64,000 nucleotides of DNA from Devosia sp. 2618 (lineage in GTDB: Bacteria; Pseudomonadota; Alphaproteobacteria; Rhizobiales; Devosiaceae): contig NZ_JBEPOO010000001.1 of NCBI RefSeq assembly GCF_040546815.1, positions 1,116,001-1,180,000 on the forward strand, in the 5' to 3' direction. Below the pieces are notes generated by a model. It was not told where the DNA came from and searched no databases. It was given only the letters and a program-made list of their open reading frames with translations. Shown here one piece after another: positions 1 to 64,000 of this stretch (position 1 is the stretch's first letter; the number at the start of each line of letters is the position of its first letter). Made by a program: the position numbers and the translations under genes.

Positions 1-1
1 G

Positions 2-824
2 TATTTTGGGCTAGCCTGGGCGATGATTGCGTCCGTGCGGGCGGCGGGTGGTCGTTCGGTGTCTTTCGGACTGATGGACCTGGGCCTCAAGTCTGAACAG
101 CGGGCGTCGCTGGCCGAGAACAACGTGCAGGTGGTGACGCAGACGACGGGGCTGGCGCGGGCGGACGGGCTGCGGTTTCCAGCAGCTGAGATGGGCTATC
201 TGGCGCGGCCGTTTTTGCGCGAGAATTTCCCCGGCCACGAGGTCTATGTGTGGCTCGATGCCGATAGCTGGGTGCAGGACGCCGAGGGCTATGAGGGATT
301 GGCCCAGGCGGCGCGGCAGGTGGGCGCGGCGGTGGTGGCCGAGACCGCGCATGAATATCGCTTCTGGCCATGGCTGCTGGGGTGGCGGGCCAAGCACTAT
401 GTTTTTGGCTACGGGCTGACGCGTGGCATCAGGCTGTGGCTGCGACCGCAGATCAATAATGGGGCGTTTGCGCTGACGGCGGGGGCGCCGCATTGGGCGG
501 TGTGGCAACACTATTATCAGGATGCACTGGACCGGGCGCGCTGCGCCGCATGACCAGTTTGCGCTCAATGCGGCGATCCATCTTGAGAACCTGCCGACGC
601 GGTTTATGGAGCCGACCTATAACTGGATCTGCGATCTGGCGACGCCGAAGTGGGACGCGGAGCTGGGGCGGTTTGTGCGGCCGGTGGCGCCGCATCGGCC
701 CATTCATGTGATGCATCTGGCGGGGCCTGCGAAGGCGCGCGAGTTCGATGTGGATGTGATCGGCGGCGGGGGGCGGCGGGGCAAGTTGCTGTTTGGCGCG
801 ACCTATAGCGAGACTGCGCCATGA
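2..824 (+). pseudogene. Glycosyltransferase-like protein, 5'-truncated and frameshifted
   Basis: The gene enters from the left edge: its frame is open upstream of the first in-window ATG at 23. The first frame runs to a stop at 551-553 and reads like a nucleotide-sugar transferase, with WLDADSW resembling the DxD segment and NNGAFAL further on. Sensible protein then resumes in another frame (APHDQFALNAA onward) to a stop at 822-824. The two halves join if one base is surplus or two are missing around 530-550, a GC-rich stretch of alternating G and C. The stop overlaps the start of the next gene as ATGA, which supports reading it as one gene. It lies in a polysaccharide cluster, so sugar transfer in surface glycan synthesis is likely. 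Acceptor and donor are unknown. Confidence 0.6.
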
Positions 825-1420
825 GTCAGGTGCTGGAGGCCAGCAGGACCAATCCGCGGGAGGGCGGGGCGAGCTTTCCGCTGCGGCATCGGGCGTTTCG
901 GGCGCTGTGGAATGTGACCTGGGCGCTGCTGGCATCGTGGACGCCGCCGCCGCTGCATGGGTGGCGTCGGTTTTTGCTGCGGCTGTTTGGGGCGAAGCTG
1001 GCGCCGACGGCGCGGGTCTATGGCGGGGCTAGGGTGTGGTATCCACCCAATCTGGAGATGGGCGCGCATAGCGTGCTGGCGGCGCGGGCCAATTGCTACT
1101 GCATGGATAGGGTGAGCATCGGCGCCTACGCGGTGGTCTCGCAGGGGGCGCAGTTGTGTGGTGGCACGCATCTGATCGACGATGCGCACTTCCAGCTCAT
1201 CACCAAGCCGATTGTGATCGGGGCTAATGCCTGGATCGCGGCCGAGGCCTTTGTTGGGCCGGGCGTGGTGGTTGGCGAGGGGGCGGTGCTGGGCGCGCGT
1301 GGGGTGGCGTTCAGCGATCTGGAGGCGTGGGGCGTTTATGCAGGTAACCCCGCGAAGTGGCTGCGAAAGCGTAACGATACGGTGACGGGTGGGGCGGGGG
1401 CTTTCGCCCCCGAACCTTAG
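821..1420 (+). CDS. WcaF-like polysaccharide O-acetyltransferase (hexapeptide repeat)
   Basis: This 199-residue protein has the left-handed beta-helix hexapeptide pattern of colanic-acid-type acetyltransferases (WcaF group). The N-terminal part is rich in Trp, Leu and Arg (residues 25-60). Hexapeptide turns follow from about residue 65 to 175, and it ends with the typical AGNPAKWLRKR tail. A conserved histidine segment (GGTHLIDDAHF) sits where the acetyl-CoA enzymes carry their catalytic region. The ATG overlaps the preceding stop by four bases, so it is translationally coupled to the glycosyltransferase. It probably acetylates a sugar of an exopolysaccharide or its precursor in the cytoplasm. 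The exact substrate cannot be told. Confidence 0.8.
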   Translation: MSQVLEASRTNPREGGASFPLRHRAFRALWNVTWALLASWTPPPLHGWRRFLLRLFGAKLAPTARVYGGARVWYPPNLEMGAHSVLAARANCYCMDRVSIGAYAVVSQGAQLCGGTHLIDDAHFQLITKPIVIGANAWIAAEAFVGPGVVVGEGAVLGARGVAFSDLEAWGVYAGNPAKWLRKRNDTVTGGAGAFAPEP

Positions 1421-1421
1421 A

Positions 1422-2768
1422 TCAATAGACGTTTGCGCGGCGGATGGCCGGTCGTCCGAGGCGCACGGTCAGTGACACGCTCGATGACGGCTTGCAGGTG
1501 ATGCGCCAGCCGCAGACGAGGCCCCAGCTGTTTGGCGGCACACGGCAATCGGGGGTGATGGCGAAGAGGGCATTGGCCCCGGTATAGTCGCCAGCGGGGA
1601 GTTCGCCGCCAGAGCCGAACTCGATGAGCCCATCATCGCCGCCATTGGGCGAGCCGGCGCCGCAATGGAAATCGAAGTTCTCGATGCCGGTAAAACCGGG
1701 GGCGATCTCGGCCAGGGCGATGAGTTGGATGAGGTCGCCGCCAGCGCTGCCGAGGGGGGCGTGGTCTTGTGGTGGGCGGATCTGGACGATCTGGCTACCG
1801 GTGGACGTGGTGCCGGAGAGGGTCAGCTGCACCCAGCGGGTGCCCTCGGCATCGGTGACGATGGAAAGGATCTGGTTGATGCCAGACATGCCGTAGGACT
1901 CGATGGTCCAGCCGGTGGGCAGGGTGCCGGCATAGCCTGCCGGGACGGTGCCATCGCTACCGGTGGCGAGGGCATTGGAGGAGAGGTTGCCGGCCGGGTT
2001 GTTGGTGGCGTGGTAAGTGTCGCTGGCGCCTACAGCGGTGCGATAGCGTGGTGAGCCAAGCCAAGGTTCGAGTTCGGCTGCGATCTGGCCGCTGACGTCA
2101 TGCCAGAATTTGGCGTTCAAATGGAGGCCATCGACGGTGTAGCCTGGGTTCATATCGCCCTCTGCCGAATTGGGCATGGCCGATTGGGCGAAGAGGTCGA
2201 CCACCCGGACGCCGGGGAGCAGGCCGACATGGCTGACGAGCCAATGGTTGTAGTCATGCCAGAGCGACAGGCTGGCGCCCGTCAGCCGTACGCCGGTGAA
2301 ATAGGTCGTGCCGCGGGCGGTGCCGGTCAAAACCAGAACCTGCCAGCCGGCTGCCAGTAGGTCTTTGATGCCCGAGAGCAGCGCAGCCTTGTCGGCGGCT
2401 TGCGTCGTCGCGTTGGTCCAGCCGCTGGCATTGTTGGTGCCGATCATCAGCATGACCACGCGAGTCTGGAGGGCTTTTTGGCGGGACTGCAGCAGCGCCG
2501 GAATCTGGCTGGTGACCAGATTAGCGATGGTTGCGCCGTTTTGGGCAAAGCACAGATCGGCCGAAAAACGGGCGCGGCCGCGCAGGCGCGATTGCACATG
2601 CGAAGCGGGGCCGGCCCCCTGCATGAAGGTGTTTTGCCCGACCGCACCATTGGGCGCGAGGGTGAACATGGCGCGGAAGTTGCTATCGCCGATGGTGGCG
2701 ATTTCCACCGGGCCGTAGCCGGGCAGGGCTTCGTTGAGAGCGACGCCGGGCATTGAAATTGTGCTCAT
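1422..2768 (-). CDS. SGNH/GDSL-family hydrolase, possibly spike-associated
   Basis: This 448-residue protein carries SGNH hydrolase blocks: IGDSN near residue 27 (nucleophile Ser), IGTNNA near residue 110, and VDGLHLN near residue 215 (catalytic Asp and His). The C-terminal half (about 240-448) is a beta-rich, Gly/Ser/Thr-rich region resembling a carbohydrate-binding or tail-type module. There is no signal peptide. The ATG overlaps the stop of a 53-residue ORF by ATGA, and that ORF overlaps a spike base protein. The three genes therefore form one translationally coupled unit. With the spike homologue alongside, a role as a polysaccharide de-acetylating or receptor-binding spike protein is attractive, but this is inference. 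A free esterase is the alternative. Confidence 0.7.
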   Translation of the reverse strand: MSTISMPGVALNEALPGYGPVEIATIGDSNFRAMFTLAPNGAVGQNTFMQGAGPASHVQSRLRGRARFSADLCFAQNGATIANLVTSQIPALLQSRQKALQTRVVMLMIGTNNASGWTNATTQAADKAALLSGIKDLLAAGWQVLVLTGTARGTTYFTGVRLTGASLSLWHDYNHWLVSHVGLLPGVRVVDLFAQSAMPNSAEGDMNPGYTVDGLHLNAKFWHDVSGQIAAELEPWLGSPRYRTAVGASDTYHATNNPAGNLSSNALATGSDGTVPAGYAGTLPTGWTIESYGMSGINQILSIVTDAEGTRWVQLTLSGTTSTGSQIVQIRPPQDHAPLGSAGGDLIQLIALAEIAPGFTGIENFDFHCGAGSPNGGDDGLIEFGSGGELPAGDYTGANALFAITPDCRVPPNSWGLVCGWRITCKPSSSVSLTVRLGRPAIRRANVY

Positions 2769-2926
2769 GGGCGCACCGCCTTAATGGCCGAGAGCGTGGT
2801 GCCACGGGCGTGATGGACCAGTTCATTGCGCCCGTTTCGGGGCACGAACAGGTAGCCGAAGTCGGCCTTGGGGCGCGGTGGGCCGATGAGTGTTTGGCGC
2901 GAGATATTGAGGCTGATCCACATCAT
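2765..2926 (-). CDS. 53-residue protein between spike base protein and SGNH hydrolase
   Basis: This short ORF is coupled at both ends. Its ATG at 2926 overlaps the TGA of the spike base gene (ATGA), and its own TGA overlaps the ATG of the SGNH hydrolase. The sequence begins MMWISLNISRQ, is basic, and has no signal peptide or membrane segment. I do not recognise the family. The perfect stop/start tiling with both neighbours is the main reason to believe it is expressed. A structural or linker role beside the spike proteins is a guess. Confidence 0.6.
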   Translation of the reverse strand: MMWISLNISRQTLIGPPRPKADFGYLFVPRNGRNELVHHARGTTLSAIKAVRP

Positions 2927-3186
2927 ACCAGTCCGATCATGTTGGTGGCGGTGGTGCCGGTGGCCAGCACGCGGGTGGCGCGGATCGGCAGGACCTGGCC
3001 AGTGGCGAGGCCGATGAAAATGACCGTTGCGCCCGAGGTTAGGGTGGCGGCAATATCGCCGCCAGCGCCGCAATAGATGGCGCGCGTGGTTTCGCTGAGA
3101 TCGGTTGCGTCGCTGGGCGCAATGGGGAAGGCGTGCGAAGCTGGCGCATCAAAGCCCGCTGCTGTTGATTGAAATCTGTCCTGCAT
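2923..3186 (-). CDS. Spike base protein, RCAP_rcc01079 (GhsA) family
   Basis: This 87-residue protein matches the pattern I recall for the gene transfer agent head-spike base family of Rhodobacter capsulatus (rcc01079, GhsA). The pattern is an N-terminal DRF start, PASHAF, then TPSD-like APSDATDLSETTRAIY, a Gly/Ala/Thr-rich beta core, LPIRATRV, and a final ATGTTATNMIGLV. In Rhodobacter the Ghs head spikes help particles attach to capsular polysaccharide. A GGAAGAG ribosome site precedes the ATG at 3186. No capsid, portal or tail genes are visible nearby, so it is detached from any GTA core cluster. It starts a reverse-strand unit with the 53-residue ORF and the SGNH hydrolase, divergent from a second SGNH hydrolase. 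Confidence 0.75.
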   Translation of the reverse strand: MQDRFQSTAAGFDAPASHAFPIAPSDATDLSETTRAIYCGAGGDIAATLTSGATVIFIGLATGQVLPIRATRVLATGTTATNMIGLV

Positions 3187-3291
3187 GGTTCTCTTCCAAA
3201 GATGGGATTGGGAAATATGCGGCCAGGGGTCGGCGGCAGGGATAAGCGGGACAAATCGGGTTTGGGTCGGCGGTGGGGCGGCGGACTGGCG

Positions 3292-3936
3292 ATGAAGCGT
3301 AGGGATTTTCTGCTGGGCGGTGCGACTGCTGCGATGCTGTCGACGGGGCAGGCGCGGGGCAGCCAGCCGTTCGGGATTTCATGCTTTGGCGACAGCCTGA
3401 CCGAGGGCGGCGTTCTCGAGAACTGGGTGACGGATCGCTATCCGAGCCAGTTGCAGAGCTATTATCCGGATCGCGTGGTCAGCAATTTCGGCATGGCGGG
3501 GCAGCCGTCGCAGGTCGTTCTCGGGCGGTTTCGGGCCGAGTTTGCGCGCCACTCGCTGGATACGCATGTGATCTGGTCGGGCATCAACAATTTCTGGCAG
3601 CCCGATGCAGTGATGGCCGATCTCGACGCCATGGTGGAGGCGCTCGGGCTGTCCGGTTTCGGTCATGGTCGGGTGGTTGTTCTGACGGTACTGAACAGCG
3701 CTCGGCAGGGAGTTGGCACGGCTGAGTATGAGCAGGTGGTGGCGCTCAATACCAGTATTGCGGCGCGTTTTGGCGATCATGTGCTGGATATTCGTAACCT
3801 GTTGGTTGCGGCTTCAGGTGGCGAAAACGACGCGATCAACCCGACCTGGACATCGGATGGACTGCATCCGACCGGCGAGGCAAATGCCTTTATTGCCGGG
3901 CAGGTGCGCGACTTTATCGACCGCCGGGGCTGGTAG
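3292..3936 (+). CDS. Tat-exported SGNH/GDSL hydrolase
   Basis: Starting at ATG 3292, the protein opens with a twin-arginine signal (MKRRDFLLGG, then a hydrophobic run and an AxG cleavage region). Earlier in-frame starts would bury this signal, so I reject them. The mature part has SGNH blocks: CFGDSLTEGG (nucleophile Ser), WSGINNFW (Asn block) and SDGLHPTGEAN (Asp/His block). At 214 residues it is the usual size for a single-domain GDSL esterase. It is probably folded in the cytoplasm and exported to the periplasm. Placed between the spike unit and sugar epimerases, it may remove acyl groups from a surface polysaccharide. The substrate is not known. Confidence 0.8.
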   Translation: MKRRDFLLGGATAAMLSTGQARGSQPFGISCFGDSLTEGGVLENWVTDRYPSQLQSYYPDRVVSNFGMAGQPSQVVLGRFRAEFARHSLDTHVIWSGINNFWQPDAVMADLDAMVEALGLSGFGHGRVVVLTVLNSARQGVGTAEYEQVVALNTSIAARFGDHVLDIRNLLVAASGGENDAINPTWTSDGLHPTGEANAFIAGQVRDFIDRRGW

Positions 3937-3962
3937 GCTTTTCGGCCGCCTGCGCAAAGTGC

Positions 3963-3992
3963 TTGCAAAAGTTACCGCGAAATTAATTATAG
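3963..3992 (+). promoter_or_regulatory. Candidate sigma-70-type promoter for the epimerase/glycosyltransferase operon
   Basis: An AT-rich island in the 163-base gap before the epimerase holds TTGCAA (3963-3968), a 17-base spacer and ATTATA (3986-3991). It fits transcription of the four overlapping genes that follow. It was identified by eye only. Confidence 0.35.
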
Positions 3993-4099
3993 GAGCTGCG
4001 GGAAAATACGTACCCTTGGGTTCGATCCCGTTTGGCTTGGGGGGAAGCCGGCCAACCGAACGACGTAGTACGTTTTTTAGCGTTTTATGTGAGGTGTCG

Positions 4100-5083
4100 G
4101 TGCGCAGTGTTCTGGTGCTGGGGGCGGGGGGCTTCATCGGCAGTCATCTGGTCAGGCGGCTCAAAACCGAGGGGTTTTGGGTGCGCGGGGTTGATCTGAA
4201 GTTTCCGGACTTCAGCGCGACCGAGGCCGATGACTTCGTGATTGGAGACCTGCGCGATGGGGCGGTTGTCGACAGGGTGATCGACCGCCGATTTGATGAA
4301 ATCTATCAACTGGCGGCCGACATGGGCGGCGCCGGCTATGTTTTTAGCGGCGAGCATGACGCCGAAATCATGCACAATTCGGCCAGCATCAATCTCAATG
4401 TGGTCGACCGGGCGCAGAAACGGAACATCCGGCAGGTGTTCTATTCGTCGTCGGCCTGCATGTATCCGGCCTATAATCAGGCCGATCCGGACAATCCCAA
4501 TTGTGCCGAGTCTTCGGCTTATCCGGCCGCGCCGGACAGCGAATATGGTTGGGAGAAGCTGTTCTCGGAGCGGCTGTATCTTGCCTATAACCGTAACCAC
4601 GGCATGACCAATCGGGTGGCCCGGTATCACAATATTTTCGGGCCGGAAGGCACCTGGCAGGGCGGCAAGGAGAAGGCGCCGGCCGCTGTGTGCCGCAAGG
4701 TGGCGATGGCGGCCCATGATGGCGAGATCGAAATCTGGGGCGATGGCAGCCAGACGCGGTCATTTCTCTATATCGATGAATGCCTTGAAGGCACGTTGCG
4801 GCTGACGCGGTCGGGATTTGAGGGGCCGGTCAATGTCGGGTCGGACGAGATGGTCAGCATCAATCAGCTGGTCGATCTGGTGGCCGATATCGCGGGCAAA
4901 CGGCTGCACAAGAAGCATGTGCCGGGGCCGATCGGCGTGCGGGGGCGCAATTCGGACAATCGGCTGATCGAGCGCGAGCTGGGCTGGCGACCGTCGCAAT
5001 CGCTGCGGGTTGGGCTGGAGGCCACCTATGGCTGGATCGAGGCACAGGTGCGGAGCAATAGCGCGCCGCCGGTGTCGCCGTGA
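4100..5083 (+). CDS. NAD-dependent epimerase, GDP-mannose 3,5-epimerase-like
   Basis: This 327-residue extended short-chain dehydrogenase has an N-terminal Rossmann motif (GAGGFIG near residue 8). An LAADMGG segment and SSSACMYP precede YGWEKL, the Tyr-x3-Lys catalytic pair. HNIFGPEGTW, GGKEKAPAA and WGDGSQTRSF are strongly reminiscent of GDP-mannose 3,5-epimerases. I chose GTG 4100 because GAGG lies five bases upstream and it leaves only five residues before the nucleotide fold. The open frame continues much further upstream but reads as nonsense there. It probably makes an unusual GDP-hexose for the local polysaccharide. The stop overlaps the next gene's GTG by four bases. Confidence 0.8.
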   Translation: MRSVLVLGAGGFIGSHLVRRLKTEGFWVRGVDLKFPDFSATEADDFVIGDLRDGAVVDRVIDRRFDEIYQLAADMGGAGYVFSGEHDAEIMHNSASINLNVVDRAQKRNIRQVFYSSSACMYPAYNQADPDNPNCAESSAYPAAPDSEYGWEKLFSERLYLAYNRNHGMTNRVARYHNIFGPEGTWQGGKEKAPAAVCRKVAMAAHDGEIEIWGDGSQTRSFLYIDECLEGTLRLTRSGFEGPVNVGSDEMVSINQLVDLVADIAGKRLHKKHVPGPIGVRGRNSDNRLIERELGWRPSQSLRVGLEATYGWIEAQVRSNSAPPVSP

Positions 5084-6042
5084 GCAGGACGGCTGTGATC
5101 TTCGGCGGTTGCGGATTCTTCGGCACGCATATGGCGCGGGCGCTGTCGGCTGATCCTGAAGTTGGAAGGATCGTCTTGGCGGATATTCAGCCGCCGCGCG
5201 AGCTGGCGGCGAAGGCTGATTATGTGATCTGCGATGTGCGCCAGCCGATTACCTTCCCCACGCAAGGGCCGGTGGAGATTTACAATTTTGCGGCGGTGCA
5301 TACGTCGCCGGGGCCTGCGGATTGGGAGTATTTTTGGACCAATGTGGCCGGGGCGACAAATGTGTGCCGGTTCGCGGAAGCGATTGGGGCGCGGCGGATC
5401 GTCTTCACCAGTTCGGTTGGCGTTTATGGGCCGCAGGAGTGTCTGGTCGACGAGCGGACCACGCCGCGGCCGGTTACGGCCTATGGCAAGTCCAAGCTGC
5501 TGGCCGAACAGATCCATGAGGATTGGCAGGCGCGATCAGGTGATCGGCGGCTGCTGATCGTGCGGCCAGCGGTGACATTTGGCGAGGGTGAGCGGGGCAA
5601 TTTTGAACGGCTGGCGAGCGTGCTGCGCGAGCGGCGGTTCGTTTATCCAGCACGCAAGGACACTGTGAAGGCCTGTGCGCCGGTGGAGGAACTGGCGCGG
5701 AGCATTGCCTTCATGGCGCAGTTCGACGAGCCAGTATTGCGCTATATTTTTGCCTATCCGGACCGCACGACCACCGAGGCGATCAATCGAGGGTTCGGCG
5801 AGGCTGCGGGCTATGCCATGCCGAGGCTGGTGCTGCCTGAAAAGCTGATCATGGTCGCGGCGTTTGGCTTTGAAGTGCTGGGCAAGGTGGGAGTGCGGAC
5901 AGCGATCAACCGGGAGCGTGTACGCAAGCTGATACGATCCACCAATGCCTATCCGCATGAGTTGATCTCGCGGGGTTTTGCCTTTGAAATCGGGCTGGCC
6001 GAGGCCTTGCGGCGCTGGCAGCAGAGCAGCGATTTCCGATGA
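5080..6042 (+). CDS. NAD(P)-dependent sugar epimerase/dehydratase
   Basis: This 320-residue extended SDR protein has an N-terminal GGCGFFG Rossmann motif. It carries TSSVGVYG followed by a Tyr-x3-Lys pair in AYGKSKLLAEQ near residue 147, and RPAVTFGEGERGNF after it. The start is a GTG overlapping the preceding stop (GTGA), and the stop overlaps the next ATG, so the gene sits inside a tightly coupled four-gene unit. It should convert a nucleotide-activated sugar in the cytoplasm for glycan synthesis. The precise reaction (4-epimerase, dehydratase or reductase) cannot be assigned from sequence alone. Confidence 0.8.
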   Translation: MSRTAVIFGGCGFFGTHMARALSADPEVGRIVLADIQPPRELAAKADYVICDVRQPITFPTQGPVEIYNFAAVHTSPGPADWEYFWTNVAGATNVCRFAEAIGARRIVFTSSVGVYGPQECLVDERTTPRPVTAYGKSKLLAEQIHEDWQARSGDRRLLIVRPAVTFGEGERGNFERLASVLRERRFVYPARKDTVKACAPVEELARSIAFMAQFDEPVLRYIFAYPDRTTTEAINRGFGEAAGYAMPRLVLPEKLIMVAAFGFEVLGKVGVRTAINRERVRKLIRSTNAYPHELISRGFAFEIGLAEALRRWQQSSDFR

Positions 6043-7247
6043 GCAAGATGATCCTGCACGACTATGGCGGGCATCCGTTTACCGGCCAGTTGGCGCGCGC
6101 CCTGGCGGCGCGGGGCAATGCAATGGTCTATGCGTGGTTCGCTGGCTTTTCCGGGCCGAAGGGGCGGATGGGCGGTGTCGAGCACGCTGGATTTCGGGCG
6201 GTGCCACTGGATATTGGTGGGCCGTTCGACAAGGACAATCTTGTCAGGCGCGGGCTGCAGCAGCGGGAATATGCCCGCGTTGTCGCCGCTTTGGTGCTGC
6301 AGGAGCGGCCCGACGAGGTGCTGTCAGCCAATGCGCCGATCGAGGTTCAGGAGGCGTTGCAGCGGGCCTGCGCACGCGTCGGCGCGCGGTTCGTTTTTTG
6401 GCTGCAGGATATTCATAGCGAGGCGATTGGCCGGATTATCGGCAAGAAAAACGATGGCCTAGGGAAGCTGGCGGGCACCTATTTTCGCGCGCGTGAGCGT
6501 CGGGTTTTGCAGGCGAGCGACGCAGTTATCGCAATAGCGGATGCGTTCCTCGATGTGCTGGGTGGCGAGCCCTGGCGGATGGATACGGCAGGAATGGAGG
6601 TCATCGAAAACTGGGCGCCGCTTGAGGATATTCCGCTGTTACCGCGAGACAATGACTGGGCGCAGGCAAACCTGCGGCCAGCGCAAAAGCGGATCGTTTA
6701 CACGGGGACATTGGCGCGAAAGCACAATCCGGATTTGTTGCTGTATCTGGCGCGCAATCTGGAGGCAGATGTGTACCTGTTCTCGGAAGGCAGCAGCGCG
6801 GATCATGTGAGTGCGGTGGCAGCGAGCGAAGGGCTCGACAATATGATTGTGCGGCCTTGGGTCGACGTGGACGATCTGCCGAGCGTTCTGGCTTCCGCCG
6901 ATATTTTGTACGCGGTTATTGAGGAGGACGCCGGCGTATTCTCGGTACCGTCCAAGGTGCTGTCCTATCTGGCGGCGGGGCGGGCGATATTGGGATCCAT
7001 TCCTACAAACAATCTCGCCGCCCAAACCATCTGCCGCGCCGAGGCGGGCAGGGTAGTGGCACCGGATGACGTCGACGGCCTGTTGCGTGACGCGCGGGCG
7101 TTGCTCGGCGATGACGCCGCGCGCGCCGAGATGGCCAGCAACGCGCGCGCCTATGCCGAGCGGACATTCCACATTGCCAACATCGCGGGGCGCTTTGAAG
7201 ACGTTCTCAACGAGCGGGTGGGGCAAACAAAACTGGCCGCCGAATGA
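6039..7247 (+). CDS. Family 4 glycosyltransferase (WbuB-like)
   Basis: This 402-residue GT-B protein belongs to the group that transfers a sugar from a nucleotide donor to a lipid-linked glycan. The N-terminal domain starts with HDYGGHPFTGQLARAL, and FWLQDIHSEA lies near residue 122. The C-terminal donor domain has YTGTLARKHNPDLLLYLA and ends with the VPSKVLSYLAAGRAIL motif that usually binds the nucleotide. It overlaps both neighbours by four bases. It probably acts at the cytoplasmic membrane face in exopolysaccharide or O-antigen assembly. The sugar is unknown. Confidence 0.85.
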   Translation: MSKMILHDYGGHPFTGQLARALAARGNAMVYAWFAGFSGPKGRMGGVEHAGFRAVPLDIGGPFDKDNLVRRGLQQREYARVVAALVLQERPDEVLSANAPIEVQEALQRACARVGARFVFWLQDIHSEAIGRIIGKKNDGLGKLAGTYFRARERRVLQASDAVIAIADAFLDVLGGEPWRMDTAGMEVIENWAPLEDIPLLPRDNDWAQANLRPAQKRIVYTGTLARKHNPDLLLYLARNLEADVYLFSEGSSADHVSAVAASEGLDNMIVRPWVDVDDLPSVLASADILYAVIEEDAGVFSVPSKVLSYLAAGRAILGSIPTNNLAAQTICRAEAGRVVAPDDVDGLLRDARALLGDDAARAEMASNARAYAERTFHIANIAGRFEDVLNERVGQTKLAAE

Positions 7248-8290
7248 AGCGGATTTTGTGGGTCGGCAAAGCTGCGGAAAGCGGCGAAGCGGGCGACGAA
7301 ATCTATGATCGAAAGATGATCGCCGCGCTGCGCGCACTGGGCCATTCGGTGAGCCACGTGGCGCCCCGACGGGTCAGCGCAGTGCGTGAGTTGGCCAATC
7401 TTGTCCGAGGCGTGCCGCATTATCGCAGTCGCTATCAGACCCGCCACAATGTTGATCTGGTTCGGCAGGCGAGCCGGGAGTGCGAGGTCGCCATTTGCTC
7501 GTGGGAGCCGTTTGACATGTTGGCCTGTCAGCTGGACTGTCCGACAATCCCGATCCTGCACAATGTTTCCAGCAGCGCCTTGCCGGCTGCGTTCCCGAAT
7601 AGTCTGATCGCGAAGGCGCTGGCCGGTCGCGCCGAAAGCTGGGAGCGATTGGCGTATTCCTCCGGGCGGTTCCACGCGATCGGTGTGCTGTCGCTGGCAG
7701 ATCGGGACCGCCTCCAGCAGCTCGCGCCACACGCTAATGTTGTGCACCTACCGCCGGGGTTGCCGCCGGTGGTGCCGCTCGCGGCTGATGCCGTTTTCCG
7801 GTCCGATATCATTGTATCTGGCACCTATGACTGGCGACCAAAACGCCGCGATATCATCGCGTTTGCCAGAGAATACGCGGCCAGCGGGGCACGGTGGCCA
7901 GTCTACGCCGACAAGCTCCCGAATGAGGCGGCTGTTCTGCTATCGCCGCGACTTCTAGGAGCACTGACCGCTGACGCTGCGATCAGGATCGGCATGGTTC
8001 CAGACCGTTTTGTGGCTGGTCACAAGCTCAAGGTGGGCAGCTACATCGCCGCCAACGCCATTCCGCTGTCGATGGTGGATATCTGGAGCGAGTTGGGAGA
8101 GGGACCAGATGACCCCTTAGTGCGCCGACTGAGCAGTATTTCCGAAATCGGGAATCATGTCAGGGCGTTGGAGGCAATTCCTGCCGATACGCTTCGAGGC
8201 CGATGGCTGGAGTTCCAGGCGAAAACTGCCGAGAAATTCTCCTGGGAGCGCTCTGCCGCGAGCCTTTCACAGCTCGTTGCGTCCGCTTGA
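7244..8290 (+). CDS. Putative GT-B glycosyltransferase
   Basis: This 348-residue protein begins MKRILWVGKAAESGEAGDEIYDRKM, a glycosyltransferase-like first strand and loop. A middle segment (SGTYDWRPKRRDI) looks like the start of the second GT-B domain, and GHKLKVGSYIAANAIPLSM resembles the donor-binding helix. Conservation is weaker than in the preceding gene. It is the last member of the overlapping operon, and its coupled ATG supports a shared role in polysaccharide assembly. It could also be a non-catalytic relative. Confidence 0.65.
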   Translation: MKRILWVGKAAESGEAGDEIYDRKMIAALRALGHSVSHVAPRRVSAVRELANLVRGVPHYRSRYQTRHNVDLVRQASRECEVAICSWEPFDMLACQLDCPTIPILHNVSSSALPAAFPNSLIAKALAGRAESWERLAYSSGRFHAIGVLSLADRDRLQQLAPHANVVHLPPGLPPVVPLAADAVFRSDIIVSGTYDWRPKRRDIIAFAREYAASGARWPVYADKLPNEAAVLLSPRLLGALTADAAIRIGMVPDRFVAGHKLKVGSYIAANAIPLSMVDIWSELGEGPDDPLVRRLSSISEIGNHVRALEAIPADTLRGRWLEFQAKTAEKFSWERSAASLSQLVASA

Positions 8291-8394
8291 GCGGGGCGGT
8301 TTTCCGCTTGGACACAAGCAAACCCTGTGGAAGCTTTACAACGACCATGGTTTTCGTTGCCTGCCCCGTCGACTAATGCTATGCGCGTCCCGTT

Positions 8395-8470
<76 letters not shown>

Positions 8471-8513
8471 CCTTCCACACATCAGTTCTCGATCACGACT
8501 GGTCTCGTCGTCG

Positions 8514-9221
8514 CTAGATGGATTTGAGGCCGACTCTCTCCTCCAGTTTGGCGGCGGCTTCTTTGCGTTCGCTGTAGCGGGAGGTGAGGTAGTTGGCGGC
8601 GGGGCGGTTTAGGAGGGTGAATTTGACGAGTTCTTCCATCACGTCGACGACGCGGTCGTAGTAGGACGACGGCTTCATGCGGCCGGCTTCGTCGAATTCC
8701 TGCCAGGCTTTGGCAACGGAGGATTGGTTGGGGATGGTGACCATGCGCATCCAACGACCGAGGACGCGCATATGGTTGAGGGCGTTAAAGCTCTGCGAGC
8801 CACCGGAGACCTGCATCAGGGCAAGCGTACGCCCCTGGGTGGGACGGACGGCGCCGCCGGGCAGGGGTATCCAGTCGATCTGGGCTTTGAGGACGGCGCT
8901 CATGGCGCCGTGGCGTTCGGGGCTGGTCCAAACCTGACCTTCTGACCAGACCATTGCTTCGCGCAGTTCCTGTACCTTGGGATGATCGTCGGGGGCGTCG
9001 TTGGGCAAAGGCAGGCCATTGGCATGGAATATGCGTACCTCGGCCCCGAATGCTTCGAGCAGGCGTTGGGCTTCGAGCGTCAGGAAACGGCTATAGCTGC
9101 GCTCGCGCAGCGAGCCGTAGAGCATCAGGATGCGTGGTTTGTGGGTGTAGCCGGACTGCGATAGGGCGGCGGCGTCGGGGATGCGCACGGCGCTGGCGAC
9201 GAGATTGGGTAGTTCAGACAA
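8514..9221 (-). CDS. arsH: Arsenical resistance protein ArsH (NADPH-dependent FMN reductase)
   Basis: This 235-residue flavodoxin-like protein has the family signature [11 protein letters not shown] (FMN phosphate loop) near residue 35. SPERHGAMS and [10 protein letters not shown] follow, both characteristic of ArsH. ArsH enzymes oxidise trivalent organoarsenicals or act as general NADPH:FMN oxidoreductases in the cytoplasm. The start overlaps arsC by eight bases, making arsR-arsC-arsH one operon. No arsB or acr3 efflux gene is in view, which is unusual for a complete detoxification set. Confidence 0.93.
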
Positions 9222-9636
9222 TACGCTTCCCTTCAGGAGAAATGATCACGTCGCCGTCTTCCTTGGTGAAGGGGCCGATGTTTGGGTTTTCGAGAAGATC
9301 GAGCACCGCTTCGGAAGGTCGGGAGAGGCGGACGCCTTTGGCGGTGACGACGAAGGGGCGGTTGATGAGGATGGGGTGGGCCAGCATCGCGTCGAGCAAT
9401 TGGCTGTCGCTCAAATCCGGGTTGCATAGCGAGAGTTCGTCATAGGGCGTGCCTTTTTGGCGGATTGCGGCGCGAACCGACAGACCGGCCTCGGCGATCA
9501 GCCAGACAAGCTTTTCGCGGGTTGGTGGATTGGTCAGGTAGTCGATGATTTCAGGCTCGACGCCGCTTTGGCGGATCATGGCGAGCGTGTTGCGAGACGT
9601 GCCGCATTCGGGATTGTGGTAGATTGTGACGGACAT
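9214..9636 (-). CDS. arsC: Arsenate reductase, glutaredoxin-dependent
   Basis: This 140-residue protein of the ArsC/Spx thioredoxin-like family has the active-site Cys in [10 protein letters not shown] near residue 11. Downstream Arg residues, including INRPFVV and RLSRPSE, correspond to those that bind arsenate. Its length is typical of the glutaredoxin-linked enzyme. It reduces arsenate to arsenite in the cytoplasm. It lies three bases from arsR and overlaps arsH. Confidence 0.95.
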
Positions 9637-9639
9637 GGA

Positions 9640-10023
9640 TCAGGCCAACTGTTTTGCGTCAGGTGCGCATTTTGGATCGCAGGGCGAGGCGGCGGACAGG
9701 ATGTCGGCGACGGTGGCGCTGACGCCCGGATTGCCCTGGCAGCAGTCCTGCACGAGAAACAGCACGAGATTTTGCATGGCGCTGAGGTCGGCGGTGTAGA
9801 TGATCGAGCGTCCGTCACGGCGTGAAGTGATCAGGCCGGACCGCTCCAGGATCGCCAGATGGGTGGACATGGTGTTGGACGGCGTGCCGATGATGCGGGA
9901 GATTTCGCCGGCAGGGAGGCCTTCTGGTCCCTCGGTGACGAGGGCGCGGAAGGTGGCCAGGCGGGTTTCCTGCGCCAAAGCCGACAGCATGGCGAGATGG
10001 GGCAGTGAAACGAGATTGGCCAT
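9640..10023 (-). CDS. arsR: ArsR-family metalloregulator
   Basis: This winged-helix repressor of about 127 residues has a DNA-recognition region PSNTMSTHLAILERSGLI and the wing RRDGRSIIYTA. Candidate arsenite ligands are the vicinal Cys pair in QDCCQG and the C-terminal SPCDPKCAP. I place the start at ATG 10023 because GGAG lies seven bases upstream. An in-frame ATG at 10035 has no good ribosome site. It heads arsR-arsC-arsH and would release the promoter when arsenite or antimonite binds. A palindrome just upstream is the likely operator. Confidence 0.9.
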   Translation of the reverse strand: MANLVSLPHLAMLSALAQETRLATFRALVTEGPEGLPAGEISRIIGTPSNTMSTHLAILERSGLITSRRDGRSIIYTADLSAMQNLVLFLVQDCCQGNPGVSATVADILSAASPCDPKCAPDAKQLA

Positions 10024-10062
10024 TGTCGTCTCCATCGGCTGATATTCGTTGTTTCCGGAATA

Positions 10063-10110
10063 ATCGAAATGAAAGGATTCGACAATAGTTATTTCGATAG
10101 TTCTCGAAAT
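10063..10110 (-). promoter_or_regulatory. Candidate ArsR operator
   Basis: A perfect seven-base inverted repeat, ATTTCGA (10091-10097) and TCGAAAT (10104-10110), lies 68-87 bases upstream of arsR. A related ATCGAAAT/ATTCGA pair is at 10063-10083. The repeated TCGAAAT half-sites just before an arsR start fit autoregulation. Confidence 0.5.
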
Positions 10111-10135
10111 GAGGTGTGGTTAGCCGCGCGATGTT

Positions 10136-10160
10136 GTCAGGGCCTTGGTTAAGCCCTGAC
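10136..10160. terminator. Hairpin downstream of tonB
   Basis: GTCAGGGC and GCCCTGAC form a perfect eight-base-pair stem with a nine-base loop, 31 bases beyond the tonB stop. There is no T run on either side, so it is a weak or factor-assisted terminator at best. Confidence 0.4.
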
Positions 10161-10190
10161 CTTGTGGCTATCGTCCGGTTAGACCTACGC

Positions 10191-11123
10191 CTAGCGGATC
10201 TGGAACCGTACTGGGACCGTCAGGGTAAGCTGGCCGTTGACGAGGCCAGCGGGAGGGACTGGGACGGGTGAGGCGCGGTTGATCATCTCGAGCGTCGCCT
10301 GATCGAGGGCGGGGTGGCCGGACGTGCCCGAGACGCGGGCGTTGAGGACGCGGCCGTTGGCGTCGATGGTGAAGGTGAGCTGTGCCGTGCCCTGTTCGCG
10401 CCGTTGTACCGAGGTGTTTGGATAGCGACGGTTGCGGTCGAGATGGGCCATCAGCGTCGCCTGCCACTTGGCCGGCGAGACCGATGGCGCAGGCGATGGC
10501 TGGGCGGCAGGCGGCGGCGCTGCTGGCTTTTCTGCGGGAGCTGCAGCGCGGGGGGCGCTGGCGGTTGATTGCTGCTGGGTGGGCGTTGGCGGCGTCTGTT
10601 TGCGACGGTCGGCCAGACGCGGCGACATGGCTACCGGCAATGGGACGGCGGGATCAATTGCCTCGACCAGGTCGGGCACGACTTCTTCTTCGGGCTCTGG
10701 CTCGGGAACAGGTTCTGGCTCAGCCTCGGGTTCGGGCAGGGGCTCTACCTCTGGCTCGATCTCTGGTTCAGGTTCGATTTCCGGCTCGGGTTCGGGCTCA
10801 GGTTCGACCTGAGGTTCAGGTTCCGGTTCGGGCGTGATTTCTTCCGGTTCCGGGGGCGCTTCCTGCTCCATTGAGGCGGGCGTGAGGTCAGGGCCCAGGT
10901 CAAGTTCTTCGGGCGACATGAACTCTTCCGCCAGATCGATCATGATCGCGGGCTCTCCGCCACCGGCCATTTCCATGGCTTCGACAGGACGCGTGCTGAA
11001 CCAATAGAGCGCGCCGCCCTGCAGGGCGACGACCACGAACAGTGCCCCGGCCCAAAGAGCCGCATCGCGGCCGGAAAGACCTTCAAGCGAGCTGGTGCCG
11101 ACGCGTTCCCCAGCCCTGGTCAC
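10191..11123 (-). CDS. tonB: Energy transducer TonB
   Basis: This 310-residue protein has an N-terminal cytoplasmic tail and one membrane segment (about residues 22-44, [18 protein letters not shown]). A long Glu-Pro repeat region (about 85-150) is followed by a Pro/Ala linker. The C-terminal TonB domain (about 225-310) contains [10 protein letters not shown], and [11 protein letters not shown] precedes VPVRFQIR. It links the proton motive force harvested by ExbB/ExbD to outer-membrane receptors. It overlaps exbD by four bases. The Glu-Pro tract is more acidic than the Glu-Pro/Lys-Pro mix of Escherichia coli TonB. Confidence 0.93.
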
Positions 11124-11578
11124 TGGGCCACTCCCACGACAGGTGCTGCTGCAGGGGCGATGGTTTCCAATCCGACCAGGGCAATCTTGAGGTAACCGGC
11201 CTGCCGCAACTGGTTCATCAGCGCCATGAGATCGCCATAGGCGACGACTTCATCGGCGCGGAGGAAAATGCGGGCTTCCTTGTCGCCGCTGGTGACCACG
11301 TCGAGCGCTGGACCGATGCCGTCGCGTGTCACAACGTTATCGCCTACGGCGACGCTAAGGTCGGGCTTGAGGGTGACGTAGAGCGGTTTGTCGGGGCGTG
11401 GCTGTGGCGTTGCCGTCGAGGCCGGGAGGTCGACATTGATATCCACGGTGGCCAAAGGGGCGGCCACCATGAAGATGATCAGCAGGACCAGCATGACGTC
11501 GATGAACGGCGTGACGTTGATCTCGTGGCTTTCCGTCAGGTCATCACCATCGGATGACTCTCTTACGCTCCCGGCCAT
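11120..11578 (-). CDS. exbD: TonB-system biopolymer transport protein ExbD
   Basis: This 152-residue protein has one N-terminal membrane helix carrying the conserved Asp in [18 protein letters not shown] near residue 27. A periplasmic domain with VDLPAS follows. It works with ExbB as the proton-driven motor for TonB in the inner membrane. The start abuts the exbB stop, and its own stop overlaps the tonB start, so exbB-exbD-tonB are co-translated. Confidence 0.95.
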
Positions 11579-12525
11579 CAGTTGCCCCCAGCCGTGCGGG
11601 TGGCATCTAGATCGCGGGAGACCAGGCGTTCAACGCCGCTCGCTGCATCGCCGAGCAGTTGGCGATAGCCTGCAATGGCGCGCGAGAAGGCGTTGTAGAT
11701 GACCACTGCGGGGATGGCGGCGACCAGTCCGATGGCGGTTGCCAAGAGGGCCTCGGCGATGCCGGGGGCCACGATGGCCAGATTGGTGGTCTGGGATTCA
11801 GAGATGCTGATAAAGGAATTCATGATGCCCCACACCGTGCCGAACAGGCCAACGAAGGGGGATACGGAACCGACCGTCGCGAGGATGCCGGTGCCGCGCG
11901 AAATGCGGCGGCCTGCTGCCAGCTCGATGCGGCGCAGCCGCGAGGAGACGCGTTCCTTAAGACCATCGCCGGCATCCGGCGTTGCGGCGCTGCCGGTCAT
12001 CTCCAACTCTTCCTTGGCGGCGCTGAGCAGCAGGGCACCAATGCCCCGGCGTTTGCCCAAAGTGGCGACAGCGTCGTCCAGTGTGCGCGATCCGGTGATG
12101 ACGCTGCGGGCCTTGCGCACGCGGCGCTTTGCGCCAGCGAGTTCAAGTATTTTGGCAACGAGAATGGTCCAGGTGACGAGCGAGGCCACCGCCAGACCGA
12201 TCATGACGCCTTTGACGACCCAGTCGGCCTGCATGTACATGCCGTATGGGGAAAGATCATGCGGCAGTGCTGCGGATGGTACGGCGTAGACGGTTGGTTC
12301 TGGTGCTGTAGCTGGTGCGTCGGGTGTGACGACCTCAACGGGCGCGGGCGTTTCGGCCGGTGCTGGCGTTGGCGGCTCCACGGCTTCCGGCTGTTGTTCG
12401 ACGACGGGCGCCGGCGTCGTTGGCACTTCCTGCGCTGAGGGGGCCGCGACCAGCCCAAGCCAGGCCGCCGTCAACAATGGGTAGAAAAAGCGTGCCGTCG
12501 GGCGACGTACTGGGCGATGCAACAT
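11578..12525 (-). CDS. exbB: TonB-system energizer ExbB with N-terminal Pro-rich extension
   Basis: This 315-residue ExbB/TolQ-family proton channel has a probable signal peptide (residues 1-31), then a Pro/Glu/Ala/Thr-rich stretch (about 32-85). Membrane helices lie around 100-125, 205-235 and 250-280. Conserved family segments include RGIGALLLSAAKEE and VGLFGTVWGIMNSF. The extension before the first core helix is common in alphaproteobacterial ExbB but absent from E. coli ExbB. It is first gene of exbB-exbD-tonB. A strong hairpin separates it from the receptor gene upstream. Confidence 0.93.
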   Translation of the reverse strand: MLHRPVRRPTARFFYPLLTAAWLGLVAAPSAQEVPTTPAPVVEQQPEAVEPPTPAPAETPAPVEVVTPDAPATAPEPTVYAVPSAALPHDLSPYGMYMQADWVVKGVMIGLAVASLVTWTILVAKILELAGAKRRVRKARSVITGSRTLDDAVATLGKRRGIGALLLSAAKEELEMTGSAATPDAGDGLKERVSSRLRRIELAAGRRISRGTGILATVGSVSPFVGLFGTVWGIMNSFISISESQTTNLAIVAPGIAEALLATAIGLVAAIPAVVIYNAFSRAIAGYRQLLGDAASGVERLVSRDLDATRTAGGN

Positions 12526-12556
12526 GTAATCGACCTTCCGGGAAATAACGAAAATG

Positions 12557-12580
12557 GCGTCTCTCCGGTGGGAGAGACGC
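12557..12580. terminator. Bidirectional-looking terminator after the TonB-dependent receptor
   Basis: A perfect ten-base-pair stem, GCGTCTCTCC with GGAGAGACGC and a four-base loop, lies 20 bases past the receptor stop. On the reverse strand it is followed by CATTTTCGTTATTT, and on the forward strand by CTGGACTTTTTT. It should separate receptor transcription from exbB, or reduce read-through. Confidence 0.75.
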
Positions 12581-12600
12581 TGGACTTTTTTGGCGTGGTC

Positions 12601-14637
12601 TTAGAACTTGGCGGTGGCCGAGACGAACACGCTGCGGCCTGCCTCGCGGAAGAAGGAGTCAGTGCTTGGCTGGGTGTCGAAGATGTTGTTGACGCCACCG
12701 CGCAGTGTGAGGTTGTCGTTCACATCATAGGCCAGCGAGGCATTGACCAGCGCATAGGGCTCGACAACGGAAGCCACAAAACCCGTTGGGCCAGAGGCCT
12801 TGCTGACCTGCTCGCTGAAGTAATCGAGCGAGGCCGACAGCGACAGCTGCTCGGTTGCCTGCCAGTCGATCGAAGTGTGGAACGACATGGCTGGTTCAGC
12901 GGCGAGCGGCAGGCCGGTCGAGACGTTGACGGCTTCGAACAGGTAGGTGAACGAGCTGGTCCACGACAGGTCTTCCATCAGCGGCACGGTGAGGCCGCCT
13001 TCGATGCCCGAGGTGCGGGCCTGCTGCACGTTCATGCGGCCAACGATCGGACGCCCGCTTGGCTCATAGCCAAGCAGCTCACCGATGATGATCTTGTTGT
13101 CGATCTCATTGTAGAAATAGGTGAGGTTGGCTGCCCAGCCATCGCGCTCAAAATTGGCGCCGATTTCCCAACTGTCGCTGGTTTCTGGCTGCAGGTCTGG
13201 ATTGCCAGCCATCAGGCAGCCGCCCGGGCCGGTGATGCCACCGCAACCGCGGCCGCCGGACGGAGCGAGGAAGCCGACATCAAGCTCGCGCAGGCCGGGA
13301 GCCTTGAAGCCCTGCGACCAGCCGCCCTTGATCGTCAGATCGTCGGTCAGCGAGTAAACCAGATAAGCGCGCGGCGAGAGATGCGAGCCGAACTTTTCGT
13401 GCTGGTCCAGGCGCAGGCCGGTGGTCAGGGCCAAAGAGTCGGTGAGGCTTATATTGCTTTCGGCGAACACGGCGCCGCTCAGCAGTTCTGCCACCGGCGA
13501 GGCGTTCGGATTGAGCGGGCTTGGCTTGCCCAGATTGACAGGATCTTCGAGACGTTCGTGGCGAAGGCTGCCGCCGACGGTCAGATGCTGTGGCCAGATC
13601 AGGTCGAAGGGAATGACCAGCTTGCCGTCCAGTTCGCTGCCCTGGAACGTGATCGACTGGGCGCCCTTGTTCTCGGTGTATTCGGTCATGCCGGTGATGG
13701 TCGAAGTGCCAAAGCCCCAGTCGCCGACATGGCGGAGCGAACCGGCAATGCGCTGCACTTCGGTTGGGTTGGTGGTGGGCACGCCGCCGACATCGACGAA
13801 CTCGACATAGTCCTGCTTGCCGAGCGAAAGCTCGGCATCGATGACGTGGTTGGCGTCTGGCGTAAAGGTCAGGCGGCCCGTCAGATCGTAGCTATCAACG
13901 CCGCGCTTGCCGTCAACGCCGGCGAGGGTGTCGTTGTCCGGGGAAGTGCTGCTGATGCTGCCGAAGCCGGTGAAGGCGAGGGTGTTGTCGATCAGCGGAG
14001 CGCTGACATAGCCGCTGAGCTTACGCGCGCCACCCGTGATGCCATCGGTGGGCATCACGACTTCAGCGGTGACCGAACCCGAGACCGCCTGGCGATCTTT
14101 CTTGGTGATGATGTTGACGACGCCGCCCATGGCGTCCGAGCCATAAAGGGTCGACATCGGGCCGCGCACCACCTCAATGCGCTCGATGGCTTCCACTGGC
14201 AGCCAGTCGAGATCGCCATTGTAGTGGCGAAGGAACGAGTTGGCGCCGGCGACGCGCTTGCCGTCGATCAGGATGAGCGTGTAGCTTGACCCCAGGCCGC
14301 GCAGGGAAATGCCCTTGGTGCCATTGCTGCCGTAACCGACATTGACGCCGGGTGAAGTGCGAAGCGCCTGCGTGATATCGGTGGAGCCATGCTTGGCGAG
14401 ATCCTGATTGCTCACCACCGAAATGCTGGCGGGCGCATCACGCGTGCTGGTGGACACCGAAGAGGCCGAAACCACCAATTCCTGCAGCACCAGCGTATCG
14501 CCGACGACAACATAGACCTCGGTATCTTCAGGCGTCGCAACTTGTGCCAGTGCCGTGCCGGCCAGCAAAGCCAGCGTTAAGGTCGTTGCACCCAGGATTT
14601 TGAAGGGGCGGAAAACGGTCTTCGGATCGAGGGGCAT
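12601..14637 (-). CDS. TonB-dependent outer-membrane receptor
   Basis: This 678-residue receptor has a signal peptide (cleavage near TALAQ, residue 31) and a TonB-box-like segment (LQELVVSAS). The plug domain runs to about residue 170 and includes SLRGLGSSYTLILIDGKRV and the very conserved RIEVVRGPMSTLYGSDAMGG, followed by VVNIITKK. A 22-strand barrel ends in an aromatic Phe (TAKF). The layout is that of FepA/CirA-type iron-siderophore receptors. A short disulphide-like loop (GRGCGGITGPGGC) lies near residue 460. It imports a large ligand across the outer membrane using the adjacent exbBD-tonB. The ligand is unproven. No cobalamin riboswitch is seen upstream, which argues against BtuB. The 300 bases upstream of it hold no gene that I can support. 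Confidence 0.9.
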   Translation of the reverse strand: MPLDPKTVFRPFKILGATTLTLALLAGTALAQVATPEDTEVYVVVGDTLVLQELVVSASSVSTSTRDAPASISVVSNQDLAKHGSTDITQALRTSPGVNVGYGSNGTKGISLRGLGSSYTLILIDGKRVAGANSFLRHYNGDLDWLPVEAIERIEVVRGPMSTLYGSDAMGGVVNIITKKDRQAVSGSVTAEVVMPTDGITGGARKLSGYVSAPLIDNTLAFTGFGSISSTSPDNDTLAGVDGKRGVDSYDLTGRLTFTPDANHVIDAELSLGKQDYVEFVDVGGVPTTNPTEVQRIAGSLRHVGDWGFGTSTITGMTEYTENKGAQSITFQGSELDGKLVIPFDLIWPQHLTVGGSLRHERLEDPVNLGKPSPLNPNASPVAELLSGAVFAESNISLTDSLALTTGLRLDQHEKFGSHLSPRAYLVYSLTDDLTIKGGWSQGFKAPGLRELDVGFLAPSGGRGCGGITGPGGCLMAGNPDLQPETSDSWEIGANFERDGWAANLTYFYNEIDNKIIIGELLGYEPSGRPIVGRMNVQQARTSGIEGGLTVPLMEDLSWTSSFTYLFEAVNVSTGLPLAAEPAMSFHTSIDWQATEQLSLSASLDYFSEQVSKASGPTGFVASVVEPYALVNASLAYDVNDNLTLRGGVNNIFDTQPSTDSFFREAGRSVFVSATAKF

Positions 14638-14945
14638 TGTGGCGGCTCCGTGGCAAAAATAGGACTAACGTCCGGAGCGCCTAGATAAGATGACGGAACG
14701 AGTCAACTTAACGATTTGAGAGATCGGTCTGCAAAAAGCCTGATACCCGCAGATATTATGACAAAACCAGTCGTCTTGGTGCGTTGCAATGTCGCACCGT
14801 GGTTTTGAACGAGGGGGCGCTGGGGCGTTGGAATGCGATTCTGATGGTTCGTTAACAGAGTTTTAAGCCAATCCGATTCGGCGGCCCCTGGTGACTGCGG
14901 AGAGGGCGAAGCTTGGAAGGTCGTTGCGCGCCTCTTTGGGCATAG

Positions 14946-14973
14946 AAAAAGGCCCGCATTTGGCGGGCCTTTT
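14946..14973. terminator. Rho-independent terminator after the YidB-like gene
   Basis: AAAAAGGCCCGC, a five-base loop and GCGGGCCTTTT form a strong stem with T runs on both strands. It lies 31 bases past the stop of the reverse-strand YidB-like gene and can also act on forward transcripts. Confidence 0.8.
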
Positions 14974-15003
14974 GGAGCTTGGAAAACTACTGCGCGAGAG
15001 CGC

Positions 15004-15496
15004 CTATGACGAGGTAACGCGATTGCGGATTTCGTCGTCGGTGGACGGGAAGTTGCCCTCCGGAGTGGCGCGGTCGACGGCATCAGGAATGGCCTTGGAC
15101 AGGCGGGCCAACAGGTCGTCGTAGGAAAGGCCTGTCTGCTGGGCGATTGCTCAGCGTGTCCTTGCCAATCGCGTTCTCGACCTGATTGGAGGTCAGGCCC
15201 TGCGTGGGTACGCCGGGGGTGATCCAGGAGTCCGCCTGCGCCTGGTGGCCGGAGTTGCGGAAGGTGTCCAGCAGGTCATTGAGCCCACCCATCAGGGAGC
15301 CGCCGACATTGTTGGCTGTCTGGCCGACGACCTGACCAGCCTGGTTGACGGTGGAGCCGAGATTGCCGGTGCTGCCCGGCAATTGGCCCGCACCGGCGTT
15401 GCCGAGCATCTGGCCAAGTTTGTCGCGGTTTTGGTACCCAGCCACGGCGACCAGTCCCAGAAGCGCAAGTAGAGAAGGCATCCCATTGTTTGCCAT
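15004..15496 (-). pseudogene. YidB-family (DUF937) protein, frameshifted
   Basis: The N-terminal frame (from ATG 15496) gives a hydrophobic start (MPSLLALLGLVAV), a Gly/Asn-rich linker and the YidB-type segment QADSWITPG...LTSNQVENAIGKDTLS. It then leaves the family pattern. In a second frame the expected continuation appears: AIAQQTGLSYDDLLARLS followed by IPDAVDRATPEG, with a stop at 15004-15006. The junction is near 15150, where AGCA stands where AGCGCA would restore the frame, so a two-base GC loss is the simplest reading. The terminator sits properly after the second-frame stop. Function of the family is not established. It is often linked to envelope or stress genes. Confidence 0.65.
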
Positions 15497-15520
15497 ATCA
15501 ATTCTCCTCTTGAAAGAGAC

Positions 15521-15778
15521 TTAGACCCGGCGACGGCCAGCGATCAGGCCCCAGACGAACAGGACAATGATTGCGCCGACGATGGCGCCGATCAGGCCTG
15601 CGCCTTCACCGGGGGCGTACCAGCCGAGTGCCTGGCCGAGATAAGAGGCCACGAACGCGCCGACGATGCCCAGGATGGTGGTCAGGATGAACCCAGACGG
15701 CTCGTTGCTGCCGGGCATAATAAACTTGGCAACAACGCCAGCGATGAAACCGATAATAATAGTCCAGAGAATGCCCAT
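15521..15778 (-). CDS. GlsB/YeaQ/YmgE-family stress-response membrane protein
   Basis: This 85-residue protein is almost entirely three hydrophobic helices with Gly-rich packing: GILWTIIIGFIAGVVAKFIMPG, a middle GFILTTILGIVGAFVASYLG, and a last GLIGAIVGAIIVLFVWGLI ending RRRV. This is the compact transglycosylase-associated membrane protein family, found in the inner membrane and often induced by general stress. It lies just downstream on the reverse strand from a possible small hypothetical gene and upstream of the YidB-like gene. Confidence 0.9.
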   Translation of the reverse strand: MGILWTIIIGFIAGVVAKFIMPGSNEPSGFILTTILGIVGAFVASYLGQALGWYAPGEGAGLIGAIVGAIIVLFVWGLIAGRRRV

Positions 15779-16013
15779 GCTAACCTCCGAGATGAAGACA
15801 GCTATTCAAACGGCGGGCGCGGGATTTAGTTGCTCGCCGCTACGCGATTTACGGAACGAGGGACGCAACGGGCAAATGTTGGCCGGGGCGCTGACTTGGG
15901 GTAGCAAATAGTTGCCGGGTAGCGGGGTGGCCTTTCCGGTCGTCCGTCGGCTGCGCTTTTTGATTCACCGCAAGCAAAGCCACTGTTGTGGACGTAGCGA
16001 TACGGTTTTGGGT

Positions 16014-16244
16014 CTAGCCCTCAAGCTCGGCTATCAATTCGGTGCCGACCGCCGGATTTCCGCGGTTGACCCCGACTACAATAAAGGTCTGCCCAAGAAA
16101 CGTAAGCTTCGTGCCATTGGCTATCTCGGAAATGTATTGGATACGGAATATGTACCTATCAATGCCGCTGTCGAGGGTTGTAGTCTTGGACTGGCCAAGA
16201 AGCTTGTATTTCCCTTTTCCGTCGACGGAAATAATTCTCGGCAC
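16014..16244 (-). CDS. Small hypothetical protein in an AT-richer island
   Basis: This 76-residue ORF starts at GTG 16244. The translation has alternating beta-strand patterns (IDRYIFRIQYIS, then TKLTFLGQTFIVVGV) and ends TELIAELEG. The second half vaguely resembles phage head-tail adaptor strands, but I cannot name a family. The frame stays open upstream to a stop immediately beside a (GAAA)10 tract, with no better start codon. The ribosome site is poor. Codon use is less GC-biased than in the neighbours, suggesting transfer or decay. An overlapping forward ORF at 15912-16283 looks less protein-like. Confidence 0.35.
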   Translation of the reverse strand: MPRIISVDGKGKYKLLGQSKTTTLDSGIDRYIFRIQYISEIANGTKLTFLGQTFIVVGVNRGNPAVGTELIAELEG

Positions 16245-16307
16245 GAGTTGAATTTTGTCCGTATATTGAATATTACTGAGTAATAGTATTTGTTGTTTGA
16301 TTAATTA

Positions 16308-16348
<41 letters not shown>

Positions 16349-16604
16349 GTTCTGCGGCTGCAATGAGTGACTGTTGATCCAGCCGATGCCGAGATTGCTA
16401 GGCCGCAGTCCTTACGGATACGTGAAACTGTATGTATAGGTGGCGGTAACGGTGCTGTTGTACTGCACCGTCCAGTGCTCGATTTTTCACAGCACTGAAA
16501 TCATCGCTTGTTCGCGTCGTCTAAGGAGGGGCCGCTCGACGCCGCCGTGAGGATGCGGGGGCATATCAATCGCGGCCCAGATAAGTGGAGTCTTGCTCGG
16601 CGGT

Positions 16605-16754
16605 TTAAACGGCGCGCGAAGTGAAGACGAGGCTGGCGACCTGGGATACGGCACTGGTGGTGACGTTGAACGCGCCGACCCAGAACCAAACAAGAAACAG
16701 CGCGGTCACGGCGGACGACAGGCCAAAAGCGAATGGTCGGAAGAGTGTGCGCAT
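16605..16754 (-). CDS. 49-residue single-pass membrane protein
   Basis: This short ORF runs from ATG 16754 to TAA 16605. GGAG lies seven bases upstream of the ATG, a good ribosome site. The protein begins MRTLFRPFAF, has one hydrophobic helix (about residues 9-28, with ALFLVWFWVGAF) and a short polar tail ending FTSRAV. Codon use has GC-rich third positions like true genes here. Family is unknown. It lies alone between the microsatellite region and the type I secretion genes. Confidence 0.5.
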   Translation of the reverse strand: MRTLFRPFAFGLSSAVTALFLVWFWVGAFNVTTSAVSQVASLVFTSRAV

Positions 16755-17033
16755 CGTGACGCTCCAGTACTTCTGAATAGTCTAGTCTGTCCTGGTTAAC
16801 GCACCGTCTCAGGATTTGTTCGGTTGTAGTGCTAGTATCACCAATTTGTGGTTGAAACGCCTGGGCTCACTGTGGTGAGCCAGCCGTAGGCGAGCGTCGA
16901 GAACAAGATTGGCACTGTCCCGCCGGCAGACCGCCGAGAGACGGGTCAACCTGGCTTCTGGCTGCGACAAAGTTCAAGAATGTCCACGACCTCGGGAGTT
17001 TTTGAAGGCCACCAGGAACCCGGTTTATTGCGC

Positions 17034-18380
17034 CTAGTCGTAGACGAAGGCGGCGTTTACGGCGCGGAGGAGCGGCTCTGTCAAGTATTGCAGCATGGTG
17101 CGGGCGCCGGTGACGACGGTGATTTCGGCGGGCATGCCGGGGCTCATGTAAAGACCGTTATGGGAGGCGATCTGGCTGGCGGGGACGCGGATGCGCAGCT
17201 CGTAGTAGTATTGGCGGGTCAGTTCATCGAGCTTGCTGTCGGCGGCTATCTGTACGACTTCGCCATGCAGTGGCAGGATGTTGCGCGATGAGAACGGTAG
17301 CAGATTGACCTTGGCGTCCATGCCCAATGTAACAAGATCGATGTCGCGGGGAGAAAGCTTGGCGAGGACGATCATGTCGTCGGCGAGGGGCACCACATCC
17401 ATGATCGGATCGCCGGGGCGGACGATGCCTCCGACGGTCTGATTGCGCAGATTGAGCACCACGCCATCGACCGGGCTGGTGATCTCGGTGCGACGCAGCA
17501 CGTCGCTAGTGGATTCGATGTCGGCGGCCAGCACGGCGATCTGGTTGTTGGCCTGGGTGCTTTCTTCGGCAATCTTGATGCGGAAGTTTTCCTGGCTCTG
17601 CAGCAGATTGAGGCGGCTTTCCTCGATCTTCTGATTGGCCTGCGCGGTGCGACCGGCATTGGAGGCGATCATGCTTTCGAGTTGCGCCTGCAGGCGCTGC
17701 AGTTCGTTGACGCGAGCGCGGGAGATCAACTGCTGAGCCAGCAGTTTGACGCCATCATCATATTGTTGGTCGACCAGCGCTTTCTGGCGCTCAAGGCCCG
17801 CGGTTTCGGCGGCGATCGAGACGATTTCGCTATCAAGCTGGGCGACCTGACGCGAGGAAATGTCGGCCAACTGCAGCTGGGCACGCTGTTCGGTCGCGAA
17901 CTGGCTGCGCTGGTTGGCGATAAACGCGACCAGTTCGGGCTGCTCGGCGTCGAGAACGGCGCGGGGCAGGGTCATTTCGGGCGCGTTGGCGGCGTGGGCT
18001 TCGAGGCGCGCACGGATGACCAGAAGGCGCAGCCACTGCTCGCGACCGGACGAGAAATTGGCCTCCTGCCGGGTGGATTCGAGCGTGATGAGCTTGTCGC
18101 CGGCTTTGACCTGTTGGCCTTCGTGGACGTGGATGGTGCGGATGATGCCGCCTTCAAGGTGCTGAATGACCTTGCGAGCAGAGTCCGGGCTGACGACGCC
18201 GCTGGCCATGGCGCCGCTGGAGAGTGGCGCCATAGCGGCCCAGGTGCCAAAGAGGCCAAAAAAGATCGCAACGATCAAGCCGCCGACCAGCAGGGTGCCG
18301 CGCATGAGCGGCATGATGCGCGGAATGGATTTGGGGGCGGGCGCGTTGGGCAGGCTGGAGAGGGCAAGCTGTTGGCTCAT
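17034..18380 (-). CDS. HlyD-family type I secretion periplasmic adaptor
   Basis: This 448-residue membrane fusion protein has a cytoplasmic N-terminus and one membrane helix (about 30-50, LLVGGLIVAIFFGLFG). A biotinyl-lipoyl-like half (VIQHLEGGIIRTIHVHEGQQVKAGDKL) is followed by a long coiled-coil hairpin (about 110-300), a second lipoyl half (ITSPVDGVVLNL) and a beta-barrel domain. It bridges the inner-membrane ABC exporter and a TolC-type outer-membrane channel. It overlaps the ABC gene by four bases. No TolC gene or RTX-type substrate is adjacent, so both must be encoded elsewhere. Confidence 0.93.
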   Translation of the reverse strand: MSQQLALSSLPNAPAPKSIPRIMPLMRGTLLVGGLIVAIFFGLFGTWAAMAPLSSGAMASGVVSPDSARKVIQHLEGGIIRTIHVHEGQQVKAGDKLITLESTRQEANFSSGREQWLRLLVIRARLEAHAANAPEMTLPRAVLDAEQPELVAFIANQRSQFATEQRAQLQLADISSRQVAQLDSEIVSIAAETAGLERQKALVDQQYDDGVKLLAQQLISRARVNELQRLQAQLESMIASNAGRTAQANQKIEESRLNLLQSQENFRIKIAEESTQANNQIAVLAADIESTSDVLRRTEITSPVDGVVLNLRNQTVGGIVRPGDPIMDVVPLADDMIVLAKLSPRDIDLVTLGMDAKVNLLPFSSRNILPLHGEVVQIAADSKLDELTRQYYYELRIRVPASQIASHNGLYMSPGMPAEITVVTGARTMLQYLTEPLLRAVNAAFVYD

Positions 18381-20155
18381 GTCGGTTTGCCTCCCGAGGA
18401 TTGTGCCTCATTGGGCTGAACGAGCGCAGGCTTGGCCGCCTGAGGCTGCATTTCGCGCAGGATGTCGTCGCGGTTGCCGAAGCGCTCAAGCATGCCATCG
18501 CGCAGGACCGCGAGCTTGTCGATGGGCTGGAGCAGGGTGGTGCGGTGGCTGACGACGATCACCGAGGCGCCGTTTTCCTTGGTGGTGCGAATGGCGTCGA
18601 CCAGCGCCTTTTCGCCTTCCTGATCAAGGTTGGCGTTGGGCTCGTCCAGCACCAGGAGGCATGGGGAGCCGTAGAGGGCGCGTGCAAGGCCGATGCGTTG
18701 GCGCTGGCCGCCGCTGAGGAACATGCCGCGGGCGCCGAGCTCGGTTTCGTAGCCCTTGGGGAGGCGCAGGATCATGTCGTGGCAACCGGCGATCTTGGCG
18801 GCTTTGACGACGGCCGCATCATCGACAGCGCCAAGGCGAGCGATATTGTCGCTGACCGTGCCGGCAAAGAGCTCAACGTTTTGCGGCATGTACCCGATGA
18901 ACTGGCGGGCGTCGGTTGGGTTGAGCGATGTGATGTCAGCGCCGTCGAGGCGGACATTGCCCATATTGGGGTGGATGGCGCCAACCGCGAGGCGGCACAA
19001 TGTGCTTTTGCCCGATGCCGATGGGCCGACAAGCGCCAGCGCGGTGCCGGGCTCAATGGCGAAGTTGATATTGCGGAGGACAGGCCGGTCGGCGCCCTGG
19101 ATCTGGTAGAAAACGCCTTCAAGGCTGAGGCGCCCTTTGAGATCGGGCAGCGCAATGCGGTCGATACTGGCGGGGGTGTTCTTGAGGAAGCGGCTGACGC
19201 GGCCGTAGGATTCTCGGGCCGAGATGAACTGCCGCCACGAGCCGATGGTCTGTTCGATGGGGGCCAGGGCGCGGCCGAGCAGGATCGAACCGCCGATCAT
19301 GCCACCGGCCGACATTTCGGCGCGCAGCACCAGAAAGGCGCCGACGCCGAGCGCGGCGCTTTGCACGATCATGCGAATGGCCTTGGAGGCGGATGACAGG
19401 ATGGCGCTGATATCCCCGGCGCGCTTGTTGGCGCTGCTCATGTCATCGACATAGCTGCGGTAGCGGCGCGAGATATCGTCCTGCATGCCCATGGACTGCA
19501 CGACCTCGGCATTCTGGATGGCGGCGGTGGCGAAGTCTCCGGCAACGGACTGTTGTTGTCCGGCGGCGATGACGTATTTGCGGGTCAGCACATCGTTGGC
19601 GACGGCCAGTGCGAACAGCAATACGGCGGAGACGATGCCCAGAATGCCCAGCCACGGATGCAGCATGGCCATGACCGCAATAAAGAACGGCACCCATGGC
19701 GCATCGACGAAAGGCAGTACGCCTGGGCTGCCGAGATAGTTGCGCATGGTATTGAGGTCATCGACCAAGCGGCGGGCGCCGACGCTGTCTTGCGAAACTT
19801 GCGCGAGAGCCTGCGTGAGGACCGGATCGCGCAGGCTCAGATCCAGATAGGAGCCGAGGCGGGTCAGCACGTAGCTGCGCACGGCGTCGAGCGCGCCAAA
19901 CACGGTGTAGGCCATCAGTGCGATCAGGCTGAGGAAGAGCAGCGTTTCGACCTGGCTGCTGCCGAGGACGCGATCGTAGACCTGCATCATATAGATGGGC
20001 GAGGTCAGCACGAGGATGTTGACGAAACAGCTGAACACCAGCACGGCGATCAAGGCGCTGAGAATGTTGGACGAAACGCTTAGTTCCGCCCAAATGGACC
20101 GCGCTTTGTTCCGCATATGAAAGACCGCCGAAGGTTGGACAGAGCTATGCGGCAC
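18377..20155 (-). CDS. Type I secretion ABC transporter, permease/ATPase (PrtD-like)
   Basis: This 592-residue half-transporter has an N-terminal transmembrane domain (six helices, about 30-310) without a peptidase domain. The nucleotide-binding domain has Walker A GPSASGKSTLCR, signature LSGGQRQRIGLARAL, Walker B CLLVLDEPNANLD and the H-loop VVSHR. This is the PrtD/PrsD type that exports proteases or glycan-modifying enzymes with C-terminal signals. An in-frame ATG 13 codons downstream (MRNKARS) is an alternative start. It is co-translated with the HlyD adaptor. Confidence 0.92.
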   Translation of the reverse strand: MPHSSVQPSAVFHMRNKARSIWAELSVSSNILSALIAVLVFSCFVNILVLTSPIYMMQVYDRVLGSSQVETLLFLSLIALMAYTVFGALDAVRSYVLTRLGSYLDLSLRDPVLTQALAQVSQDSVGARRLVDDLNTMRNYLGSPGVLPFVDAPWVPFFIAVMAMLHPWLGILGIVSAVLLFALAVANDVLTRKYVIAAGQQQSVAGDFATAAIQNAEVVQSMGMQDDISRRYRSYVDDMSSANKRAGDISAILSSASKAIRMIVQSAALGVGAFLVLRAEMSAGGMIGGSILLGRALAPIEQTIGSWRQFISARESYGRVSRFLKNTPASIDRIALPDLKGRLSLEGVFYQIQGADRPVLRNINFAIEPGTALALVGPSASGKSTLCRLAVGAIHPNMGNVRLDGADITSLNPTDARQFIGYMPQNVELFAGTVSDNIARLGAVDDAAVVKAAKIAGCHDMILRLPKGYETELGARGMFLSGGQRQRIGLARALYGSPCLLVLDEPNANLDQEGEKALVDAIRTTKENGASVIVVSHRTTLLQPIDKLAVLRDGMLERFGNRDDILREMQPQAAKPALVQPNEAQSSGGKPT

Positions 20156-20605
20156 AGGTATTTGGCCGATTCAGTTTGCCCGAAATCGCCCCTGCTGCGC
20201 GCACAAGCATTAGTCATTGTATTTCAGTTGAGCAAGTGCATCCGAAAGGCCCGCAAACAAAGGGACTTCTGAGAACTTCGCTGTGGGTTCCGTAGCCTTG
20301 AAAGATAGCTTCAGGCGCAAATGTGAGGGCAGTGGGCGGCCGCTCTTTTTTGCTGAGACGGGGGGCGATGCAATTTCGGTGAGGAAATTTTTTCTCCGAG
20401 CGGTGGCGCTGACGCATTTTCAGAACGTTGCGCGGGCCGGTTTTGAAGCGTCTTGGCGGGGTTCGGGGGTGATCGCAGATTAATATCCCAAACGGCCCCA
20501 AAGGCCCGGATTTCCAGGCTTTTTTAACTTGCTGCGACCACGATGTCGGCCTAACCAAACAGTCATGCAACGCTAGTTCTGGCGTGTGTTTGAAAGTGCC
20601 CGACA
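20156..20605. other. 450-base divergent intergenic region
   Basis: This stretch between the exporter (reverse) and cysD (forward) has no ORF with credible protein features. A short imperfect hairpin, GCCCGG/CCAGGC followed by six T (20504-20525), lies about 80 bases before cysD and could be an attenuator or a terminator of an upstream transcript. I could not identify a riboswitch or a convincing promoter. Confidence 0.4.
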
Positions 20606-21514
20606 GTGACCAATAGTCGACTGACGCATCTGCAGGCCCTTGAAGCCGAGAGCATCGAAATCTTGCGCGAAGTCGCCGCAAGTTTTGAGCGGCCGGTGAT
20701 GATGTATTCCATCGGCAAGGATTCAAGCGTGTTGCTGCATCTGGCGCGCAAGGCATTCTTCCCGTCCAAGATTCCGTTTCCGCTGCTGCATGTGAACACG
20801 ACATGGAAGTTTCGCGAGATGATCGCATTTCGCGACCGGATGGCGGCGGAATATGGTTTCGATCTGATCTCGCATACCAATCCGGATGGGCTGCGGGACA
20901 ATATCAATCCGTTCGATCATGGCTCGTCGCGTTACACCGACATCATGAAAACCGCCGCGCTGCGGCAGGCGCTCAATGCCGGGCGCTATGATGCGGCGAT
21001 TGGTGGGGCGCGGCGCGACGAGGAAAAGTCGCGCGCCAAGGAGCGAATTTTCTCCCATCGTAGTGCGAGCCACGCGTGGGAGCCCAAGAACCAGAGGCCA
21101 GAGCTATGGCGCGTGTTCAATACGCGGCTCAACCCCGGCGAGAGCATGCGGGTGTTTCCGCTGAGCAATTGGACCGAGCTCGATATCTGGACGTACATTT
21201 ACTCGGAGAACATTCCGATTGTGCCTCTGTATTTTGCCAAAAAGCGCCCCGTGGTGGAGCGGTTTGGCACACTGATCATGGTGGATGACGACCGGATGCC
21301 GTTGCTGGACGGTGAAGTGCCGCACGAGGAAGTGGTGCGGTTCCGCACGCTGGGTTGCTATCCGCTGACCGGGGCAATGCGCTCGACCGCGACAACGCTG
21401 CCCGAGATTATCATGGAAATGCAGGCCAGCCGGACATCGGAGCGGGAAGGCCGGCTGATCGACAGCGACAGCGTCGGGTCGATGGAAAAAAAGAAGCAGG
21501 AAGGGTATTTCTGA
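20606..21514 (+). CDS. cysD: Sulfate adenylyltransferase subunit 2
   Basis: This 302-residue PAPS-reductase-type ATP pyrophosphatase has [18 protein letters not shown] near residue 38 (PP-loop), [15 protein letters not shown], and [12 protein letters not shown] near the C-terminus, all standard for CysD. It adenylates sulfate to APS with CysN in the assimilation pathway. The start is GTG. The stop overlaps the ATG of cysNC by ATGA, giving a coupled two-gene operon. Confidence 0.96.
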
Positions 21515-23394
21515 TGAGCCTTTCCCAGCCTAGCGCCGACCTTGATCTTTGGCTCGGCGAACAGACCGACAAATCCCTGCTGCGGTTTTTGACCTGCGGC
21601 AGCGTGGACGATGGCAAATCGACGCTGATTGGCCGCCTGCTTTATGACAGCCAGCTGATCCTCGACGATCAGCTCGCCAGCCTGCGCAAGGAAAGCCACA
21701 ATCGCACGACGGGCGATGAGGGCATCGACTTTTCGCTGCTGGTGGACGGGCTGGTGGCCGAGCGCGAACAGGGCATCACCATCGACGTGGCCTATCGGTT
21801 CTTTTCGACCGACAAACGCAAGTTCATCGTGGCCGATACGCCGGGCCATGAACAGTATACCCGCAACATGGCGACGGGCGCGTCGAACGCCGATCTGGCG
21901 CTGGTGCTGATCGATGCGCGCAAGGGCGTGCTGACGCAGACGCGGCGGCATAGCTTCATTCTGTCGTTGATCGGCGTGCAGCATGTGGTGCTGGTGGTCA
22001 ACAAGATCGATCTGGTCGATTACGACGAGGCGGTGTTTGACCGGATCGTCGCGGAGTATCGGGCTTTTGCTGAGCCGCTGGGGTTCAAGACGTTGGCAGC
22101 GGTGCCGGTATCGGCTTTGCGTGGCGACAATATTTTGGGCCCGAGCAAGAACACGCCCTGGTATGATGGGGTGGCGCTGGTGCCCTATCTCGAGACTATC
22201 GACCTGACGCGCGATCGGAGCGGCGAGCAGTTTCGTTTTCCGGTGCAGTGGGTTAATCGGCCGAACCTGGATTTCCGAGGGTTTTCAGGGACCGTTGCGG
22301 CGGGCGAGATTGCGGTGGGCGATGAGGTGCTGATTGCATCGTCGCGCAAGCCGGCTGTGATCAAGCAGATCGTGGCCATGGATGGCGACCTGCCAGTCGC
22401 CGTAGCCGGGCAGGCGGTGACGCTGGTGCTCGACCGTGAGGTCGATCTGTCGCGCGGCGATGTGCTGTCGCGACCGGGGGAGACGCCGGAGTTCTCCAAC
22501 CAGTTTCAAGCGCGCATTGTCTGGATGAATGAGGAGCCGGCGTTTCCGGGGCGGTCCTATCTGCTCAAGATCGGCTCGCAGATGGTACCGGCGACGATCA
22601 CCGATCTCAAATTCCGCACCAACGTCAACACCTTGGAGCAGACGGCAGCGACCAAGGTTGATCTCAACGAAGTCGCGACGGTGACGATTGCGACGGACAA
22701 GCCGATTGCGTTTGACGCCTATGCGACCAATGCGCTGACAGGCGGTTTCATCCTGATCGACCGGCTGAGCAATGCGACGCTGGGCGCGGGCACGATCGAT
22801 TTCGGGCTCCGCCGGGCGCAGAACCTGACCTATCAAAGCTTTGACGTGAACCGCGACGTGCGCGCCTCTATGAAGGGGCAGAAGCCGCAGATCGTCTGGT
22901 TCACCGGGCTATCGGGTTCGGGCAAGTCGTCGATTGCCAATCTGCTGGAGAAGCGGCTGACGGCCGAGGGCAAGCACGCCTACATCCTCGATGGCGACAA
23001 TGTTCGTCACGGGCTGAACAAGGACCTTGGCTTTACCGAAGCTGCTCGTGTCGAAAACATTCGTCGGGTGGCTGAGGTGGCTCGGCTGATGGCTGATGCA
23101 GGGCTGATTGTGCTCGTGTCGTTCATTTCGCCGTTCGAGAATGAGCGGCGGCTGGCGCGCGAGATTGCTGGGGATCGGGACTTCGTCGAGGTCTATGTCG
23201 ATACCCCGATTGAAGTGTGTGAGGCGCGCGATCCCAAGGGCCTCTACAAGCGGGCGCGGGCCGGGGAGATCAAGAATTTCACCGGCATCGACTCGCCGTT
23301 CGAGGCGCCGACCAATCCGGAATATGTGCTGCACGGTGGCGAAGAAGAGCCGGTGGCGCTGGCCGACAAGCTGCATGGGTGGCTGAAATATTAG
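21514..23394 (+). CDS. cysN/C: Bifunctional sulfate adenylyltransferase subunit 1/adenylylsulfate kinase
   Basis: This 626-residue fusion starts with an EF-Tu-like GTPase: P-loop CGSVDDGKSTLIGRLL, DTPGHEQYTRNMATG and NKIDLV, then beta-barrel domains. From about residue 450 comes the APS kinase, with WFTGLSGSGKSSIANLLE (Walker A) followed by DGDNVRHGLNKDLGF and FISPFENERRLAR. GTP hydrolysis drives APS formation, and the kinase half makes PAPS. The ATG at 21514 overlaps the cysD stop. The open frame extends upstream inside cysD, but that part is a shadow. Confidence 0.96.
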   Translation: MSLSQPSADLDLWLGEQTDKSLLRFLTCGSVDDGKSTLIGRLLYDSQLILDDQLASLRKESHNRTTGDEGIDFSLLVDGLVAEREQGITIDVAYRFFSTDKRKFIVADTPGHEQYTRNMATGASNADLALVLIDARKGVLTQTRRHSFILSLIGVQHVVLVVNKIDLVDYDEAVFDRIVAEYRAFAEPLGFKTLAAVPVSALRGDNILGPSKNTPWYDGVALVPYLETIDLTRDRSGEQFRFPVQWVNRPNLDFRGFSGTVAAGEIAVGDEVLIASSRKPAVIKQIVAMDGDLPVAVAGQAVTLVLDREVDLSRGDVLSRPGETPEFSNQFQARIVWMNEEPAFPGRSYLLKIGSQMVPATITDLKFRTNVNTLEQTAATKVDLNEVATVTIATDKPIAFDAYATNALTGGFILIDRLSNATLGAGTIDFGLRRAQNLTYQSFDVNRDVRASMKGQKPQIVWFTGLSGSGKSSIANLLEKRLTAEGKHAYILDGDNVRHGLNKDLGFTEAARVENIRRVAEVARLMADAGLIVLVSFISPFENERRLAREIAGDRDFVEVYVDTPIEVCEARDPKGLYKRARAGEIKNFTGIDSPFEAPTNPEYVLHGGEEEPVALADKLHGWLKY

Positions 23395-23403
23395 AAGTTC
23401 AGA

Positions 23404-23425
23404 GGGCGCCGGTGGTGCCCTTTTT
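23404..23425 (+). terminator. Terminator after cysNC
   Basis: GGGCGCC, loop GGT and GGTGCCC (one G-T pair) form a seven-pair stem followed by TTTTTC, ten bases past the cysNC stop. Confidence 0.8.
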
Positions 23426-23434
23426 CTTTGGCCG

Positions 23435-24883
23435 TCAGACGCGACCGAACTCGTCTTCGAAGCGGATGATGTCGTCTTCGCCGAGATAGGAGCCGGTTTG
23501 GACCTCGATCAACTCCAGCACGATCTTGCCAGGGTTGGAGAGGCGGTGGGTGCAGCCAAGCGGCAGGTAGATTGACTGGTTTTCGGTGAGGACAGTCACG
23601 ACCCCGTCGACTGTCACCTCGGCGGTGCCGCGCACGATGATCCAGTGTTCGGCGCGGTGGTGATGCTTTTGCAGGCTGAGCTTCTTGCCGGGTTTGACCG
23701 ACAGGCGCTTGACCTGAAAGCGCTCGCCGCTGACCACCGAGGTATAGCCGCCCCATGGTCGATAGGCGGTCTTGTGGATCTGGGTGAGGTGGGCGGTGTC
23801 TGTGGTGCCGCGCAGCGACATCACCATTGCACCAACCTGCTGGGCATCTGACAGGCGACCGACATAGACTGCGTCATTTGTGGCGATGACGACGATGTCG
23901 TCGAGGCCATCGACGGCGACATGGGCATGGTCGGTGACGACCAGCGATTTGCTGACATTGTTCAGCCGCGTGGCGCCGCGTGTGACATTGCCGCCATCAT
24001 CCTTGGGGGCAGTTTTCCAGAGGGCGTCCCAACTGCCGAGGTCGGACCAGCCGAAGGCGGCGACGATGACGGCCGCGCGGGTGGTTTTCTCGAAGATGGC
24101 GTAGTCGACCGAGATATTGGGCGCTTTGCTCATGGCTTCAGCGCCGAGGCGGACGAAATCGAAGTCGGTGGTGGATTGCAGAATGCTCTGGCGGGCGGCG
24201 ACGGCTGTGTCTGGCGCGAGCGCCTCGCATTCGTCGAGGAAAGTGGCCGCGGCCAGCATGAACATGCCGGAGTTCCAGAAATAGCCGCCGTCGTCGATCA
24301 TGCGCTGGGCATTGGCCCGGTCAGGCTTTTCGACGAAGTGTTCCACGGGCTGTACGCTGCCATCGATTGTCGAAGCAGCCTTGATGTAGCCAAAACCGGT
24401 GTCGGGATTGCGCGGCGCAATGCCGAAAGTGACCAATTGGCCGGTCTCCGCTGCGATCGCGGCGCGCTGCACCGCGAATTGGTATTCGGCATTGAACTCA
24501 ACGTCGTGGTCGGATGGCAGGACGTGGAGGATCGCCGCAGCGCCGAATTTTTCCATCGCGTAGGCCGCGGCTATAGCAATGGCGACGGCTGTGTTGCGGG
24601 CGACTGGCTCGAGCAAAACGCCGGCAATGGCAGCGCCGACTTCGGTGGCCTGCTCGGCGACGATGAAGCGGTATTCGGAATTGGTGACGATGATCGCCGG
24701 TGCGTAAACTGCGTGATCTGCGACGCGCTGAAGCGCCAGTTGGAACAGGCTTTGCGAACCTGTAAGAGCCAGAAATTGCTTGGGTCTGGCAGCCCGCGAC
24801 ATGGGCCAGAGGCGGGTCCCCTGGCCACCGGCAAGGATGACTGGAACGATCCTGTCAGTTTTGACTAGAGTGCCCCCGCCCAC
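23435..24883 (-). CDS. manC: Mannose-1-phosphate guanylyltransferase/mannose-6-phosphate isomerase
   Basis: This two-domain enzyme of about 482 residues has an N-terminal nucleotidyltransferase with LAGGQGTRLWPMSR and PKQFLAL, a central FVEKPD segment, and a C-terminal cupin isomerase domain (RPWGGYTSV, then HHHRAEHWIIV). It makes GDP-mannose from mannose-1-phosphate. I prefer the GTG at 24883, which has GGGGGCGAAG upstream. A GTG at 24919 would add 12 residues. GDP-mannose would feed the epimerase-like enzyme at 4.1 kb and other glycans. Confidence 0.93.
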   Translation of the reverse strand: MGGGTLVKTDRIVPVILAGGQGTRLWPMSRAARPKQFLALTGSQSLFQLALQRVADHAVYAPAIIVTNSEYRFIVAEQATEVGAAIAGVLLEPVARNTAVAIAIAAAYAMEKFGAAAILHVLPSDHDVEFNAEYQFAVQRAAIAAETGQLVTFGIAPRNPDTGFGYIKAASTIDGSVQPVEHFVEKPDRANAQRMIDDGGYFWNSGMFMLAAATFLDECEALAPDTAVAARQSILQSTTDFDFVRLGAEAMSKAPNISVDYAIFEKTTRAAVIVAAFGWSDLGSWDALWKTAPKDDGGNVTRGATRLNNVSKSLVVTDHAHVAVDGLDDIVVIATNDAVYVGRLSDAQQVGAMVMSLRGTTDTAHLTQIHKTAYRPWGGYTSVVSGERFQVKRLSVKPGKKLSLQKHHHRAEHWIIVRGTAEVTVDGVVTVLTENQSIYLPLGCTHRLSNPGKIVLELIEVQTGSYLGEDDIIRFEDEFGRV

Positions 24884-24971
24884 GATCTTCGCCCCCAAAG
24901 ATGCATATATTCCTAGCACTGGCCTAAAATTTTACAAGGATTGTATTTAGGGTGGCGTTGCGTGTCGCTCG

Positions 24972-26201
24972 CTAGGCCATGGCGGCGAAATCGGTCTGGT
25001 CGAGATCGCTGAGCGTCTTCATCACCAGGCCTTTGAAAATGGGCTCTTTTTCATCGCGGTGGGCGACGACATTGGGCAGGCCGTTGATGCGGCAAACCAG
25101 AGCGCCGCGCAGGGCAGCGGTGATTTCGGCGCTCATCAGGCCGAAGGCGCGGGCGCCAGGGCCGACGATGAGAATGTCGGAGGGGTCAAACATGGCCAGC
25201 ATGCGGCTGAGGCCAAAGCCGATGGCGCGGCCGGCGAGATTGAAGGCGTGGACGGCGGCACGGTCGCCGGCTTCGGCGCGGGTGATCAGGCCGTCATATT
25301 GCTGCGCGGGAACGGCGGCGGCGGGCTGGGCGGTTTCGGGCACTGAATAGGCGTTGCGCAGCACCGCATAGTCGGAGGCATAGGCTTCGATGCAGCCGCG
25401 CATGCCGCAACGGCAGAGCGCACCGTTTGGCATGTGGTTCATGTGGCCGAATTCCGTCGAGCCTTCGTCGCCACGGCCCATCAACTGGCCCCGGAAGGTC
25501 ATGCCCATGGCGACGGTTGAGCCGACGAAGACGGTGGCCACGCTGGCATCACGCAGAGCCGGATCGAGCCAGCGGGCGCCCTCGGCCAGCAAACGGCCGC
25601 GCTTGTGCAGCGACACGGTGATGCCGAAGGTGGTGGAGAGCTCATGGGCGAAGGGTTTGTCGGCCAGATTGGCGATGGGTGACCATTTAAGCCCATGGCC
25701 TTCGCGGTCGAGAATGCCCTGCACCGAAATGGCGACCCGGCGCAGCGGGCTATTGGCTGAGGCATTGCGCGCCTGCAACTGGTGCAACCGCTCGGTCAGG
25801 TATTGGGCGGGATCGGTCTCGGCAAAGGTTGTGGGCGTTATCGGGCTATCGATGCGGTCGATCAGCACGCCGCCGTAATCGACGAGTGACAGGCGCGTGC
25901 GGTTGACGTCGATTTCGAACAGGGCGACGAAGCCTGAGGCACGGTTGAAGCCGATGAGGGTCGCGGGGCGTCCACGCGTGCGCACCGGGGTGGCGTCGGC
26001 AGGGGCGGCCAGCTCGGCAATGATTCCCTGTTCGATCAGATTGTGGGTGATGGCGGTGATGCTGGCATGGCTGAGGCCCGTCTCTGAAGCGAGCGCAGTA
26101 CGTGACAAATCCCCCTGCATACGCAGGGCGCCCAGCACCAGTCCGCGGTTCTGCCGGCGGACGCTGTCGCTATCGCTGACGTTCTGCGCCAACCAGTTCA
26201 C
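24972..26201 (-). CDS. ROK-family transcriptional repressor (XylR-like)
   Basis: This 409-residue protein has an N-terminal winged helix (about 15-80, LSRTALASETGLSHASITAIT) joined to a ROK sugar-kinase-like domain. The ROK zinc motif is present as CRCGMRGCIEAYAS near residue 265. TVAMGMTFRGQL matches the ROK core, but the second phosphate loop is weak, as in repressors. It is divergent from xylFHG with a 213-base gap that contains an inverted repeat, so it probably represses the transporter until xylose or a related sugar binds. Confidence 0.9.
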   Translation of the reverse strand: MNWLAQNVSDSDSVRRQNRGLVLGALRMQGDLSRTALASETGLSHASITAITHNLIEQGIIAELAAPADATPVRTRGRPATLIGFNRASGFVALFEIDVNRTRLSLVDYGGVLIDRIDSPITPTTFAETDPAQYLTERLHQLQARNASANSPLRRVAISVQGILDREGHGLKWSPIANLADKPFAHELSTTFGITVSLHKRGRLLAEGARWLDPALRDASVATVFVGSTVAMGMTFRGQLMGRGDEGSTEFGHMNHMPNGALCRCGMRGCIEAYASDYAVLRNAYSVPETAQPAAAVPAQQYDGLITRAEAGDRAAVHAFNLAGRAIGFGLSRMLAMFDPSDILIVGPGARAFGLMSAEITAALRGALVCRINGLPNVVAHRDEKEPIFKGLVMKTLSDLDQTDFAAMA

Positions 26202-26256
26202 TCCTCACCCGGCCGCAACACACCATTCCTTGGCGTGGACCGCAATCGCATTTATT

Positions 26257-26280
26257 TCAACGTCCGAAATTGAACGTTGA
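26257..26280. promoter_or_regulatory. Candidate ROK-repressor operator
   Basis: TCAACG (26257-26262) and CGTTGA (26275-26280) form an inverted repeat with a 12-base spacer midway between the repressor and xylF. The right arm runs into TTGACT, a plausible -35 element for xylF, so binding would block transcription. Confidence 0.45.
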
Positions 26281-26414
26281 CTTGCCCAAGAGGGGCATGT
26301 CAGGTCATTTTTTGAGCAGCAAAAGTGCTCAAGGGTCCTATTGAAGAGGGCCTGCCGGACGGCAGCACCGGCAAGGATGTGGGCATGGGGGAATGGCCCA
26401 CAGGGAGGACGTGC

Positions 26415-27458
26415 ATGAACAAGGTTGTAACGATCTTGCTTTGGTCGACCGCCGCCAGCGCTCTGTCAGGCGCGGCCATAGCACAGGACCGGATTATCGT
26501 CGGCATCTCGTGGAACAATTTCCAGGAAGAACGTTGGAAAACCGATGAGCTGGCCATCAAGTCGGTGCTGAACGCTGCTGGTGCGTCCTATATTTCAGCC
26601 GATGCTCAATCGTCGGCGACCAAGCAGTTGACCGATATTGAAAGCCTGATAGCACAGGGCGCTGACGCCATCATTGTGCTGGCGCAGGATGGCGACGCGA
26701 TAGGCCCTGCCGTTGCCGCCGCCGTGGCGGAGGGCATTCCGGTGGTTGGTTATGATCGGCTGATCGAGAACCCGGACGCGTTCTACCTGACCTTTGATAA
26801 CAAGGAAGTCGGCCGACTGCAGGCGCAGGGCGTGTTTGCCGTGCAGCCGACGGGCAATTACGTTTTCATCAAGGGCAACTCGTCGGACGCCAATGCGGAC
26901 TTTTTGTTCGAGGGGCAGATGGAGGTGCTGGAAGCCGCCATCGAGTCTGGTGACATCATCAATGTGGGCGAGGCCTATACCGACAACTGGAACCCCGAAG
27001 TCGCGCAGGCGAATATGGAGCAGTTCCTGACCGCCAATAATAACGAGATCGACGCGGTGGTGGCCTCCAATGATGGCACGGCTGGCGGGGCGATCTCGGC
27101 ACTGGCGGCGCAGGGGTTGGCGGGGTCTGTGCCCGTGTCGGGGCAGGACGGCGATCATGCGGCTCTGAACCGGATTGCGCTGGGGACACAGACCATTTCG
27201 GTGTGGAAAGATGCGCGCGAGCTTGGCCGGAAGGCGGCTGAGGTGGCGCTTGAGCTGGCCAATGGTACGCCGCTCAATGCTGTGACGGGCGTGGTGCCGT
27301 TTTCGGGCGGGCCCAAGGGCATCGAGATGAACGCGTTTTTCATCGCCCCGATTCCGATCACCCGCGATAACCTCAATATCGTCATCGACGGGGGCTGGGT
27401 GTCCAAGGAAGTGGTGTGCCAAGGGGTTCGGATCGGCTCGGTTGCCGCGTGCAACTAG
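26415..27458 (+). CDS. xylF: D-xylose-type ABC transporter substrate-binding protein
   Basis: This 347-residue periplasmic binding protein starts at ATG 26415 with GGGAGG upstream. The open frame extends further back but without a signal peptide. The leader (residues 1-24, ending AIAQ) is a clear Sec signal. It shares XylF-type segments: EERWKTDE near the N-terminus, YDRLIENPDAFYLTFDN, and TANNNEIDAVVASNDGTAGG in the second lobe, then SGQDGDHAAL. It delivers a pentose, probably xylose, to XylHG. The substrate is inferred from family resemblance. Confidence 0.9.
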   Translation: MNKVVTILLWSTAASALSGAAIAQDRIIVGISWNNFQEERWKTDELAIKSVLNAAGASYISADAQSSATKQLTDIESLIAQGADAIIVLAQDGDAIGPAVAAAVAEGIPVVGYDRLIENPDAFYLTFDNKEVGRLQAQGVFAVQPTGNYVFIKGNSSDANADFLFEGQMEVLEAAIESGDIINVGEAYTDNWNPEVAQANMEQFLTANNNEIDAVVASNDGTAGGAISALAAQGLAGSVPVSGQDGDHAALNRIALGTQTISVWKDARELGRKAAEVALELANGTPLNAVTGVVPFSGGPKGIEMNAFFIAPIPITRDNLNIVIDGGWVSKEVVCQGVRIGSVAACN

Positions 27459-27489
27459 CGGTCAGACCGAATTGTCTGGCGGAGAAGTG

Positions 27490-27515
27490 GTGCCGCGGCG
27501 TATGCGCTGCGGCAC
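27490..27515 (+). other. Strong intergenic hairpin between xylF and xylH
   Basis: GTGCCGCGGCG (27490-27500), loop TATG and CGCTGCGGCAC (27505-27515) give an 11-pair stem with one G-T pair and no T run. In binding-protein operons such hairpins protect the upstream message and lower permease expression. Confidence 0.6.
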
Positions 27516-27574
27516 TGTCGTGACAGGACTGCGCGAAAACAGATAGTTGGCGTGGTCCAGCGAGGAGAGACATA

Positions 27575-28894
27575 TTGGCAGACGAGCAAGCCATTCCGCC
27601 GAGCATTCATCCCAGTAGCTACGTCAAGAACCCGTTCCAGCGATTTTTGCTGGCGACGGAAATCGACACGCGTCTGCTGGGCATGATCGGTGCGCTCATT
27701 CTGGTGTGGGTGGGCTTCCACGTGTTCTCCGGTGGGCTGTTCATTACGCCGCGCAATCTGTGGAATCTGTCGGTTCAAACCGCGTCGGTGGCCGTCATCG
27801 TGACGGGCATGGTGCTGGTGATCGTTACGCGCAACATTGATCTGTCGGTGGGTTCCATTTTGGGGCTCGTCAGCATGGTGATGGGCGTGATGCAGACCGA
27901 CATCCTGCCGGTGCAGTTGGGCCTTGGGCTCGGGCATCCGCTGATCTGGGTGCTGTCGCTGCTGACCGGGCTGTTTGTTGGGCTGGGGATCGGTGCCTTG
28001 CAGGGCACGATCATTGCCTATCTGCGGGTGCCTTCATTCATCGTGACGCTGGGCGGCTATCTGGTGTGGCGCGGCGCGGCCTGGTGGGTGACGATGGGGC
28101 GCACGGTTGCGCCGATGGACCCGACGTTCCAGCTGATGGGCGGTGGTCCTGCTGGCTCGATCGGTGCGTTCTGGAGCTGGGTCGTGGCGGCGGTGGCCTG
28201 CGTGGCGATTGTTGTCGGGCTCTATTGGGGACGCCGGCAGCGCACGCGGTTCAGCTTTCCGGTGCGGCCTGTTTGGGCCGAAGTCACGCTGGGCGTGTTG
28301 GGCTGCGGGCTGACTATCGCCGCCGTGTCGGTGGCCAATGCCTATCCGTGGCCGCGCCGTATTGCTGAGAACTTTGCTGCTGCCAATGATCTGCCGGTGC
28401 CGGAAGCCGGGCTGTTCATCTCGCACGGTATCGCCATTCCCGTATTGATGGCGATTGGCGTTGGCGTGGTGATGACCTTCGTCGCGACGCGGACGCGGTT
28501 TGGTCGATACGTGTTTGCCATGGGCGGCAACCCTGAGGCGGCGGAACTGGCCGGCATCAATACGCGCTGGGTGACTGTCAAGATTTTCATGATCATGGGC
28601 GTGCTGTGCGCCATCGCTGCGGCCATTTCGTCGGCGCGGCTCAATGCCTCAACAAATGCGCTGGGCACGCTGGACGAGCTCTATGTCATCGCGGCAGCGG
28701 TGATCGGTGGCGCGTCGCTGGCGGGCGGCGTCGGCACCATCGCCGGGGCCATGCTGGGCGCGCTTGTCATGCAATCCATTCAGTCGGGCATGGTGCTGAT
28801 GGGGCTCGATAGCCCGTTGCAATCCATCGTCGTCGGCTCCGTTCTCGTCTTTGCGGTGTGGCTAGATACGCTTTACCGCCGCAACAAAAACTAG
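27575..28894 (+). CDS. xylH: Xylose-type sugar ABC transporter permease
   Basis: This 439-residue inner-membrane permease of the ribose/xylose class has about ten to twelve hydrophobic helices. It contains NIDLSVGSILGLVSMVMG near residue 88 and GGNPEAAELAGINT near residue 318, the EAA-like loop that touches the ATPase. The start is TTG 27575, with GGAG seven bases upstream. It lies 116 bases after xylF and 12 bases before xylG. It forms the membrane channel for the XylF-bound sugar. Confidence 0.92.
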   Translation: MADEQAIPPSIHPSSYVKNPFQRFLLATEIDTRLLGMIGALILVWVGFHVFSGGLFITPRNLWNLSVQTASVAVIVTGMVLVIVTRNIDLSVGSILGLVSMVMGVMQTDILPVQLGLGLGHPLIWVLSLLTGLFVGLGIGALQGTIIAYLRVPSFIVTLGGYLVWRGAAWWVTMGRTVAPMDPTFQLMGGGPAGSIGAFWSWVVAAVACVAIVVGLYWGRRQRTRFSFPVRPVWAEVTLGVLGCGLTIAAVSVANAYPWPRRIAENFAAANDLPVPEAGLFISHGIAIPVLMAIGVGVVMTFVATRTRFGRYVFAMGGNPEAAELAGINTRWVTVKIFMIMGVLCAIAAAISSARLNASTNALGTLDELYVIAAAVIGGASLAGGVGTIAGAMLGALVMQSIQSGMVLMGLDSPLQSIVVGSVLVFAVWLDTLYRRNKN

Positions 28895-28906
28895 GGAGTC
28901 CTTGCT

Positions 28907-29695
28907 ATGCTGGACACCAGAACGCCTCTCGTCGAGATGGAAGACATCTCGATCTCTTTTGGCGGCATTCGTGCCGTCGACCATGTGTCGATCGATCTCT
29001 TCCCGGGCGAGGTGGTGGGGCTGCTCGGGCATAACGGGGCGGGTAAATCGACGCTGATCAAGATCCTCTCTGGCGCCTACAAGCGCGATACCGGCGCGAT
29101 CCGGATCAATGGGCAGGATGCGAGCATCAATAGCCCGCGCGATGCCAAGCGCTATGGGATCGAGACGATCTATCAGCAGCTTGCCGTCGCCGATAATGTG
29201 GATGCGGCGGCGAACCTGTTCCTGGGCCGCGAAATCACCACGTCCATCGGCACGCTCGATGATGCCGCCATGGAGTCCAAGGCGCGCGAAGTGATGAGGC
29301 GGCTCAATCCGAGTTTCCGTCGCTTCAAGGAGCCGGTGAAGGCGCTATCGGGCGGGCAACGCCAGTCGGTTGCCATTGCCCGGGCGATCCTGTTTGACGC
29401 GCGCATCCTAATCATGGACGAGCCGACGGCTTCGCTTGGTCCGCAGGAGACAGCGCAGGTGGGCGATCTGATCCGGCAGCTCAAATCGGACGGGATCGGG
29501 ATTTTCCTCATCAGCCACGATATTCATGACGTGTTCGACCTCGCCGACCGGGTGGTGGTGATGAAAAACGGTCAGGTGGTCGGTAGCGCGCGCACCGGTG
29601 ACGTGACCAAGGACGAAGTGCTGGGCATGATCATCCTCGGCAAAGTGCCCGGTGGTGCTGTGGCAGGGCCGGGCGCGGTGCTGGAGCAGCGCTAA
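28907..29695 (+). CDS. xylG: Sugar ABC transporter ATP-binding protein, single-domain
   Basis: This 262-residue ATPase has Walker [13 protein letters not shown], signature [16 protein letters not shown], Walker [14 protein letters not shown] and H-loop LISHD. Escherichia coli XylG has two ATPase domains in about 510 residues. This one has a single domain, so it should work as a homodimer, as in several rhizobial relatives. It is the last gene of the xylFHG unit. Confidence 0.92.
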
Positions 29696-29760
29696 GCGCC
29701 AGGGCTTGCTGTTGCGCGGTTTGGCGCTATCGTTTCCGCAAGTGTCAAGGAGAGCCGAGC

Positions 29761-30408
29761 GTGGTCGCCAAGTCATTGCGTCATCGATCATTTTATATCG
29801 CCGTCATCGCTGGGCTGGCGGTGACGCTGGTGAGCCTCCTGATCACGCCGGCGCAGGCGGTGCTGTGGGGATCGATCGTGTTTTTCGCGATCTATCTGAT
29901 GTTCAGTCTGGTGTTTTTTCCGCGCGCCAGCGCCGCGTTTCTCGACAAGCATGCCGATCAGGAAGACGCGCCGGCCTGGATCATTTTTCTCGCGACCATC
30001 GCCGTCATCGTCTCGGCGGTCGTGTCGCTGTTTCAGCTAGTGGCGACCAAAGACGCGGACAGCTTGCAACTGGTGGCCGCGGCCGCTGCGGTGCCGCTGG
30101 GCTGGCTGACGGTGCACGCGCTGGCCGCTCACCACTATGCGTTCGTCTATTATTCGGCTCCAGGAGAAACGGCTCGCGGCAAGGCGGCCAAGGGCGACCG
30201 GGGCGGGCTACAGTTTCCCATGGAAGACAAGCCGGATGGGATGAGCTTTTTGTATTTCTCCTATGTGATCGGCATGACGGCGCAGGTGGCCGACGTGAAT
30301 GTGACCTCGCGCGAAATGCAGCGACTGGTGCTGATGCACGGCATTTTTTCGTTCTTTTTCAACACGGTGATCGTTGCGGCAACGGTCAACGTCGTGGTCT
30401 CGCTTTAG
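29761..30408 (+). CDS. DUF1345 membrane protein
   Basis: This 215-residue protein has about five hydrophobic segments (roughly 12-30, 34-55, 70-95, 105-122 and 180-212). A cytoplasm- or periplasm-facing loop holds YSAPGETARGKAAKGDRGGL, and MSFLYFSYVIGMTAQVADVNV is a conserved DUF1345 region. The start is GTG 29761, preceded by GGAGAG. Function of the family is unknown. It follows the xyl operon after 65 bases but shows no obvious link. Confidence 0.8.
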   Translation: MVAKSLRHRSFYIAVIAGLAVTLVSLLITPAQAVLWGSIVFFAIYLMFSLVFFPRASAAFLDKHADQEDAPAWIIFLATIAVIVSAVVSLFQLVATKDADSLQLVAAAAAVPLGWLTVHALAAHHYAFVYYSAPGETARGKAAKGDRGGLQFPMEDKPDGMSFLYFSYVIGMTAQVADVNVTSREMQRLVLMHGIFSFFFNTVIVAATVNVVVSL

Positions 30409-30478
30409 CTCGGTTCAGATTGCCCGCCGTCACGTCCTATGCGAGGGTCCGGCAAATTCGTGAATCGGAGACGTGCAG

Positions 30479-31606
30479 ATGAAGACCCGTGCCGCCGTTG
30501 CCTTCCAGGCAGGAAAACCCCTCGAAATCGTCGAGGTTGATCTTGAGGGCCCCAAGGCTGGCGAGGTGCTGATCGAAATCAAGGCGACGGGTCTGTGCCA
30601 CACCGACGACTTCACGCTGTCTGGTGCCGATCCCGAGGGGCTGTTTCCGGCCATTCTCGGGCACGAAGGCGCGGGCGTTGTGGTCGATGTCGGACCGGGC
30701 GTGACCTCGGTCAAAAAGGGCGATCACGTGATCCCGCTCTACACGCCAGAATGCCGCGAGTGTTATTCCTGCCGCTCCGGCAAGACCAATCTGTGCACCT
30801 CGATCCGCGCCACGCAGGGACAGGGCCTGATGCCCGATGGCACGTCGCGCTTCTCGTTCGAAGGCAAGCCGATCCATCACTACATGGGCTGCTCGACCTT
30901 CTCGAACTTCACCGTGCTGCCCGAAATCGCGGTGGCCAAGATCGATGCTGCTGCGGCTTTCGACAAGGTTTGCTATGTCGGCTGCGGCGTGACGACCGGC
31001 ATCGGCGCGGTGATCAATACGGCCAAGGTCGAGATCGGCGCGACGGCCGTGGTCTTCGGTCTGGGCGGTATCGGCCTCAACGTCGTGCAGGGCCTGCGGC
31101 TGGCTGGCGCGGACATGATCATCGGCGTTGACCTCAACAACGACAAGAAAGCCTGGGGCGAGCGCTTTGGCATGACGCATTTCGTCAATCCAAAGGAGAT
31201 CGACGGCGATGTGGTGCCGTATCTGGTGAACCTCACAAAGCGTAGGGGCGACCTGATCGGTGGAGCCGACTACACCTTCGATTGCACCGGCAATACGACC
31301 GTGATGCGGCAGGCGCTTGAATCCAGCCATCGCGGCTGGGGCAAGTCGGTGGTGATCGGCGTTGCCGGGGCAGGGCAGGAGATTTCCACTCGGCCATTCC
31401 AGCTGGTCACCGGCCGCACCTGGATGGGTACTGCCTTTGGTGGCGCGAAGGGCCGCACCGACGTGCCAAAGATCGTCGACTGGTATCTCGACGGCAAGAT
31501 CGAGATCGATCCGATGATCACCCACACGCTGCGGCTCGAAGACATCAACAAGGGTTTTGACATGATGCATTCTGGCGAGAGCATCCGGAGCGTCGTCGTT
31601 TATTAG
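30479..31606 (+). CDS. frmA: S-(hydroxymethyl)glutathione dehydrogenase/class III alcohol dehydrogenase
   Basis: This 375-residue zinc alcohol dehydrogenase has [12 protein letters not shown] (catalytic Zn Cys), [12 protein letters not shown], and structural Zn cysteines in [16 protein letters not shown]. The nucleotide loop is [20 protein letters not shown]-like conserved residues and [16 protein letters not shown] place it in class III. It oxidises the spontaneous formaldehyde-glutathione adduct in the cytoplasm. I choose ATG 30479, with GGAG nine bases upstream. Confidence 0.95.
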
Positions 31607-31629
31607 GAAGGCGCTTGAAGGGTGGGGTG

Positions 31630-31658
31630 TCATGTGTCATATATTGAACGACACGTGA
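31630..31658. promoter_or_regulatory. Operator and promoter of the Xre/RES toxin-antitoxin pair
   Basis: TCATGTGTC (31630-31638) and GACACGTGA (31650-31658) form an inverted repeat with eight of nine positions paired, centred 27 bases upstream of the antitoxin ATG. TATATT (31640-31645), a plausible -10 element, sits between the arms. TTGAAG at 31615-31620 may be a -35 element, although its spacing is long (19 bases). This is the expected layout for autorepression by the antitoxin complex. Confidence 0.6.
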
Positions 31659-31670
31659 CGGAGTGATGCC

Positions 31671-32150
31671 ATGCACGGGCTTGCTGAAGCTGCCCAAATG
31701 CCATTTGCGAGTGAGATGAATAGGGCGGCCGCGCTTTTGGGCGGGCCGCGCATTCTCAAGCATATGCCGGGCAATGGTCTCGATATCCACGAACTGCTGC
31801 TGCTTGGCCTGCCGGGGGAGGCGCTCAACCAGCTTGAGCGTCGCCTGCAGGTGCTGGACGCGGCGGCACTCGAAAAGGCGATCGGCATGAGCCTGCGCAC
31901 CTTGCAGCGCAGGCGGGCTGATCCCAGCCAGCCGCTCAGCGTCGAGCAGAGCGGCCGGGTTTGGAAGTTCGCCGAAATTCTGGCCAAGGCCACCGAGGTA
32001 ATGGGCGGACAGCGCCATGCCGAGGAATGGCTGGGTGAACCAGCCATCGGGCTCAATGGGCGCAAGCCTATTGATCTGCTGACCACCGCTGCGGGCGCTG
32101 AACTGGTAGAGCGGTTTCTCGGCCAGATCGAATACGGGGTCTACGTGTGA
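31671..32150 (+). CDS. Xre/MbcA/ParS-family antitoxin
   Basis: This 159-residue antitoxin has a helical N-terminal DNA-binding part (to about residue 95, including MSLRTLQRRRADPSQPLS). The C-terminal DUF2384 toxin-binding domain has VWKFAEILAKATEVMGGQRHAEEWL and NGRKPIDLLTTAAGAELVERFLGQIEYGVYV. Such antitoxins pair with RES toxins and repress their own promoter. The stop overlaps the toxin's GTG (GTGA). Confidence 0.9.
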   Translation: MHGLAEAAQMPFASEMNRAAALLGGPRILKHMPGNGLDIHELLLLGLPGEALNQLERRLQVLDAAALEKAIGMSLRTLQRRRADPSQPLSVEQSGRVWKFAEILAKATEVMGGQRHAEEWLGEPAIGLNGRKPIDLLTTAAGAELVERFLGQIEYGVYV

Positions 32151-32656
32151 GGGCTCCGCTTCCCGGGGCGTTGGGTGGAACCGAACTCGTTGCCTGGCGT
32201 CTCGATGCCCGGCAATTTGCGCCGACCTGGGACAGTGGCGAGGGCGCCTATCGCTTTGGCGGGCGTTGGAGCAGCGCTGGGGTTCGGGCTGTCTATTGCG
32301 CGTTTGATGCGTCTACCACCATTCTTGAAGTTGCCGTACACCGTGGCTTTCAGCGCATGGACACGGTGGCGCATAGTCTGACGTCGCTTAGGGTTATCGA
32401 TCCTTCGGATGTTCACGTCGTGGACATTGAGGCGCTGCCCAATCCGAACTGGATCCGCACCGGCTTGCCCAGTGCCGGGCAGCAGGCATTTGGCGATGCG
32501 CTGCTGCGCACACACAAGTTTATTGCGGTGCCCAGCGTTGTGTCGCCCAATAGCTGGAACCTGGTGTTTGTGGCGGAGCAGGCGAAGGAGCGTTACGTGG
32601 TGCGCTCGCAAGAGGACTTCGCGCTGGACACACGGCTGCACCAGCCCAAAACATGA
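32147..32656 (+). CDS. RES-domain toxin (NAD+-degrading)
   Basis: This 169-residue RES protein has the family residues in AWRLDARQFAPTWDSGEGAYRFGGRWSS spread over its first 45 positions (Arg, Tyr-Arg-Phe-Gly-Gly-Arg-Trp). VYCAFDASTTILEVAVH (Glu) and a later PSVVSPNSWNLVF (Ser-x-Asn) complete the pattern. Known relatives cleave NAD+ and halt growth. It is translationally coupled to the antitoxin through GTGA and overlaps the next gene's ATG by four bases. Confidence 0.9.
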   Translation: MRAPLPGALGGTELVAWRLDARQFAPTWDSGEGAYRFGGRWSSAGVRAVYCAFDASTTILEVAVHRGFQRMDTVAHSLTSLRVIDPSDVHVVDIEALPNPNWIRTGLPSAGQQAFGDALLRTHKFIAVPSVVSPNSWNLVFVAEQAKERYVVRSQEDFALDTRLHQPKT

Positions 32657-33132
32657 TCGAGACTGCTTTGCCTGGCCCCACTATTTTCGTTGATGCAGAT
32701 GCCTGTCCGGTCAAGGACGAGGCCATCAAGGTGGCCGAGCGGCTTGGTCTAGTGGTGACCTTCGTCAGCAATGGCGGCGTGCGGCCGTCACGCGATCCGA
32801 TGATCAAGGTGGTGGTGGTACCGTCAGGCGCGGATGCTGCCGATGACTGGATCGTCGACAATGCCGCCAGCAATGACATCGTTTTGACGGCGGATATTCC
32901 GCTGGCGAGCAGGGCGATCGACAAGGGGTGTCATGTGCTCGGTTTTGCCGGCAAGCCGTTCACACCGGCGTCGATCGGCATGGCGCTGGCGATGCGCGAT
33001 CTCAAACAGCACCTGCGCGAGACAGGCGAGATCAAGGGCTACAATCCGGGCTTTCGTCCGGCTGATCGATCTGCATTTCTGGCAGCGCTGGATACACTGG
33101 GCCGCAAGGCTAAATCACTGGCAGGTAAGTAG
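32653..33132 (+). CDS. YaiI/YqxD-family (DUF188) protein
   Basis: This 159-residue protein has the PIN-like start IFVDADACPVKDEAIKVAER, central NDIVLTADIPLASRAIDKG, and GEIKGYNPGFRPADRSAFLAALD near the end, all typical of the family. It is thought to be a nuclease-like fold of unknown role. Its ATG overlaps the toxin stop by four bases, so it is transcribed with the toxin-antitoxin pair, an arrangement that may be accidental. Confidence 0.9.
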   Translation: MIETALPGPTIFVDADACPVKDEAIKVAERLGLVVTFVSNGGVRPSRDPMIKVVVVPSGADAADDWIVDNAASNDIVLTADIPLASRAIDKGCHVLGFAGKPFTPASIGMALAMRDLKQHLRETGEIKGYNPGFRPADRSAFLAALDTLGRKAKSLAGK

Positions 33133-33210
33133 TTCTTAATCTCTCGCGAGCGGATTATTAACCATAATCGATAAAACTGAGCGCAGTTGTGGTTGTGCTG
33201 AGTTTGCGCT

Positions 33211-34083
33211 GTGTCGATTTCGCGTTTTGTTATGTCGTCTGTGATTATCGGCCTCGCTCTTGGTGGTTGTGCAAAGCCGCCCACCCAGCATGTGCTGGCC
33301 TATCAGCCTGTCGTTACCACAACCAACAGCATCCTGACCGGCTCGCAGCCGATCACCAAGCAGCCGCTGCCAGAACGCATTTTTAGTGCCAGCCACCTGG
33401 GCGGGCGCACGATGGCGGTCAGCTCTACCAATGAAATCGCGCTACGCCCCGGTGAAGTCATCCTGACCTTTGACGACGGTCCACGCCCCGGCAAGACCAA
33501 CGAGATTTTGGCGACCCTGGACGACTATGGCGTCAAGGCGACCTTCCTGATGCTGGGCTCGGCGGCGCAGGCGCATCCCAACCTGGCACAGCAGGTCGCG
33601 ACGCGCGGCCATAGCGTGGGCAGCCACACATTTGACCATGTCGATCTGACCAAGCTCAGCCGGCAGGAGGCGCTGGACGAAATCGCGCGCGGCGAACGCG
33701 CTGTGTCGCTGGCACTGGCTGGTAGCGGCCACGCCGTGGCGCCCTTCTTCCGGTTTCCGTATCTGTCCCAGACCAGTTTCCTGCGCACCAGCGTGATGCA
33801 GGGCAATATGGTTGTGCTGGACGTCGATATCGACAGCAAGGACTACTACAAGGACACCGCCGACGTCGTCGCCAAGCGCACAATGGACCGGCTCGATACA
33901 CGCGGCAGCGGCATTATCCTGTTCCACGATATCCACCAGCGCACCGTGGACATGCTTCCGGCGTTCCTGGCTGAGCTCAAGGCGCGCGGCTATTCTGTGG
34001 TTCGCCTTGTTCCTAAGGACAACAGCGTGTTCGGTCGTGATGTAATCACGGCCGAAGCACCAGAGCGTAGCGAAACGCTGTAA
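33211..34083 (+). CDS. Lipoprotein polysaccharide deacetylase (NodB domain)
   Basis: This 290-residue protein starts at GTG 33211 or ATG 33232 with a lipoprotein signal ending LALGGCAK (lipobox Cys). A NodB domain from about residue 85 shows LTFDDGPRPGKTNEIL (catalytic Asp-Asp), RGHSVGSHTFDHVDLTKLS (metal-binding His pair), FFRFPYLSQ, and ILFHDIHQRTVDML (catalytic His). It should deacetylate an N-acetylated glycan such as peptidoglycan or an exopolysaccharide, anchored in the membrane facing the periplasm. Confidence 0.88.
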   Translation: MSISRFVMSSVIIGLALGGCAKPPTQHVLAYQPVVTTTNSILTGSQPITKQPLPERIFSASHLGGRTMAVSSTNEIALRPGEVILTFDDGPRPGKTNEILATLDDYGVKATFLMLGSAAQAHPNLAQQVATRGHSVGSHTFDHVDLTKLSRQEALDEIARGERAVSLALAGSGHAVAPFFRFPYLSQTSFLRTSVMQGNMVVLDVDIDSKDYYKDTADVVAKRTMDRLDTRGSGIILFHDIHQRTVDMLPAFLAELKARGYSVVRLVPKDNSVFGRDVITAEAPERSETL

Positions 34084-34100
34084 GGGTGAAAAAGAGGACG

Positions 34101-34493
34101 TCAGTCCTCTTCGTCTTCTTCCACATCCGTCAGGTAGACCGACACTTCGATGTCGATGCCGTGGCCGGCAATTGCGGCGACGACGTGGGCGGGGAGGCGG
34201 GCTGACATGGCTTCGCCGTGTTCGGGGTAATCGAAGGCGAGGTCGAGGACGGCCTTGCCGATGCGGCGGTCGTCCAGCATGGCCGCAATGGCCGGGCCGG
34301 AACGTTCTGCGAGTTCGAGCAGGGTGCGCACGGGGTTGTTCGCCTCGATGTCGACCTGCGCGTAGAAACTGGCTTCAGAATCTTCCGCCTCATAGCGGCT
34401 CGACAGCTGCTTGAGGGCGCTGTCTAGATCCTGCTGTCCGATGGTGACACCGGACAGACGTAGGGCAATGCCGAAAGGCGAAAACTGGCTCAT
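34101..34493 (-). CDS. Hypothetical acidic protein downstream of rlmB
   Basis: This 130-residue protein has no signal peptide or membrane helix. The C-terminus is strongly acidic (DVEEDEED), and the rest appears to be mixed helix and strand. I do not recognise the family. Its ATG overlaps the rlmB stop region, so it is probably the second gene of an rlmB operon. Confidence 0.65.
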   Translation of the reverse strand: MSQFSPFGIALRLSGVTIGQQDLDSALKQLSSRYEAEDSEASFYAQVDIEANNPVRTLLELAERSGPAIAAMLDDRRIGKAVLDLAFDYPEHGEAMSARLPAHVVAAIAGHGIDIEVSVYLTDVEEDEED

Positions 34494-35245
34494 CAGGACC
34501 GTCCGGCAGTGGCCGCAAAGAGCGCGATGGCGGCGGCGTTGGAAACGTTGAGCGACTTGATCGGGCCCGGCATATCGAGCTTGACCATTTCGTCGCAGAG
34601 CTCGCGGGTGCGCAGACGCAGGCCCTTGCCCTCGGCACCCATAACGATGGCCAGAGGTTGATCGCTGGAGCGGGGCTTGAGCTGATGTTCTGATTCAGAG
34701 TCAAAGCCGAGCACTAACATGCCGCGTGCCTTGAGCTTTTCGAGCGCGTCGCCGAGGTTGCGGACCTCGATCATGGGCACGAGATCGAGTGCGCCGGAGG
34801 CCGATTTGGCCATGACGCCGGTTTCGCGCGGAGAGTGGCGGGCGGTCGTGATGACGGCATCGGCGCCGAAGGCACAGGCGGTGCGCAGGATGGCGCCGAC
34901 ATTGTGCGGGTCAGTGATCTGATCGAGCACAACCACCAGCTTGAGTGGCTTGATGTCGTCGAGACCGAAGCGGCTGACCGGATCGACCTCAAGGGCTGCG
35001 CCCTGGTGCACGGCCTCATCGCCCAGCAGGCGATCGAGTTCCTTGGGCGTGGTTTCCTTGACGGGAACCTTGCCGATTTCGCCGGTCTCCTTGAGGCGCA
35101 TCAAGGCGTTTGGCGTGACCCGCAGAACCTTCTTGGTGCGGTTCTTGTTGTCCAGCGCAGCGCGCACAGTATGCAGGCCATAAAGATAGACCGGACCGGT
35201 ATCGGGATCGTATTTGGGTTTGGGCGGAAATTTGTTGAAGCTCAT
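34493..35245 (-). CDS. rlmB: 23S rRNA (guanosine-2251-2'-O)-methyltransferase RlmB
   Basis: This 250-residue SpoU methyltransferase has an N-terminal substrate-binding domain (YLYGLHTVRAALDN) and the knotted catalytic domain with motif 1 DPHNVGAILRTACAFGAD, motif 2 IVMGAEGKGLR and motif 3 IKSLNVSNAAAIALF. It methylates a conserved guanosine in the peptidyl-transferase region of 23S rRNA. In related genomes rlmB commonly lies near tRNA-Tyr, tRNA-Gly, tRNA-Trp and secE. Here it is separated from them by 16 kb. Confidence 0.93.
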   Translation of the reverse strand: MSFNKFPPKPKYDPDTGPVYLYGLHTVRAALDNKNRTKKVLRVTPNALMRLKETGEIGKVPVKETTPKELDRLLGDEAVHQGAALEVDPVSRFGLDDIKPLKLVVVLDQITDPHNVGAILRTACAFGADAVITTARHSPRETGVMAKSASGALDLVPMIEVRNLGDALEKLKARGMLVLGFDSESEHQLKPRSSDQPLAIVMGAEGKGLRLRTRELCDEMVKLDMPGPIKSLNVSNAAAIALFAATAGRS

Positions 35246-35303
35246 GGGCCAGCCGTAGCGCCTTTGGGCAAAGCCAGCAAGCGGGGCCGCGTGGCAAATG
35301 TGT

Positions 35304-35657
35304 CTAGCGCGACGGTTGCGTGAGACCGGCCAGTTTGGCCATTACCCAGCCAAGGCACAGGCCGGCACCCGCGCCGATCAGCTTGAAGATGGCGTCGGCA
35401 TCGCGGGCATGGCGGTCGGGCCGCAGGTTTTGCAGCCATTCCAACCCGAAAATGGTGATGGCGAGGGCTATGGCTGTCCACCAGATGTGGCGAGGATAAG
35501 CGGCGGCAAACAGGGCGCCGACGAGCAGAAACGCCATCGCCCGCTCCAGATCGACCGGCATCAGGCTGCGCGGACGCAGGCCGATGGGCGACAGGGTGGC
35601 GAAAGCGATGAACAGCAGAGCCAGCCAGGCGGCCATACGGATGGTGGTTTTTGTCAT
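35304..35657 (-). CDS. VanZ-like small membrane protein
   Basis: Starting at ATG 35657 (AGG five bases upstream), this 117-residue protein has hydrophobic stretches at about 8-25, 38-55, 60-78 and 92-110, plus the VanZ-type segments DLERAMAFLLVGALFAAAYP and FGLEWLQNLRPDRHARDADAIFKLIGAGAGL. The longer upstream frame lacks protein character. Function of VanZ-like proteins in such bacteria is unclear. Confidence 0.75.
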   Translation of the reverse strand: MTKTTIRMAAWLALLFIAFATLSPIGLRPRSLMPVDLERAMAFLLVGALFAAAYPRHIWWTAIALAITIFGLEWLQNLRPDRHARDADAIFKLIGAGAGLCLGWVMAKLAGLTQPSR

Positions 35658-35916
35658 CCGACCTTCATAGAGGACAGGTAGGGGAAGAATCCAGTCACTG
35701 GCATGCGAGCGATGGTGGCGGTCAAGCGCAGGCACGAATCTGTGATTAAACGCACTTTTTGCCTGAGATCGGCAAAATGTGCCTTAAACCGACCATAAAG
35801 CATGCCGTTTCGGCTATGCTGTGAGCGCATGTGTCTTATGCGACAACTTTTACGGCTAACCGGCGTTCTGTTTTTTTGCCTATCGATGTGGCAATCAGAA
35901 CAAGCGGGTAGCGAGC

Positions 35917-37518
35917 TTGCGCAATTCCACTCCAGCCGTCCATAATCGTCGTACGATACTAAAGGGCGCAGGTGCCCTTGTCGCGCTGCTCACCACAACT
36001 TCATTGACCAAGGTCGTGTTTGCTCAGGCAACAGCCGAGGCGAGCTTCGCGTTTGATTTCGACGCCTTCAGCGCCCGTATGCAGGCGATGGCGGCGGCCG
36101 AGTTTACGCCGCTGGTCGATGTGATGCCCGACAGCCTCAAGGGGCTGGACTATGACGCGTACCGGCTGGTGCAGTTCAGGCCAGAGCGCGGCAAGTGGGT
36201 TGACCGCAATGTCGGCTATCAGGTGCAGGCGTTCCATCTCGGGTGGCTTTATGCCGAGCCGATCAAGCTGTTTGAAATCGATGGCGGCATGGCTTTGCCG
36301 CTGGAGTTTTCGGCGCAGGATTTTGAGTATCACGACGCCGATGTCGAGGCGGCTGTGGAGGCTCAGCCGTTCCCGGGCATTGCCGGGTTCCGCATCAACC
36401 ATCCGCTCAACAAGGAAGCATCGTTTGATGAGCTGGTATCATTTCTGGGCGCCAGCTATTTCCGGGCGCTTGGGCGCGACAACATCTATGGGCTGAGTGC
36501 GCGTGGCGCGGTGGTGAACTCTTGGGTCGATGTGCCCGAGGAATTCCCGCGCTTTTCCGAGTTTTATCTCGAGACGCCGGTCGAAGGACAGCCACTGACG
36601 GTTTATGCGGCGCTTGAGAGCGCCAGCCTGACTGGCGCGTATCGTTTTGTCATTACGCCGGCGAGCGATACGACGCAGGAAACAGTGTTCGACGTGACGG
36701 CGCGGCTCTATTTCCGCACCGACATCCAGGAACTGGGTGTTGCGCCGCTGACATCGATGTTCCTGTTTGCCGATGCCAATCGCGCCGAGTTCGACGACTA
36801 TCGTCCGCAGGTTCATGACAGCAATGGCCTGCTGGTCGAGCGCGAGAGCGGCGAGATCATGTGGCGGGCGCTCAATAATACGCCGACGCTGGGCAACTCC
36901 TATTTCTGGGAGAACAATCCGAAAGCGTTCGGGTTGTACCAGCGCGGCCGGGCGTTTGAGACCTATCAGGATGCCGAAGCGCATTACGAGCGTCGTCCTT
37001 CGGCGCGCGTCGAGCCCGTCGGTGAATGGGGCCAGGGCACGGTTCGGCTGATCGAAATTCCGGCAAAGCTGGAAGCGGACGACAATATCGTGGCGTTCTG
37101 GGTGCCGTCCGAGCCAGTTCTGGCGGGTCAGTCGCGCGAGTTCAGCTATCGGCTGATATGGGGCAACCTCAATCCGCAAGACAATACGGACCTAGCCTAT
37201 GTGCAGGAAACGCGCGCCGGGCAGGGCGGTGTTTCGGGCGTCGCTAACGCGGCCGATCTGCGCAAGTTCGTTGTCGATTTCACTGGTGGTGAACTGGACA
37301 AGTGGCCATCGAGCACACCGCTCGACGTTCTGAGCAACGTCTCTGGCGGCATCATTCGTACATCGACCCTGTCGCGCGTTGAGGCCAATGGCGCCTGGCG
37401 TCTGGTGCTTGATGTGGAAACCGACGGCAAATCGCCGCTCGAACTGAAGGCCTACCTGATCGGGGTTGGCCGCAAACTTACAGAGACCTGGCTATACCAG
37501 TGGAGGCCCACGCCATGA
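35917..37518 (+). CDS. opgG: Periplasmic glucan biosynthesis protein (OpgG/OpgD)
   Basis: This 533-residue protein starts at TTG 35917. A twin-arginine signal (NRRTILKGAGALVALL) is followed by a cleavage region near FAQA. The mature part carries OpgG-type landmarks: FSAQDFEYHD, FRINHPLN, FLGASYFRALGRDNIYGLSARG, and EFYLETPVEG. A C-terminal Ig-like domain ends TETWLYQWRP. It modifies the linear glucan backbone of osmoregulated periplasmic glucans. The Tat signal resembles OpgD more than Sec-exported OpgG. The ATG of opgH overlaps its stop (ATGA). Confidence 0.9.
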   Translation: MRNSTPAVHNRRTILKGAGALVALLTTTSLTKVVFAQATAEASFAFDFDAFSARMQAMAAAEFTPLVDVMPDSLKGLDYDAYRLVQFRPERGKWVDRNVGYQVQAFHLGWLYAEPIKLFEIDGGMALPLEFSAQDFEYHDADVEAAVEAQPFPGIAGFRINHPLNKEASFDELVSFLGASYFRALGRDNIYGLSARGAVVNSWVDVPEEFPRFSEFYLETPVEGQPLTVYAALESASLTGAYRFVITPASDTTQETVFDVTARLYFRTDIQELGVAPLTSMFLFADANRAEFDDYRPQVHDSNGLLVERESGEIMWRALNNTPTLGNSYFWENNPKAFGLYQRGRAFETYQDAEAHYERRPSARVEPVGEWGQGTVRLIEIPAKLEADDNIVAFWVPSEPVLAGQSREFSYRLIWGNLNPQDNTDLAYVQETRAGQGGVSGVANAADLRKFVVDFTGGELDKWPSSTPLDVLSNVSGGIIRTSTLSRVEANGAWRLVLDVETDGKSPLELKAYLIGVGRKLTETWLYQWRPTP

Positions 37519-37652
37519 AGCACGACAACAGTTTGCCGTACGCATTGGCGCTGCCAGATGCGCCCCTTGCCATGCCAAAGCAGAAACTTGAACGCTCAAA
37601 CGGCGTTTTTTCGGTATTGCGCCGTAAATTGATCGCCTTGTCTTGGTTCTAG
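37515..37652 (+). pseudogene. opgH: N-terminal fragment of opgH, cut off by a frameshift
   Basis: This 45-codon ORF overlaps the opgG stop by ATGA and encodes the expected cytoplasmic N-terminus of OpgH (LPYALALPDAPLAMPKQKL, then LRRKLIALSWF). It stops at 37650. The frame of the main opgH ORF is open from 37633, so a shift between 37633 and 37650 would join them through about 20 polar residues. The total span equals a multiple of three plus one, consistent with one extra or two missing bases. Confidence 0.65.
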
Positions 37653-37695
37653 GCAGATACGCCCCCAAAACGCTAAGCGCGAAGTAGAAGCCTGT

Positions 37696-39453
37696 ATGCA
37701 TCCTTTTATCGTCCGAAGTGCGCTTTTGTTCTGCACTCTCGCGCTTAGCCTGCTGGGCGGTTACCTGTTTCTTCGCTTTACCGGCGAAGGCGGGCTGACC
37801 GCGCTGGATCTGGTGCGGACGGCTCTGGTGGTGTTCAGCGGCTTCTGGCTGGTGTGGGGCGCGGCGGCTGCCATGATTGGTGTACTGGTGCCAGCGCGCC
37901 GTATTCTGGCGCATGGGACGAGCAAGCCAGTCGGCATGACCGCCATTCTGGTGCCGATCTACAACGAGGATCCGGTACAGACCTTTTCGCGCATCGCGGC
38001 GATGAACCGGGGCCTTGTGGCGCTGGGTGTCGAGGACCGGTTTCACATTGCGGTGCTGTCGGACAGCAATAGCTCCGAGGCTGCGGCACTGGAAGAATTG
38101 TGGTTTCAGCGGCTGGCCAGTGAGCCTGAAATCCACAACCGGATATTTTATCGCCGCCGCGAAAAGAACGTCGGCAAGAAGGCCGGTAATGTCGAGGATT
38201 TCATCTCCCGTTCGGGCGGTGCCTATGACTATGCGCTGATCCTTGATGCGGACAGCCTGATGGAAGGCAATACCATTGCCGAGCTGGCGCGGCGGATGGA
38301 TGCCGACCAGACGCTCGGCCTGTTGCAGACGGTGCCCAAGATCATCCATGCGCGGACCTTGTTCGGGCGCTGCATGCAGTTTTCGTCCAACTACCTGTCG
38401 CCGAGTTTTGCGCGCGGCGCTGCACTGATGCAGGGTTACGAGGGGCCCTATTGGGGGCACAATGCCATCATTCGCATGAACGCATTTGCGGCCAGCTGCG
38501 GTCTGCCGGTTCTAACGGGGAAACCGCCTTATGGCGGGCATATCCTTAGCCACGATTATGTCGAGGCGGCTTTGCTGGCTCGGGCGGGCTGGAAGGTGCA
38601 AGTCGATCCGGCGCTGGAGGGCTCCTATGAAGAAGGGCCCGAGAACCTGCTCGAATATGCCAAGCGCGACCGGCGCTGGTGTCAGGGCAATATGCAGCAC
38701 CGTCGATTGGTGATGGCTCCCGGACTTAAGTTCTGGAGCCGATTCACGTTCGTACAGGGCATTATGGCCTATATGGCCGCGCCGCTTTGGCTGGCGTTGC
38801 TGTTTGCCAGTATCAGCGCTGCGGTGTTCCCCGATCAACCGCCCGTTCTGGCGGGTTTCACCATGTCTGACATCAGCATCTGGACGCTGGGCTTTGCGGT
38901 GATTGCCGTGCTGATCCTGCCCAAGCTGATGATTTTCCTGCGTGGCATTGTCGATGGGCAGAACAAGGCAGCGGGCGGCAATTGCGTCGCGTTGGCCTCG
39001 ATGATTGGCGAGATCGTGTTTTCGACAGTGCTGGCTCCAGCAATGTTGCTGCTGCAAAGCCGTGCGGTTGGCCAGGTGTTGCTGGGGCTCGACGGCGGTT
39101 GGCCGGCGACTAGCCGGGCGCAGGGCTATGTGCCGTTGCGCGATGCGTTTCGCGCGACGTGGTGGATTGTCGCGCTGGGTCTGTTTTCGCTTGGCCTGAC
39201 GGCCGTGATGGCGCCGTCGATCGTGGTCTGGGTTGCGCCAACAATGTTGCCGGCGGTACTGGCGCCGCTGCTGATTGTCGGTAGTTCGCGGATTTATCCT
39301 TGGCTCAAGGCATGGCTTTTCGTCACCCAGCCGGAGCGCGCCCCGTCGAGTGTAATTTCTGAATATCAGGCTGTGATGGCAAGCTGGATCGCCCAAGGCG
39401 CTCCCGAGCAGATCGATGCCTCCAGCGTGATCAACGAGCATGTTACAGCGTAG
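37696..39453 (+). CDS. opgH: Glucan biosynthesis glucosyltransferase OpgH (main ORF, N-terminus displaced)
   Basis: This 585-residue membrane glucosyltransferase has two N-terminal helices (about 5-25 and 38-62), then a GT2 domain with VPIYNEDPVQTF, LILDADSLMEGN (DxD) and RDRRWCQGNMQH (QxxRW-like). Further helices lie at about 350-550. It polymerises UDP-glucose into beta-glucan across the inner membrane. The ATG at 37696 has no strong ribosome site, and the natural start is probably the coupled ATG at 37515 in another frame. It is either a sequencing or real frameshift, or an N-terminally shortened protein. The stop region overlaps opgC by 14 bases. Confidence 0.85.
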   Translation: MHPFIVRSALLFCTLALSLLGGYLFLRFTGEGGLTALDLVRTALVVFSGFWLVWGAAAAMIGVLVPARRILAHGTSKPVGMTAILVPIYNEDPVQTFSRIAAMNRGLVALGVEDRFHIAVLSDSNSSEAAALEELWFQRLASEPEIHNRIFYRRREKNVGKKAGNVEDFISRSGGAYDYALILDADSLMEGNTIAELARRMDADQTLGLLQTVPKIIHARTLFGRCMQFSSNYLSPSFARGAALMQGYEGPYWGHNAIIRMNAFAASCGLPVLTGKPPYGGHILSHDYVEAALLARAGWKVQVDPALEGSYEEGPENLLEYAKRDRRWCQGNMQHRRLVMAPGLKFWSRFTFVQGIMAYMAAPLWLALLFASISAAVFPDQPPVLAGFTMSDISIWTLGFAVIAVLILPKLMIFLRGIVDGQNKAAGGNCVALASMIGEIVFSTVLAPAMLLLQSRAVGQVLLGLDGGWPATSRAQGYVPLRDAFRATWWIVALGLFSLGLTAVMAPSIVVWVAPTMLPAVLAPLLIVGSSRIYPWLKAWLFVTQPERAPSSVISEYQAVMASWIAQGAPEQIDASSVINEHVTA

Positions 39454-40609
39454 TCCAGAGCTCGATCAGGCCGTCAAAGCTGTGCCCGGTGTTCGCGATG
39501 CGCGGCTCGATATGTTTCGCGGCATTGCGCTGGTGATGATCTTCATCAACCACGTGCCGGGGACGCTCTACGAGAATTACACCAGCCGCAATTTTGGCTT
39601 TTCCGACGCGGCCGAGGCCTTTGTCTTCATGTCGGGCATGGCGGCGGGACTGGCTTATTCCGGGCGGTTCCGCAGCGGGCCGATCTGGCTGGCCATCACC
39701 AAGGTTTGGGCGCGGGCGCGGCAACTGTATTTCGTGCACCTGACCATCACGCTGTTGTCGCTGGCAATATTTGCGGCGGCGGCCTTGTGGTTCGATCAGG
39801 CGCTCGTGCTGACGAGCAACAATGTGAATGTGCTGTTCGAGCAGCCGCTGGCCACCATCATCGGCATTCCGTTGCTGAGCCACCAGCTGGGTTATCTCAA
39901 CATATTGCCGCTCTACGTCACTCTATTGCTGGCAACACCGCTGTTTCTGGTGGTGGGATTGCGTTGGCCCTGGCTGGTGCTGGGTGGCTCGATCCTGCTG
40001 TGGGTGATTGCCGGGCAGTTCCGGTTCAACCTGCCCAATTTCCCGATGCGGGGCGGATGGTTCTTCAATCCGTTCTCGTGGCAGGTGCTGTTCGTTGTCG
40101 GGCTGCTGTCTGGCGTGGCGATGAAGCAGGGTAAGCGGTTTATTCCGTACATTGCGCCGCTGTTCTGGCTGGCCGTCGCGTTTCTGCTTTATGTACTGGT
40201 GTGGATGAAAGTCCCAGCGGTGGGTGAGGCGAGCCGGGGTGTTCTCAGCATGATCAGCGCTGCCGGCGCACCGTTTTATGTCACCTGGTTCGACAAGACT
40301 TTCTTGAGCCTGCCGCGACTGCTGCATGCCTTTGCGCTGTTTTATGTGCTCGGGTCGGTCGGGGCGATGACATGGGTGGCGCAGTGCCGGATTGCCGCGC
40401 CGTTCCGGCTGTTGGGAAGACAGGGACTGGCTGTGTTTGCCACCGGCACGGTGATCAGCATGGGGCTGCAGGCGATCAAGCTTGGGCGCGAACCTGACCC
40501 GGTTTTTGACGGCTTGATCCTGGCGGGTGGTTTGGCGGCGCTGCTGGCACTGGCCTGGATATTGAGCCGCACAGCGGAAATTGCCCGCTCGCCTCGATCA
40601 TCTGTTTAG
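39440..40609 (+). CDS. opgC: OpgC-family membrane acyltransferase
   Basis: This 389-residue protein has about ten membrane helices. The OpgC-type N-terminus is RDARLDMFRGIALVMIFINHVPGTLYENYTSRN, split by the first helix, then FSDAAEAFVFMSGMAAGLAY. In Rhodobacter, OpgC succinylates periplasmic glucans. It overlaps opgH by 14 bases, completing an opgGHC operon that should make and decorate osmoregulated periplasmic glucans. Confidence 0.9.
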   Translation: MLQRSPELDQAVKAVPGVRDARLDMFRGIALVMIFINHVPGTLYENYTSRNFGFSDAAEAFVFMSGMAAGLAYSGRFRSGPIWLAITKVWARARQLYFVHLTITLLSLAIFAAAALWFDQALVLTSNNVNVLFEQPLATIIGIPLLSHQLGYLNILPLYVTLLLATPLFLVVGLRWPWLVLGGSILLWVIAGQFRFNLPNFPMRGGWFFNPFSWQVLFVVGLLSGVAMKQGKRFIPYIAPLFWLAVAFLLYVLVWMKVPAVGEASRGVLSMISAAGAPFYVTWFDKTFLSLPRLLHAFALFYVLGSVGAMTWVAQCRIAAPFRLLGRQGLAVFATGTVISMGLQAIKLGREPDPVFDGLILAGGLAALLALAWILSRTAEIARSPRSSV

Positions 40610-40646
40610 GGTGCGACTGCCCATGAAGGACAGTCGCGAGGTTTGA

Positions 40647-41612
40647 TCAGCGCGTTGCGGCCTGCAGTTCTGGGAGTAGCACTTCGAGCGCCCATGCCGT
40701 GCTGAGTGGTGATGGATAGCCAACGGCAGAAGCGACGGTTGGCGGCACCACGGCATAGTGGCCGTTCTGGACAGACTGCAGGCGCTTGAAAAGCGGATCG
40801 GCTTCGAGGTCGGCCTGGCTGATCTGGGAGACGCCCTCAAAGGGGAAGCCGAACAGCAGCACGTCGGCATCGAACAGATCTAGGCGTTCGCGGCTGACGG
40901 CAGAGATATCGGCTGAGAACTGTGCTGCCGTGTCGGGCAAAGTGAAGCCGAGCAGTTTGAAGAAGGTGGTCGAGGTATCGCCTTCGACGGACATGTACGT
41001 CAGCTGGTCGGGATGGACGACGCCATAGGTGATGGTCTTGCCGGCAAAGCTGGGGTTTTCAGCGGCGGCAGTGGCGAATTTCGCCTCAATGTCGGCAATG
41101 ACCTGTTCGCCCTTAGTTTCGAGGGCGAGGGCCTTGGCGGCGGTGCGGGTTTTGTCCTGCCATGTCGGGTTTTCATCGCTGGCGGGCAGAGCGACAACCG
41201 GTGCGATGGTGGAGAGGCGCTCATAGTCGGTGTCGAGCGACCACGCGCCCGTGGCGAGGATCAGATCTGGGTCAAGGCCCAGAATTGTCTCGAACGGCAC
41301 GCCTGACATCAGCGAGAAGAACGCGACAGGTTCGCCATGCCAGTTGGCCATGTAGCTCTGGTGGTAGGTGGAGGTCGTTTCACCATCAAAGCCGGCATTG
41401 GCGGATGCGACCGGTTCGAGACCGAGGGCCAGAGCGATGTCGAAGTCGATATCGCTCAGCGCGACGATGCGCTTGGGCATCGCGGCGATTTCGGTGGTGC
41501 CATAGGCATTGTCGAGCGTGCGCGGAAAGTCTTGTGCAAAGGCCGCGGCGGGAATGGCGCAAGAGAGCAGGAGGGCGGCCAGCACGGCACGGAGGTTTGG
41601 TGCGATAGTCAT
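40647..41612 (-). CDS. Iron-siderophore-type ABC transporter substrate-binding protein
   Basis: This 321-residue protein starts at ATG 41612 (GAAGGA upstream) with a Sec signal ending AAAFAQ. It has the class III binding-protein fold used for siderophores, haem and cobalamin: KRIVALSDIDFDIALALGLEPV near the N-terminus, GLDPDLILATG, then a long helix, and DADVLLFGFPF in the second lobe. No permease or ATPase gene follows, so it must use a transporter encoded elsewhere. It lies 17 bases after the siderophore-interacting fusion, suggesting a two-gene iron operon. The ligand is inferred. Confidence 0.85.
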   Translation of the reverse strand: MTIAPNLRAVLAALLLSCAIPAAAFAQDFPRTLDNAYGTTEIAAMPKRIVALSDIDFDIALALGLEPVASANAGFDGETTSTYHQSYMANWHGEPVAFFSLMSGVPFETILGLDPDLILATGAWSLDTDYERLSTIAPVVALPASDENPTWQDKTRTAAKALALETKGEQVIADIEAKFATAAAENPSFAGKTITYGVVHPDQLTYMSVEGDTSTTFFKLLGFTLPDTAAQFSADISAVSRERLDLFDADVLLFGFPFEGVSQISQADLEADPLFKRLQSVQNGHYAVVPPTVASAVGYPSPLSTAWALEVLLPELQAATR

Positions 41613-41629
41613 GTTTGATCCTTCACAAG

Positions 41630-43389
41630 CTAGGCGACGGCAAATTCGAAGAGGACGTGGCCGTCCGGCAGGCTGAGGCGGCGCACCTGCGCCAGCCCGG
41701 CGCGGCTGGCCAGCGGCGCGATGGCATCGTGGTCGCGGAGCTCTCCGAACGAGAGCTGTAGAAACAGCAGCCACTGGGCGCTTTCGGGGATGCCGTATTC
41801 CAGCACGAAGAGGCGGCTATCGGCCGTCATGGCGGCGGCGACGTTAGCCAACTGGGTGACAACTGCTTCGTCATCGAGCCGATAGAGCAGGCCGCCGATC
41901 AGGTAGATATCGGCGCCCTTTGGCAGCGCCGCGTCGTGCGGTTGGCCGAGGACGGTGATGCGGTCGGACTTGCCAGATGCTGTGGCGAATTCGATTGCGC
42001 TGTCGCTGATACTGGGAGGTCGACCAGCGTACCGGTCGCCTGAGTATGGCGCTCGAGGATTTCGTTGAGGAACACGCCCTCGCCACCGCGCACGTCGACG
42101 ATGTGCGCATTGGGCGGTAAGGCGACCTGCTTGGCGGCGTCCTCGGCGGCGTCTTCGAGGTTGTGGCCGTGTTCATCGGCATAGTTGGAGGCGAAGCGGT
42201 CTGACGCAGCGTCCTTGGCATAGCTTTGGCCGTGTGTGGCGGCATAAGCGTTCGTGCCCTTTAGGGTAGCAACGAGGCCAAACCACGCCAGGTCCATGCG
42301 ACCGGGCGCGGAATTGTAGTCAAGATGCGCTCGGGCGTGGTCGTCTTCGAGGAGGATCAGGCCGAGTGGTGCTAGGGACAGCGCCTCAGGCGTACCCGCC
42401 AGCACGGCCTTCTCTATCAGGATCGGGATGAGCGGCCGCAGATAGGTCAGCTCGACGTCGGCGGCCGCTGCGAGGGCTTCGATAGTAGTCGCGCCGTTGG
42501 CGATGTGCTTGGCAAGATCATAGGTCGCGGCGGCCCGCAGGGCGAAGGGGCCTGCGAGATCGGCCAGCGCGTCGAAGGCGTCATAGGTTTTGGCCACAAC
42601 GGTGTCATCGACGCCGTGGTGCCAATAGGCGGACACGGCGACTTGTGACTTGGTGAGGCTGCGTTCGTCGATCAGGTGGGCGCGGAGACGGCGGATGGCT
42701 TCGCGTTCGCCGGCACCCCAGACATAGCCGTGGCCATCCGGCAGGGTGAGGTTGGCGACGGTGTCGCGCAGGGTCTGCGGCTGAGCTGGATGGTGCAGGA
42801 GCCAATGGATCGCGGCATTAGCCGGCGCCTGCAGCGGGATCTGCGCCGAGGTGTCTTCGTGCAAAATAACGGTGATGACCTTGGCGTCACTTGGCAGCAT
42901 TTCGAGCCAGTTGCCGATGGCGGGCAGGGCGGTTTCATCGCCGACGATCAGATACCAGTCGGCACTCGGGATGATGAAGGAGGATTTGGGTCCGGCGAAG
43001 TGGAGGGTGTCGCCGATTTTGGCGGAGGCGGCCCAGTTGCCGGCAATGCCGTGGCCATGCAGCACAAACTCAAAATCGCAGGTGCCGGAGGACGGATCAA
43101 AGCTTCGCGGGGTGTATTCGCGCGACGTCGGGCGCGGATCGTTGGGCCAGTTGAGGTGGCCGTCTGCCTGCGTTGGCAATGTGAGAACGCCGGTGTCGGG
43201 TGCGGGGAAGAACATTTTGACGTGGTCGTCTGGGCCCTCGCTAGCGAAGGGCGGGATGGCATAGCCGCTGGATTTGAAGCTCCCCATCTGGGCACCACCG
43301 AAGGTGATGCGGCGCAGACGCGGCGAGACATCATGGATGGCGACGACCTCGAGTTCGCGCAGGGAAATCGGGAAACGCTTATTGGCCAT
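41630..43389 (-). pseudogene. Siderophore-interacting protein fused to a methyltransferase domain, frameshifted
   Basis: The first frame (from ATG 43389) encodes a SIP-type ferric-siderophore reductase. An FAD-binding segment (SREYTPRSFDP) and GPKSSFIIP precede the NAD(P)H part (WYLIVGDETALPAIGNWLE, and YVWGAGEREAIRRLR), to about residue 260. A plant-type O-methyltransferase-like region follows (dimerisation helix about 275-340, SAM motif HIVDVRGGEGVFL near 430). The frame is lost after ATGTLVDLP and continues correctly in another (SISDSAIEF onward, then ADIYLIGGLLYRL) to the stop at 41630. One missing C at about 42015, in a CCC run, explains it, and the 1760-base span fits a single deletion. 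The fusion is unusual in itself. Confidence 0.7.
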
Positions 43390-43522
43390 GCGGAGTCTCG
43401 GTTCTGGTTTTAGGCAAGGTGCTATGGCCGCGTACGCTTGGGGCCAACGGCGATTGCCCGAAATTTGCTCGGGTCAGGCGGGTGGGCCGATGGCCGTTTG
43501 CATTCAGATATTGGCAGGGCGC

Positions 43523-43549
43523 GGAGGGATCCGCTGGTGCGGTCCCTCC
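43523..43549. terminator. Hairpin downstream of the porin gene
   Basis: GGAGGGA and CCGC pair with GCGG and TCCCTCC around a TGGT loop, with one bulged T, 17 bases past the porin stop. No T run follows, so termination strength is uncertain. Confidence 0.5.
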
Positions 43550-43565
43550 GGTGGTGTCGGCAAGA

Positions 43566-44825
43566 TTATTCGTAGGACTTGGTGGCGGTGAAGCTGAGCT
43601 TGTAGGCGCCGATGGTGTTGGCTGCGATCGCGGTGGTGGCTTCGAAATTGCCGCCTGGAGCCCAAGTGAGTTCGAGCAGGCCGTCGGTGATCGACTGGGT
43701 GCCGCTTGGGGCATTGGCGCCGGTCCAGAGATGGCCGGCTTCAGCCGCAAGAGTCAGCGCTTCGGTGGCCTTGTATTCTACGCGAGCGCGGATTTCTGCG
43801 CCTTCGTCGTCATTGACGGTGGTGTCTGCATCAAGATAGCGGGCCGCCAGCTTGACGGTGAAGCTGTCATTGAGCTTGGCTGAGGCGGAGGCCACGAGAC
43901 CGAGTTCGCGCTCGGAGGTGCCGTCAATTGTTGCGGCAAGCGTGAACATGTCGATGGTGGTTTCGGCGCTGGCGAGAGCATTCCACCAGCCGTCATTGGT
44001 CGCGGCAAAGGCGCCGCGCAGCTTAAAGGCGTCGAAGATGGCGGTAACGCCGGTGTGGATAGCCAGATCGTCCAGCGAGCCATCGAGCACGCCGCCAGCC
44101 AGCACGGAAATGTGGGCGGTGAGCGTGTCGCTGCCGTAGTTCAGAACGCCGATCAGCGATCCGTCTTCGTCGAGATTTTCCAGCGCGATGCCGGTGGTGA
44201 AGCCGCCGCCGAGGTTGTGGGTCAGCTGAATGACGTGACCTTCGGTGCCGTACTTGCCCTTGCCACCATCGAAAGCGACACCGCCGGTTTCGTAGGAGAT
44301 GAAGCTGTCGAGCCAGCCGAAGGCGTCATCATCGTCCGAGTTGAACACGGACGTGCCACGAATACCAGCGGTCAGAACGGTCTGGTCGCCGACCGAGAAA
44401 TAGGCCTCGTCGACGGAGAACTCGCCGCTTGGGTCTGGGACAAGGTTTTGGACTTCGTTGTACTCGTAACCATAGAGCACGATGGTGGCCTTGGCGGGAC
44501 CGAAATCGGTGGACGAGGTGCCAACGGCAGTCAGGTAGACATCGAGCCAGCTGTCCCAATCGTTGGCGTTGCCGTCAGGTGCGTTCCAATCGATGGATGT
44601 GCTGTAGCTGGATCCCAGTACTGGACGGTCGCCCTTGTAGTCGCCCCAACGGAATTCATAAGTAAGCTCTGCAGAAACCTGCAAGCAGTTGGATGACGAG
44701 GACAGAGTGAGGCCGGAAACGCCAAGCGTGTCACACAGATCGAGCGATTTCAGCACGCCGAGGTCGGCCGCGAATGTCGGTGATACGAGGGTTGCCGAAG
44801 CCAGCAGGAAAGTCGCAAGTCTCAT
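43566..44825 (-). CDS. Alphaproteobacterial porin-like outer-membrane protein
   Basis: This 419-residue protein has a Sec signal (cleavage after FAAD region, residue 20) and alternating beta-strand patterns over its whole length. There are many aromatic girdle residues, Asp/Gly-rich turns, and one pair of cysteines near residues 31 and 47. The strand pattern matches trimeric general porins of this class. The last residues are TKSYE instead of the usual terminal Phe or Trp, which is atypical for barrel assembly. It is a single-gene unit with an inverted repeat upstream. The substrate is unknown. Its position beside iron and B12/cobalt uptake genes is suggestive only. Confidence 0.75.
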   Translation of the reverse strand: MRLATFLLASATLVSPTFAADLGVLKSLDLCDTLGVSGLTLSSSSNCLQVSAELTYEFRWGDYKGDRPVLGSSYSTSIDWNAPDGNANDWDSWLDVYLTAVGTSSTDFGPAKATIVLYGYEYNEVQNLVPDPSGEFSVDEAYFSVGDQTVLTAGIRGTSVFNSDDDDAFGWLDSFISYETGGVAFDGGKGKYGTEGHVIQLTHNLGGGFTTGIALENLDEDGSLIGVLNYGSDTLTAHISVLAGGVLDGSLDDLAIHTGVTAIFDAFKLRGAFAATNDGWWNALASAETTIDMFTLAATIDGTSERELGLVASASAKLNDSFTVKLAARYLDADTTVNDDEGAEIRARVEYKATEALTLAAEAGHLWTGANAPSGTQSITDGLLELTWAPGGNFEATTAIAANTIGAYKLSFTATKSYE

Positions 44826-44950
44826 TTTTTTGTAGCCCCAAACGTCTGTTATTCAACGCGGTGGGAGCAATGGACCATTGTGGCTAAAAAGTGGAGTCAA
44901 TTTGTCAGCTTTGTAGGAAAAGATGACCAACCGTTGCATGGCGGCAACAT

Positions 44951-44971
44951 ATATGACATTGACGGTCATAT
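44951..44971. promoter_or_regulatory. Inverted repeat upstream of the porin gene
   Basis: ATATGAC (44951-44957) and GTCATAT (44965-44971) form a perfect repeat with a seven-base spacer containing TTGAC. It lies about 125 bases before the porin start, in the only AT-rich part of the gap, and could bind a dimeric regulator. Confidence 0.4.
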
Positions 44972-45011
44972 TAAAAGGGGCGGAGACGAGAAAAGTGCGG
45001 TCGGGTACCGC

Positions 45012-46463
45012 TCAGGGCGTGGCTTGGGCGATGATGCCGTCGCGCATGTCGATGACGCGATGGGCGAATCCGTTGAGCAACGGGCGATCATGACTGACCA
45101 TGACGATGATCGTTCCCGTAGCGGCGACCGAGTCGAGCAGGTCGAGGATTTGCGCCGTGGCCAATGTGTCGAGCGCGCTGGTGGGTTCGTCGGCGACGAT
45201 CATGACGGGTTTGCCGATGCTGGCGCGGGCAATCGAGACGCGCTGGCACTGGCCGGTGGAGAGTTCGCTGGGCAGGCAATCGATATCGGTGTGACCAAGA
45301 CCGACGCGGGCAAAAATCTCGCGAGCGCGGTCGCGCAGAGTGGCGCGGGACAGGCCGGGCAGGTGCCGCGCGGTCAGGGGCTCGGTGACCGACCGCCATA
45401 CCGGCCAGCGCGCGTTGAGGCTGGCCACCGGGTCCTGGAAGATCGGCATGATCGAGCCTGGGAAGGTGAGGCTATCGTGCCGGACGATAGTGCCGGCGGT
45501 TGGCCGCTCTATGCCGCCGAGCAGGCGCAGTAGGGTCGATTTTCCGCAGCCGGAGGGACCGCTGATGCCGACGATTTCGCCGGGGTGCAGTTCGAGATTG
45601 GCATTGCGGACGGCGTGGGTGTCAGCGGTCTTGCGGCTATAGCTGCGGCCGACCTGATGCAGACGCATCAACGGTGCGGCGTCGATGGTCGCGCGCTGGC
45701 GCTTGTGGCTCAGGGTGTCGGCGGCGGCGACGAAGTCGCGGGTGTAGCCGTGCTTGGGCGACGTGGCGATTTCATCGGCCGTGCCGATCTCGATGATCTC
45801 GCCATTGCGGCAGACGGCGATTCGGTCGGCATGGCGCAGGACGAGCGGCAGATCGTGGCTGATCAGAAGGACGGCGGAACCGCTGGTCTTGAGGGCGGCG
45901 ATGGTGGCGTCGGCGCGCTCGGCATCGAGGGCGCTGGTTGGTTCGTCGGCGACGACAAGCGGTGGGTTGTGGGCGCGCGCCGCAACGATAGAGGCGCGCT
46001 GCAACATGCCGCCGCTCCAGCTGTGTGGATAGTCCCAGACGGCAGTACTAGCATTGGCGATGCCGACGGCGTCGAGGCGTTCAAGCGCGACATCCTCTGG
46101 GCTGGTGAGGCCGTGGACCTGCCAGGCATCGACGACGTGATCGTGCACCGGGCGGAGTGGATCGCAGGCCTGATAGGGGTCTTGGGCGACATAGCCGATC
46201 TCGCGGCCACGAAGGGCGCGGAAGCCGGATTCGTCCAATGCGGTCAGATCTGCGCCTGAGATCTGTAACTTGCCGGTTACCGTTGCGCCGGGTGGCAGTA
46301 TGCCAAGGATGGCGCGGGCAATGGTGGTTTTGCCGGAGCCAGATTGGCCGACAAGGGCAACACATTCGCCGGGGGCGATGGAGAAACTGGCATTGGTTAC
46401 GGCGAGGTGGCCGTCGGGGTAGCGGATGGTCAGATCCTGGCAGTGGAGCAGAGGGGCGGTCAT
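45012..46463 (-). CDS. Dual-domain ABC transporter ATP-binding protein (peptide/nickel type)
   Basis: This 483-residue protein contains two complete ATPase domains. The first has Walker A GQSGSGKTTIARAI, signature WSGGMLQRASIV and LVVADEPTSALDA. The second has GPSGCGKSTLLRLL, signature LSTGQCQRVSIARA and MIVADEPTSALDT. It thus replaces the separate DppD and DppF-type subunits. I use ATG 46463, whose ATGA overlaps the permease stop. The longer upstream frame is a shadow of the permease. It powers the transporter of the B12-riboswitch operon and is its last gene. Confidence 0.93.
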   Translation of the reverse strand: MTAPLLHCQDLTIRYPDGHLAVTNASFSIAPGECVALVGQSGSGKTTIARAILGILPPGATVTGKLQISGADLTALDESGFRALRGREIGYVAQDPYQACDPLRPVHDHVVDAWQVHGLTSPEDVALERLDAVGIANASTAVWDYPHSWSGGMLQRASIVAARAHNPPLVVADEPTSALDAERADATIAALKTSGSAVLLISHDLPLVLRHADRIAVCRNGEIIEIGTADEIATSPKHGYTRDFVAAADTLSHKRQRATIDAAPLMRLHQVGRSYSRKTADTHAVRNANLELHPGEIVGISGPSGCGKSTLLRLLGGIERPTAGTIVRHDSLTFPGSIMPIFQDPVASLNARWPVWRSVTEPLTARHLPGLSRATLRDRAREIFARVGLGHTDIDCLPSELSTGQCQRVSIARASIGKPVMIVADEPTSALDTLATAQILDLLDSVAATGTIIVMVSHDRPLLNGFAHRVIDMRDGIIAQATP

Positions 46464-47356
46464 GTGCGGCCTCGCGGTTCGAGGACGTCGCGCAGGCCAT
46501 TGCCGGCGAGATTGGCAGCGAGCACGGAGACAAAGATCAGCCCGGCAGGCACCAGCAGGAGCCAGGGCGCAATGGGGAAATAGAAGCGGGATTCGGCCAG
46601 CATGGCGCCCCACTCGGCATAGGGTTGTTGCACGCCAAGGCCCAGGAATGAGAAGCCGGAAATGGCTGAGATCATGCCGCCAAGGCCGAGCGTGGCGACG
46701 ACGGCGAGTTGCAGCGCGACGCCCGGAAGCACGTGGCGGAACAGAATGCGGGCTTCGCCAATGCCGGCCATGCGAGCAGCGATCACATCGGGGCGCTGGC
46801 GGGCGGAGAGGGTGTAGGAGCGGGCGAGGCGGGCATAATAGGCCCAATCGGCGACGATCAGCGCAATCAGCAGGTTTATGAAGCCCGGACCCAGAATGCC
46901 GATGATGGCAAAGGCCAGCACGAGGCCGGGCAGGGTCATCATGACGTCGACGAGGCGCATCAGGACGGTATCGACCCAGCCGCCAGCCATTCCGGCTATG
47001 GTCCCGATTATGATCCCGATGGTGAAAATGGTGCCGAGCACCATGACCGCCGCGCCGATGGAGCGATGGGCGCCGTCGAGCAGGCGGGATAGCACATCGC
47101 GGCCGGTCGGGTCGGTGCCCAGCCAATGGGTTGCGCTCGGCGCCTGCAGGGCGACCGCATAGTCGGGCCAGTTAGGTTCATAGGGCGAAATGAACGGGCC
47201 AAGGGCGGCGAGCACCAGCAGGATCACCCCGAGCAGCATTCCGATGGCGAAGCCGCGATGGGCCAGCAGGCGCGGCCAGAGTTGGCGCTGGGTGGATGGC
47301 GTGAATCTGGGCGATGTGGGCCGGGCGACGCTGGCGAAGCGGGTGAGGGCGTTCAT
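46460..47356 (-). CDS. ABC transporter permease (DppC/NikC type)
   Basis: This 298-residue inner-membrane protein has a cytoplasmic N-terminus, a first helix at about 37-58, then HWLGTDPTGRDVLSRLL, the hallmark loop of the second peptide/nickel permease. Five or so further helices follow. The EAA-like loop is RMAGIGEARILFRHVLPG. The start overlaps the upstream permease stop by four bases. It pairs with the permease at 47353-48300. Confidence 0.93.
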   Translation of the reverse strand: MNALTRFASVARPTSPRFTPSTQRQLWPRLLAHRGFAIGMLLGVILLVLAALGPFISPYEPNWPDYAVALQAPSATHWLGTDPTGRDVLSRLLDGAHRSIGAAVMVLGTIFTIGIIIGTIAGMAGGWVDTVLMRLVDVMMTLPGLVLAFAIIGILGPGFINLLIALIVADWAYYARLARSYTLSARQRPDVIAARMAGIGEARILFRHVLPGVALQLAVVATLGLGGMISAISGFSFLGLGVQQPYAEWGAMLAESRFYFPIAPWLLLVPAGLIFVSVLAANLAGNGLRDVLEPRGRT

Positions 47357-48300
47357 CGTGCGCTCCGCAGACGGGGATCGAGCAGCATGGCCACCACATC
47401 GACGAGGAAGCTGGCGGCCACATAGGCAAGACCGCTGAGCAGGACAAAGCCCTGAATGACGGGGAAGTCGCGGGCAGAGAGCGCCTGCAACAAGTAACGG
47501 CCAAGGCCGGGCCAGGTGAAGATTTCTTCGATGATCGGCGCGCCGCCGATCAGCGCGCCGATGCTGACGCCGACGGCGGTGAGGAACGGCAAGAGGCCAT
47601 TGGGCAGCCCATGGCGCGACAGGACAAACCAACGGCTCGCGCCACGGGCGCGGGCAACCTGCGCGAAGTTTGAGTTCATGGCCTGAAGCAGGCTGGCGCG
47701 CAGAAGCTGGGTCCAGCCAGCGGCCCGGTCGACCCCAATGGTCAGGGCCGGCAGGAGGACCAGGGCAAAAGTGCCGCTGGACAGCACGCGGCCAACGCCG
47801 GCGCCGACCACGACATATTGCAACACCAGTAGGGCGAAGACGAAGGTGGGCAGGGCGGAGCCAATCTGCGTGTAGAGCAATATGACGCGGTCAGGCCATC
47901 GTCCCCGCCAGGCCACAGAAATCAACGCCAGGATCAGCGCGAGAATGACGGAAGTGGCGAGGGCGGTGCCTAACAGCATCAGCGTGGCGGGCAAGCGTTG
48001 GCCGATCTCTTCGAGCACGGGTTTGCCGGTGCGATAGGACACCGACAGATCGCCCTGCACGACGCGCCCGAGCCACTGCACGTATTGCAGCGGCAGCGGC
48101 TCATCGAGCGCCAGTTCGGCCCGCAGATTGGCAATCTGCAGGTCATTGGGCTCGTGAATGAAGCGCGCCTCAAGTATCCGCATCACCGGGTCGCCCGGCG
48201 ATAGCGGCAGGAGCGCCCAGACGATAACCGTGGCAGCCAGCGCCGTCAGGACGGCCTGTGCAAGTCGTTTGAGGATCAGGACTGCCACGGAGTTTTTCAT
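47353..48300 (-). CDS. ABC transporter permease (DppB/NikB type)
   Basis: This 315-residue permease has the typical first helix (LILKRLAQAVLTALAATVIVWALL), then LSPGDPVMRILE and YVQWLGRVVQGDLSVSYRTGKPV. Later helices and the loop ARARGASRWFVLSRHGLPNGLLPFL (EAA motif) follow. Its start directly abuts the stop of the binding-protein gene. It is the first membrane subunit of the B12-riboswitch operon. Confidence 0.93.
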   Translation of the reverse strand: MKNSVAVLILKRLAQAVLTALAATVIVWALLPLSPGDPVMRILEARFIHEPNDLQIANLRAELALDEPLPLQYVQWLGRVVQGDLSVSYRTGKPVLEEIGQRLPATLMLLGTALATSVILALILALISVAWRGRWPDRVILLYTQIGSALPTFVFALLVLQYVVVGAGVGRVLSSGTFALVLLPALTIGVDRAAGWTQLLRASLLQAMNSNFAQVARARGASRWFVLSRHGLPNGLLPFLTAVGVSIGALIGGAPIIEEIFTWPGLGRYLLQALSARDFPVIQGFVLLSGLAYVAASFLVDVVAMLLDPRLRSAR

Positions 48301-49838
48301 TACTGCGCCGGCGACGGGGCTGTGGTCGGCGAGACGTGGTAGAGCGCGAAGCCGGGTTCGTAGCCGGCATAGGTCTCGTTCACGACGACGCGGCCCTTGT
48401 GGATGTTGAAGGCAAACACATAGGGGTCTTCGCTCACCAGAATGTCCTGGATGCGGCCAAGGATTTCGTCGCGACGAGTGGTGTCGACTGTGACCTTGAG
48501 TTCAGCGATCAGGGCGTGGACTTCCGGGTTGGCGTAGCTGGCAAAGTTGCGGTTGCCGGCGGGGCCAAGATAGCGCGTCAGGAATGGCGAGGTGACGCCC
48601 CAGCTGACGGTGCCTTCGCTGGAAATGCCAAGATCCCAATCGACGCCGCCTTTGCCCAGTGCTGCATAAACGTCATCGACCGACTGGATTTTGACCCCAA
48701 TACCGAGCTTGCGAACCTGGGCCTGCAACGCGCCGCTAAGCGGCACGAGGTCTGGTTGCTGCGGATATATGACGACCTTGAGCTCAAGCGCTTCGCCGTC
48801 CTTGCGGCGCATGTCGCCATCGAGGAGCCAACCGGCTTCGTCGAGCAGGGCGGCCGCAGCCGTCGGATCGGTGACATAGGTCTGGCGAGCCCAGGGGAAG
48901 CTTTCATTGTAGAGGCCCTTGGCCTCAGCCAGGGCGCCGCCGAACACGACATTGGCGATCTCGTCATAGTCGATGGTCTGCATCAGTGCCTGACGCACGC
49001 GAACGTCGTCGAATGGTGGCTGGTTGACGTTCATGAAGCCTAGGAAGCCGCCGGTTCCGGTGGTGCCGGTATTGAAATGAATGCCGGGGGTGGCATCAAC
49101 CACGGGGCGCGCCGCGATAGGGGGATAGAGCGCGATATCGGCTTCATCGTTCTGGACGGCCAGAATGCGGGCGTTCGGATCGGTGACGAAGCTGACGGAG
49201 AGGCCGGGCAGGGCTGGTTCGCCGTTCCAGTAGCTATCGTTGCGCTCCGCATCGAGGCGGGCGGAGGTCAGACTGGTGACGGTGTAGGGGCCGGTATAAA
49301 TGCCGGCATTGGTCAGCTTGGTCCAGTCGTCGCCAACGGCGTCGGCGGCCTCGGCGTCATAGATCAGGAAGATAGCTTCGTTGGACAGAATGCCGGGCAG
49401 TTCCGGCCATGGCGCGACCGTCGAAATGGTAATTTCCATGTTACCGGTTTTGACGAAGGTTGTGCCTTCGGGAACGGCACCTGTGGCGGAGTCCGATACG
49501 GCCATCTGGCGCTTGATGACGGCGAGAACGGCGTCGGCATCGAGCACCTTGCCATTCTGGAAAGTGATCCCATCGCGCACGGTAGCGACCCAGGTCAGCG
49601 CGTCCTTGTTTTCCAGGCTTTCCAGCAGCCAAGGCTGGTTGGTGCCGTCGGGATAAAACTTCATCAGCAGTTCGGCAACGCCAAATTCCTGCATCCAGAA
49701 GCCATCGACGGCCGGGTTCATCGTGCCGATGTCAAACGAGGTGACGATGCGTAACGGCGCTGGATCAGACTGCGCGGTGGCAGCCGAGACCGCTAAGGCG
49801 CTGGCCAGCAGGGCGAGTGTGAGACGCTTGAAAATCAT
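48300..49838 (-). CDS. Extracellular solute-binding protein family 5 (peptide/nickel type)
   Basis: This 512-residue periplasmic protein has a Sec signal (residues 1-22, ending ATAQ). Family 5 landmarks are present: the N-terminal strand RIVTSFDIGTMNPA, then TFQNGKVLDADAVLAVIKRQ, and FDDVRVRQALMQTIDYDEIAN. Relatives bind oligopeptides, nickel chelates, haem or metallophores. I use ATG 49838, which overlaps the preceding CbiX-like gene. Under a cobalamin riboswitch, a cobalt chelate or a corrinoid precursor is a likely ligand, which is inference. Confidence 0.92.
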   Translation of the reverse strand: MIFKRLTLALLASALAVSAATAQSDPAPLRIVTSFDIGTMNPAVDGFWMQEFGVAELLMKFYPDGTNQPWLLESLENKDALTWVATVRDGITFQNGKVLDADAVLAVIKRQMAVSDSATGAVPEGTTFVKTGNMEITISTVAPWPELPGILSNEAIFLIYDAEAADAVGDDWTKLTNAGIYTGPYTVTSLTSARLDAERNDSYWNGEPALPGLSVSFVTDPNARILAVQNDEADIALYPPIAARPVVDATPGIHFNTGTTGTGGFLGFMNVNQPPFDDVRVRQALMQTIDYDEIANVVFGGALAEAKGLYNESFPWARQTYVTDPTAAAALLDEAGWLLDGDMRRKDGEALELKVVIYPQQPDLVPLSGALQAQVRKLGIGVKIQSVDDVYAALGKGGVDWDLGISSEGTVSWGVTSPFLTRYLGPAGNRNFASYANPEVHALIAELKVTVDTTRRDEILGRIQDILVSEDPYVFAFNIHKGRVVVNETYAGYEPGFALYHVSPTTAPSPAQ

Positions 49839-50593
49839 GAATTGTCCTTGGTGGAAAGGGCAGGTTGGCGTGCGGCCTTGGCCGTATGAATGAGGAGGTC
49901 GTGGGCGGTCTGGCCCTGGACCAGAACTTCCGAAACGAAGCGGGCGAGGGCTGTTTTGTCGGCCAGGCGATACCATTCGCCCTTGGGATAAAGGGCGACC
50001 ATCGGGCCTTGATTGCAGGGGAACAGGCAGCCGGTGCGGGCGGTGAGGCATTGAGAGGCAATGCCCTGTCTGTTGGTCTCGTCCTTGAGGGCATGCAGGA
50101 GCGAGGCAGCGTCGCGGTAGTGGCAGCGCGGGCCGGTGCAGACCAGCAGGTGGTGTCGAAAATCGGGTGGGTTCTGCCAGCCAGGTTTGCCCAGCGATGG
50201 TTTTGCCTTGGCGACGGGCGTGGCGTTGTCGGCGTTTTCAAGCGCCGTCGTCACGAAATGACTGAGCAGTGCCGGGTCATCGCTGGCTTCGCTGCCAACG
50301 GACAAGGTGACATCGTCGTTGCCGGGCAGAAGGCTCCAAGTGGCGAGCGCGCCAGGGAGCCAGGCGATCAGGCTTTCGGGGAAAGGCAGGCCAATCGGCT
50401 GGACGAGAATGGACGTATGCCCCTCATCGCGCAGGGCGTCGAGGGCCTGCGGCAGGTTCTGGTCGGTGCCTTCGAGGCGAACGAGACGGCTGGGCAGGGC
50501 GGTGGCTGCGGCAAGTCCGTTCGCCACCGTCGCAAAACGGCGAGCACTCAGATTGGCCAGCGAGATGACAAAGAGAATGGCGTCAGGCTGCAT
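49835..50593 (-). CDS. CbiX-like/[2Fe-2S] ferredoxin-domain protein of the B12-controlled operon
   Basis: This 252-residue protein has two parts. Residues 1-120 resemble a CbiX/sirohydrochlorin chelatase half (RFATVANGLAAAT, QALDALRDEGHTSILVQPIGLPF, DDPALLSHFV), but the usual HGSR chelatase motif is replaced by SLANLSAR, so metal insertion is doubtful. Residues 147-235 form a thioredoxin-like [2Fe-2S] domain with four Cys at about 152, 157, 189 and 193 (VCTGPRC and GCLFPC, then NQGPMVALYP). I choose ATG 50593 because GGGGCG lies six bases upstream. It is first gene after the riboswitch and overlaps the binding-protein gene by four bases. It may reduce or handle cobalt or a tetrapyrrole. Confidence 0.8.
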   Translation of the reverse strand: MQPDAILFVISLANLSARRFATVANGLAAATALPSRLVRLEGTDQNLPQALDALRDEGHTSILVQPIGLPFPESLIAWLPGALATWSLLPGNDDVTLSVGSEASDDPALLSHFVTTALENADNATPVAKAKPSLGKPGWQNPPDFRHHLLVCTGPRCHYRDAASLLHALKDETNRQGIASQCLTARTGCLFPCNQGPMVALYPKGEWYRLADKTALARFVSEVLVQGQTAHDLLIHTAKAARQPALSTKDNS

Positions 50594-50829
50594 GACACGC
50601 CCCAATGCAGGACGCATGATCATGTGGATACGCCATTGGGTGGTGCCCAATGTTCATAATCAAAACTCCGCTCAAGCCGGTTAGGATCGGCTTTGGCGGG
50701 CGGGGTGTGCGCGCGCCGATAACCCCGTTGTCGGAACGGACAGGTTAGGCGCAAATGGCAGATAGGATGCTGGCGTGGCCGCAGTCATGACGTGTCCCCT
50801 GCCAGAACACCTCGTCTGGCTGCTTGGTA

Positions 50830-50987
50830 TTGTGCTTGGGCAGGTCTCCTGGCTCACGGCTCTGATGCGGTTGCAGCCTTCCCAATCCTAAAAGGACCAG
50901 TGGCGATAGCAATCGCTTGCCGCTTACAGTTGCGAGGGCAGCCTCGGTTTTGGCCCCTGATGGGTAATCCGCACCGTGTTCCCTTTT
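50830..50987 (-). ncRNA. Cobalamin riboswitch
   Basis: Read on the reverse strand, the leader has the conserved cobalamin-element blocks in order: GGTGCGGATT near the 5' end, GCCCTCGCAACTGTAAGCGG, GCCACTGG, GGGAAGGC, and the B12 box GAGCCGTGAGCCAGGAGACC with TGCC following (50839-50853 for the core). About 236 bases separate it from the first gene. High adenosylcobalamin should switch off the five-gene operon downstream. Boundaries are approximate. Confidence 0.93.
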
Positions 50988-51152
50988 AATCCGCGCGTCA
51001 TGGCGGAACCGAAAGCTCGCGCAAGTTGGGGTGATTCTGGATGGGGATCAAGGCGCAGGTGTCGGCGTTGTGTCGCGGGGGCGCGTTGCGCCAACACTCT
51101 TGCTGCGTTTGCTGGTAAGACAGTGGCTAAGCTGGAGTTGGTGGCAGAAAAC

Positions 51153-51719
51153 CTAGTCGTCATGCAGCCGCTTTTCGATTGGCTCGCCGATCCGGAAATT
51201 GTTGAACTGCACGTCTAGGCCAGCGCGGGTTGGGGAGCAGCACATCATGCCGGCTTGGACGACTTGGGGCATCGCCAGGTATGCGAGGCGGGCCATGCGC
51301 CATTGGCCGGTTTCGGCCTGTAATTGGACGCGCAGGGCTGTGCCGTGCCGCGTGACGCGGATGTTCAGGCCGTCGCGGAATGCGTTGGGCAGGGAGAGCA
51401 TCGACCAATCGGATTGGTCATCGCGCGTTACCACGGTGCTGAAATGGAGCTCACCATCGGTATATTCGATGCCGGCCTTGATCCAGTTCTTGCCGTCGAC
51501 GCGGACCATCAGGCCGGCCTGATCATAGAGTGCCGTGTAGTCGGCCTTGAATGTGACTGACATGGTGAAATCGCCGGACACTTCATCGTGGTAGAAGTGA
51601 CCGTTGTCGTGCAGGAAATCGTAGAACGTGTTGTTCCAGAAATCCGTCTCCAGCGCGGTCCGAACAGCTAGCCCCTCACCATTTTCGGTCCAGTGAAGCG
51701 GCTCGTTGATCCAGCGCAT
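51153..51719 (-). CDS. DUF1349 domain-containing protein
   Basis: This 188-residue protein has the concanavalin-like DUF1349 pattern: an N-terminal EPLHWTENGEGLAVRT and FWNNTFYDFLHDNGHFY. YDQAGLMVRVDGKNWIKAGIEY lies in the middle, then SPTRAGLDVQFNNFRI near the end. It has no signal peptide. Some relatives bind sugars or are annotated as enolase regulators, but function is not known. It is alone, between the riboswitch region and tRNA-Tyr. Confidence 0.88.
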   Translation of the reverse strand: MRWINEPLHWTENGEGLAVRTALETDFWNNTFYDFLHDNGHFYHDEVSGDFTMSVTFKADYTALYDQAGLMVRVDGKNWIKAGIEYTDGELHFSTVVTRDDQSDWSMLSLPNAFRDGLNIRVTRHGTALRVQLQAETGQWRMARLAYLAMPQVVQAGMMCCSPTRAGLDVQFNNFRIGEPIEKRLHDD

Positions 51720-51911
51720 AGTGGTTCTCCGTCAGTGCTGGAGACTACCCTATGGTCACGTTGGCAGTTTGGCTAGATTGCGCTAGGCCCTGCGTCGTCG
51801 ATCGGACCATAGAAACGGACGTAGCGGAAGCGCCCACGAATGAGCCTGTCTAACTATGTCTTTGGGGGAGGCCCGGATGCTTTGGCCGCTGGGCCTGTCC
51901 GGAAAGGGCGA

Positions 51912-51996
51912 TGGTGGAGGGGACTGGATTCGAACCAGTGTACGCTAAGCGGTCAGATTTACAGTCTGATGGATTTAACCACTCTCCCACCCCTCC
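51912..51996 (-). tRNA. tRNA-Tyr (anticodon GTA)
   Basis: A class II tRNA on the reverse strand: acceptor GGAGGGG with CCCCTCC, anticodon stem CAGA/TCTG with loop CTGTAAA (GTA), a long variable arm, a T arm with GGTTCGAATC, and encoded CCA. Confidence 0.97.
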
Positions 51997-52260
51997 ACAA
52001 CAACGTCGCTTGGGTAGGAAAACGAAGCGCTAGGCGTTTCGTTCGGGCGGTTTATGGTGGTCTGATGACAGAGTGTCAACACCCCTTTGGCAATGCTCCC
52101 AAAAAAACTGCTGGCCAATGACGTTAAGGCCAATTGCCGCCGTCGCGCCGCAGGGGCTTTTGGCTGCGTCATGCGCGCTAAAGTCTCGTTGATGACGGCG
52201 GGAAGGGGTTGCCAGTGTTGGTTGTGCCGCGCTATTGGCTAACACGTCGGTCATCGACCG

Positions 52261-52334
52261 GGCGGGTATAGCTCAGTGGTAGAGCAGCAGCCTTCCAAGC
52301 TGAATATGCGGGTTCGATTCCCGCTACCCGCTCC
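52261..52334 (+). tRNA. tRNA-Gly (anticodon TCC)
   Basis: Acceptor GCGGGTA with TACCCGC, D arm GCTC/GAGC, anticodon stem closed around CTTCCAA (TCC), T arm with GGTTCGATTCC, encoded CCA. Confidence 0.97.
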
Positions 52335-52404
52335 AAAAAACCACCAATTTCATCGAAGACGGTATCGGCGGAGATTGCTCTCCACCGAGGTTTTGCGTTG
52401 TCGG

Positions 52405-52995
52405 CTACAGCCAGCCGGCCAGCACACCGATGCCGCCAATGGCAAATACACCGCCGGCGAACTGGGCAGCGTATTTACCGTACTTGCCGATAAGGCGCGC
52501 GATTGCCGCTGTGCTGGCAATGCCTGAGAGATGGAGCAGGGCGGTTGCAACCGCGAAGCCGGCCGCGTAGGTCAGCCCGCTTGCGTCTGTCGGCATTTCA
52601 GCGCCATGGGCGTGTCCGTGGAACACTGCAAACAGGCCAACAAGCGTCATCGCGGCGGCAACAGGCATCGCCCGTCCAAGGGCGGCGGCGGCGCCGATCA
52701 CTACGCTTGAGAGGGCAATGCCAAGTTCGACATAGGGGAGGTCGACCTGGGTCACGCCCAGCGCGAAGCCGGCGACCATCATGGTCACAAAGCTCAGCGG
52801 CACCAGCCACAGGGCGCGGCCACCCAGCACGAAGGCGAAAACGCCGCCAGCGACCATTGCCAGGACGTGATCGATTCCGCCGATGGGGTGTTCAAAGCCG
52901 TGAAAAAAACCGGCTGTGTCGCCGACGCCAGTGTGGGCGAAGCTGATTGTGGGGAAGAGGACCAGAATGGCCAAGGCCAGAAAAAGACGCATCAT
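52405..52995 (-). CDS. HupE/UreJ-family nickel/cobalt permease
   Basis: This 196-residue protein has a signal peptide (MMRLFLALAILVLFPTISFAHTG) and about six membrane helices. The family metal motif is HPIGGIDHVLAMVAGG (His-x3-Gly-x-Asp-His), with a second His-rich loop, FHGHAHGAE. I start at 52995, with GGAAGGA upstream, because the longer frame hides the signal peptide. HupE proteins import Ni2+ or Co2+. With no hydrogenase or urease in view and a B12-controlled operon about 2 kb away, cobalt is possible, but no riboswitch is seen for this gene. Confidence 0.88.
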   Translation of the reverse strand: MMRLFLALAILVLFPTISFAHTGVGDTAGFFHGFEHPIGGIDHVLAMVAGGVFAFVLGGRALWLVPLSFVTMMVAGFALGVTQVDLPYVELGIALSSVVIGAAAALGRAMPVAAAMTLVGLFAVFHGHAHGAEMPTDASGLTYAAGFAVATALLHLSGIASTAAIARLIGKYGKYAAQFAGGVFAIGGIGVLAGWL

Positions 52996-53098
52996 TATCC
53001 TTCCGGGGTCTTGTGCCCCTGAGTGATCGCAATCGGCGCCCGCCGGAACTTCCATATACTCGCATGCCATTTAATGGCTGCGCGCGGCGTGGTTGTAA

Positions 53099-53566
53099 AT
53101 GGTGATCCATATGGCGCCGGTTATGCGTTATAGCTTTGCCACCGCAGCGTTGCGGGTTTGGGGTAAGGCGATCGTGCTGCTTGTTATTTTTCTCGTGCTT
53201 TTGCTGCTGCTGGTTCAGGTCTTTTTGCCCGGCCGCTATCTGACGGAACAGGTTGGCAATGCCGCCCAGATGGGACCGCGCGACGACCTGCCGGAACCGA
53301 GTCGCAATCTGGCGCGCGCCCGCCGCGCCCTTGGCAATCTGCAGGAAACGCTGCCGATTTTTCTGACGCTGGCCGTGCTGTCGATCGTGTTGGGCGAGCA
53401 GAGTTGGCTGGCGCTGATCGGCGCCTGGCTTTATCTGGTCGCCCGCGTCTCGCATGTAATTTGCTACATGAAGGGGCTTTCGCCATGGCGTTCGGTGTCT
53501 TTTATGGCCGGATTGCTGGGGAATTTGCTGATGGTGATCGCGCTTGTGCCCCATATTTGGGGCTAA
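53099..53566 (+). CDS. MAPEG-family membrane protein
   Basis: This 155-residue protein has four hydrophobic segments (about 22-42, 80-100, 103-122 and 132-152). The MAPEG pattern is GPRDDLPEPSRNLARARRALGNLQETLPIF, with the conserved Arg-Ala and Asn-x-Gln-Glu. Eukaryotic relatives are glutathione-dependent. Bacterial roles are mostly unknown. It is divergent from hupE and followed by tRNA-Trp. Confidence 0.88.
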   Translation: MVIHMAPVMRYSFATAALRVWGKAIVLLVIFLVLLLLLVQVFLPGRYLTEQVGNAAQMGPRDDLPEPSRNLARARRALGNLQETLPIFLTLAVLSIVLGEQSWLALIGAWLYLVARVSHVICYMKGLSPWRSVSFMAGLLGNLLMVIALVPHIWG

Positions 53567-53622
53567 GCTGCAAAGGGGTCTTGCGAAGCGCGCCCTTTGC
53601 CATTAGACACACCCTCGCCTGA

Positions 53623-53698
53623 AGGGGTTTAGCTCAGTTGGTAGAGCATCGGTCTCCAAAACCGAGGGTCGTGGGTTCGAGTCCCCCAGCCCCTGCCA
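53623..53698 (+). tRNA. tRNA-Trp (anticodon CCA)
   Basis: Acceptor AGGGGTT with AGCCCCT, D arm GCTC/GAGC, anticodon stem TCGGT/ACCGA around CTCCAAA (CCA), T arm with GGTTCGAGTCC, encoded CCA. In related genomes this tRNA directly precedes secE. Confidence 0.97.
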
Positions 53699-54203
53699 GG
53701 CATCTATCTGACATCATTGCATTTTCTACCTCTGGCGCAATTGTGGCGTTGGAGGTTTGGCAGTTTTAGACCGAGGGTCTAACAGATTTGTTTGCCTTCT
53801 GATCGATTCTAGCATGGCCTCTTATCTATTTTCCAGCTTTGCGCCACGAGATCGAAGCTGCGGCATCGCGATAAAATCTTGCGCGAGCTGAAGGCTAGTA
53901 TCGTTATCGTCTCATCCATCCTCTCTAAGTGTGGTTTTGCGACGGTGTGCCGCGTTCCGTAAGAAGTCCTGCCGGAACCAATGTGACCATAGTCCTACAC
54001 ATTGGTTCCAAACGCTTGATGTCCCGGCCCGGTAGTCGAGAGGTAGGGTGGCTGCGGGCGCAGAAAGTATACGCTCCCGTGCTGGCAGTGACGTTTGGAA
54101 TGCCGCCGCATACGCGTCGACCGCAATACTTGAAGATCACATCGCCACTGGTTGACTGACGTCGTGAGATGGGGCGTGACAACTAGAATATTAGTGTTAA
54201 GAT
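53699..54203. other. Gene-less stretch after tRNA-Trp
   Basis: About 500 bases with lower G+C than the flanks. Overlapping short ORFs on both strands at 53925-54182 show no recognisable protein features. I see no inverted-repeat-bounded element and no repeat of the tRNA 3' end here. Confidence 0.5.
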
Positions 54204-54232
54204 TTGACGTTAGGACTTGAGCGCGAGATAAG
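54204..54232 (+). promoter_or_regulatory. Candidate promoter of the histidine kinase gene
   Basis: TTGACG (54204-54209), a 17-base spacer and GATAAG (54227-54232). If used, transcription begins near 54239, which favours the kinase start at GTG 54260 over TTG 54236. Confidence 0.35.
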
Positions 54233-54235
54233 CCA

Positions 54236-56518
54236 TTGGCCTCCGTCGAAGAGAGCCCTGTGAAGAGTGAGCTGGAACAACCTGTGGGTCTTCCTTATGC
54301 GCCACTCGCTGTCGGTGGTGCCGTATTTATAGCTTGCTTACTAGGCATCTCGACGAGGCCGCCGGGTTTTATCGCCATGGTGTGGCCCGCGAATGCCATT
54401 ATGCTGGGATTACTAGTCAGGATACCTTGTGCACGTCGCGCAACCACTTGGTTGGTGGCGGCTTTTGCATACATGGCGGCCGATCTGGTCGCGGGTACTG
54501 ATTTCGCTAAAGCCATTTTGCTCAACACCGCAAATCTGTGTGGTATTGGCGCAGGGTATGTTGCCTATCGGTATCTTCCCAGAGACGCATTGCGGATGCG
54601 CGAGCCGGCATCTGCGCTCTACGTCATTCTGCTTTCGGCAGCGGCGAGTGTAGGCGCAGGCGTTGTGGGCGCTGTTGGGGATCCATTCTTACTCCAGATA
54701 GGAATGAATAATGCAGCAATTCTGTGGGCTGTCACTGAATTGGTCAACTACATCGCCTTGCTACCTGTAATCCTTTCTGCACAAAAATTTGGCGCGCGGC
54801 TGTTATTTGTTAATAGAGTATCGATCTCGACATACTTGAGGGCAGCATTGCCGACCTTGGCGTTGGCTGCTTCATGCTGCTTTGCGGCGGCGCTGGGAGG
54901 GCCAGGAGCGATCGCCCTTGCCGTCCCGGCGCTACTTTGGTGCGGGCTAAGCTATTCCGTCTTTGTCGTATCGGTCCTGTCCTTTGCATTTAGTTGCTGG
55001 TCTCTCACCATTTTATGCGCTGCTTACGTGCAGGGTAGTGGTGCTGTTGTTGATGAGCATGCGCTGGTCTCCATGAGGTTGGCCGCGTTCGTGATAGCTT
55101 TGGCGCCCACTACGTTGGCCATTGTGATGCGAAGGATGGTTGAGCTTAACGAGAAGCTTTCATTCACTCGACAAAGTGCCGATATGGCAATGAACGCTGG
55201 CGGAATAGTCGCGACCTGGGACCTGAATCTGGGGCTACGGACACTCTCGGTGGAGGGCAGTTTCCTGAGGATGTTTAATCTGGAAAGCCAACCCAAGGCT
55301 ATTCCGCTTGAGGTGTTATCCCGATTGATGCATCCGGATGACCGTGATCGGGTATGGGACGCCCTTGGCAATTCCATCGCTACCGATACGGACTATCACT
55401 GTCGTTACAGGCTGGTTACCCCCCAGGGCGAAATTAGATGGTTCGCAGCTTTCGGAAAACCGTCACGGGATAACCAGCACGCAGTCTCGAATTTGACAGG
55501 GATACTGGTTGATGTCACCGAACATGCACATGCAGTAGAAGCGCTAGAGCAAAGCAATACGCGCTTCAATATAGTTAGTGAATCCATCCCTCAAATCGTG
55601 TGGAGTACGGATAGCAAAGGCCGACATGACTATTTCAATAGTCGATGGGCGGAATTCACCGGCGTCTCGCCGGAGGAAACCTCATTCGACACTTGGGAGA
55701 GGTTGGTTCATCCGGATGACAAACCTCGGGTCGATGAATCCTGGAGGGCCTGCCTCGCTAGCGGAGAGACGTATTCGATCGACTATAGATTCCGATACCG
55801 AGACGGCAGCTATCGCTGGCTAAAAGTTCTAGCTAAGCCTTTCTGGAACGATGAGGGGGAGATAGTTAGGTGGTATGGGACGTCCACAGATATTAATGAC
55901 GCCAAAGAACTTGAGGCCGAGCGCGAACTTGTCTCGCGCGAACTAGATCACCGGATTGGCAATCTATTCGCGTTGGTAAACGGCCTAGTCGCACTTTCAG
56001 CACGTCACGGAACCGACTTGAAATCCGCCACTGACGACCTGCGCGGACGACTAAGTGCGCTGCACGGAGCTCATGTGCTCATCAGAGGGAACGGGCAGGG
56101 GCAATCTGCCACCTTAGCAGAGCTTCTGTGGCAATTACTCGCGCCCTACCACAACGGTGGCGACCATATCACCATTGCAGGTGACGAAGTCGCCGTTGAT
56201 GCGTCGGCGATGACCTCAGTAGCGTTAATATTTCATGAGTTAGCGACTAACGCTGTCAAATATGGCGCGCTAGGGGATAGTACCGGGCATCTGAGTATCA
56301 TGCTTACCCACAATGGCGAGCGAGTAAGGATTGTTTGGGAGGAGGTATCAGGCGCGCAAGCGGCTACTGCCCAAGGATCAGGCTTCGGGTCAAAACTGTT
56401 CACATCCATCGTTGAGGCACAGCTCCGCGGTACGGCGACGCGGTCATGGTCTCCCGAAGGCTTGACGGTGGATATTGATGTGCCCGCCTCGTCGCTGGAG
56501 CGCAATGCAAGGGGCTAG
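54236..56518 (+). CDS. MASE1-PAS-PAS-HWE sensor histidine kinase
   Basis: This 760-residue protein has an N-terminal MASE1-type membrane sensor (about eight helices, residues 20-305, including WPANAIMLGLLVRIP). Two PAS domains follow (about 310-430, and 435-560 with YFNSRWAEFTGVSPEE). The HWE/HisKA_2 kinase core has the phosphoacceptor RELDHRIGNLFALVNGL near 570, HELATNAVKYGALGDS (N box), and GSGFGSKLF. TTG 54236 and GTG 54260 are both possible starts. No response regulator is adjacent, so it is an orphan kinase, perhaps feeding a PhyR-type general stress pathway. The base composition is lower in G+C than the surrounding genes. Confidence 0.88.
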   Translation: MASVEESPVKSELEQPVGLPYAPLAVGGAVFIACLLGISTRPPGFIAMVWPANAIMLGLLVRIPCARRATTWLVAAFAYMAADLVAGTDFAKAILLNTANLCGIGAGYVAYRYLPRDALRMREPASALYVILLSAAASVGAGVVGAVGDPFLLQIGMNNAAILWAVTELVNYIALLPVILSAQKFGARLLFVNRVSISTYLRAALPTLALAASCCFAAALGGPGAIALAVPALLWCGLSYSVFVVSVLSFAFSCWSLTILCAAYVQGSGAVVDEHALVSMRLAAFVIALAPTTLAIVMRRMVELNEKLSFTRQSADMAMNAGGIVATWDLNLGLRTLSVEGSFLRMFNLESQPKAIPLEVLSRLMHPDDRDRVWDALGNSIATDTDYHCRYRLVTPQGEIRWFAAFGKPSRDNQHAVSNLTGILVDVTEHAHAVEALEQSNTRFNIVSESIPQIVWSTDSKGRHDYFNSRWAEFTGVSPEETSFDTWERLVHPDDKPRVDESWRACLASGETYSIDYRFRYRDGSYRWLKVLAKPFWNDEGEIVRWYGTSTDINDAKELEAERELVSRELDHRIGNLFALVNGLVALSARHGTDLKSATDDLRGRLSALHGAHVLIRGNGQGQSATLAELLWQLLAPYHNGGDHITIAGDEVAVDASAMTSVALIFHELATNAVKYGALGDSTGHLSIMLTHNGERVRIVWEEVSGAQAATAQGSGFGSKLFTSIVEAQLRGTATRSWSPEGLTVDIDVPASSLERNARG

Positions 56519-57075
56519 GCTTGTTGGTATCCTCCGCTCGAATAGTGTCTAGAACAGATATGTTGATCCAGTGATGACCGAATGAGTTCCTCCGACCCCC
56601 GCCTCGGAATGCTCTTCGGTTGTTGCGGCGCTTGGGTCAGACCCTGATTGATCACGATCTCCAGCAAGCGTTGCAATGGTGCGCCTCATTCAGCGTCCCG
56701 AAATAGCGGTACAACTGTCTTCGTCGGTCGAGGGCACGAAGTAGAAGAGTTCGTTGGTGTGGTTCGCCGCGTGCGTGCGCTGCCAGTGTTTAAGCACTAA
56801 GGCACGCGGCCAACGCCGGACCTCATAACTCGTACTAAGATCACCCAGGCATACCCTCTTGACAGTGCTGGTTACTGGACTTTCACCAAGCGTCATCGCG
56901 AAGATCGTGTTCGGGGCGCTTCAAAAAGCCAAAAGCTTGCGTGCCGGAGGTTCATTGTAAGCTGAAGACATTTTCACTCAAGCTGTTGTGCCGGATGTTT
57001 GGGCTGCAGTTCCTACTTTTTGCGGAAAGCATTAAGTGCGGTGCCTAACAGGAACAGCTTGTTCAGCGTTGGTGA
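56519..57075. other. Gene-less region downstream of the kinase
   Basis: No ORF here has convincing protein character. A 68-residue reverse ORF at 56690-56896 (ending EDSCTAISGR) could be a gene remnant, but no family is recognisable. Confidence 0.4.
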
Positions 57076-57406
57076 TTGACGCTTGTGGTTGTTGCTATTG
57101 TGATGGCTGCTGGTTGTTCTGGCTCCCACCAGCAGATTCGCCGCTCGGATACAAATTGACAGCCTTCCCGAACGGTGAGTTACGGCCCAAGATTTTGTTC
57201 CTAGTATCGATGAGGTTTTGGCCGTTAGTTTGGATGTGATTGACCCGTGGCTGGTTGGTTTTTTGTTGCTTGAAAAACAAACCGGCTCGGCTGTTGATGT
57301 TATTTCAACTGCTATTTTTTCTCGTTGCCCGAATTCCCCGATAGTTCAAAGACCCACTGTGGCGCATCGTTATCTCATTGAAGAGATGACATTAGCCTAT
57401 GCCTGA
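57076..57406 (+). pseudogene. Broken small lipoprotein-like reading frame upstream of the diguanylate cyclase
   Basis: A 27-codon ORF from TTG 57076 looks like a lipoprotein signal (TLVVVAIVMAAGCSG, lipobox AAGC) and stops at 57157. A different frame, open from 57179, gives a well-formed helical stretch (DFVPSIDEVLAVSLDVID, then FLLLEKQTGSAVDVIS) up to a stop at 57404 that overlaps the cyclase start. Read together they suggest one small periplasmic lipoprotein gene disrupted by a frameshift near 57150-57180. Family is unknown, and chance cannot be excluded. Confidence 0.35.
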
Positions 57407-58547
57407 TCGTGATTCAGAAGTCTCATCCAGTGAGGAGTTCACGCCAACACTGACCTTTAACCGCGAAACCGAGGTCGAGTTTCGAGCGGCCGTGTTGCGG
57501 GATCAACGCCAAGCGACTCTCGTCTGTGCAGTTGGTGCTTTCATCATTTGGGTAGGCTTTGCCACGCTGGACATGTTTCGGATTTGGTACCTGCCACCAG
57601 GGGATTGGGCCTGGCAGGTGGCCCTCCTGCTAATCGGCCGTGCTGTTGTCATGGCTGCGCTGATCGGAACGATCTTCGAGGTCTGGCTTGGCCGTCAACG
57701 CTATGACCGCCTTGTTGTGGTGGTCTTCGTCCTGGTCGGGCTTGTCGCGAGCCTCACTGCAAATTTGGCCAGATCTATGGGCGCCTTTGCCGTGGACAGC
57801 GCCCAGGTGGCGGTGGTGATGGCTGCGTTCTTGCCTATCGGGCTGCGCTTTAAGCAGTCGCTAACAGTCGGCCTGATTGTGACCTGCGCCTGCGTTTGGA
57901 TTACCTTACAAGTGCTGCCGCACAGCATGATCCAAGATAGTGCTCAGCTGATCCTGACAATCATCGTGGCGTTCTTGCTCGCTGCGACCGGCGGCTATCT
58001 ACGGGAAGCGGCGGATCGCAAACAGTTCCTGTTGCGGCGCGAGCTGGCGGAGCAGGCGTCTATCGACATTCTGACGGGTCTTCCCAACCGACGCGTGTTT
58101 CAATGGCATGTCGAAAGTGCGTTGCGTCAGTGTGTTAGAGAGAAGAAGTCGGCGGTTCTGGCGATCATCGATGTCGATAATTTCAAGCAGTACAATGATC
58201 ACTATGGCCATGTTGAGGGCGATGCGGCGCTGCGCAAAGTAGCGCAATCGCTACGGGCGACGGCAAGGCGGCCGCTCGATATTACGGCGCGCGTTGGGGG
58301 GGAAGAGTTTTGCGTGTTCCTGTTCGACACTGATCTGGCGCGGTGTCAGGCGGCGCTGGAACAGCTTTTGGTCCGGGTGCGGCAGCTGTCCATTCAACAT
58401 CGAGATTCGGCGACCGGCGTGGTGACAATCAGCGCGGGCGCCACAAATTTCGATGGGGCGGAAGATCTGGCGGGGCTCTATCGGCGCGCTGATGCGGCTC
58501 TGTACCAAAGCAAAACGGCAGGACGGAACCAGTTGAGCTTTTCTTGA
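57399..58547 (+). CDS. Membrane-bound diguanylate cyclase (GGDEF domain)
   Basis: This 382-residue protein has six predicted helices (about 38-205) and a C-terminal GGDEF domain (about 215-380). The domain starts DILTGLPNRRVF and has IDVDNFKQYNDHYGH and active-site motif GGEEF. An RxxD inhibitory site (RPLD) lies five residues before GGEEF, so product inhibition by cyclic di-GMP is likely. It should make cyclic di-GMP at the inner membrane in response to an unknown signal. The start overlaps a possible broken lipoprotein frame by eight bases, resembling lipoprotein/cyclase signalling pairs. Confidence 0.93.
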   Translation: MPDRDSEVSSSEEFTPTLTFNRETEVEFRAAVLRDQRQATLVCAVGAFIIWVGFATLDMFRIWYLPPGDWAWQVALLLIGRAVVMAALIGTIFEVWLGRQRYDRLVVVVFVLVGLVASLTANLARSMGAFAVDSAQVAVVMAAFLPIGLRFKQSLTVGLIVTCACVWITLQVLPHSMIQDSAQLILTIIVAFLLAATGGYLREAADRKQFLLRRELAEQASIDILTGLPNRRVFQWHVESALRQCVREKKSAVLAIIDVDNFKQYNDHYGHVEGDAALRKVAQSLRATARRPLDITARVGGEEFCVFLFDTDLARCQAALEQLLVRVRQLSIQHRDSATGVVTISAGATNFDGAEDLAGLYRRADAALYQSKTAGRNQLSFS

Positions 58548-58555
58548 GAGCTGGG

Positions 58556-58822
58556 TCAGTTATTCCAGGTGCGGCCAGAGGCGCTGCGCATTCTGAAATG
58601 CTCTGTCAAAGCCAAGAGCACCACCAAATGCGTCCGCTCCGGGGTGCCGGGCGGCTTGAGGCATTTGACCTGAGACGAAACAGTGAAGCGGCCGCCACAG
58701 CTCGTGCCGGATGCCGTGTAGATCAACTGTTTCAGGTCAACATCATATCGCGCCGATGTAACCTTGAATTCCATCACTTTGTCTTGCCGCGTATTTGGAT
58801 ACGAGTAGGCACATTTCTTCAA
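58556..58822 (-). CDS. Hypothetical protein, possibly frameshifted
   Basis: The 88-codon frame has protein-like content (MEFKVTSARYDVDLKQLIY, then CGGRFTVSSQVKCL) with two or more Cys, starting from TTG 58822 or ATG 58774. Upstream, an overlapping frame to 58967 ends near GIVCIEEM and could join it through a shift at about 58820. No family is recognised. It is convergent with the cyclase gene. Expression is uncertain. Confidence 0.3.
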   Translation of the reverse strand: MKKCAYSYPNTRQDKVMEFKVTSARYDVDLKQLIYTASGTSCGGRFTVSSQVKCLKPPGTPERTHLVVLLALTEHFRMRSASGRTWNN

Positions 58823-59114
58823 TGCAAACTATGCCAGCATCTGCCGCAGAAGTCTCAATGTTTACGATGGATGACGGAGATGTTCCTTCTGCTGGTTGGC
58901 CCTCTGCACCTGGCGGAATCGGCGCTGTGGCAGCGGAACCATGAGAAAAACTGCCTACACTCAACAAGGCTGTGGACAGACATTGTTGATTCTAGGGTTT
59001 TATACCTACAATTGTCTGGCGTTTTCTGTTTCCTGCCAGCATTATGGTTGGACAGCGTAGGACGGGGGGCTTTCCTGCGCTGAGGTATCGGGTGCTTAGG
59101 CACCCTATGCCGAC

Positions 59115-59149
59115 GGGGTTTGAGCGCGGCTCCTGCTAGCGCTCGCCCC
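59115..59149. repeat. REP-like palindrome, copy 1
   Basis: GGGG-TTT-GAGCGC, an 11-base loop, then GCGCTC-G-CCCC, followed by ACTTTTTTC. The same architecture recurs at 59230, 115 bases away. Confidence 0.6.
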
Positions 59150-59229
59150 ACTTTTTTCATTTTCGCTGGAACTAGTTGGCGGTCAATTGCGTATATGGAT
59201 TGGGGCACCGGCATTGCGTTGGGGCTCAA

Positions 59230-59267
59230 GGGGTTTGAGCGCAATCGCCCCCAATTGCGCTCACCCC
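59230..59267. repeat. REP-like palindrome, copy 2
   Basis: GGGG-TTT-GAGCGCAAT, an eight-base loop, then ATTGCGCTC-A-CCCC, followed by a near-identical CCCACTTTTCTC flank. The shared GGGGTTTGAGCGC and GCGCTCnCCCC halves mark it as related to copy 1. Confidence 0.6.
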
Positions 59268-59437
59268 GTCCCACTTTTCTCGTAGCGGCGTTTCAGAGCG
59301 CTGTTTTTGCCGATTGGTTATCCGATGCCGACAGGCTTCGCTATTAGCCAGATCTGCATATCTATGAGGGTCCGTCTCAGAAGTCTGGCGGGCGCAGCGA
59401 GCATGTCCCGTTTCTGCGCAAGGCGCGGTTTTACGGT

Positions 59438-59731
59438 TTAGTTGCCAGGATTGTAGGTTGGCACAACTGGCGTGAAGACCGGCCGTTTGGGCAGGGAATC
59501 AAGGCGGCGCTGAAGTTGCAAATCCTGGATGGCCGTCTGGTTGTTTTGCAGTTGCATCTCGAACTGCTTCTGGCGCGCGCTGGTGCTGATTTCCTGATTG
59601 AGGCAGATCAGCCGCTGCTGGTTGGCCGCGATGGTTTCGGCGGTATCGCCGCGGGCTTCGGGAGGGCATGCGGCCATGGCCGGCGCAATAGTCGCCAAGG
59701 TGAGGATCCCGATCGCAATAAGCGTCTTCAT
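59438..59731 (-). CDS. Small periplasmic protein of unknown function
   Basis: This 97-residue protein starts at ATG 59731 with GGAGG upstream. It has a clear Sec signal (MKTLIAIGILTLATIAPAMA), then a helical, Gln-rich segment (about 35-80) likely to form a coiled coil, two Cys, and a Pro-rich end (VVPTYNPGN). No family is recognised. It stands alone. Confidence 0.65.
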   Translation of the reverse strand: MKTLIAIGILTLATIAPAMAACPPEARGDTAETIAANQQRLICLNQEISTSARQKQFEMQLQNNQTAIQDLQLQRRLDSLPKRPVFTPVVPTYNPGN

Positions 59732-59866
59732 GGCAGACCTCCGTTTGACTTGAACATGGTGACTGTCGCGGCCTGTCACAAATCACGAATCCGCGTTGCA
59801 ACTACACGGCTTGGGTAGAACGGCTGGAGGGCATCACTGTTCCATCACGGACAATTGCAGTTGCGC

Positions 59867-60088
59867 TCAGTTCGCGAGGCGGCGGTAGAGGCGGACCATG
59901 GTGACCGGCTGGTCTGCAGCCTGCCAGTAGACGCGGGCGACCAGATCATTGCGATTCCCGCTGCGTACGACGTCTAGTCCCAGCGCCTTACGGACGGCCT
60001 CTTCGGGAGATCGGACATTTTCAATGGTTATTTCAACGGGTTGGCCTTCGCCAGCTCGCATATCAATCACGCGGTATACGACAAACAT
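59867..60088 (-). CDS. Small hypothetical protein
   Basis: This 73-residue protein starts at ATG 60088, preceded by GAGG. It looks like a small alpha/beta domain: MFVVYRVIDMRAG, then SPEEAVRKALGLDVVR and a final MVRLYRRLAN. I do not recognise a family. An upstream extension to 60163 is open but lacks a ribosome site. Confidence 0.55.
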   Translation of the reverse strand: MFVVYRVIDMRAGEGQPVEITIENVRSPEEAVRKALGLDVVRSGNRNDLVARVYWQAADQPVTMVRLYRRLAN

Positions 60089-60267
60089 AGCGCCTCGCTT
60101 TGTGGAGGAGGCGTCTAGCATGTCGTTTTCGGTTTGGACTTTAACTAAGACATGTGCAGGCAAATCCGCAGAACGCCAGCAATGGCGGCGTTTTTGCTGG
60201 CCATACGTACTATGGAGAAGCTTGGCAGCACATTCCGTGAGGCGCGTAATTGGACGGACTGAAAAGG

Positions 60268-60549
60268 CTACTCGGCGGCGACCGGCAGCTTGTCGGTGTG
60301 GCGCGCCTTGAGGCGATTCAGTTGGTGGGCGGCGTGGGAGAGCAGGGCGGTTCTGACTTCAGGAGTGGAGACTGAACCCACATCCGCTTTTACTTTTAGA
60401 TCAAGGTAATAGCGGGAGACGTTGCCCATGAAGCCCTCTTCAATGGTAACGCGAACCATACCTGTTATTCTGCCTGGAATCGTCTGGTGCGGGCCGTAGT
60501 AGCGGACCTCACAACCTTTGACATCGAAACTCGCCCCTTGGAAAGACAT
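60268..60549 (-). CDS. Small hypothetical protein
   Basis: This 93-residue protein starts at ATG 60549, with GGAGGG eight bases upstream. It is probably beta-rich in the first half (FDVKGCEVRYYGP, then TGMVRVTIEEGF) with a C-terminal helix (TALLSHAAHQLNRLKA). No family is recognised. It is the last gene before secE and divergent from it. Confidence 0.55.
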   Translation of the reverse strand: MSFQGASFDVKGCEVRYYGPHQTIPGRITGMVRVTIEEGFMGNVSRYYLDLKVKADVGSVSTPEVRTALLSHAAHQLNRLKARHTDKLPVAAE

Positions 60550-60714
60550 CGTCACAGCCCTCCAGCTGCCACTTTTTCGTCTTAATCGGATTAAATGCCT
60601 TCCCAAACGGGTATGCAAGCGGGATTCAACGCAGTCTTCACTAATCGTTAATATTTGTGATTGGACGAAGCCGGCGGCTCCGGCGGCTCCGGCGGGCAAT
60701 CGTCGGCGGCCCTG

Positions 60715-60743
60715 TTGCATTTAGCGCGGAGTTTCTCTAGATA
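60715..60743 (+). promoter_or_regulatory. Promoter of the secE-nusG operon
   Basis: TTGCAT (60715-60720), a 17-base spacer and TAGATA (60738-60743), 75 bases before the secE ATG. Spacing and both hexamers are good. Confidence 0.6.
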
Positions 60744-60817
60744 CCCAGCTTCAAGCCGTGCGGGACTCCTGCGCGGCCTTTGGTTTTGCACCAAAACACC
60801 AAAGAGTAGATTCGCAT

Positions 60818-61012
60818 ATGGCACGTCCAAACCCGATCCAGTTCCTGCAGCAAGTCCGGCAGGAGACATCCAAGGTCACCTGGCCTGGTCGGAACGAAAT
60901 CCTGATCTCCACGATCATGGTGCTTGTTCTGGTGATCATGGCGAGCCTGTTTTTCTTGCTTGCCGACCAGGTTATCTCCTGGGTCGTTGGGCTGATGCTC
61001 TCGATCCGCTAG
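60818..61012 (+). CDS. secE: Preprotein translocase subunit SecE
   Basis: This 64-residue protein starts at ATG 60818. It has the conserved amphipathic helix (FLQQVRQETSKVTWPGRNE) followed by one membrane helix (about 30-58). This short single-helix form is usual in alphaproteobacteria. It clamps SecY in the inner membrane. The open frame extends upstream but is not SecE-like. Confidence 0.95.
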   Translation: MARPNPIQFLQQVRQETSKVTWPGRNEILISTIMVLVLVIMASLFFLLADQVISWVVGLMLSIR

Positions 61013-61053
61013 AGCGGGTTACGAACACTAGATACTAGGAGCGGCGACGCGGC

Positions 61054-61584
61054 ATGGCCAAGCGCTGGTACATCGTTCAGGCTTACTCGAACTTCGAGCG
61101 CAAGGTGGCGGAAGATATTCGTCAGAAGGTTGCGCAGAAGAAGCTCGAGCATCTGTTTGAAGACGTAATCGTGCCGACCGAAAAGGTCGTCGAGATCCGT
61201 CGCGGCCGCAAGGTCGACGCCGAACGCAAGTTTTTCCCGGGTTATGTCCTGGTGAAGATGGATATGACCGATGAGGCATTCCATCTGATCAAGAATACCC
61301 CAAAGGTCACTGGTTTCCTCGGTTCGGACAACAAGCCGATGCCGATTTCCGAAAAGGAAGCCATGGGCATTCTGCAGCAGGTGCAGGAAGGCGTGGATCA
61401 TCCCAAGCCATCCGTCTCGTTCGAAGTGGGCGAGAATGTGCGCGTGTCGGACGGTCCTTTTGCCAGCTTCAACGGCGTGGTGGAAGAGGTCGACGAAGAA
61501 CGCAGCCGCCTCAAGGTGGAAGTTTCGATTTTTGGGCGTCCCACTCCGGTGGAGCTCGAATACGGTCAGGTCGAAAAGGTCTGA
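61054..61584 (+). CDS. nusG: Transcription termination/antitermination factor NusG
   Basis: This 176-residue protein has an N-terminal NGN domain (RWYIVQAYSNFERKVAEDI, later FPGYVLVKM) and a C-terminal KOW domain (VRVSDGPFASFNGVVEEVD). Length is standard. It binds RNA polymerase and couples it to Rho or ribosomes. It lies 41 bases after secE. Confidence 0.97.
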   Translation: MAKRWYIVQAYSNFERKVAEDIRQKVAQKKLEHLFEDVIVPTEKVVEIRRGRKVDAERKFFPGYVLVKMDMTDEAFHLIKNTPKVTGFLGSDNKPMPISEKEAMGILQQVQEGVDHPKPSVSFEVGENVRVSDGPFASFNGVVEEVDEERSRLKVEVSIFGRPTPVELEYGQVEKV

Positions 61585-61674
61585 CCAAACCATCCGGCTT
61601 TGGTCGGGTGAAAATCTGTGGGAGAGGGCGGTGGCTGCCAGCCTCCGGCAAACCCTTGCACCACAGCGTCAAAT

Positions 61675-61692
61675 GGCCGGATGACACCGGCC
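61675..61692 (+). promoter_or_regulatory. Leader hairpin before rplK
   Basis: GGCCGG and CCGGCC pair around ATGACA, 20 bases before the rplK start and followed by GAATTTTG. It could be a weak terminator between nusG and rplK, or part of the L1-binding regulatory leader known for L11 operons. Confidence 0.4.
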
Positions 61693-61711
61693 GAATTTTG
61701 TAAGGACGATT

Positions 61712-62140
61712 ATGGCAAAGAAAATCGTTGGCTACGTAAAGCTGCAGGTGCCCGCTGGCTCCGCAACGCCATCCCCACCAATCGGGCCGGCTCTCGGTCA
61801 GCGCGGTCTGAACATCATGGAATTCTGCAAGGCGTTCAATGCCGCCACGCAGGAAATGGAAAAGGGTTCGCCCATTCCAGTCGTGATCACCGCCTATGCC
61901 GACAAGAGCTTCACTTTCGAGATGAAGCAGCCGCCGGTTACCTACTTCATCAAGAAGGCCGTGAACCTGAAGTCGGGCAGCAAGCTGCCAGGCAAGGAAT
62001 CGGCTGGTACGATCACTGTGGCTCAGCTGCGTGATATCGCCGAAAAGAAGATGAAGGATCTCAACGCCGACAATATCGACGCCGCTGTGTCGATGATCGC
62101 CGGCTCTGCCCGTTCCATGGGCATTCAGGTCGAGGGCTGA
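61712..62140 (+). CDS. rplK: 50S ribosomal protein L11
   Basis: This 142-residue protein has the L11 landmarks [26 protein letters not shown], split over its first 35 residues, and a C-terminal RNA-binding domain ([14 protein letters not shown], then GSARSMGI). TAAGGA precedes the ATG. It forms the GTPase-associated centre of the large subunit. rplA follows after four bases. Confidence 0.98.
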
Positions 62141-62144
62141 TTGA

Positions 62145-62837
62145 ATGGCACACGTCGGTAAGAAGATCACGAAGGCCCGCGAGGGCATCGACCGCAACAA
62201 GCTCTACAAGCTCGATGAAGCCGTGAAGATGGTCCGGGCTCGCGCCTCTGCCAAGTTCGACGAAACCATCGAGATCGCGATCAACCTCGGCGTTGATCCG
62301 CGTCACGCTGACCAGATGGTCCGTGGCGTTGTGAACCTGCCAAACGGCACCGGCAAGACCGTGCGCGTTGCAGTGTTCGCCAAGGATGCCAAGGCAGACG
62401 AGGCCCGCAAGGCTGGTGCCGACATCGTTGGTGCAGAAGACCTGATGGAACAGATCCTGGCTGGCAAGATCGATTTCGATCGTTGCATTGCTACTCCGGA
62501 CATGATGCCTCTAGTTGGTCGCCTGGGTAAGATCCTGGGCCCACGTAACCTGATGCCAAACCCTAAGGTTGGTACGGTTACGCCAGACGTCGCCGGTGCC
62601 GTTAAGTCGGCTAAGGGCGGCGCTGTTGAATACCGCGTCGAAAAGGCCGGTATCCTGCACGCAGGCGTTGGCAAGGTTTCTTTCTCGGAAGAAGCGCTGC
62701 TCCAGAACATCAAGGCGTTCACCGACGCCGTTCTGAAGTCCAAGCCAGCTGGCGCCAAGGGCACCTATGTCAAGCGCGTTGCTGTTTCCTCGACTATGGG
62801 CCCTGGCGTCCATGTTGAGCCAGCTTCGGCTCTCTAA
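62145..62837 (+). CDS. rplA: 50S ribosomal protein L1
   Basis: This 230-residue protein has family signatures [19 protein letters not shown] and [21 protein letters not shown]. It binds the L1 stalk of 23S rRNA and, in many bacteria, its own operon leader to repress translation. It is coupled to rplK by a four-base gap. Confidence 0.98.
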
Positions 62838-63084
62838 TTTCAGGATTTGAGTGTGGGCGTGTCCCGCCACTTATTTGCTGACGGAGTGAAGACGCTCTAA
62901 CAAGAATTCCGGACGGTTTCGGCCGCCCGGGTATTCAATAAAGCGGTGCTTTCGCATTGGTTTGTTGAATTAAGTCCTGTCCGAGACTGCCGGTGCTGAT
63001 CAATCTGGGTCAGCTTAATGTCCACCGACGCCAGCATAGATGGGGTGAGACCACAATTTTCCTGCCTTGAATGGGGCAGGGTGA

Positions 63085-63231
63085 TCGCGGTTCGAACCAG
63101 GCCAGTTGCCCTCGCGGGCAGCACGGTTGACAGGCATGTAACCGTTGCTCCTCTCCTTTCTTCGGAGAGTAGGGGGCAGCAATTGGCAATGGCCCGGCTG
63201 ACTTGCGCCGGGCTTAATGTGGAGACTAGCA
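63085..63231 (+). ncRNA. Ribosomal protein L10 leader
   Basis: The 394-base gap before rplJ ends in a structured leader. It holds a GAGAG-capped hairpin around 63153-63170 (CTCTCC/GGAGAG), the strong hairpin GCCCGG/CCGGGC (63192-63213), and the alphaproteobacterial GTGGAGACTAGC just before the start. L10-L8 complexes bind such leaders to control rplJ-rplL. Limits are approximate. The part before it, 62838-63084, shows nothing definite. Confidence 0.7.
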
Positions 63232-63753
63232 GTGGAAAGAGCGGAAAAGCGTGAGCTTGTCGCATCGCTTCAGTCAGCCCTTGGTGGCGCTGGATCGATC
63301 GTCCTCGCGCAGAATTCCGGTCTGACCGTAGCCAATCTGGAATCGCTTCGCCGTGAGGTGAAGGGTGCCGGTGGTTATGTGAAGATCGCAAAAAACCGTC
63401 TTGCCAAGCTTGCTCTTAAAGACACCGACCACGCGGACATCTCGGACCTGTTTATCGGTCCGATCGTCATCGCTTATGCGGCCGACCCCATGACTGCGCC
63501 GAAGATCGCGCAGAAGTTCGCTGACAAGAACGCAAAGTATGTCGTTCTTGGTGGCGTGATGGGCAAGACCGCTCTTGACGCGAATAGCGTCAAGGCGTTG
63601 TCGACCATGCCTTCGCTGGATGAACTGCGCGCAACGCTCGCCGGGATGCTCAAGCAGCCCGCAACGCGTATCGCGTCGGTCATCGTGGCGCCGGCTGGTG
63701 GTATTGCGCGCGTGTTGGCCGCTCATGCGGAAAAGAGCAACGAAGCAGCGTAA
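63232..63753 (+). CDS. rplJ: 50S ribosomal protein L10
   Basis: This 173-residue protein starts at GTG 63232 with GGAG upstream, giving the usual ERAEKRELVASLQ N-terminus. A start 15 bases earlier lacks family resemblance. It contains RREVKGAGGYVKIAKNRLAKLAL and GVMGKTALDANSVKALSTMPS. It forms the base of the L7/L12 stalk, with C-terminal helices that dock L7/L12. Confidence 0.97.
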   Translation: MERAEKRELVASLQSALGGAGSIVLAQNSGLTVANLESLRREVKGAGGYVKIAKNRLAKLALKDTDHADISDLFIGPIVIAYAADPMTAPKIAQKFADKNAKYVVLGGVMGKTALDANSVKALSTMPSLDELRATLAGMLKQPATRIASVIVAPAGGIARVLAAHAEKSNEAA

Positions 63754-63813
63754 CCCCATGGTCCCCATTGGGGGCCGGTTTGAACTGAACACCTTAAAAG
63801 AGAGATTTATCAA

Positions 63814-64000
63814 ATGGCCGATCTCGCCAAAATTGTTGACGACCTGTCTGCCCTGACCGTTCTGGAAGCTTCCGAGCTGTCGAAGCTGCTGGAAGAAAAG
63901 TGGGGCGTTTCCGCCGCCGCTCCAGTTGCTGTTGCTGCCGCTGCTGGTGCTCCAGCTGCTGCCGCTGAAGAAAAGACTGAATTTGACGTGATCCTCGCCT
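63814..64000 (+). CDS. rplL: 50S ribosomal protein L7/L12, 3'-truncated by the window
   Basis: The N-terminal 62 residues are present: a dimerisation domain ([26 protein letters not shown]), the Ala/Pro/Val-rich hinge, and [10 protein letters not shown] opening the C-terminal domain. AGAGAG precedes the ATG. The rest lies beyond the right edge. Confidence 0.97.

Follow-up and report, generated by a model that had tools for sequence, protein, structure and literature searches.

The window, the whole 64-kb stretch of DNA analysed, belongs to the 4.26 Mb genome of Devosia sp. 2618 and contains a five-gene operon on the minus strand behind a cobalamin riboswitch. The first gene, here called fdx, precedes those for a NikA-like binding protein, a pair of permeases and an ATPase with two fused domains, and four start/stop overlaps join the genes.

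50822..51029, minus strand: cobalamin riboswitch aptamer RF00174, full length (cmscan, 112.3 bits, E 2.4e-27)
49835..50593, minus strand: gene 1 (fdx), CbiX/CfbA-fold domain plus thioredoxin-like [2Fe-2S] ferredoxin domain (Pfam/NCBIfam, AlphaFold2, fold matches and alignment)
48300..49838, minus strand: family 5 solute-binding protein, NikA-like; its start overlaps the stop of gene 1
47353..48300, minus strand: ABC permease, NikB/Opp2B-like (PF00528; NF045470, 282.6 bits against a cut-off of 350)
46460..47356, minus strand: ABC permease, NikC/Opp2C-like (PF00528; NikC model NF007738, 270.8 bits against a cut-off of 335)
45012..46463, minus strand: ABC ATPase, a single chain holding first a NikD-like and then a NikE-like nucleotide-binding domain (ATG at 46463; two ABC_tran stretches)

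An initial annotation, made from the sequence, had described a cobalamin riboswitch followed by five co-directional genes that overlap or abut, and had suggested searching the leader with the Rfam cobalamin model. The cmscan match and the four overlaps confirm that description: the aptamer is detected full length on the minus strand, well above the Rfam gathering cut-off of 31.5 bits and covering model positions 1–189 of 189. It is the sole cobalamin riboswitch of the window. Our own model, R1, recovers it at 152.7 bits, the window having belonged to the R1 training set. The riboswitch and the overlapping operon are real and far beyond chance, and they represent a recurrent, modular arrangement, not an isolated oddity. 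Scanning the leader for promoters gave nothing convincing, with a single promoter-like site on the opposite strand. The scan for terminators was equally unconvincing, giving two sites where 0.8 are expected, one of them on the correct strand yet within gene 1. The stretch after the aptamer folds slightly better than shuffled sequences (z -1.87, with 7 of 200 shuffles equally good).

The first gene and the transporter

The closest named relatives of fdx are Devosia proteins, and the gene has alternative starts at 50623 and 50650. Its AlphaFold2 model has a pLDDT of 88.5. Fold matches identify the N-terminal domain as a CbiX fold, which it has in common with the class II chelatases CbiX, CfbA and SirB. 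Unlike these enzymes, fdx has no conserved N-domain histidine and carries a [2Fe-2S] ferredoxin domain after the CbiX-like one. The pair of catalytic histidines of CbiX-type chelatases was not found in an alignment with 26 relatives: no column of the N-terminal domain is histidine throughout, and the best one is histidine in 19 of 26, with threonine in Devosia sp. 2618. In contrast, HGSR is kept in a CbiX protein from haloarchaea whose C-terminal ferredoxin domain is related to that of fdx. The C-terminal domain of fdx shows the thioredoxin-like [2Fe-2S] ferredoxin fold together with its conserved cysteines, five of which are invariant in the same alignment (Cys 162, 167, 192, 199 and 203, numbered from the ATG at 50623).

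The transporter is not of the BtuF/FecB and BtuCD kind; its parts belong to SBP_bac_5 and BPD_transp_1. The best family model for the binding protein is NikA and the five best Foldseek entries are nickel-binding proteins, while VIA-align intersperses other family 5 proteins among the nickel-binding ones. E. coli NikA aligns over part of the protein, and its metal-chelate ligands Arg97, Arg137, Tyr402 and His416 could not be placed with certainty. All curated Nik models score below their cut-offs: NikA at 110.6 of 393 and 260 of 600 bits, NikB at 247 of 447, NikC at 266 of 358, NikD at 279 of 319 and NikE at 259 of 333. In the fused ATPase, TIGR02770 (nikD) matches residues 22–247 and the nikE models match 273–480, again under their cut-offs.

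A more distant version of the Nik-type operon occurs in Rhizobiaceae and Paracoccus. Its binding proteins are 27–31% identical to that of Devosia sp. 2618, and NikA is again the best model in both examples scanned. Judged by these sequences, a protein of this kind seems to have been recruited a second time, independently. The two lineages bear on whether the operon is an ordinary peptide importer that lies behind a B12 riboswitch by chance. The transporter shares its superfamily with Dpp and Opp, family 5 proteins are hard to separate by sequence, and the glutathione and oligopeptide models of the permeases score not far under the Nik models. However, in either lineage NikA is the model that fits the binding protein best, peptide and glutathione models falling far behind (260 versus at most 86 bits, and 256 versus at most 81 bits), and the five genes and the riboswitch are kept together in unrelated surroundings. 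We regard an ordinary peptide importer as very improbable. In the regions flanking 14 Nik-type loci, no family occurs in more than two of 96 ORFs, some of which are antisense. A TonB receptor is absent from the 25 commonest of the 82 families in this set, 57 of which occur once.

Recurrence of fdx and exchange of the transporter behind it

Searching 5.8 billion proteins returned 255 relatives of fdx at E 1e-5. The gene is patchy even within the genus, being found in 3 of 37 genomes, Devosia sp. 2618 counted in. We compiled 93 fdx loci: the best 80 of 90 from 84,980 species genomes, two Devosia loci (one of which duplicates a species-genome locus), one weak order-level locus and ten plasmid loci. 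Duplicates are kept in the counts: L009 and L020 are the same locus, L047/L055 and L082/L085 each share a genome, and L096/L097 a species. The loci were classed by neighbour BLAST against the transporters of Devosia sp. 2618 and Devosia pacifica. Three were reassigned by hand from ‘both’ to the Btu type (L024, L026 and L033, in which the Nik-like genes lie on the opposite strand and the binding protein is about 25% identical) and L100 from ‘both’ to the Nik type. On this basis 23 loci are of Nik/Opp type, 61 of BtuFCD/FecBCD type and one (L063) of both, and the remaining eight have neither type nearby.

Riboswitches at these loci were detected with R1, which was built from 11 riboswitches and run on 94 sources including the window; its training drew on eight loci and the window, and Rfam detects the riboswitch independently in all nine. 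By R1 and a distance rule, 20 of the 23 Nik-type loci lie behind a riboswitch, so the arrangement that the initial annotation proposed to look for in other genomes does recur. The three exceptions are L054, in which the contig begins within the gene, L071 from Chloroflexi, and L015 from Devosia equisanguinis, where no riboswitch appears even at a relaxed threshold. The same rule places a riboswitch ahead of 38 of the 61 Btu-type loci, and ahead of all 27 within L009–L055 (L020 repeats L009, and L055 comes from the same genome as L047). Six more have a match in the locus that falls outside the rule (L061, L065, L077, L079, L089 and L098), and 17 have no match at all. At L029 and L100 the riboswitch was assigned by hand, as the reading frame had been begun too far upstream; L097 has the same fault and was already positive by the rule. 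Matches in Actinobacteria are weak, 24–69 bits, and come from R1 alone.

The Btu-type operons, found in Devosia pacifica, D. chinhatensis, Pelagibacterium, Ruegeria and others, begin with a riboswitch and first gene as in Devosia sp. 2618, whereas the transporter that follows is unrelated and of the BtuFCD/FecBCD type. Both types occur within one genus: Devosia sp. 2618, D. equisanguinis and a Devosia MAG carry the Nik type, and D. pacifica, D. chinhatensis, D. limi and D. geojensis the Btu type. On an fdx tree the transporter label changes at least five times, five changes being forced by starred branches, compared with a mean of 20 for shuffled labels. The tree has 89 rows and was built by a quick method, with some long branches; L013, L020, L042, L054, L055, L059, L072 and L094 were left out as duplicate or partial, and the window and L139–L141 were added. 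The riboswitch and fdx thus look like a constant front, and the ABC importer like the exchangeable part.

Relation to known riboswitch-controlled importers

The initial annotation had named this its best candidate for an undescribed system. Precedents exist. According to the available portion of PMC2667541, NikABCDE homologues have been predicted behind a B12 riboswitch in two Clostridia. These share with the Devosia sp. 2618 operon the riboswitch control, the NikA-like binding protein, the two permeases and the NikD- and NikE-like ATPase domains. They differ in that the Devosia sp. 2618 parts all score under the curated Nik cut-offs and have the two ATPase domains fused, and in that the operon is alphaproteobacterial and headed by fdx, a gene the available portion of that paper does not name. 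In Sinorhizobium meliloti, CbtJKL is described, in the accessible text of PMC7689651 and PMC12239276, as a BtuF-type ABC importer for cobalt that is under riboswitch control and is required for growth at trace cobalt. Here too an ABC importer follows a cobalamin riboswitch, but CbtJ is BtuF-like whereas the Devosia sp. 2618 binding protein is NikA-like. None of the 38 plasmid records in which fdx has a relative is from Sinorhizobium, and BtuF-like matches are so numerous on plasmids (1314 records) that CbtJ of this genus did not stand out. In a survey of riboswitch regulons, 12 cobalt-transport orthologues are counted, and its main text contains neither the word nickel nor the word ferredoxin (PMC3766115). 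Nik-type and cobalt ABC importers under B12 riboswitches were therefore known before; for fdx and for the exchange of the importer behind it we found no earlier account in the partly accessible literature searched, in which older key work is incompletely covered.

Cobalt as the candidate substrate

Corrin-ring synthesis is widespread among the hosts. Of the 42 genomes tested, 39 have CobH/CbiC and 40 have CobN, which is above cut-off in 38; CbtA, the only cobalt carrier checked, is absent above cut-off from 31. This set comprises the hosts of the window, L009, L010 and L014–L055 with L020 and L042 omitted, and is without Chloroflexi, Actinobacteria and plasmid hosts. In an even sample of 340 Alphaproteobacteria, with at most seven candidates scored per genome, six carry the two-domain fdx, three of them from one genus. 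All six have CbiC, compared with 134 of the 340 overall. The window is one of the six; of the other five, one has a riboswitch directly before fdx, three have one on the same strand at a greater distance upstream, and one lacks it. A CobN-family gene lies 0.3–4.5 kb from fdx in 15 of 98 loci (the 93 and five further), ten of the 15 being actinobacterial with at least 78% identity, counting L075, the source of the query. Micromonospora okii has a riboswitch (34.9 bits, R1) followed by fdx and then CobN, and neither a Nik- nor a Btu-type importer lies nearby.

The operon is probably a B12-repressible cobalt acquisition operon. As judged from the sequences, cobalt is the likeliest substrate, probably in chelated form, because the binding protein is NikA-like, 39 of the 42 hosts make the corrin ring, fdx repeatedly keeps company with CobN, and BtuFCD-like importers, the class of the cobalt importer CbtJKL, fill the same slot. 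The initial annotation had proposed import of either a cobalt chelate or a corrinoid precursor; these observations support the first, and the second is less likely.

Import of a corrinoid or precursor, such as cobinamide or incomplete corrinoids, would have fdx bind the ligand through its CbiX fold and reduce its cobalt for adenosylation. Solved structures (6m2e, 8i57) show tetrapyrroles bound by the CbiX/CfbA fold, and a B12 riboswitch is equally compatible with this reading. The BtuFCD/FecBCD-type importer that occupies the slot in related Devosia has an ATPase for which ‘corrinoid ABC transporter ATPase’ is the best model (270 bits against a cut-off of 537). The binding protein of that importer, however, matches BtuF weakly (63 of 234 bits) and a putative F420-0 family best (185 of 392). 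A NikA-like binding protein appears in two separate lineages, and we know of no family 5 binding protein for corrinoids. The frequency of corrin-ring synthesis among the tested hosts, well above the class sample, and the position of fdx beside the cobalt-inserting CobN, once with neither importer type, favour metal over finished corrinoid, short of proof. We consider corrinoid import unlikely.

A transporter for nickel or broad metal chelates, tied to B12 demand by the riboswitch and with cobalt as one of several cargoes, appears less likely still. In its solved relatives 4oeu and 4xkr, nickel is bound together with histidine, either alone or alongside a second ligand, and an fdx cluster of Azospirillum brasilense lies near a nikR gene. 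Yet that cluster likewise has a riboswitch match, riboswitches precede 20 of the 23 Nik-type loci and occur before the other transporter type as well, and the 25 commonest flanking families described above include none of nickel enzymes.

In the cobalt reading, scarcity of coenzyme B12 would allow the riboswitch to permit expression. The NikA-like protein would capture Co(II), probably as a small chelate, and the permeases and fused ATPase would import it at the expense of ATP. The fdx protein would then accept the metal, or reductively free cobalt from its chelate, and pass it towards a CobN-type cobaltochelatase. Co(III) chelates are inert, and this, together with the ferredoxin domain, leads us to guess at a reductive step. 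At somewhat less than even odds, we extend the proposal to a modular cobalt front. In it, fdx would be specialised for accepting cobalt or for reducing Co(III) chelates, would work with any of several unrelated importers and would deliver the metal to CobN; the transporter would have been replaced at least five times, with NikA-like importers drawn from at least two distant lineages.

The path by which cobalt in the medium reaches CobNST, the aerobic chelatase, is understood only in part. Acquisition of Co(II) for B12 synthesis has been reported for CobW (work cited in the available part of PMC7689651). As a conserved redox-type companion that stays constant through importer exchange and lies beside CobN, fdx is a candidate for an unrecognised cobalt-delivery step. 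It would also help to tell cobalt-specific members apart within the large peptide/nickel transporter family.

Two of the three CobH-negative genomes have CobN above cut-off. In the third, Salipiger mucosus, the first 5 kb of one contig contain several weak matches of cob-methyltransferase type. Given these matches at a contig end, we dropped the idea that it is a B12 auxotroph, and an assembly gap likely explains the missing CobH. The Devosia sp. 2618 genome itself has three further B12 riboswitches, upstream of a putative class Ia ribonucleotide reductase, of metE and of cbtA-cobW with cobN downstream (CbtA named by family, the other genes from reading their translations).

Genomic settings of fdx in other bacteria

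The same five genes as in the window operon are present in Devosia equisanguinis (locus L015), where no riboswitch was detected upstream of them (9500-9960), including at a relaxed threshold. A second lineage in which fdx, the gene for the CbiX-fold/[2Fe-2S] ferredoxin protein, is joined to a NikA-like gene consists of loci L096, L097, L099, L100 and L103. These operons carry the binding protein and two permeases; no ATPase gene was recognised directly behind them. On a plasmid of Azospirillum brasilense (L098), a 10 kb stretch holds cobN-like, ExbB-like, BtuF-like and BtuC-like genes, fdx, a TonB-dependent receptor gene and nikR. In Micromonospora okii (L075), a riboswitch match, fdx and CobN are consecutive, and no Nik- or Btu-type importer was found near fdx.

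Additional B12 riboswitches

Another stretch of the window's own genome, L011, contains two B12 riboswitches:

5653-5807, minus strand, B12 riboswitch
5922-6109, plus strand, B12 riboswitch

The two are divergent, with approximately 115 bases between them; one precedes a class Ia ribonucleotide reductase-like gene and the other a metE-like gene, both named by reading. On the Shinella plasmid (L100), a stretch of 14.7 kb holds three B12 riboswitch matches, which precede metE, nrdHIE and the fdx-NikA-like operon.

Other minus-strand genes in the window

52405-53070, minus strand, HupE/UreJ family gene (Ni/Co permease family; family match E 1.9e-50)
43566-44825, minus strand, porin-like 419-aa ORF
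41899-43389, minus strand, siderophore-interacting (SIP) protein that ends in an O-methyltransferase-like tail
40647-41774, minus strand, ORF adjoining the SIP gene, resembling an iron-siderophore binding protein

The HupE/UreJ family gene is located approximately 1.4 kb upstream of the cobalamin riboswitch, and the Rfam scan of the window found no separate riboswitch for this gene. The porin-like ORF, whose resemblance was judged by reading, has no match in Pfam or NCBIfam. The resemblance of the ORF adjoining the SIP gene was likewise judged by reading. The end of the O-methyltransferase-like tail appears out of frame, so that the gene may be broken here or the sequence may contain an error.
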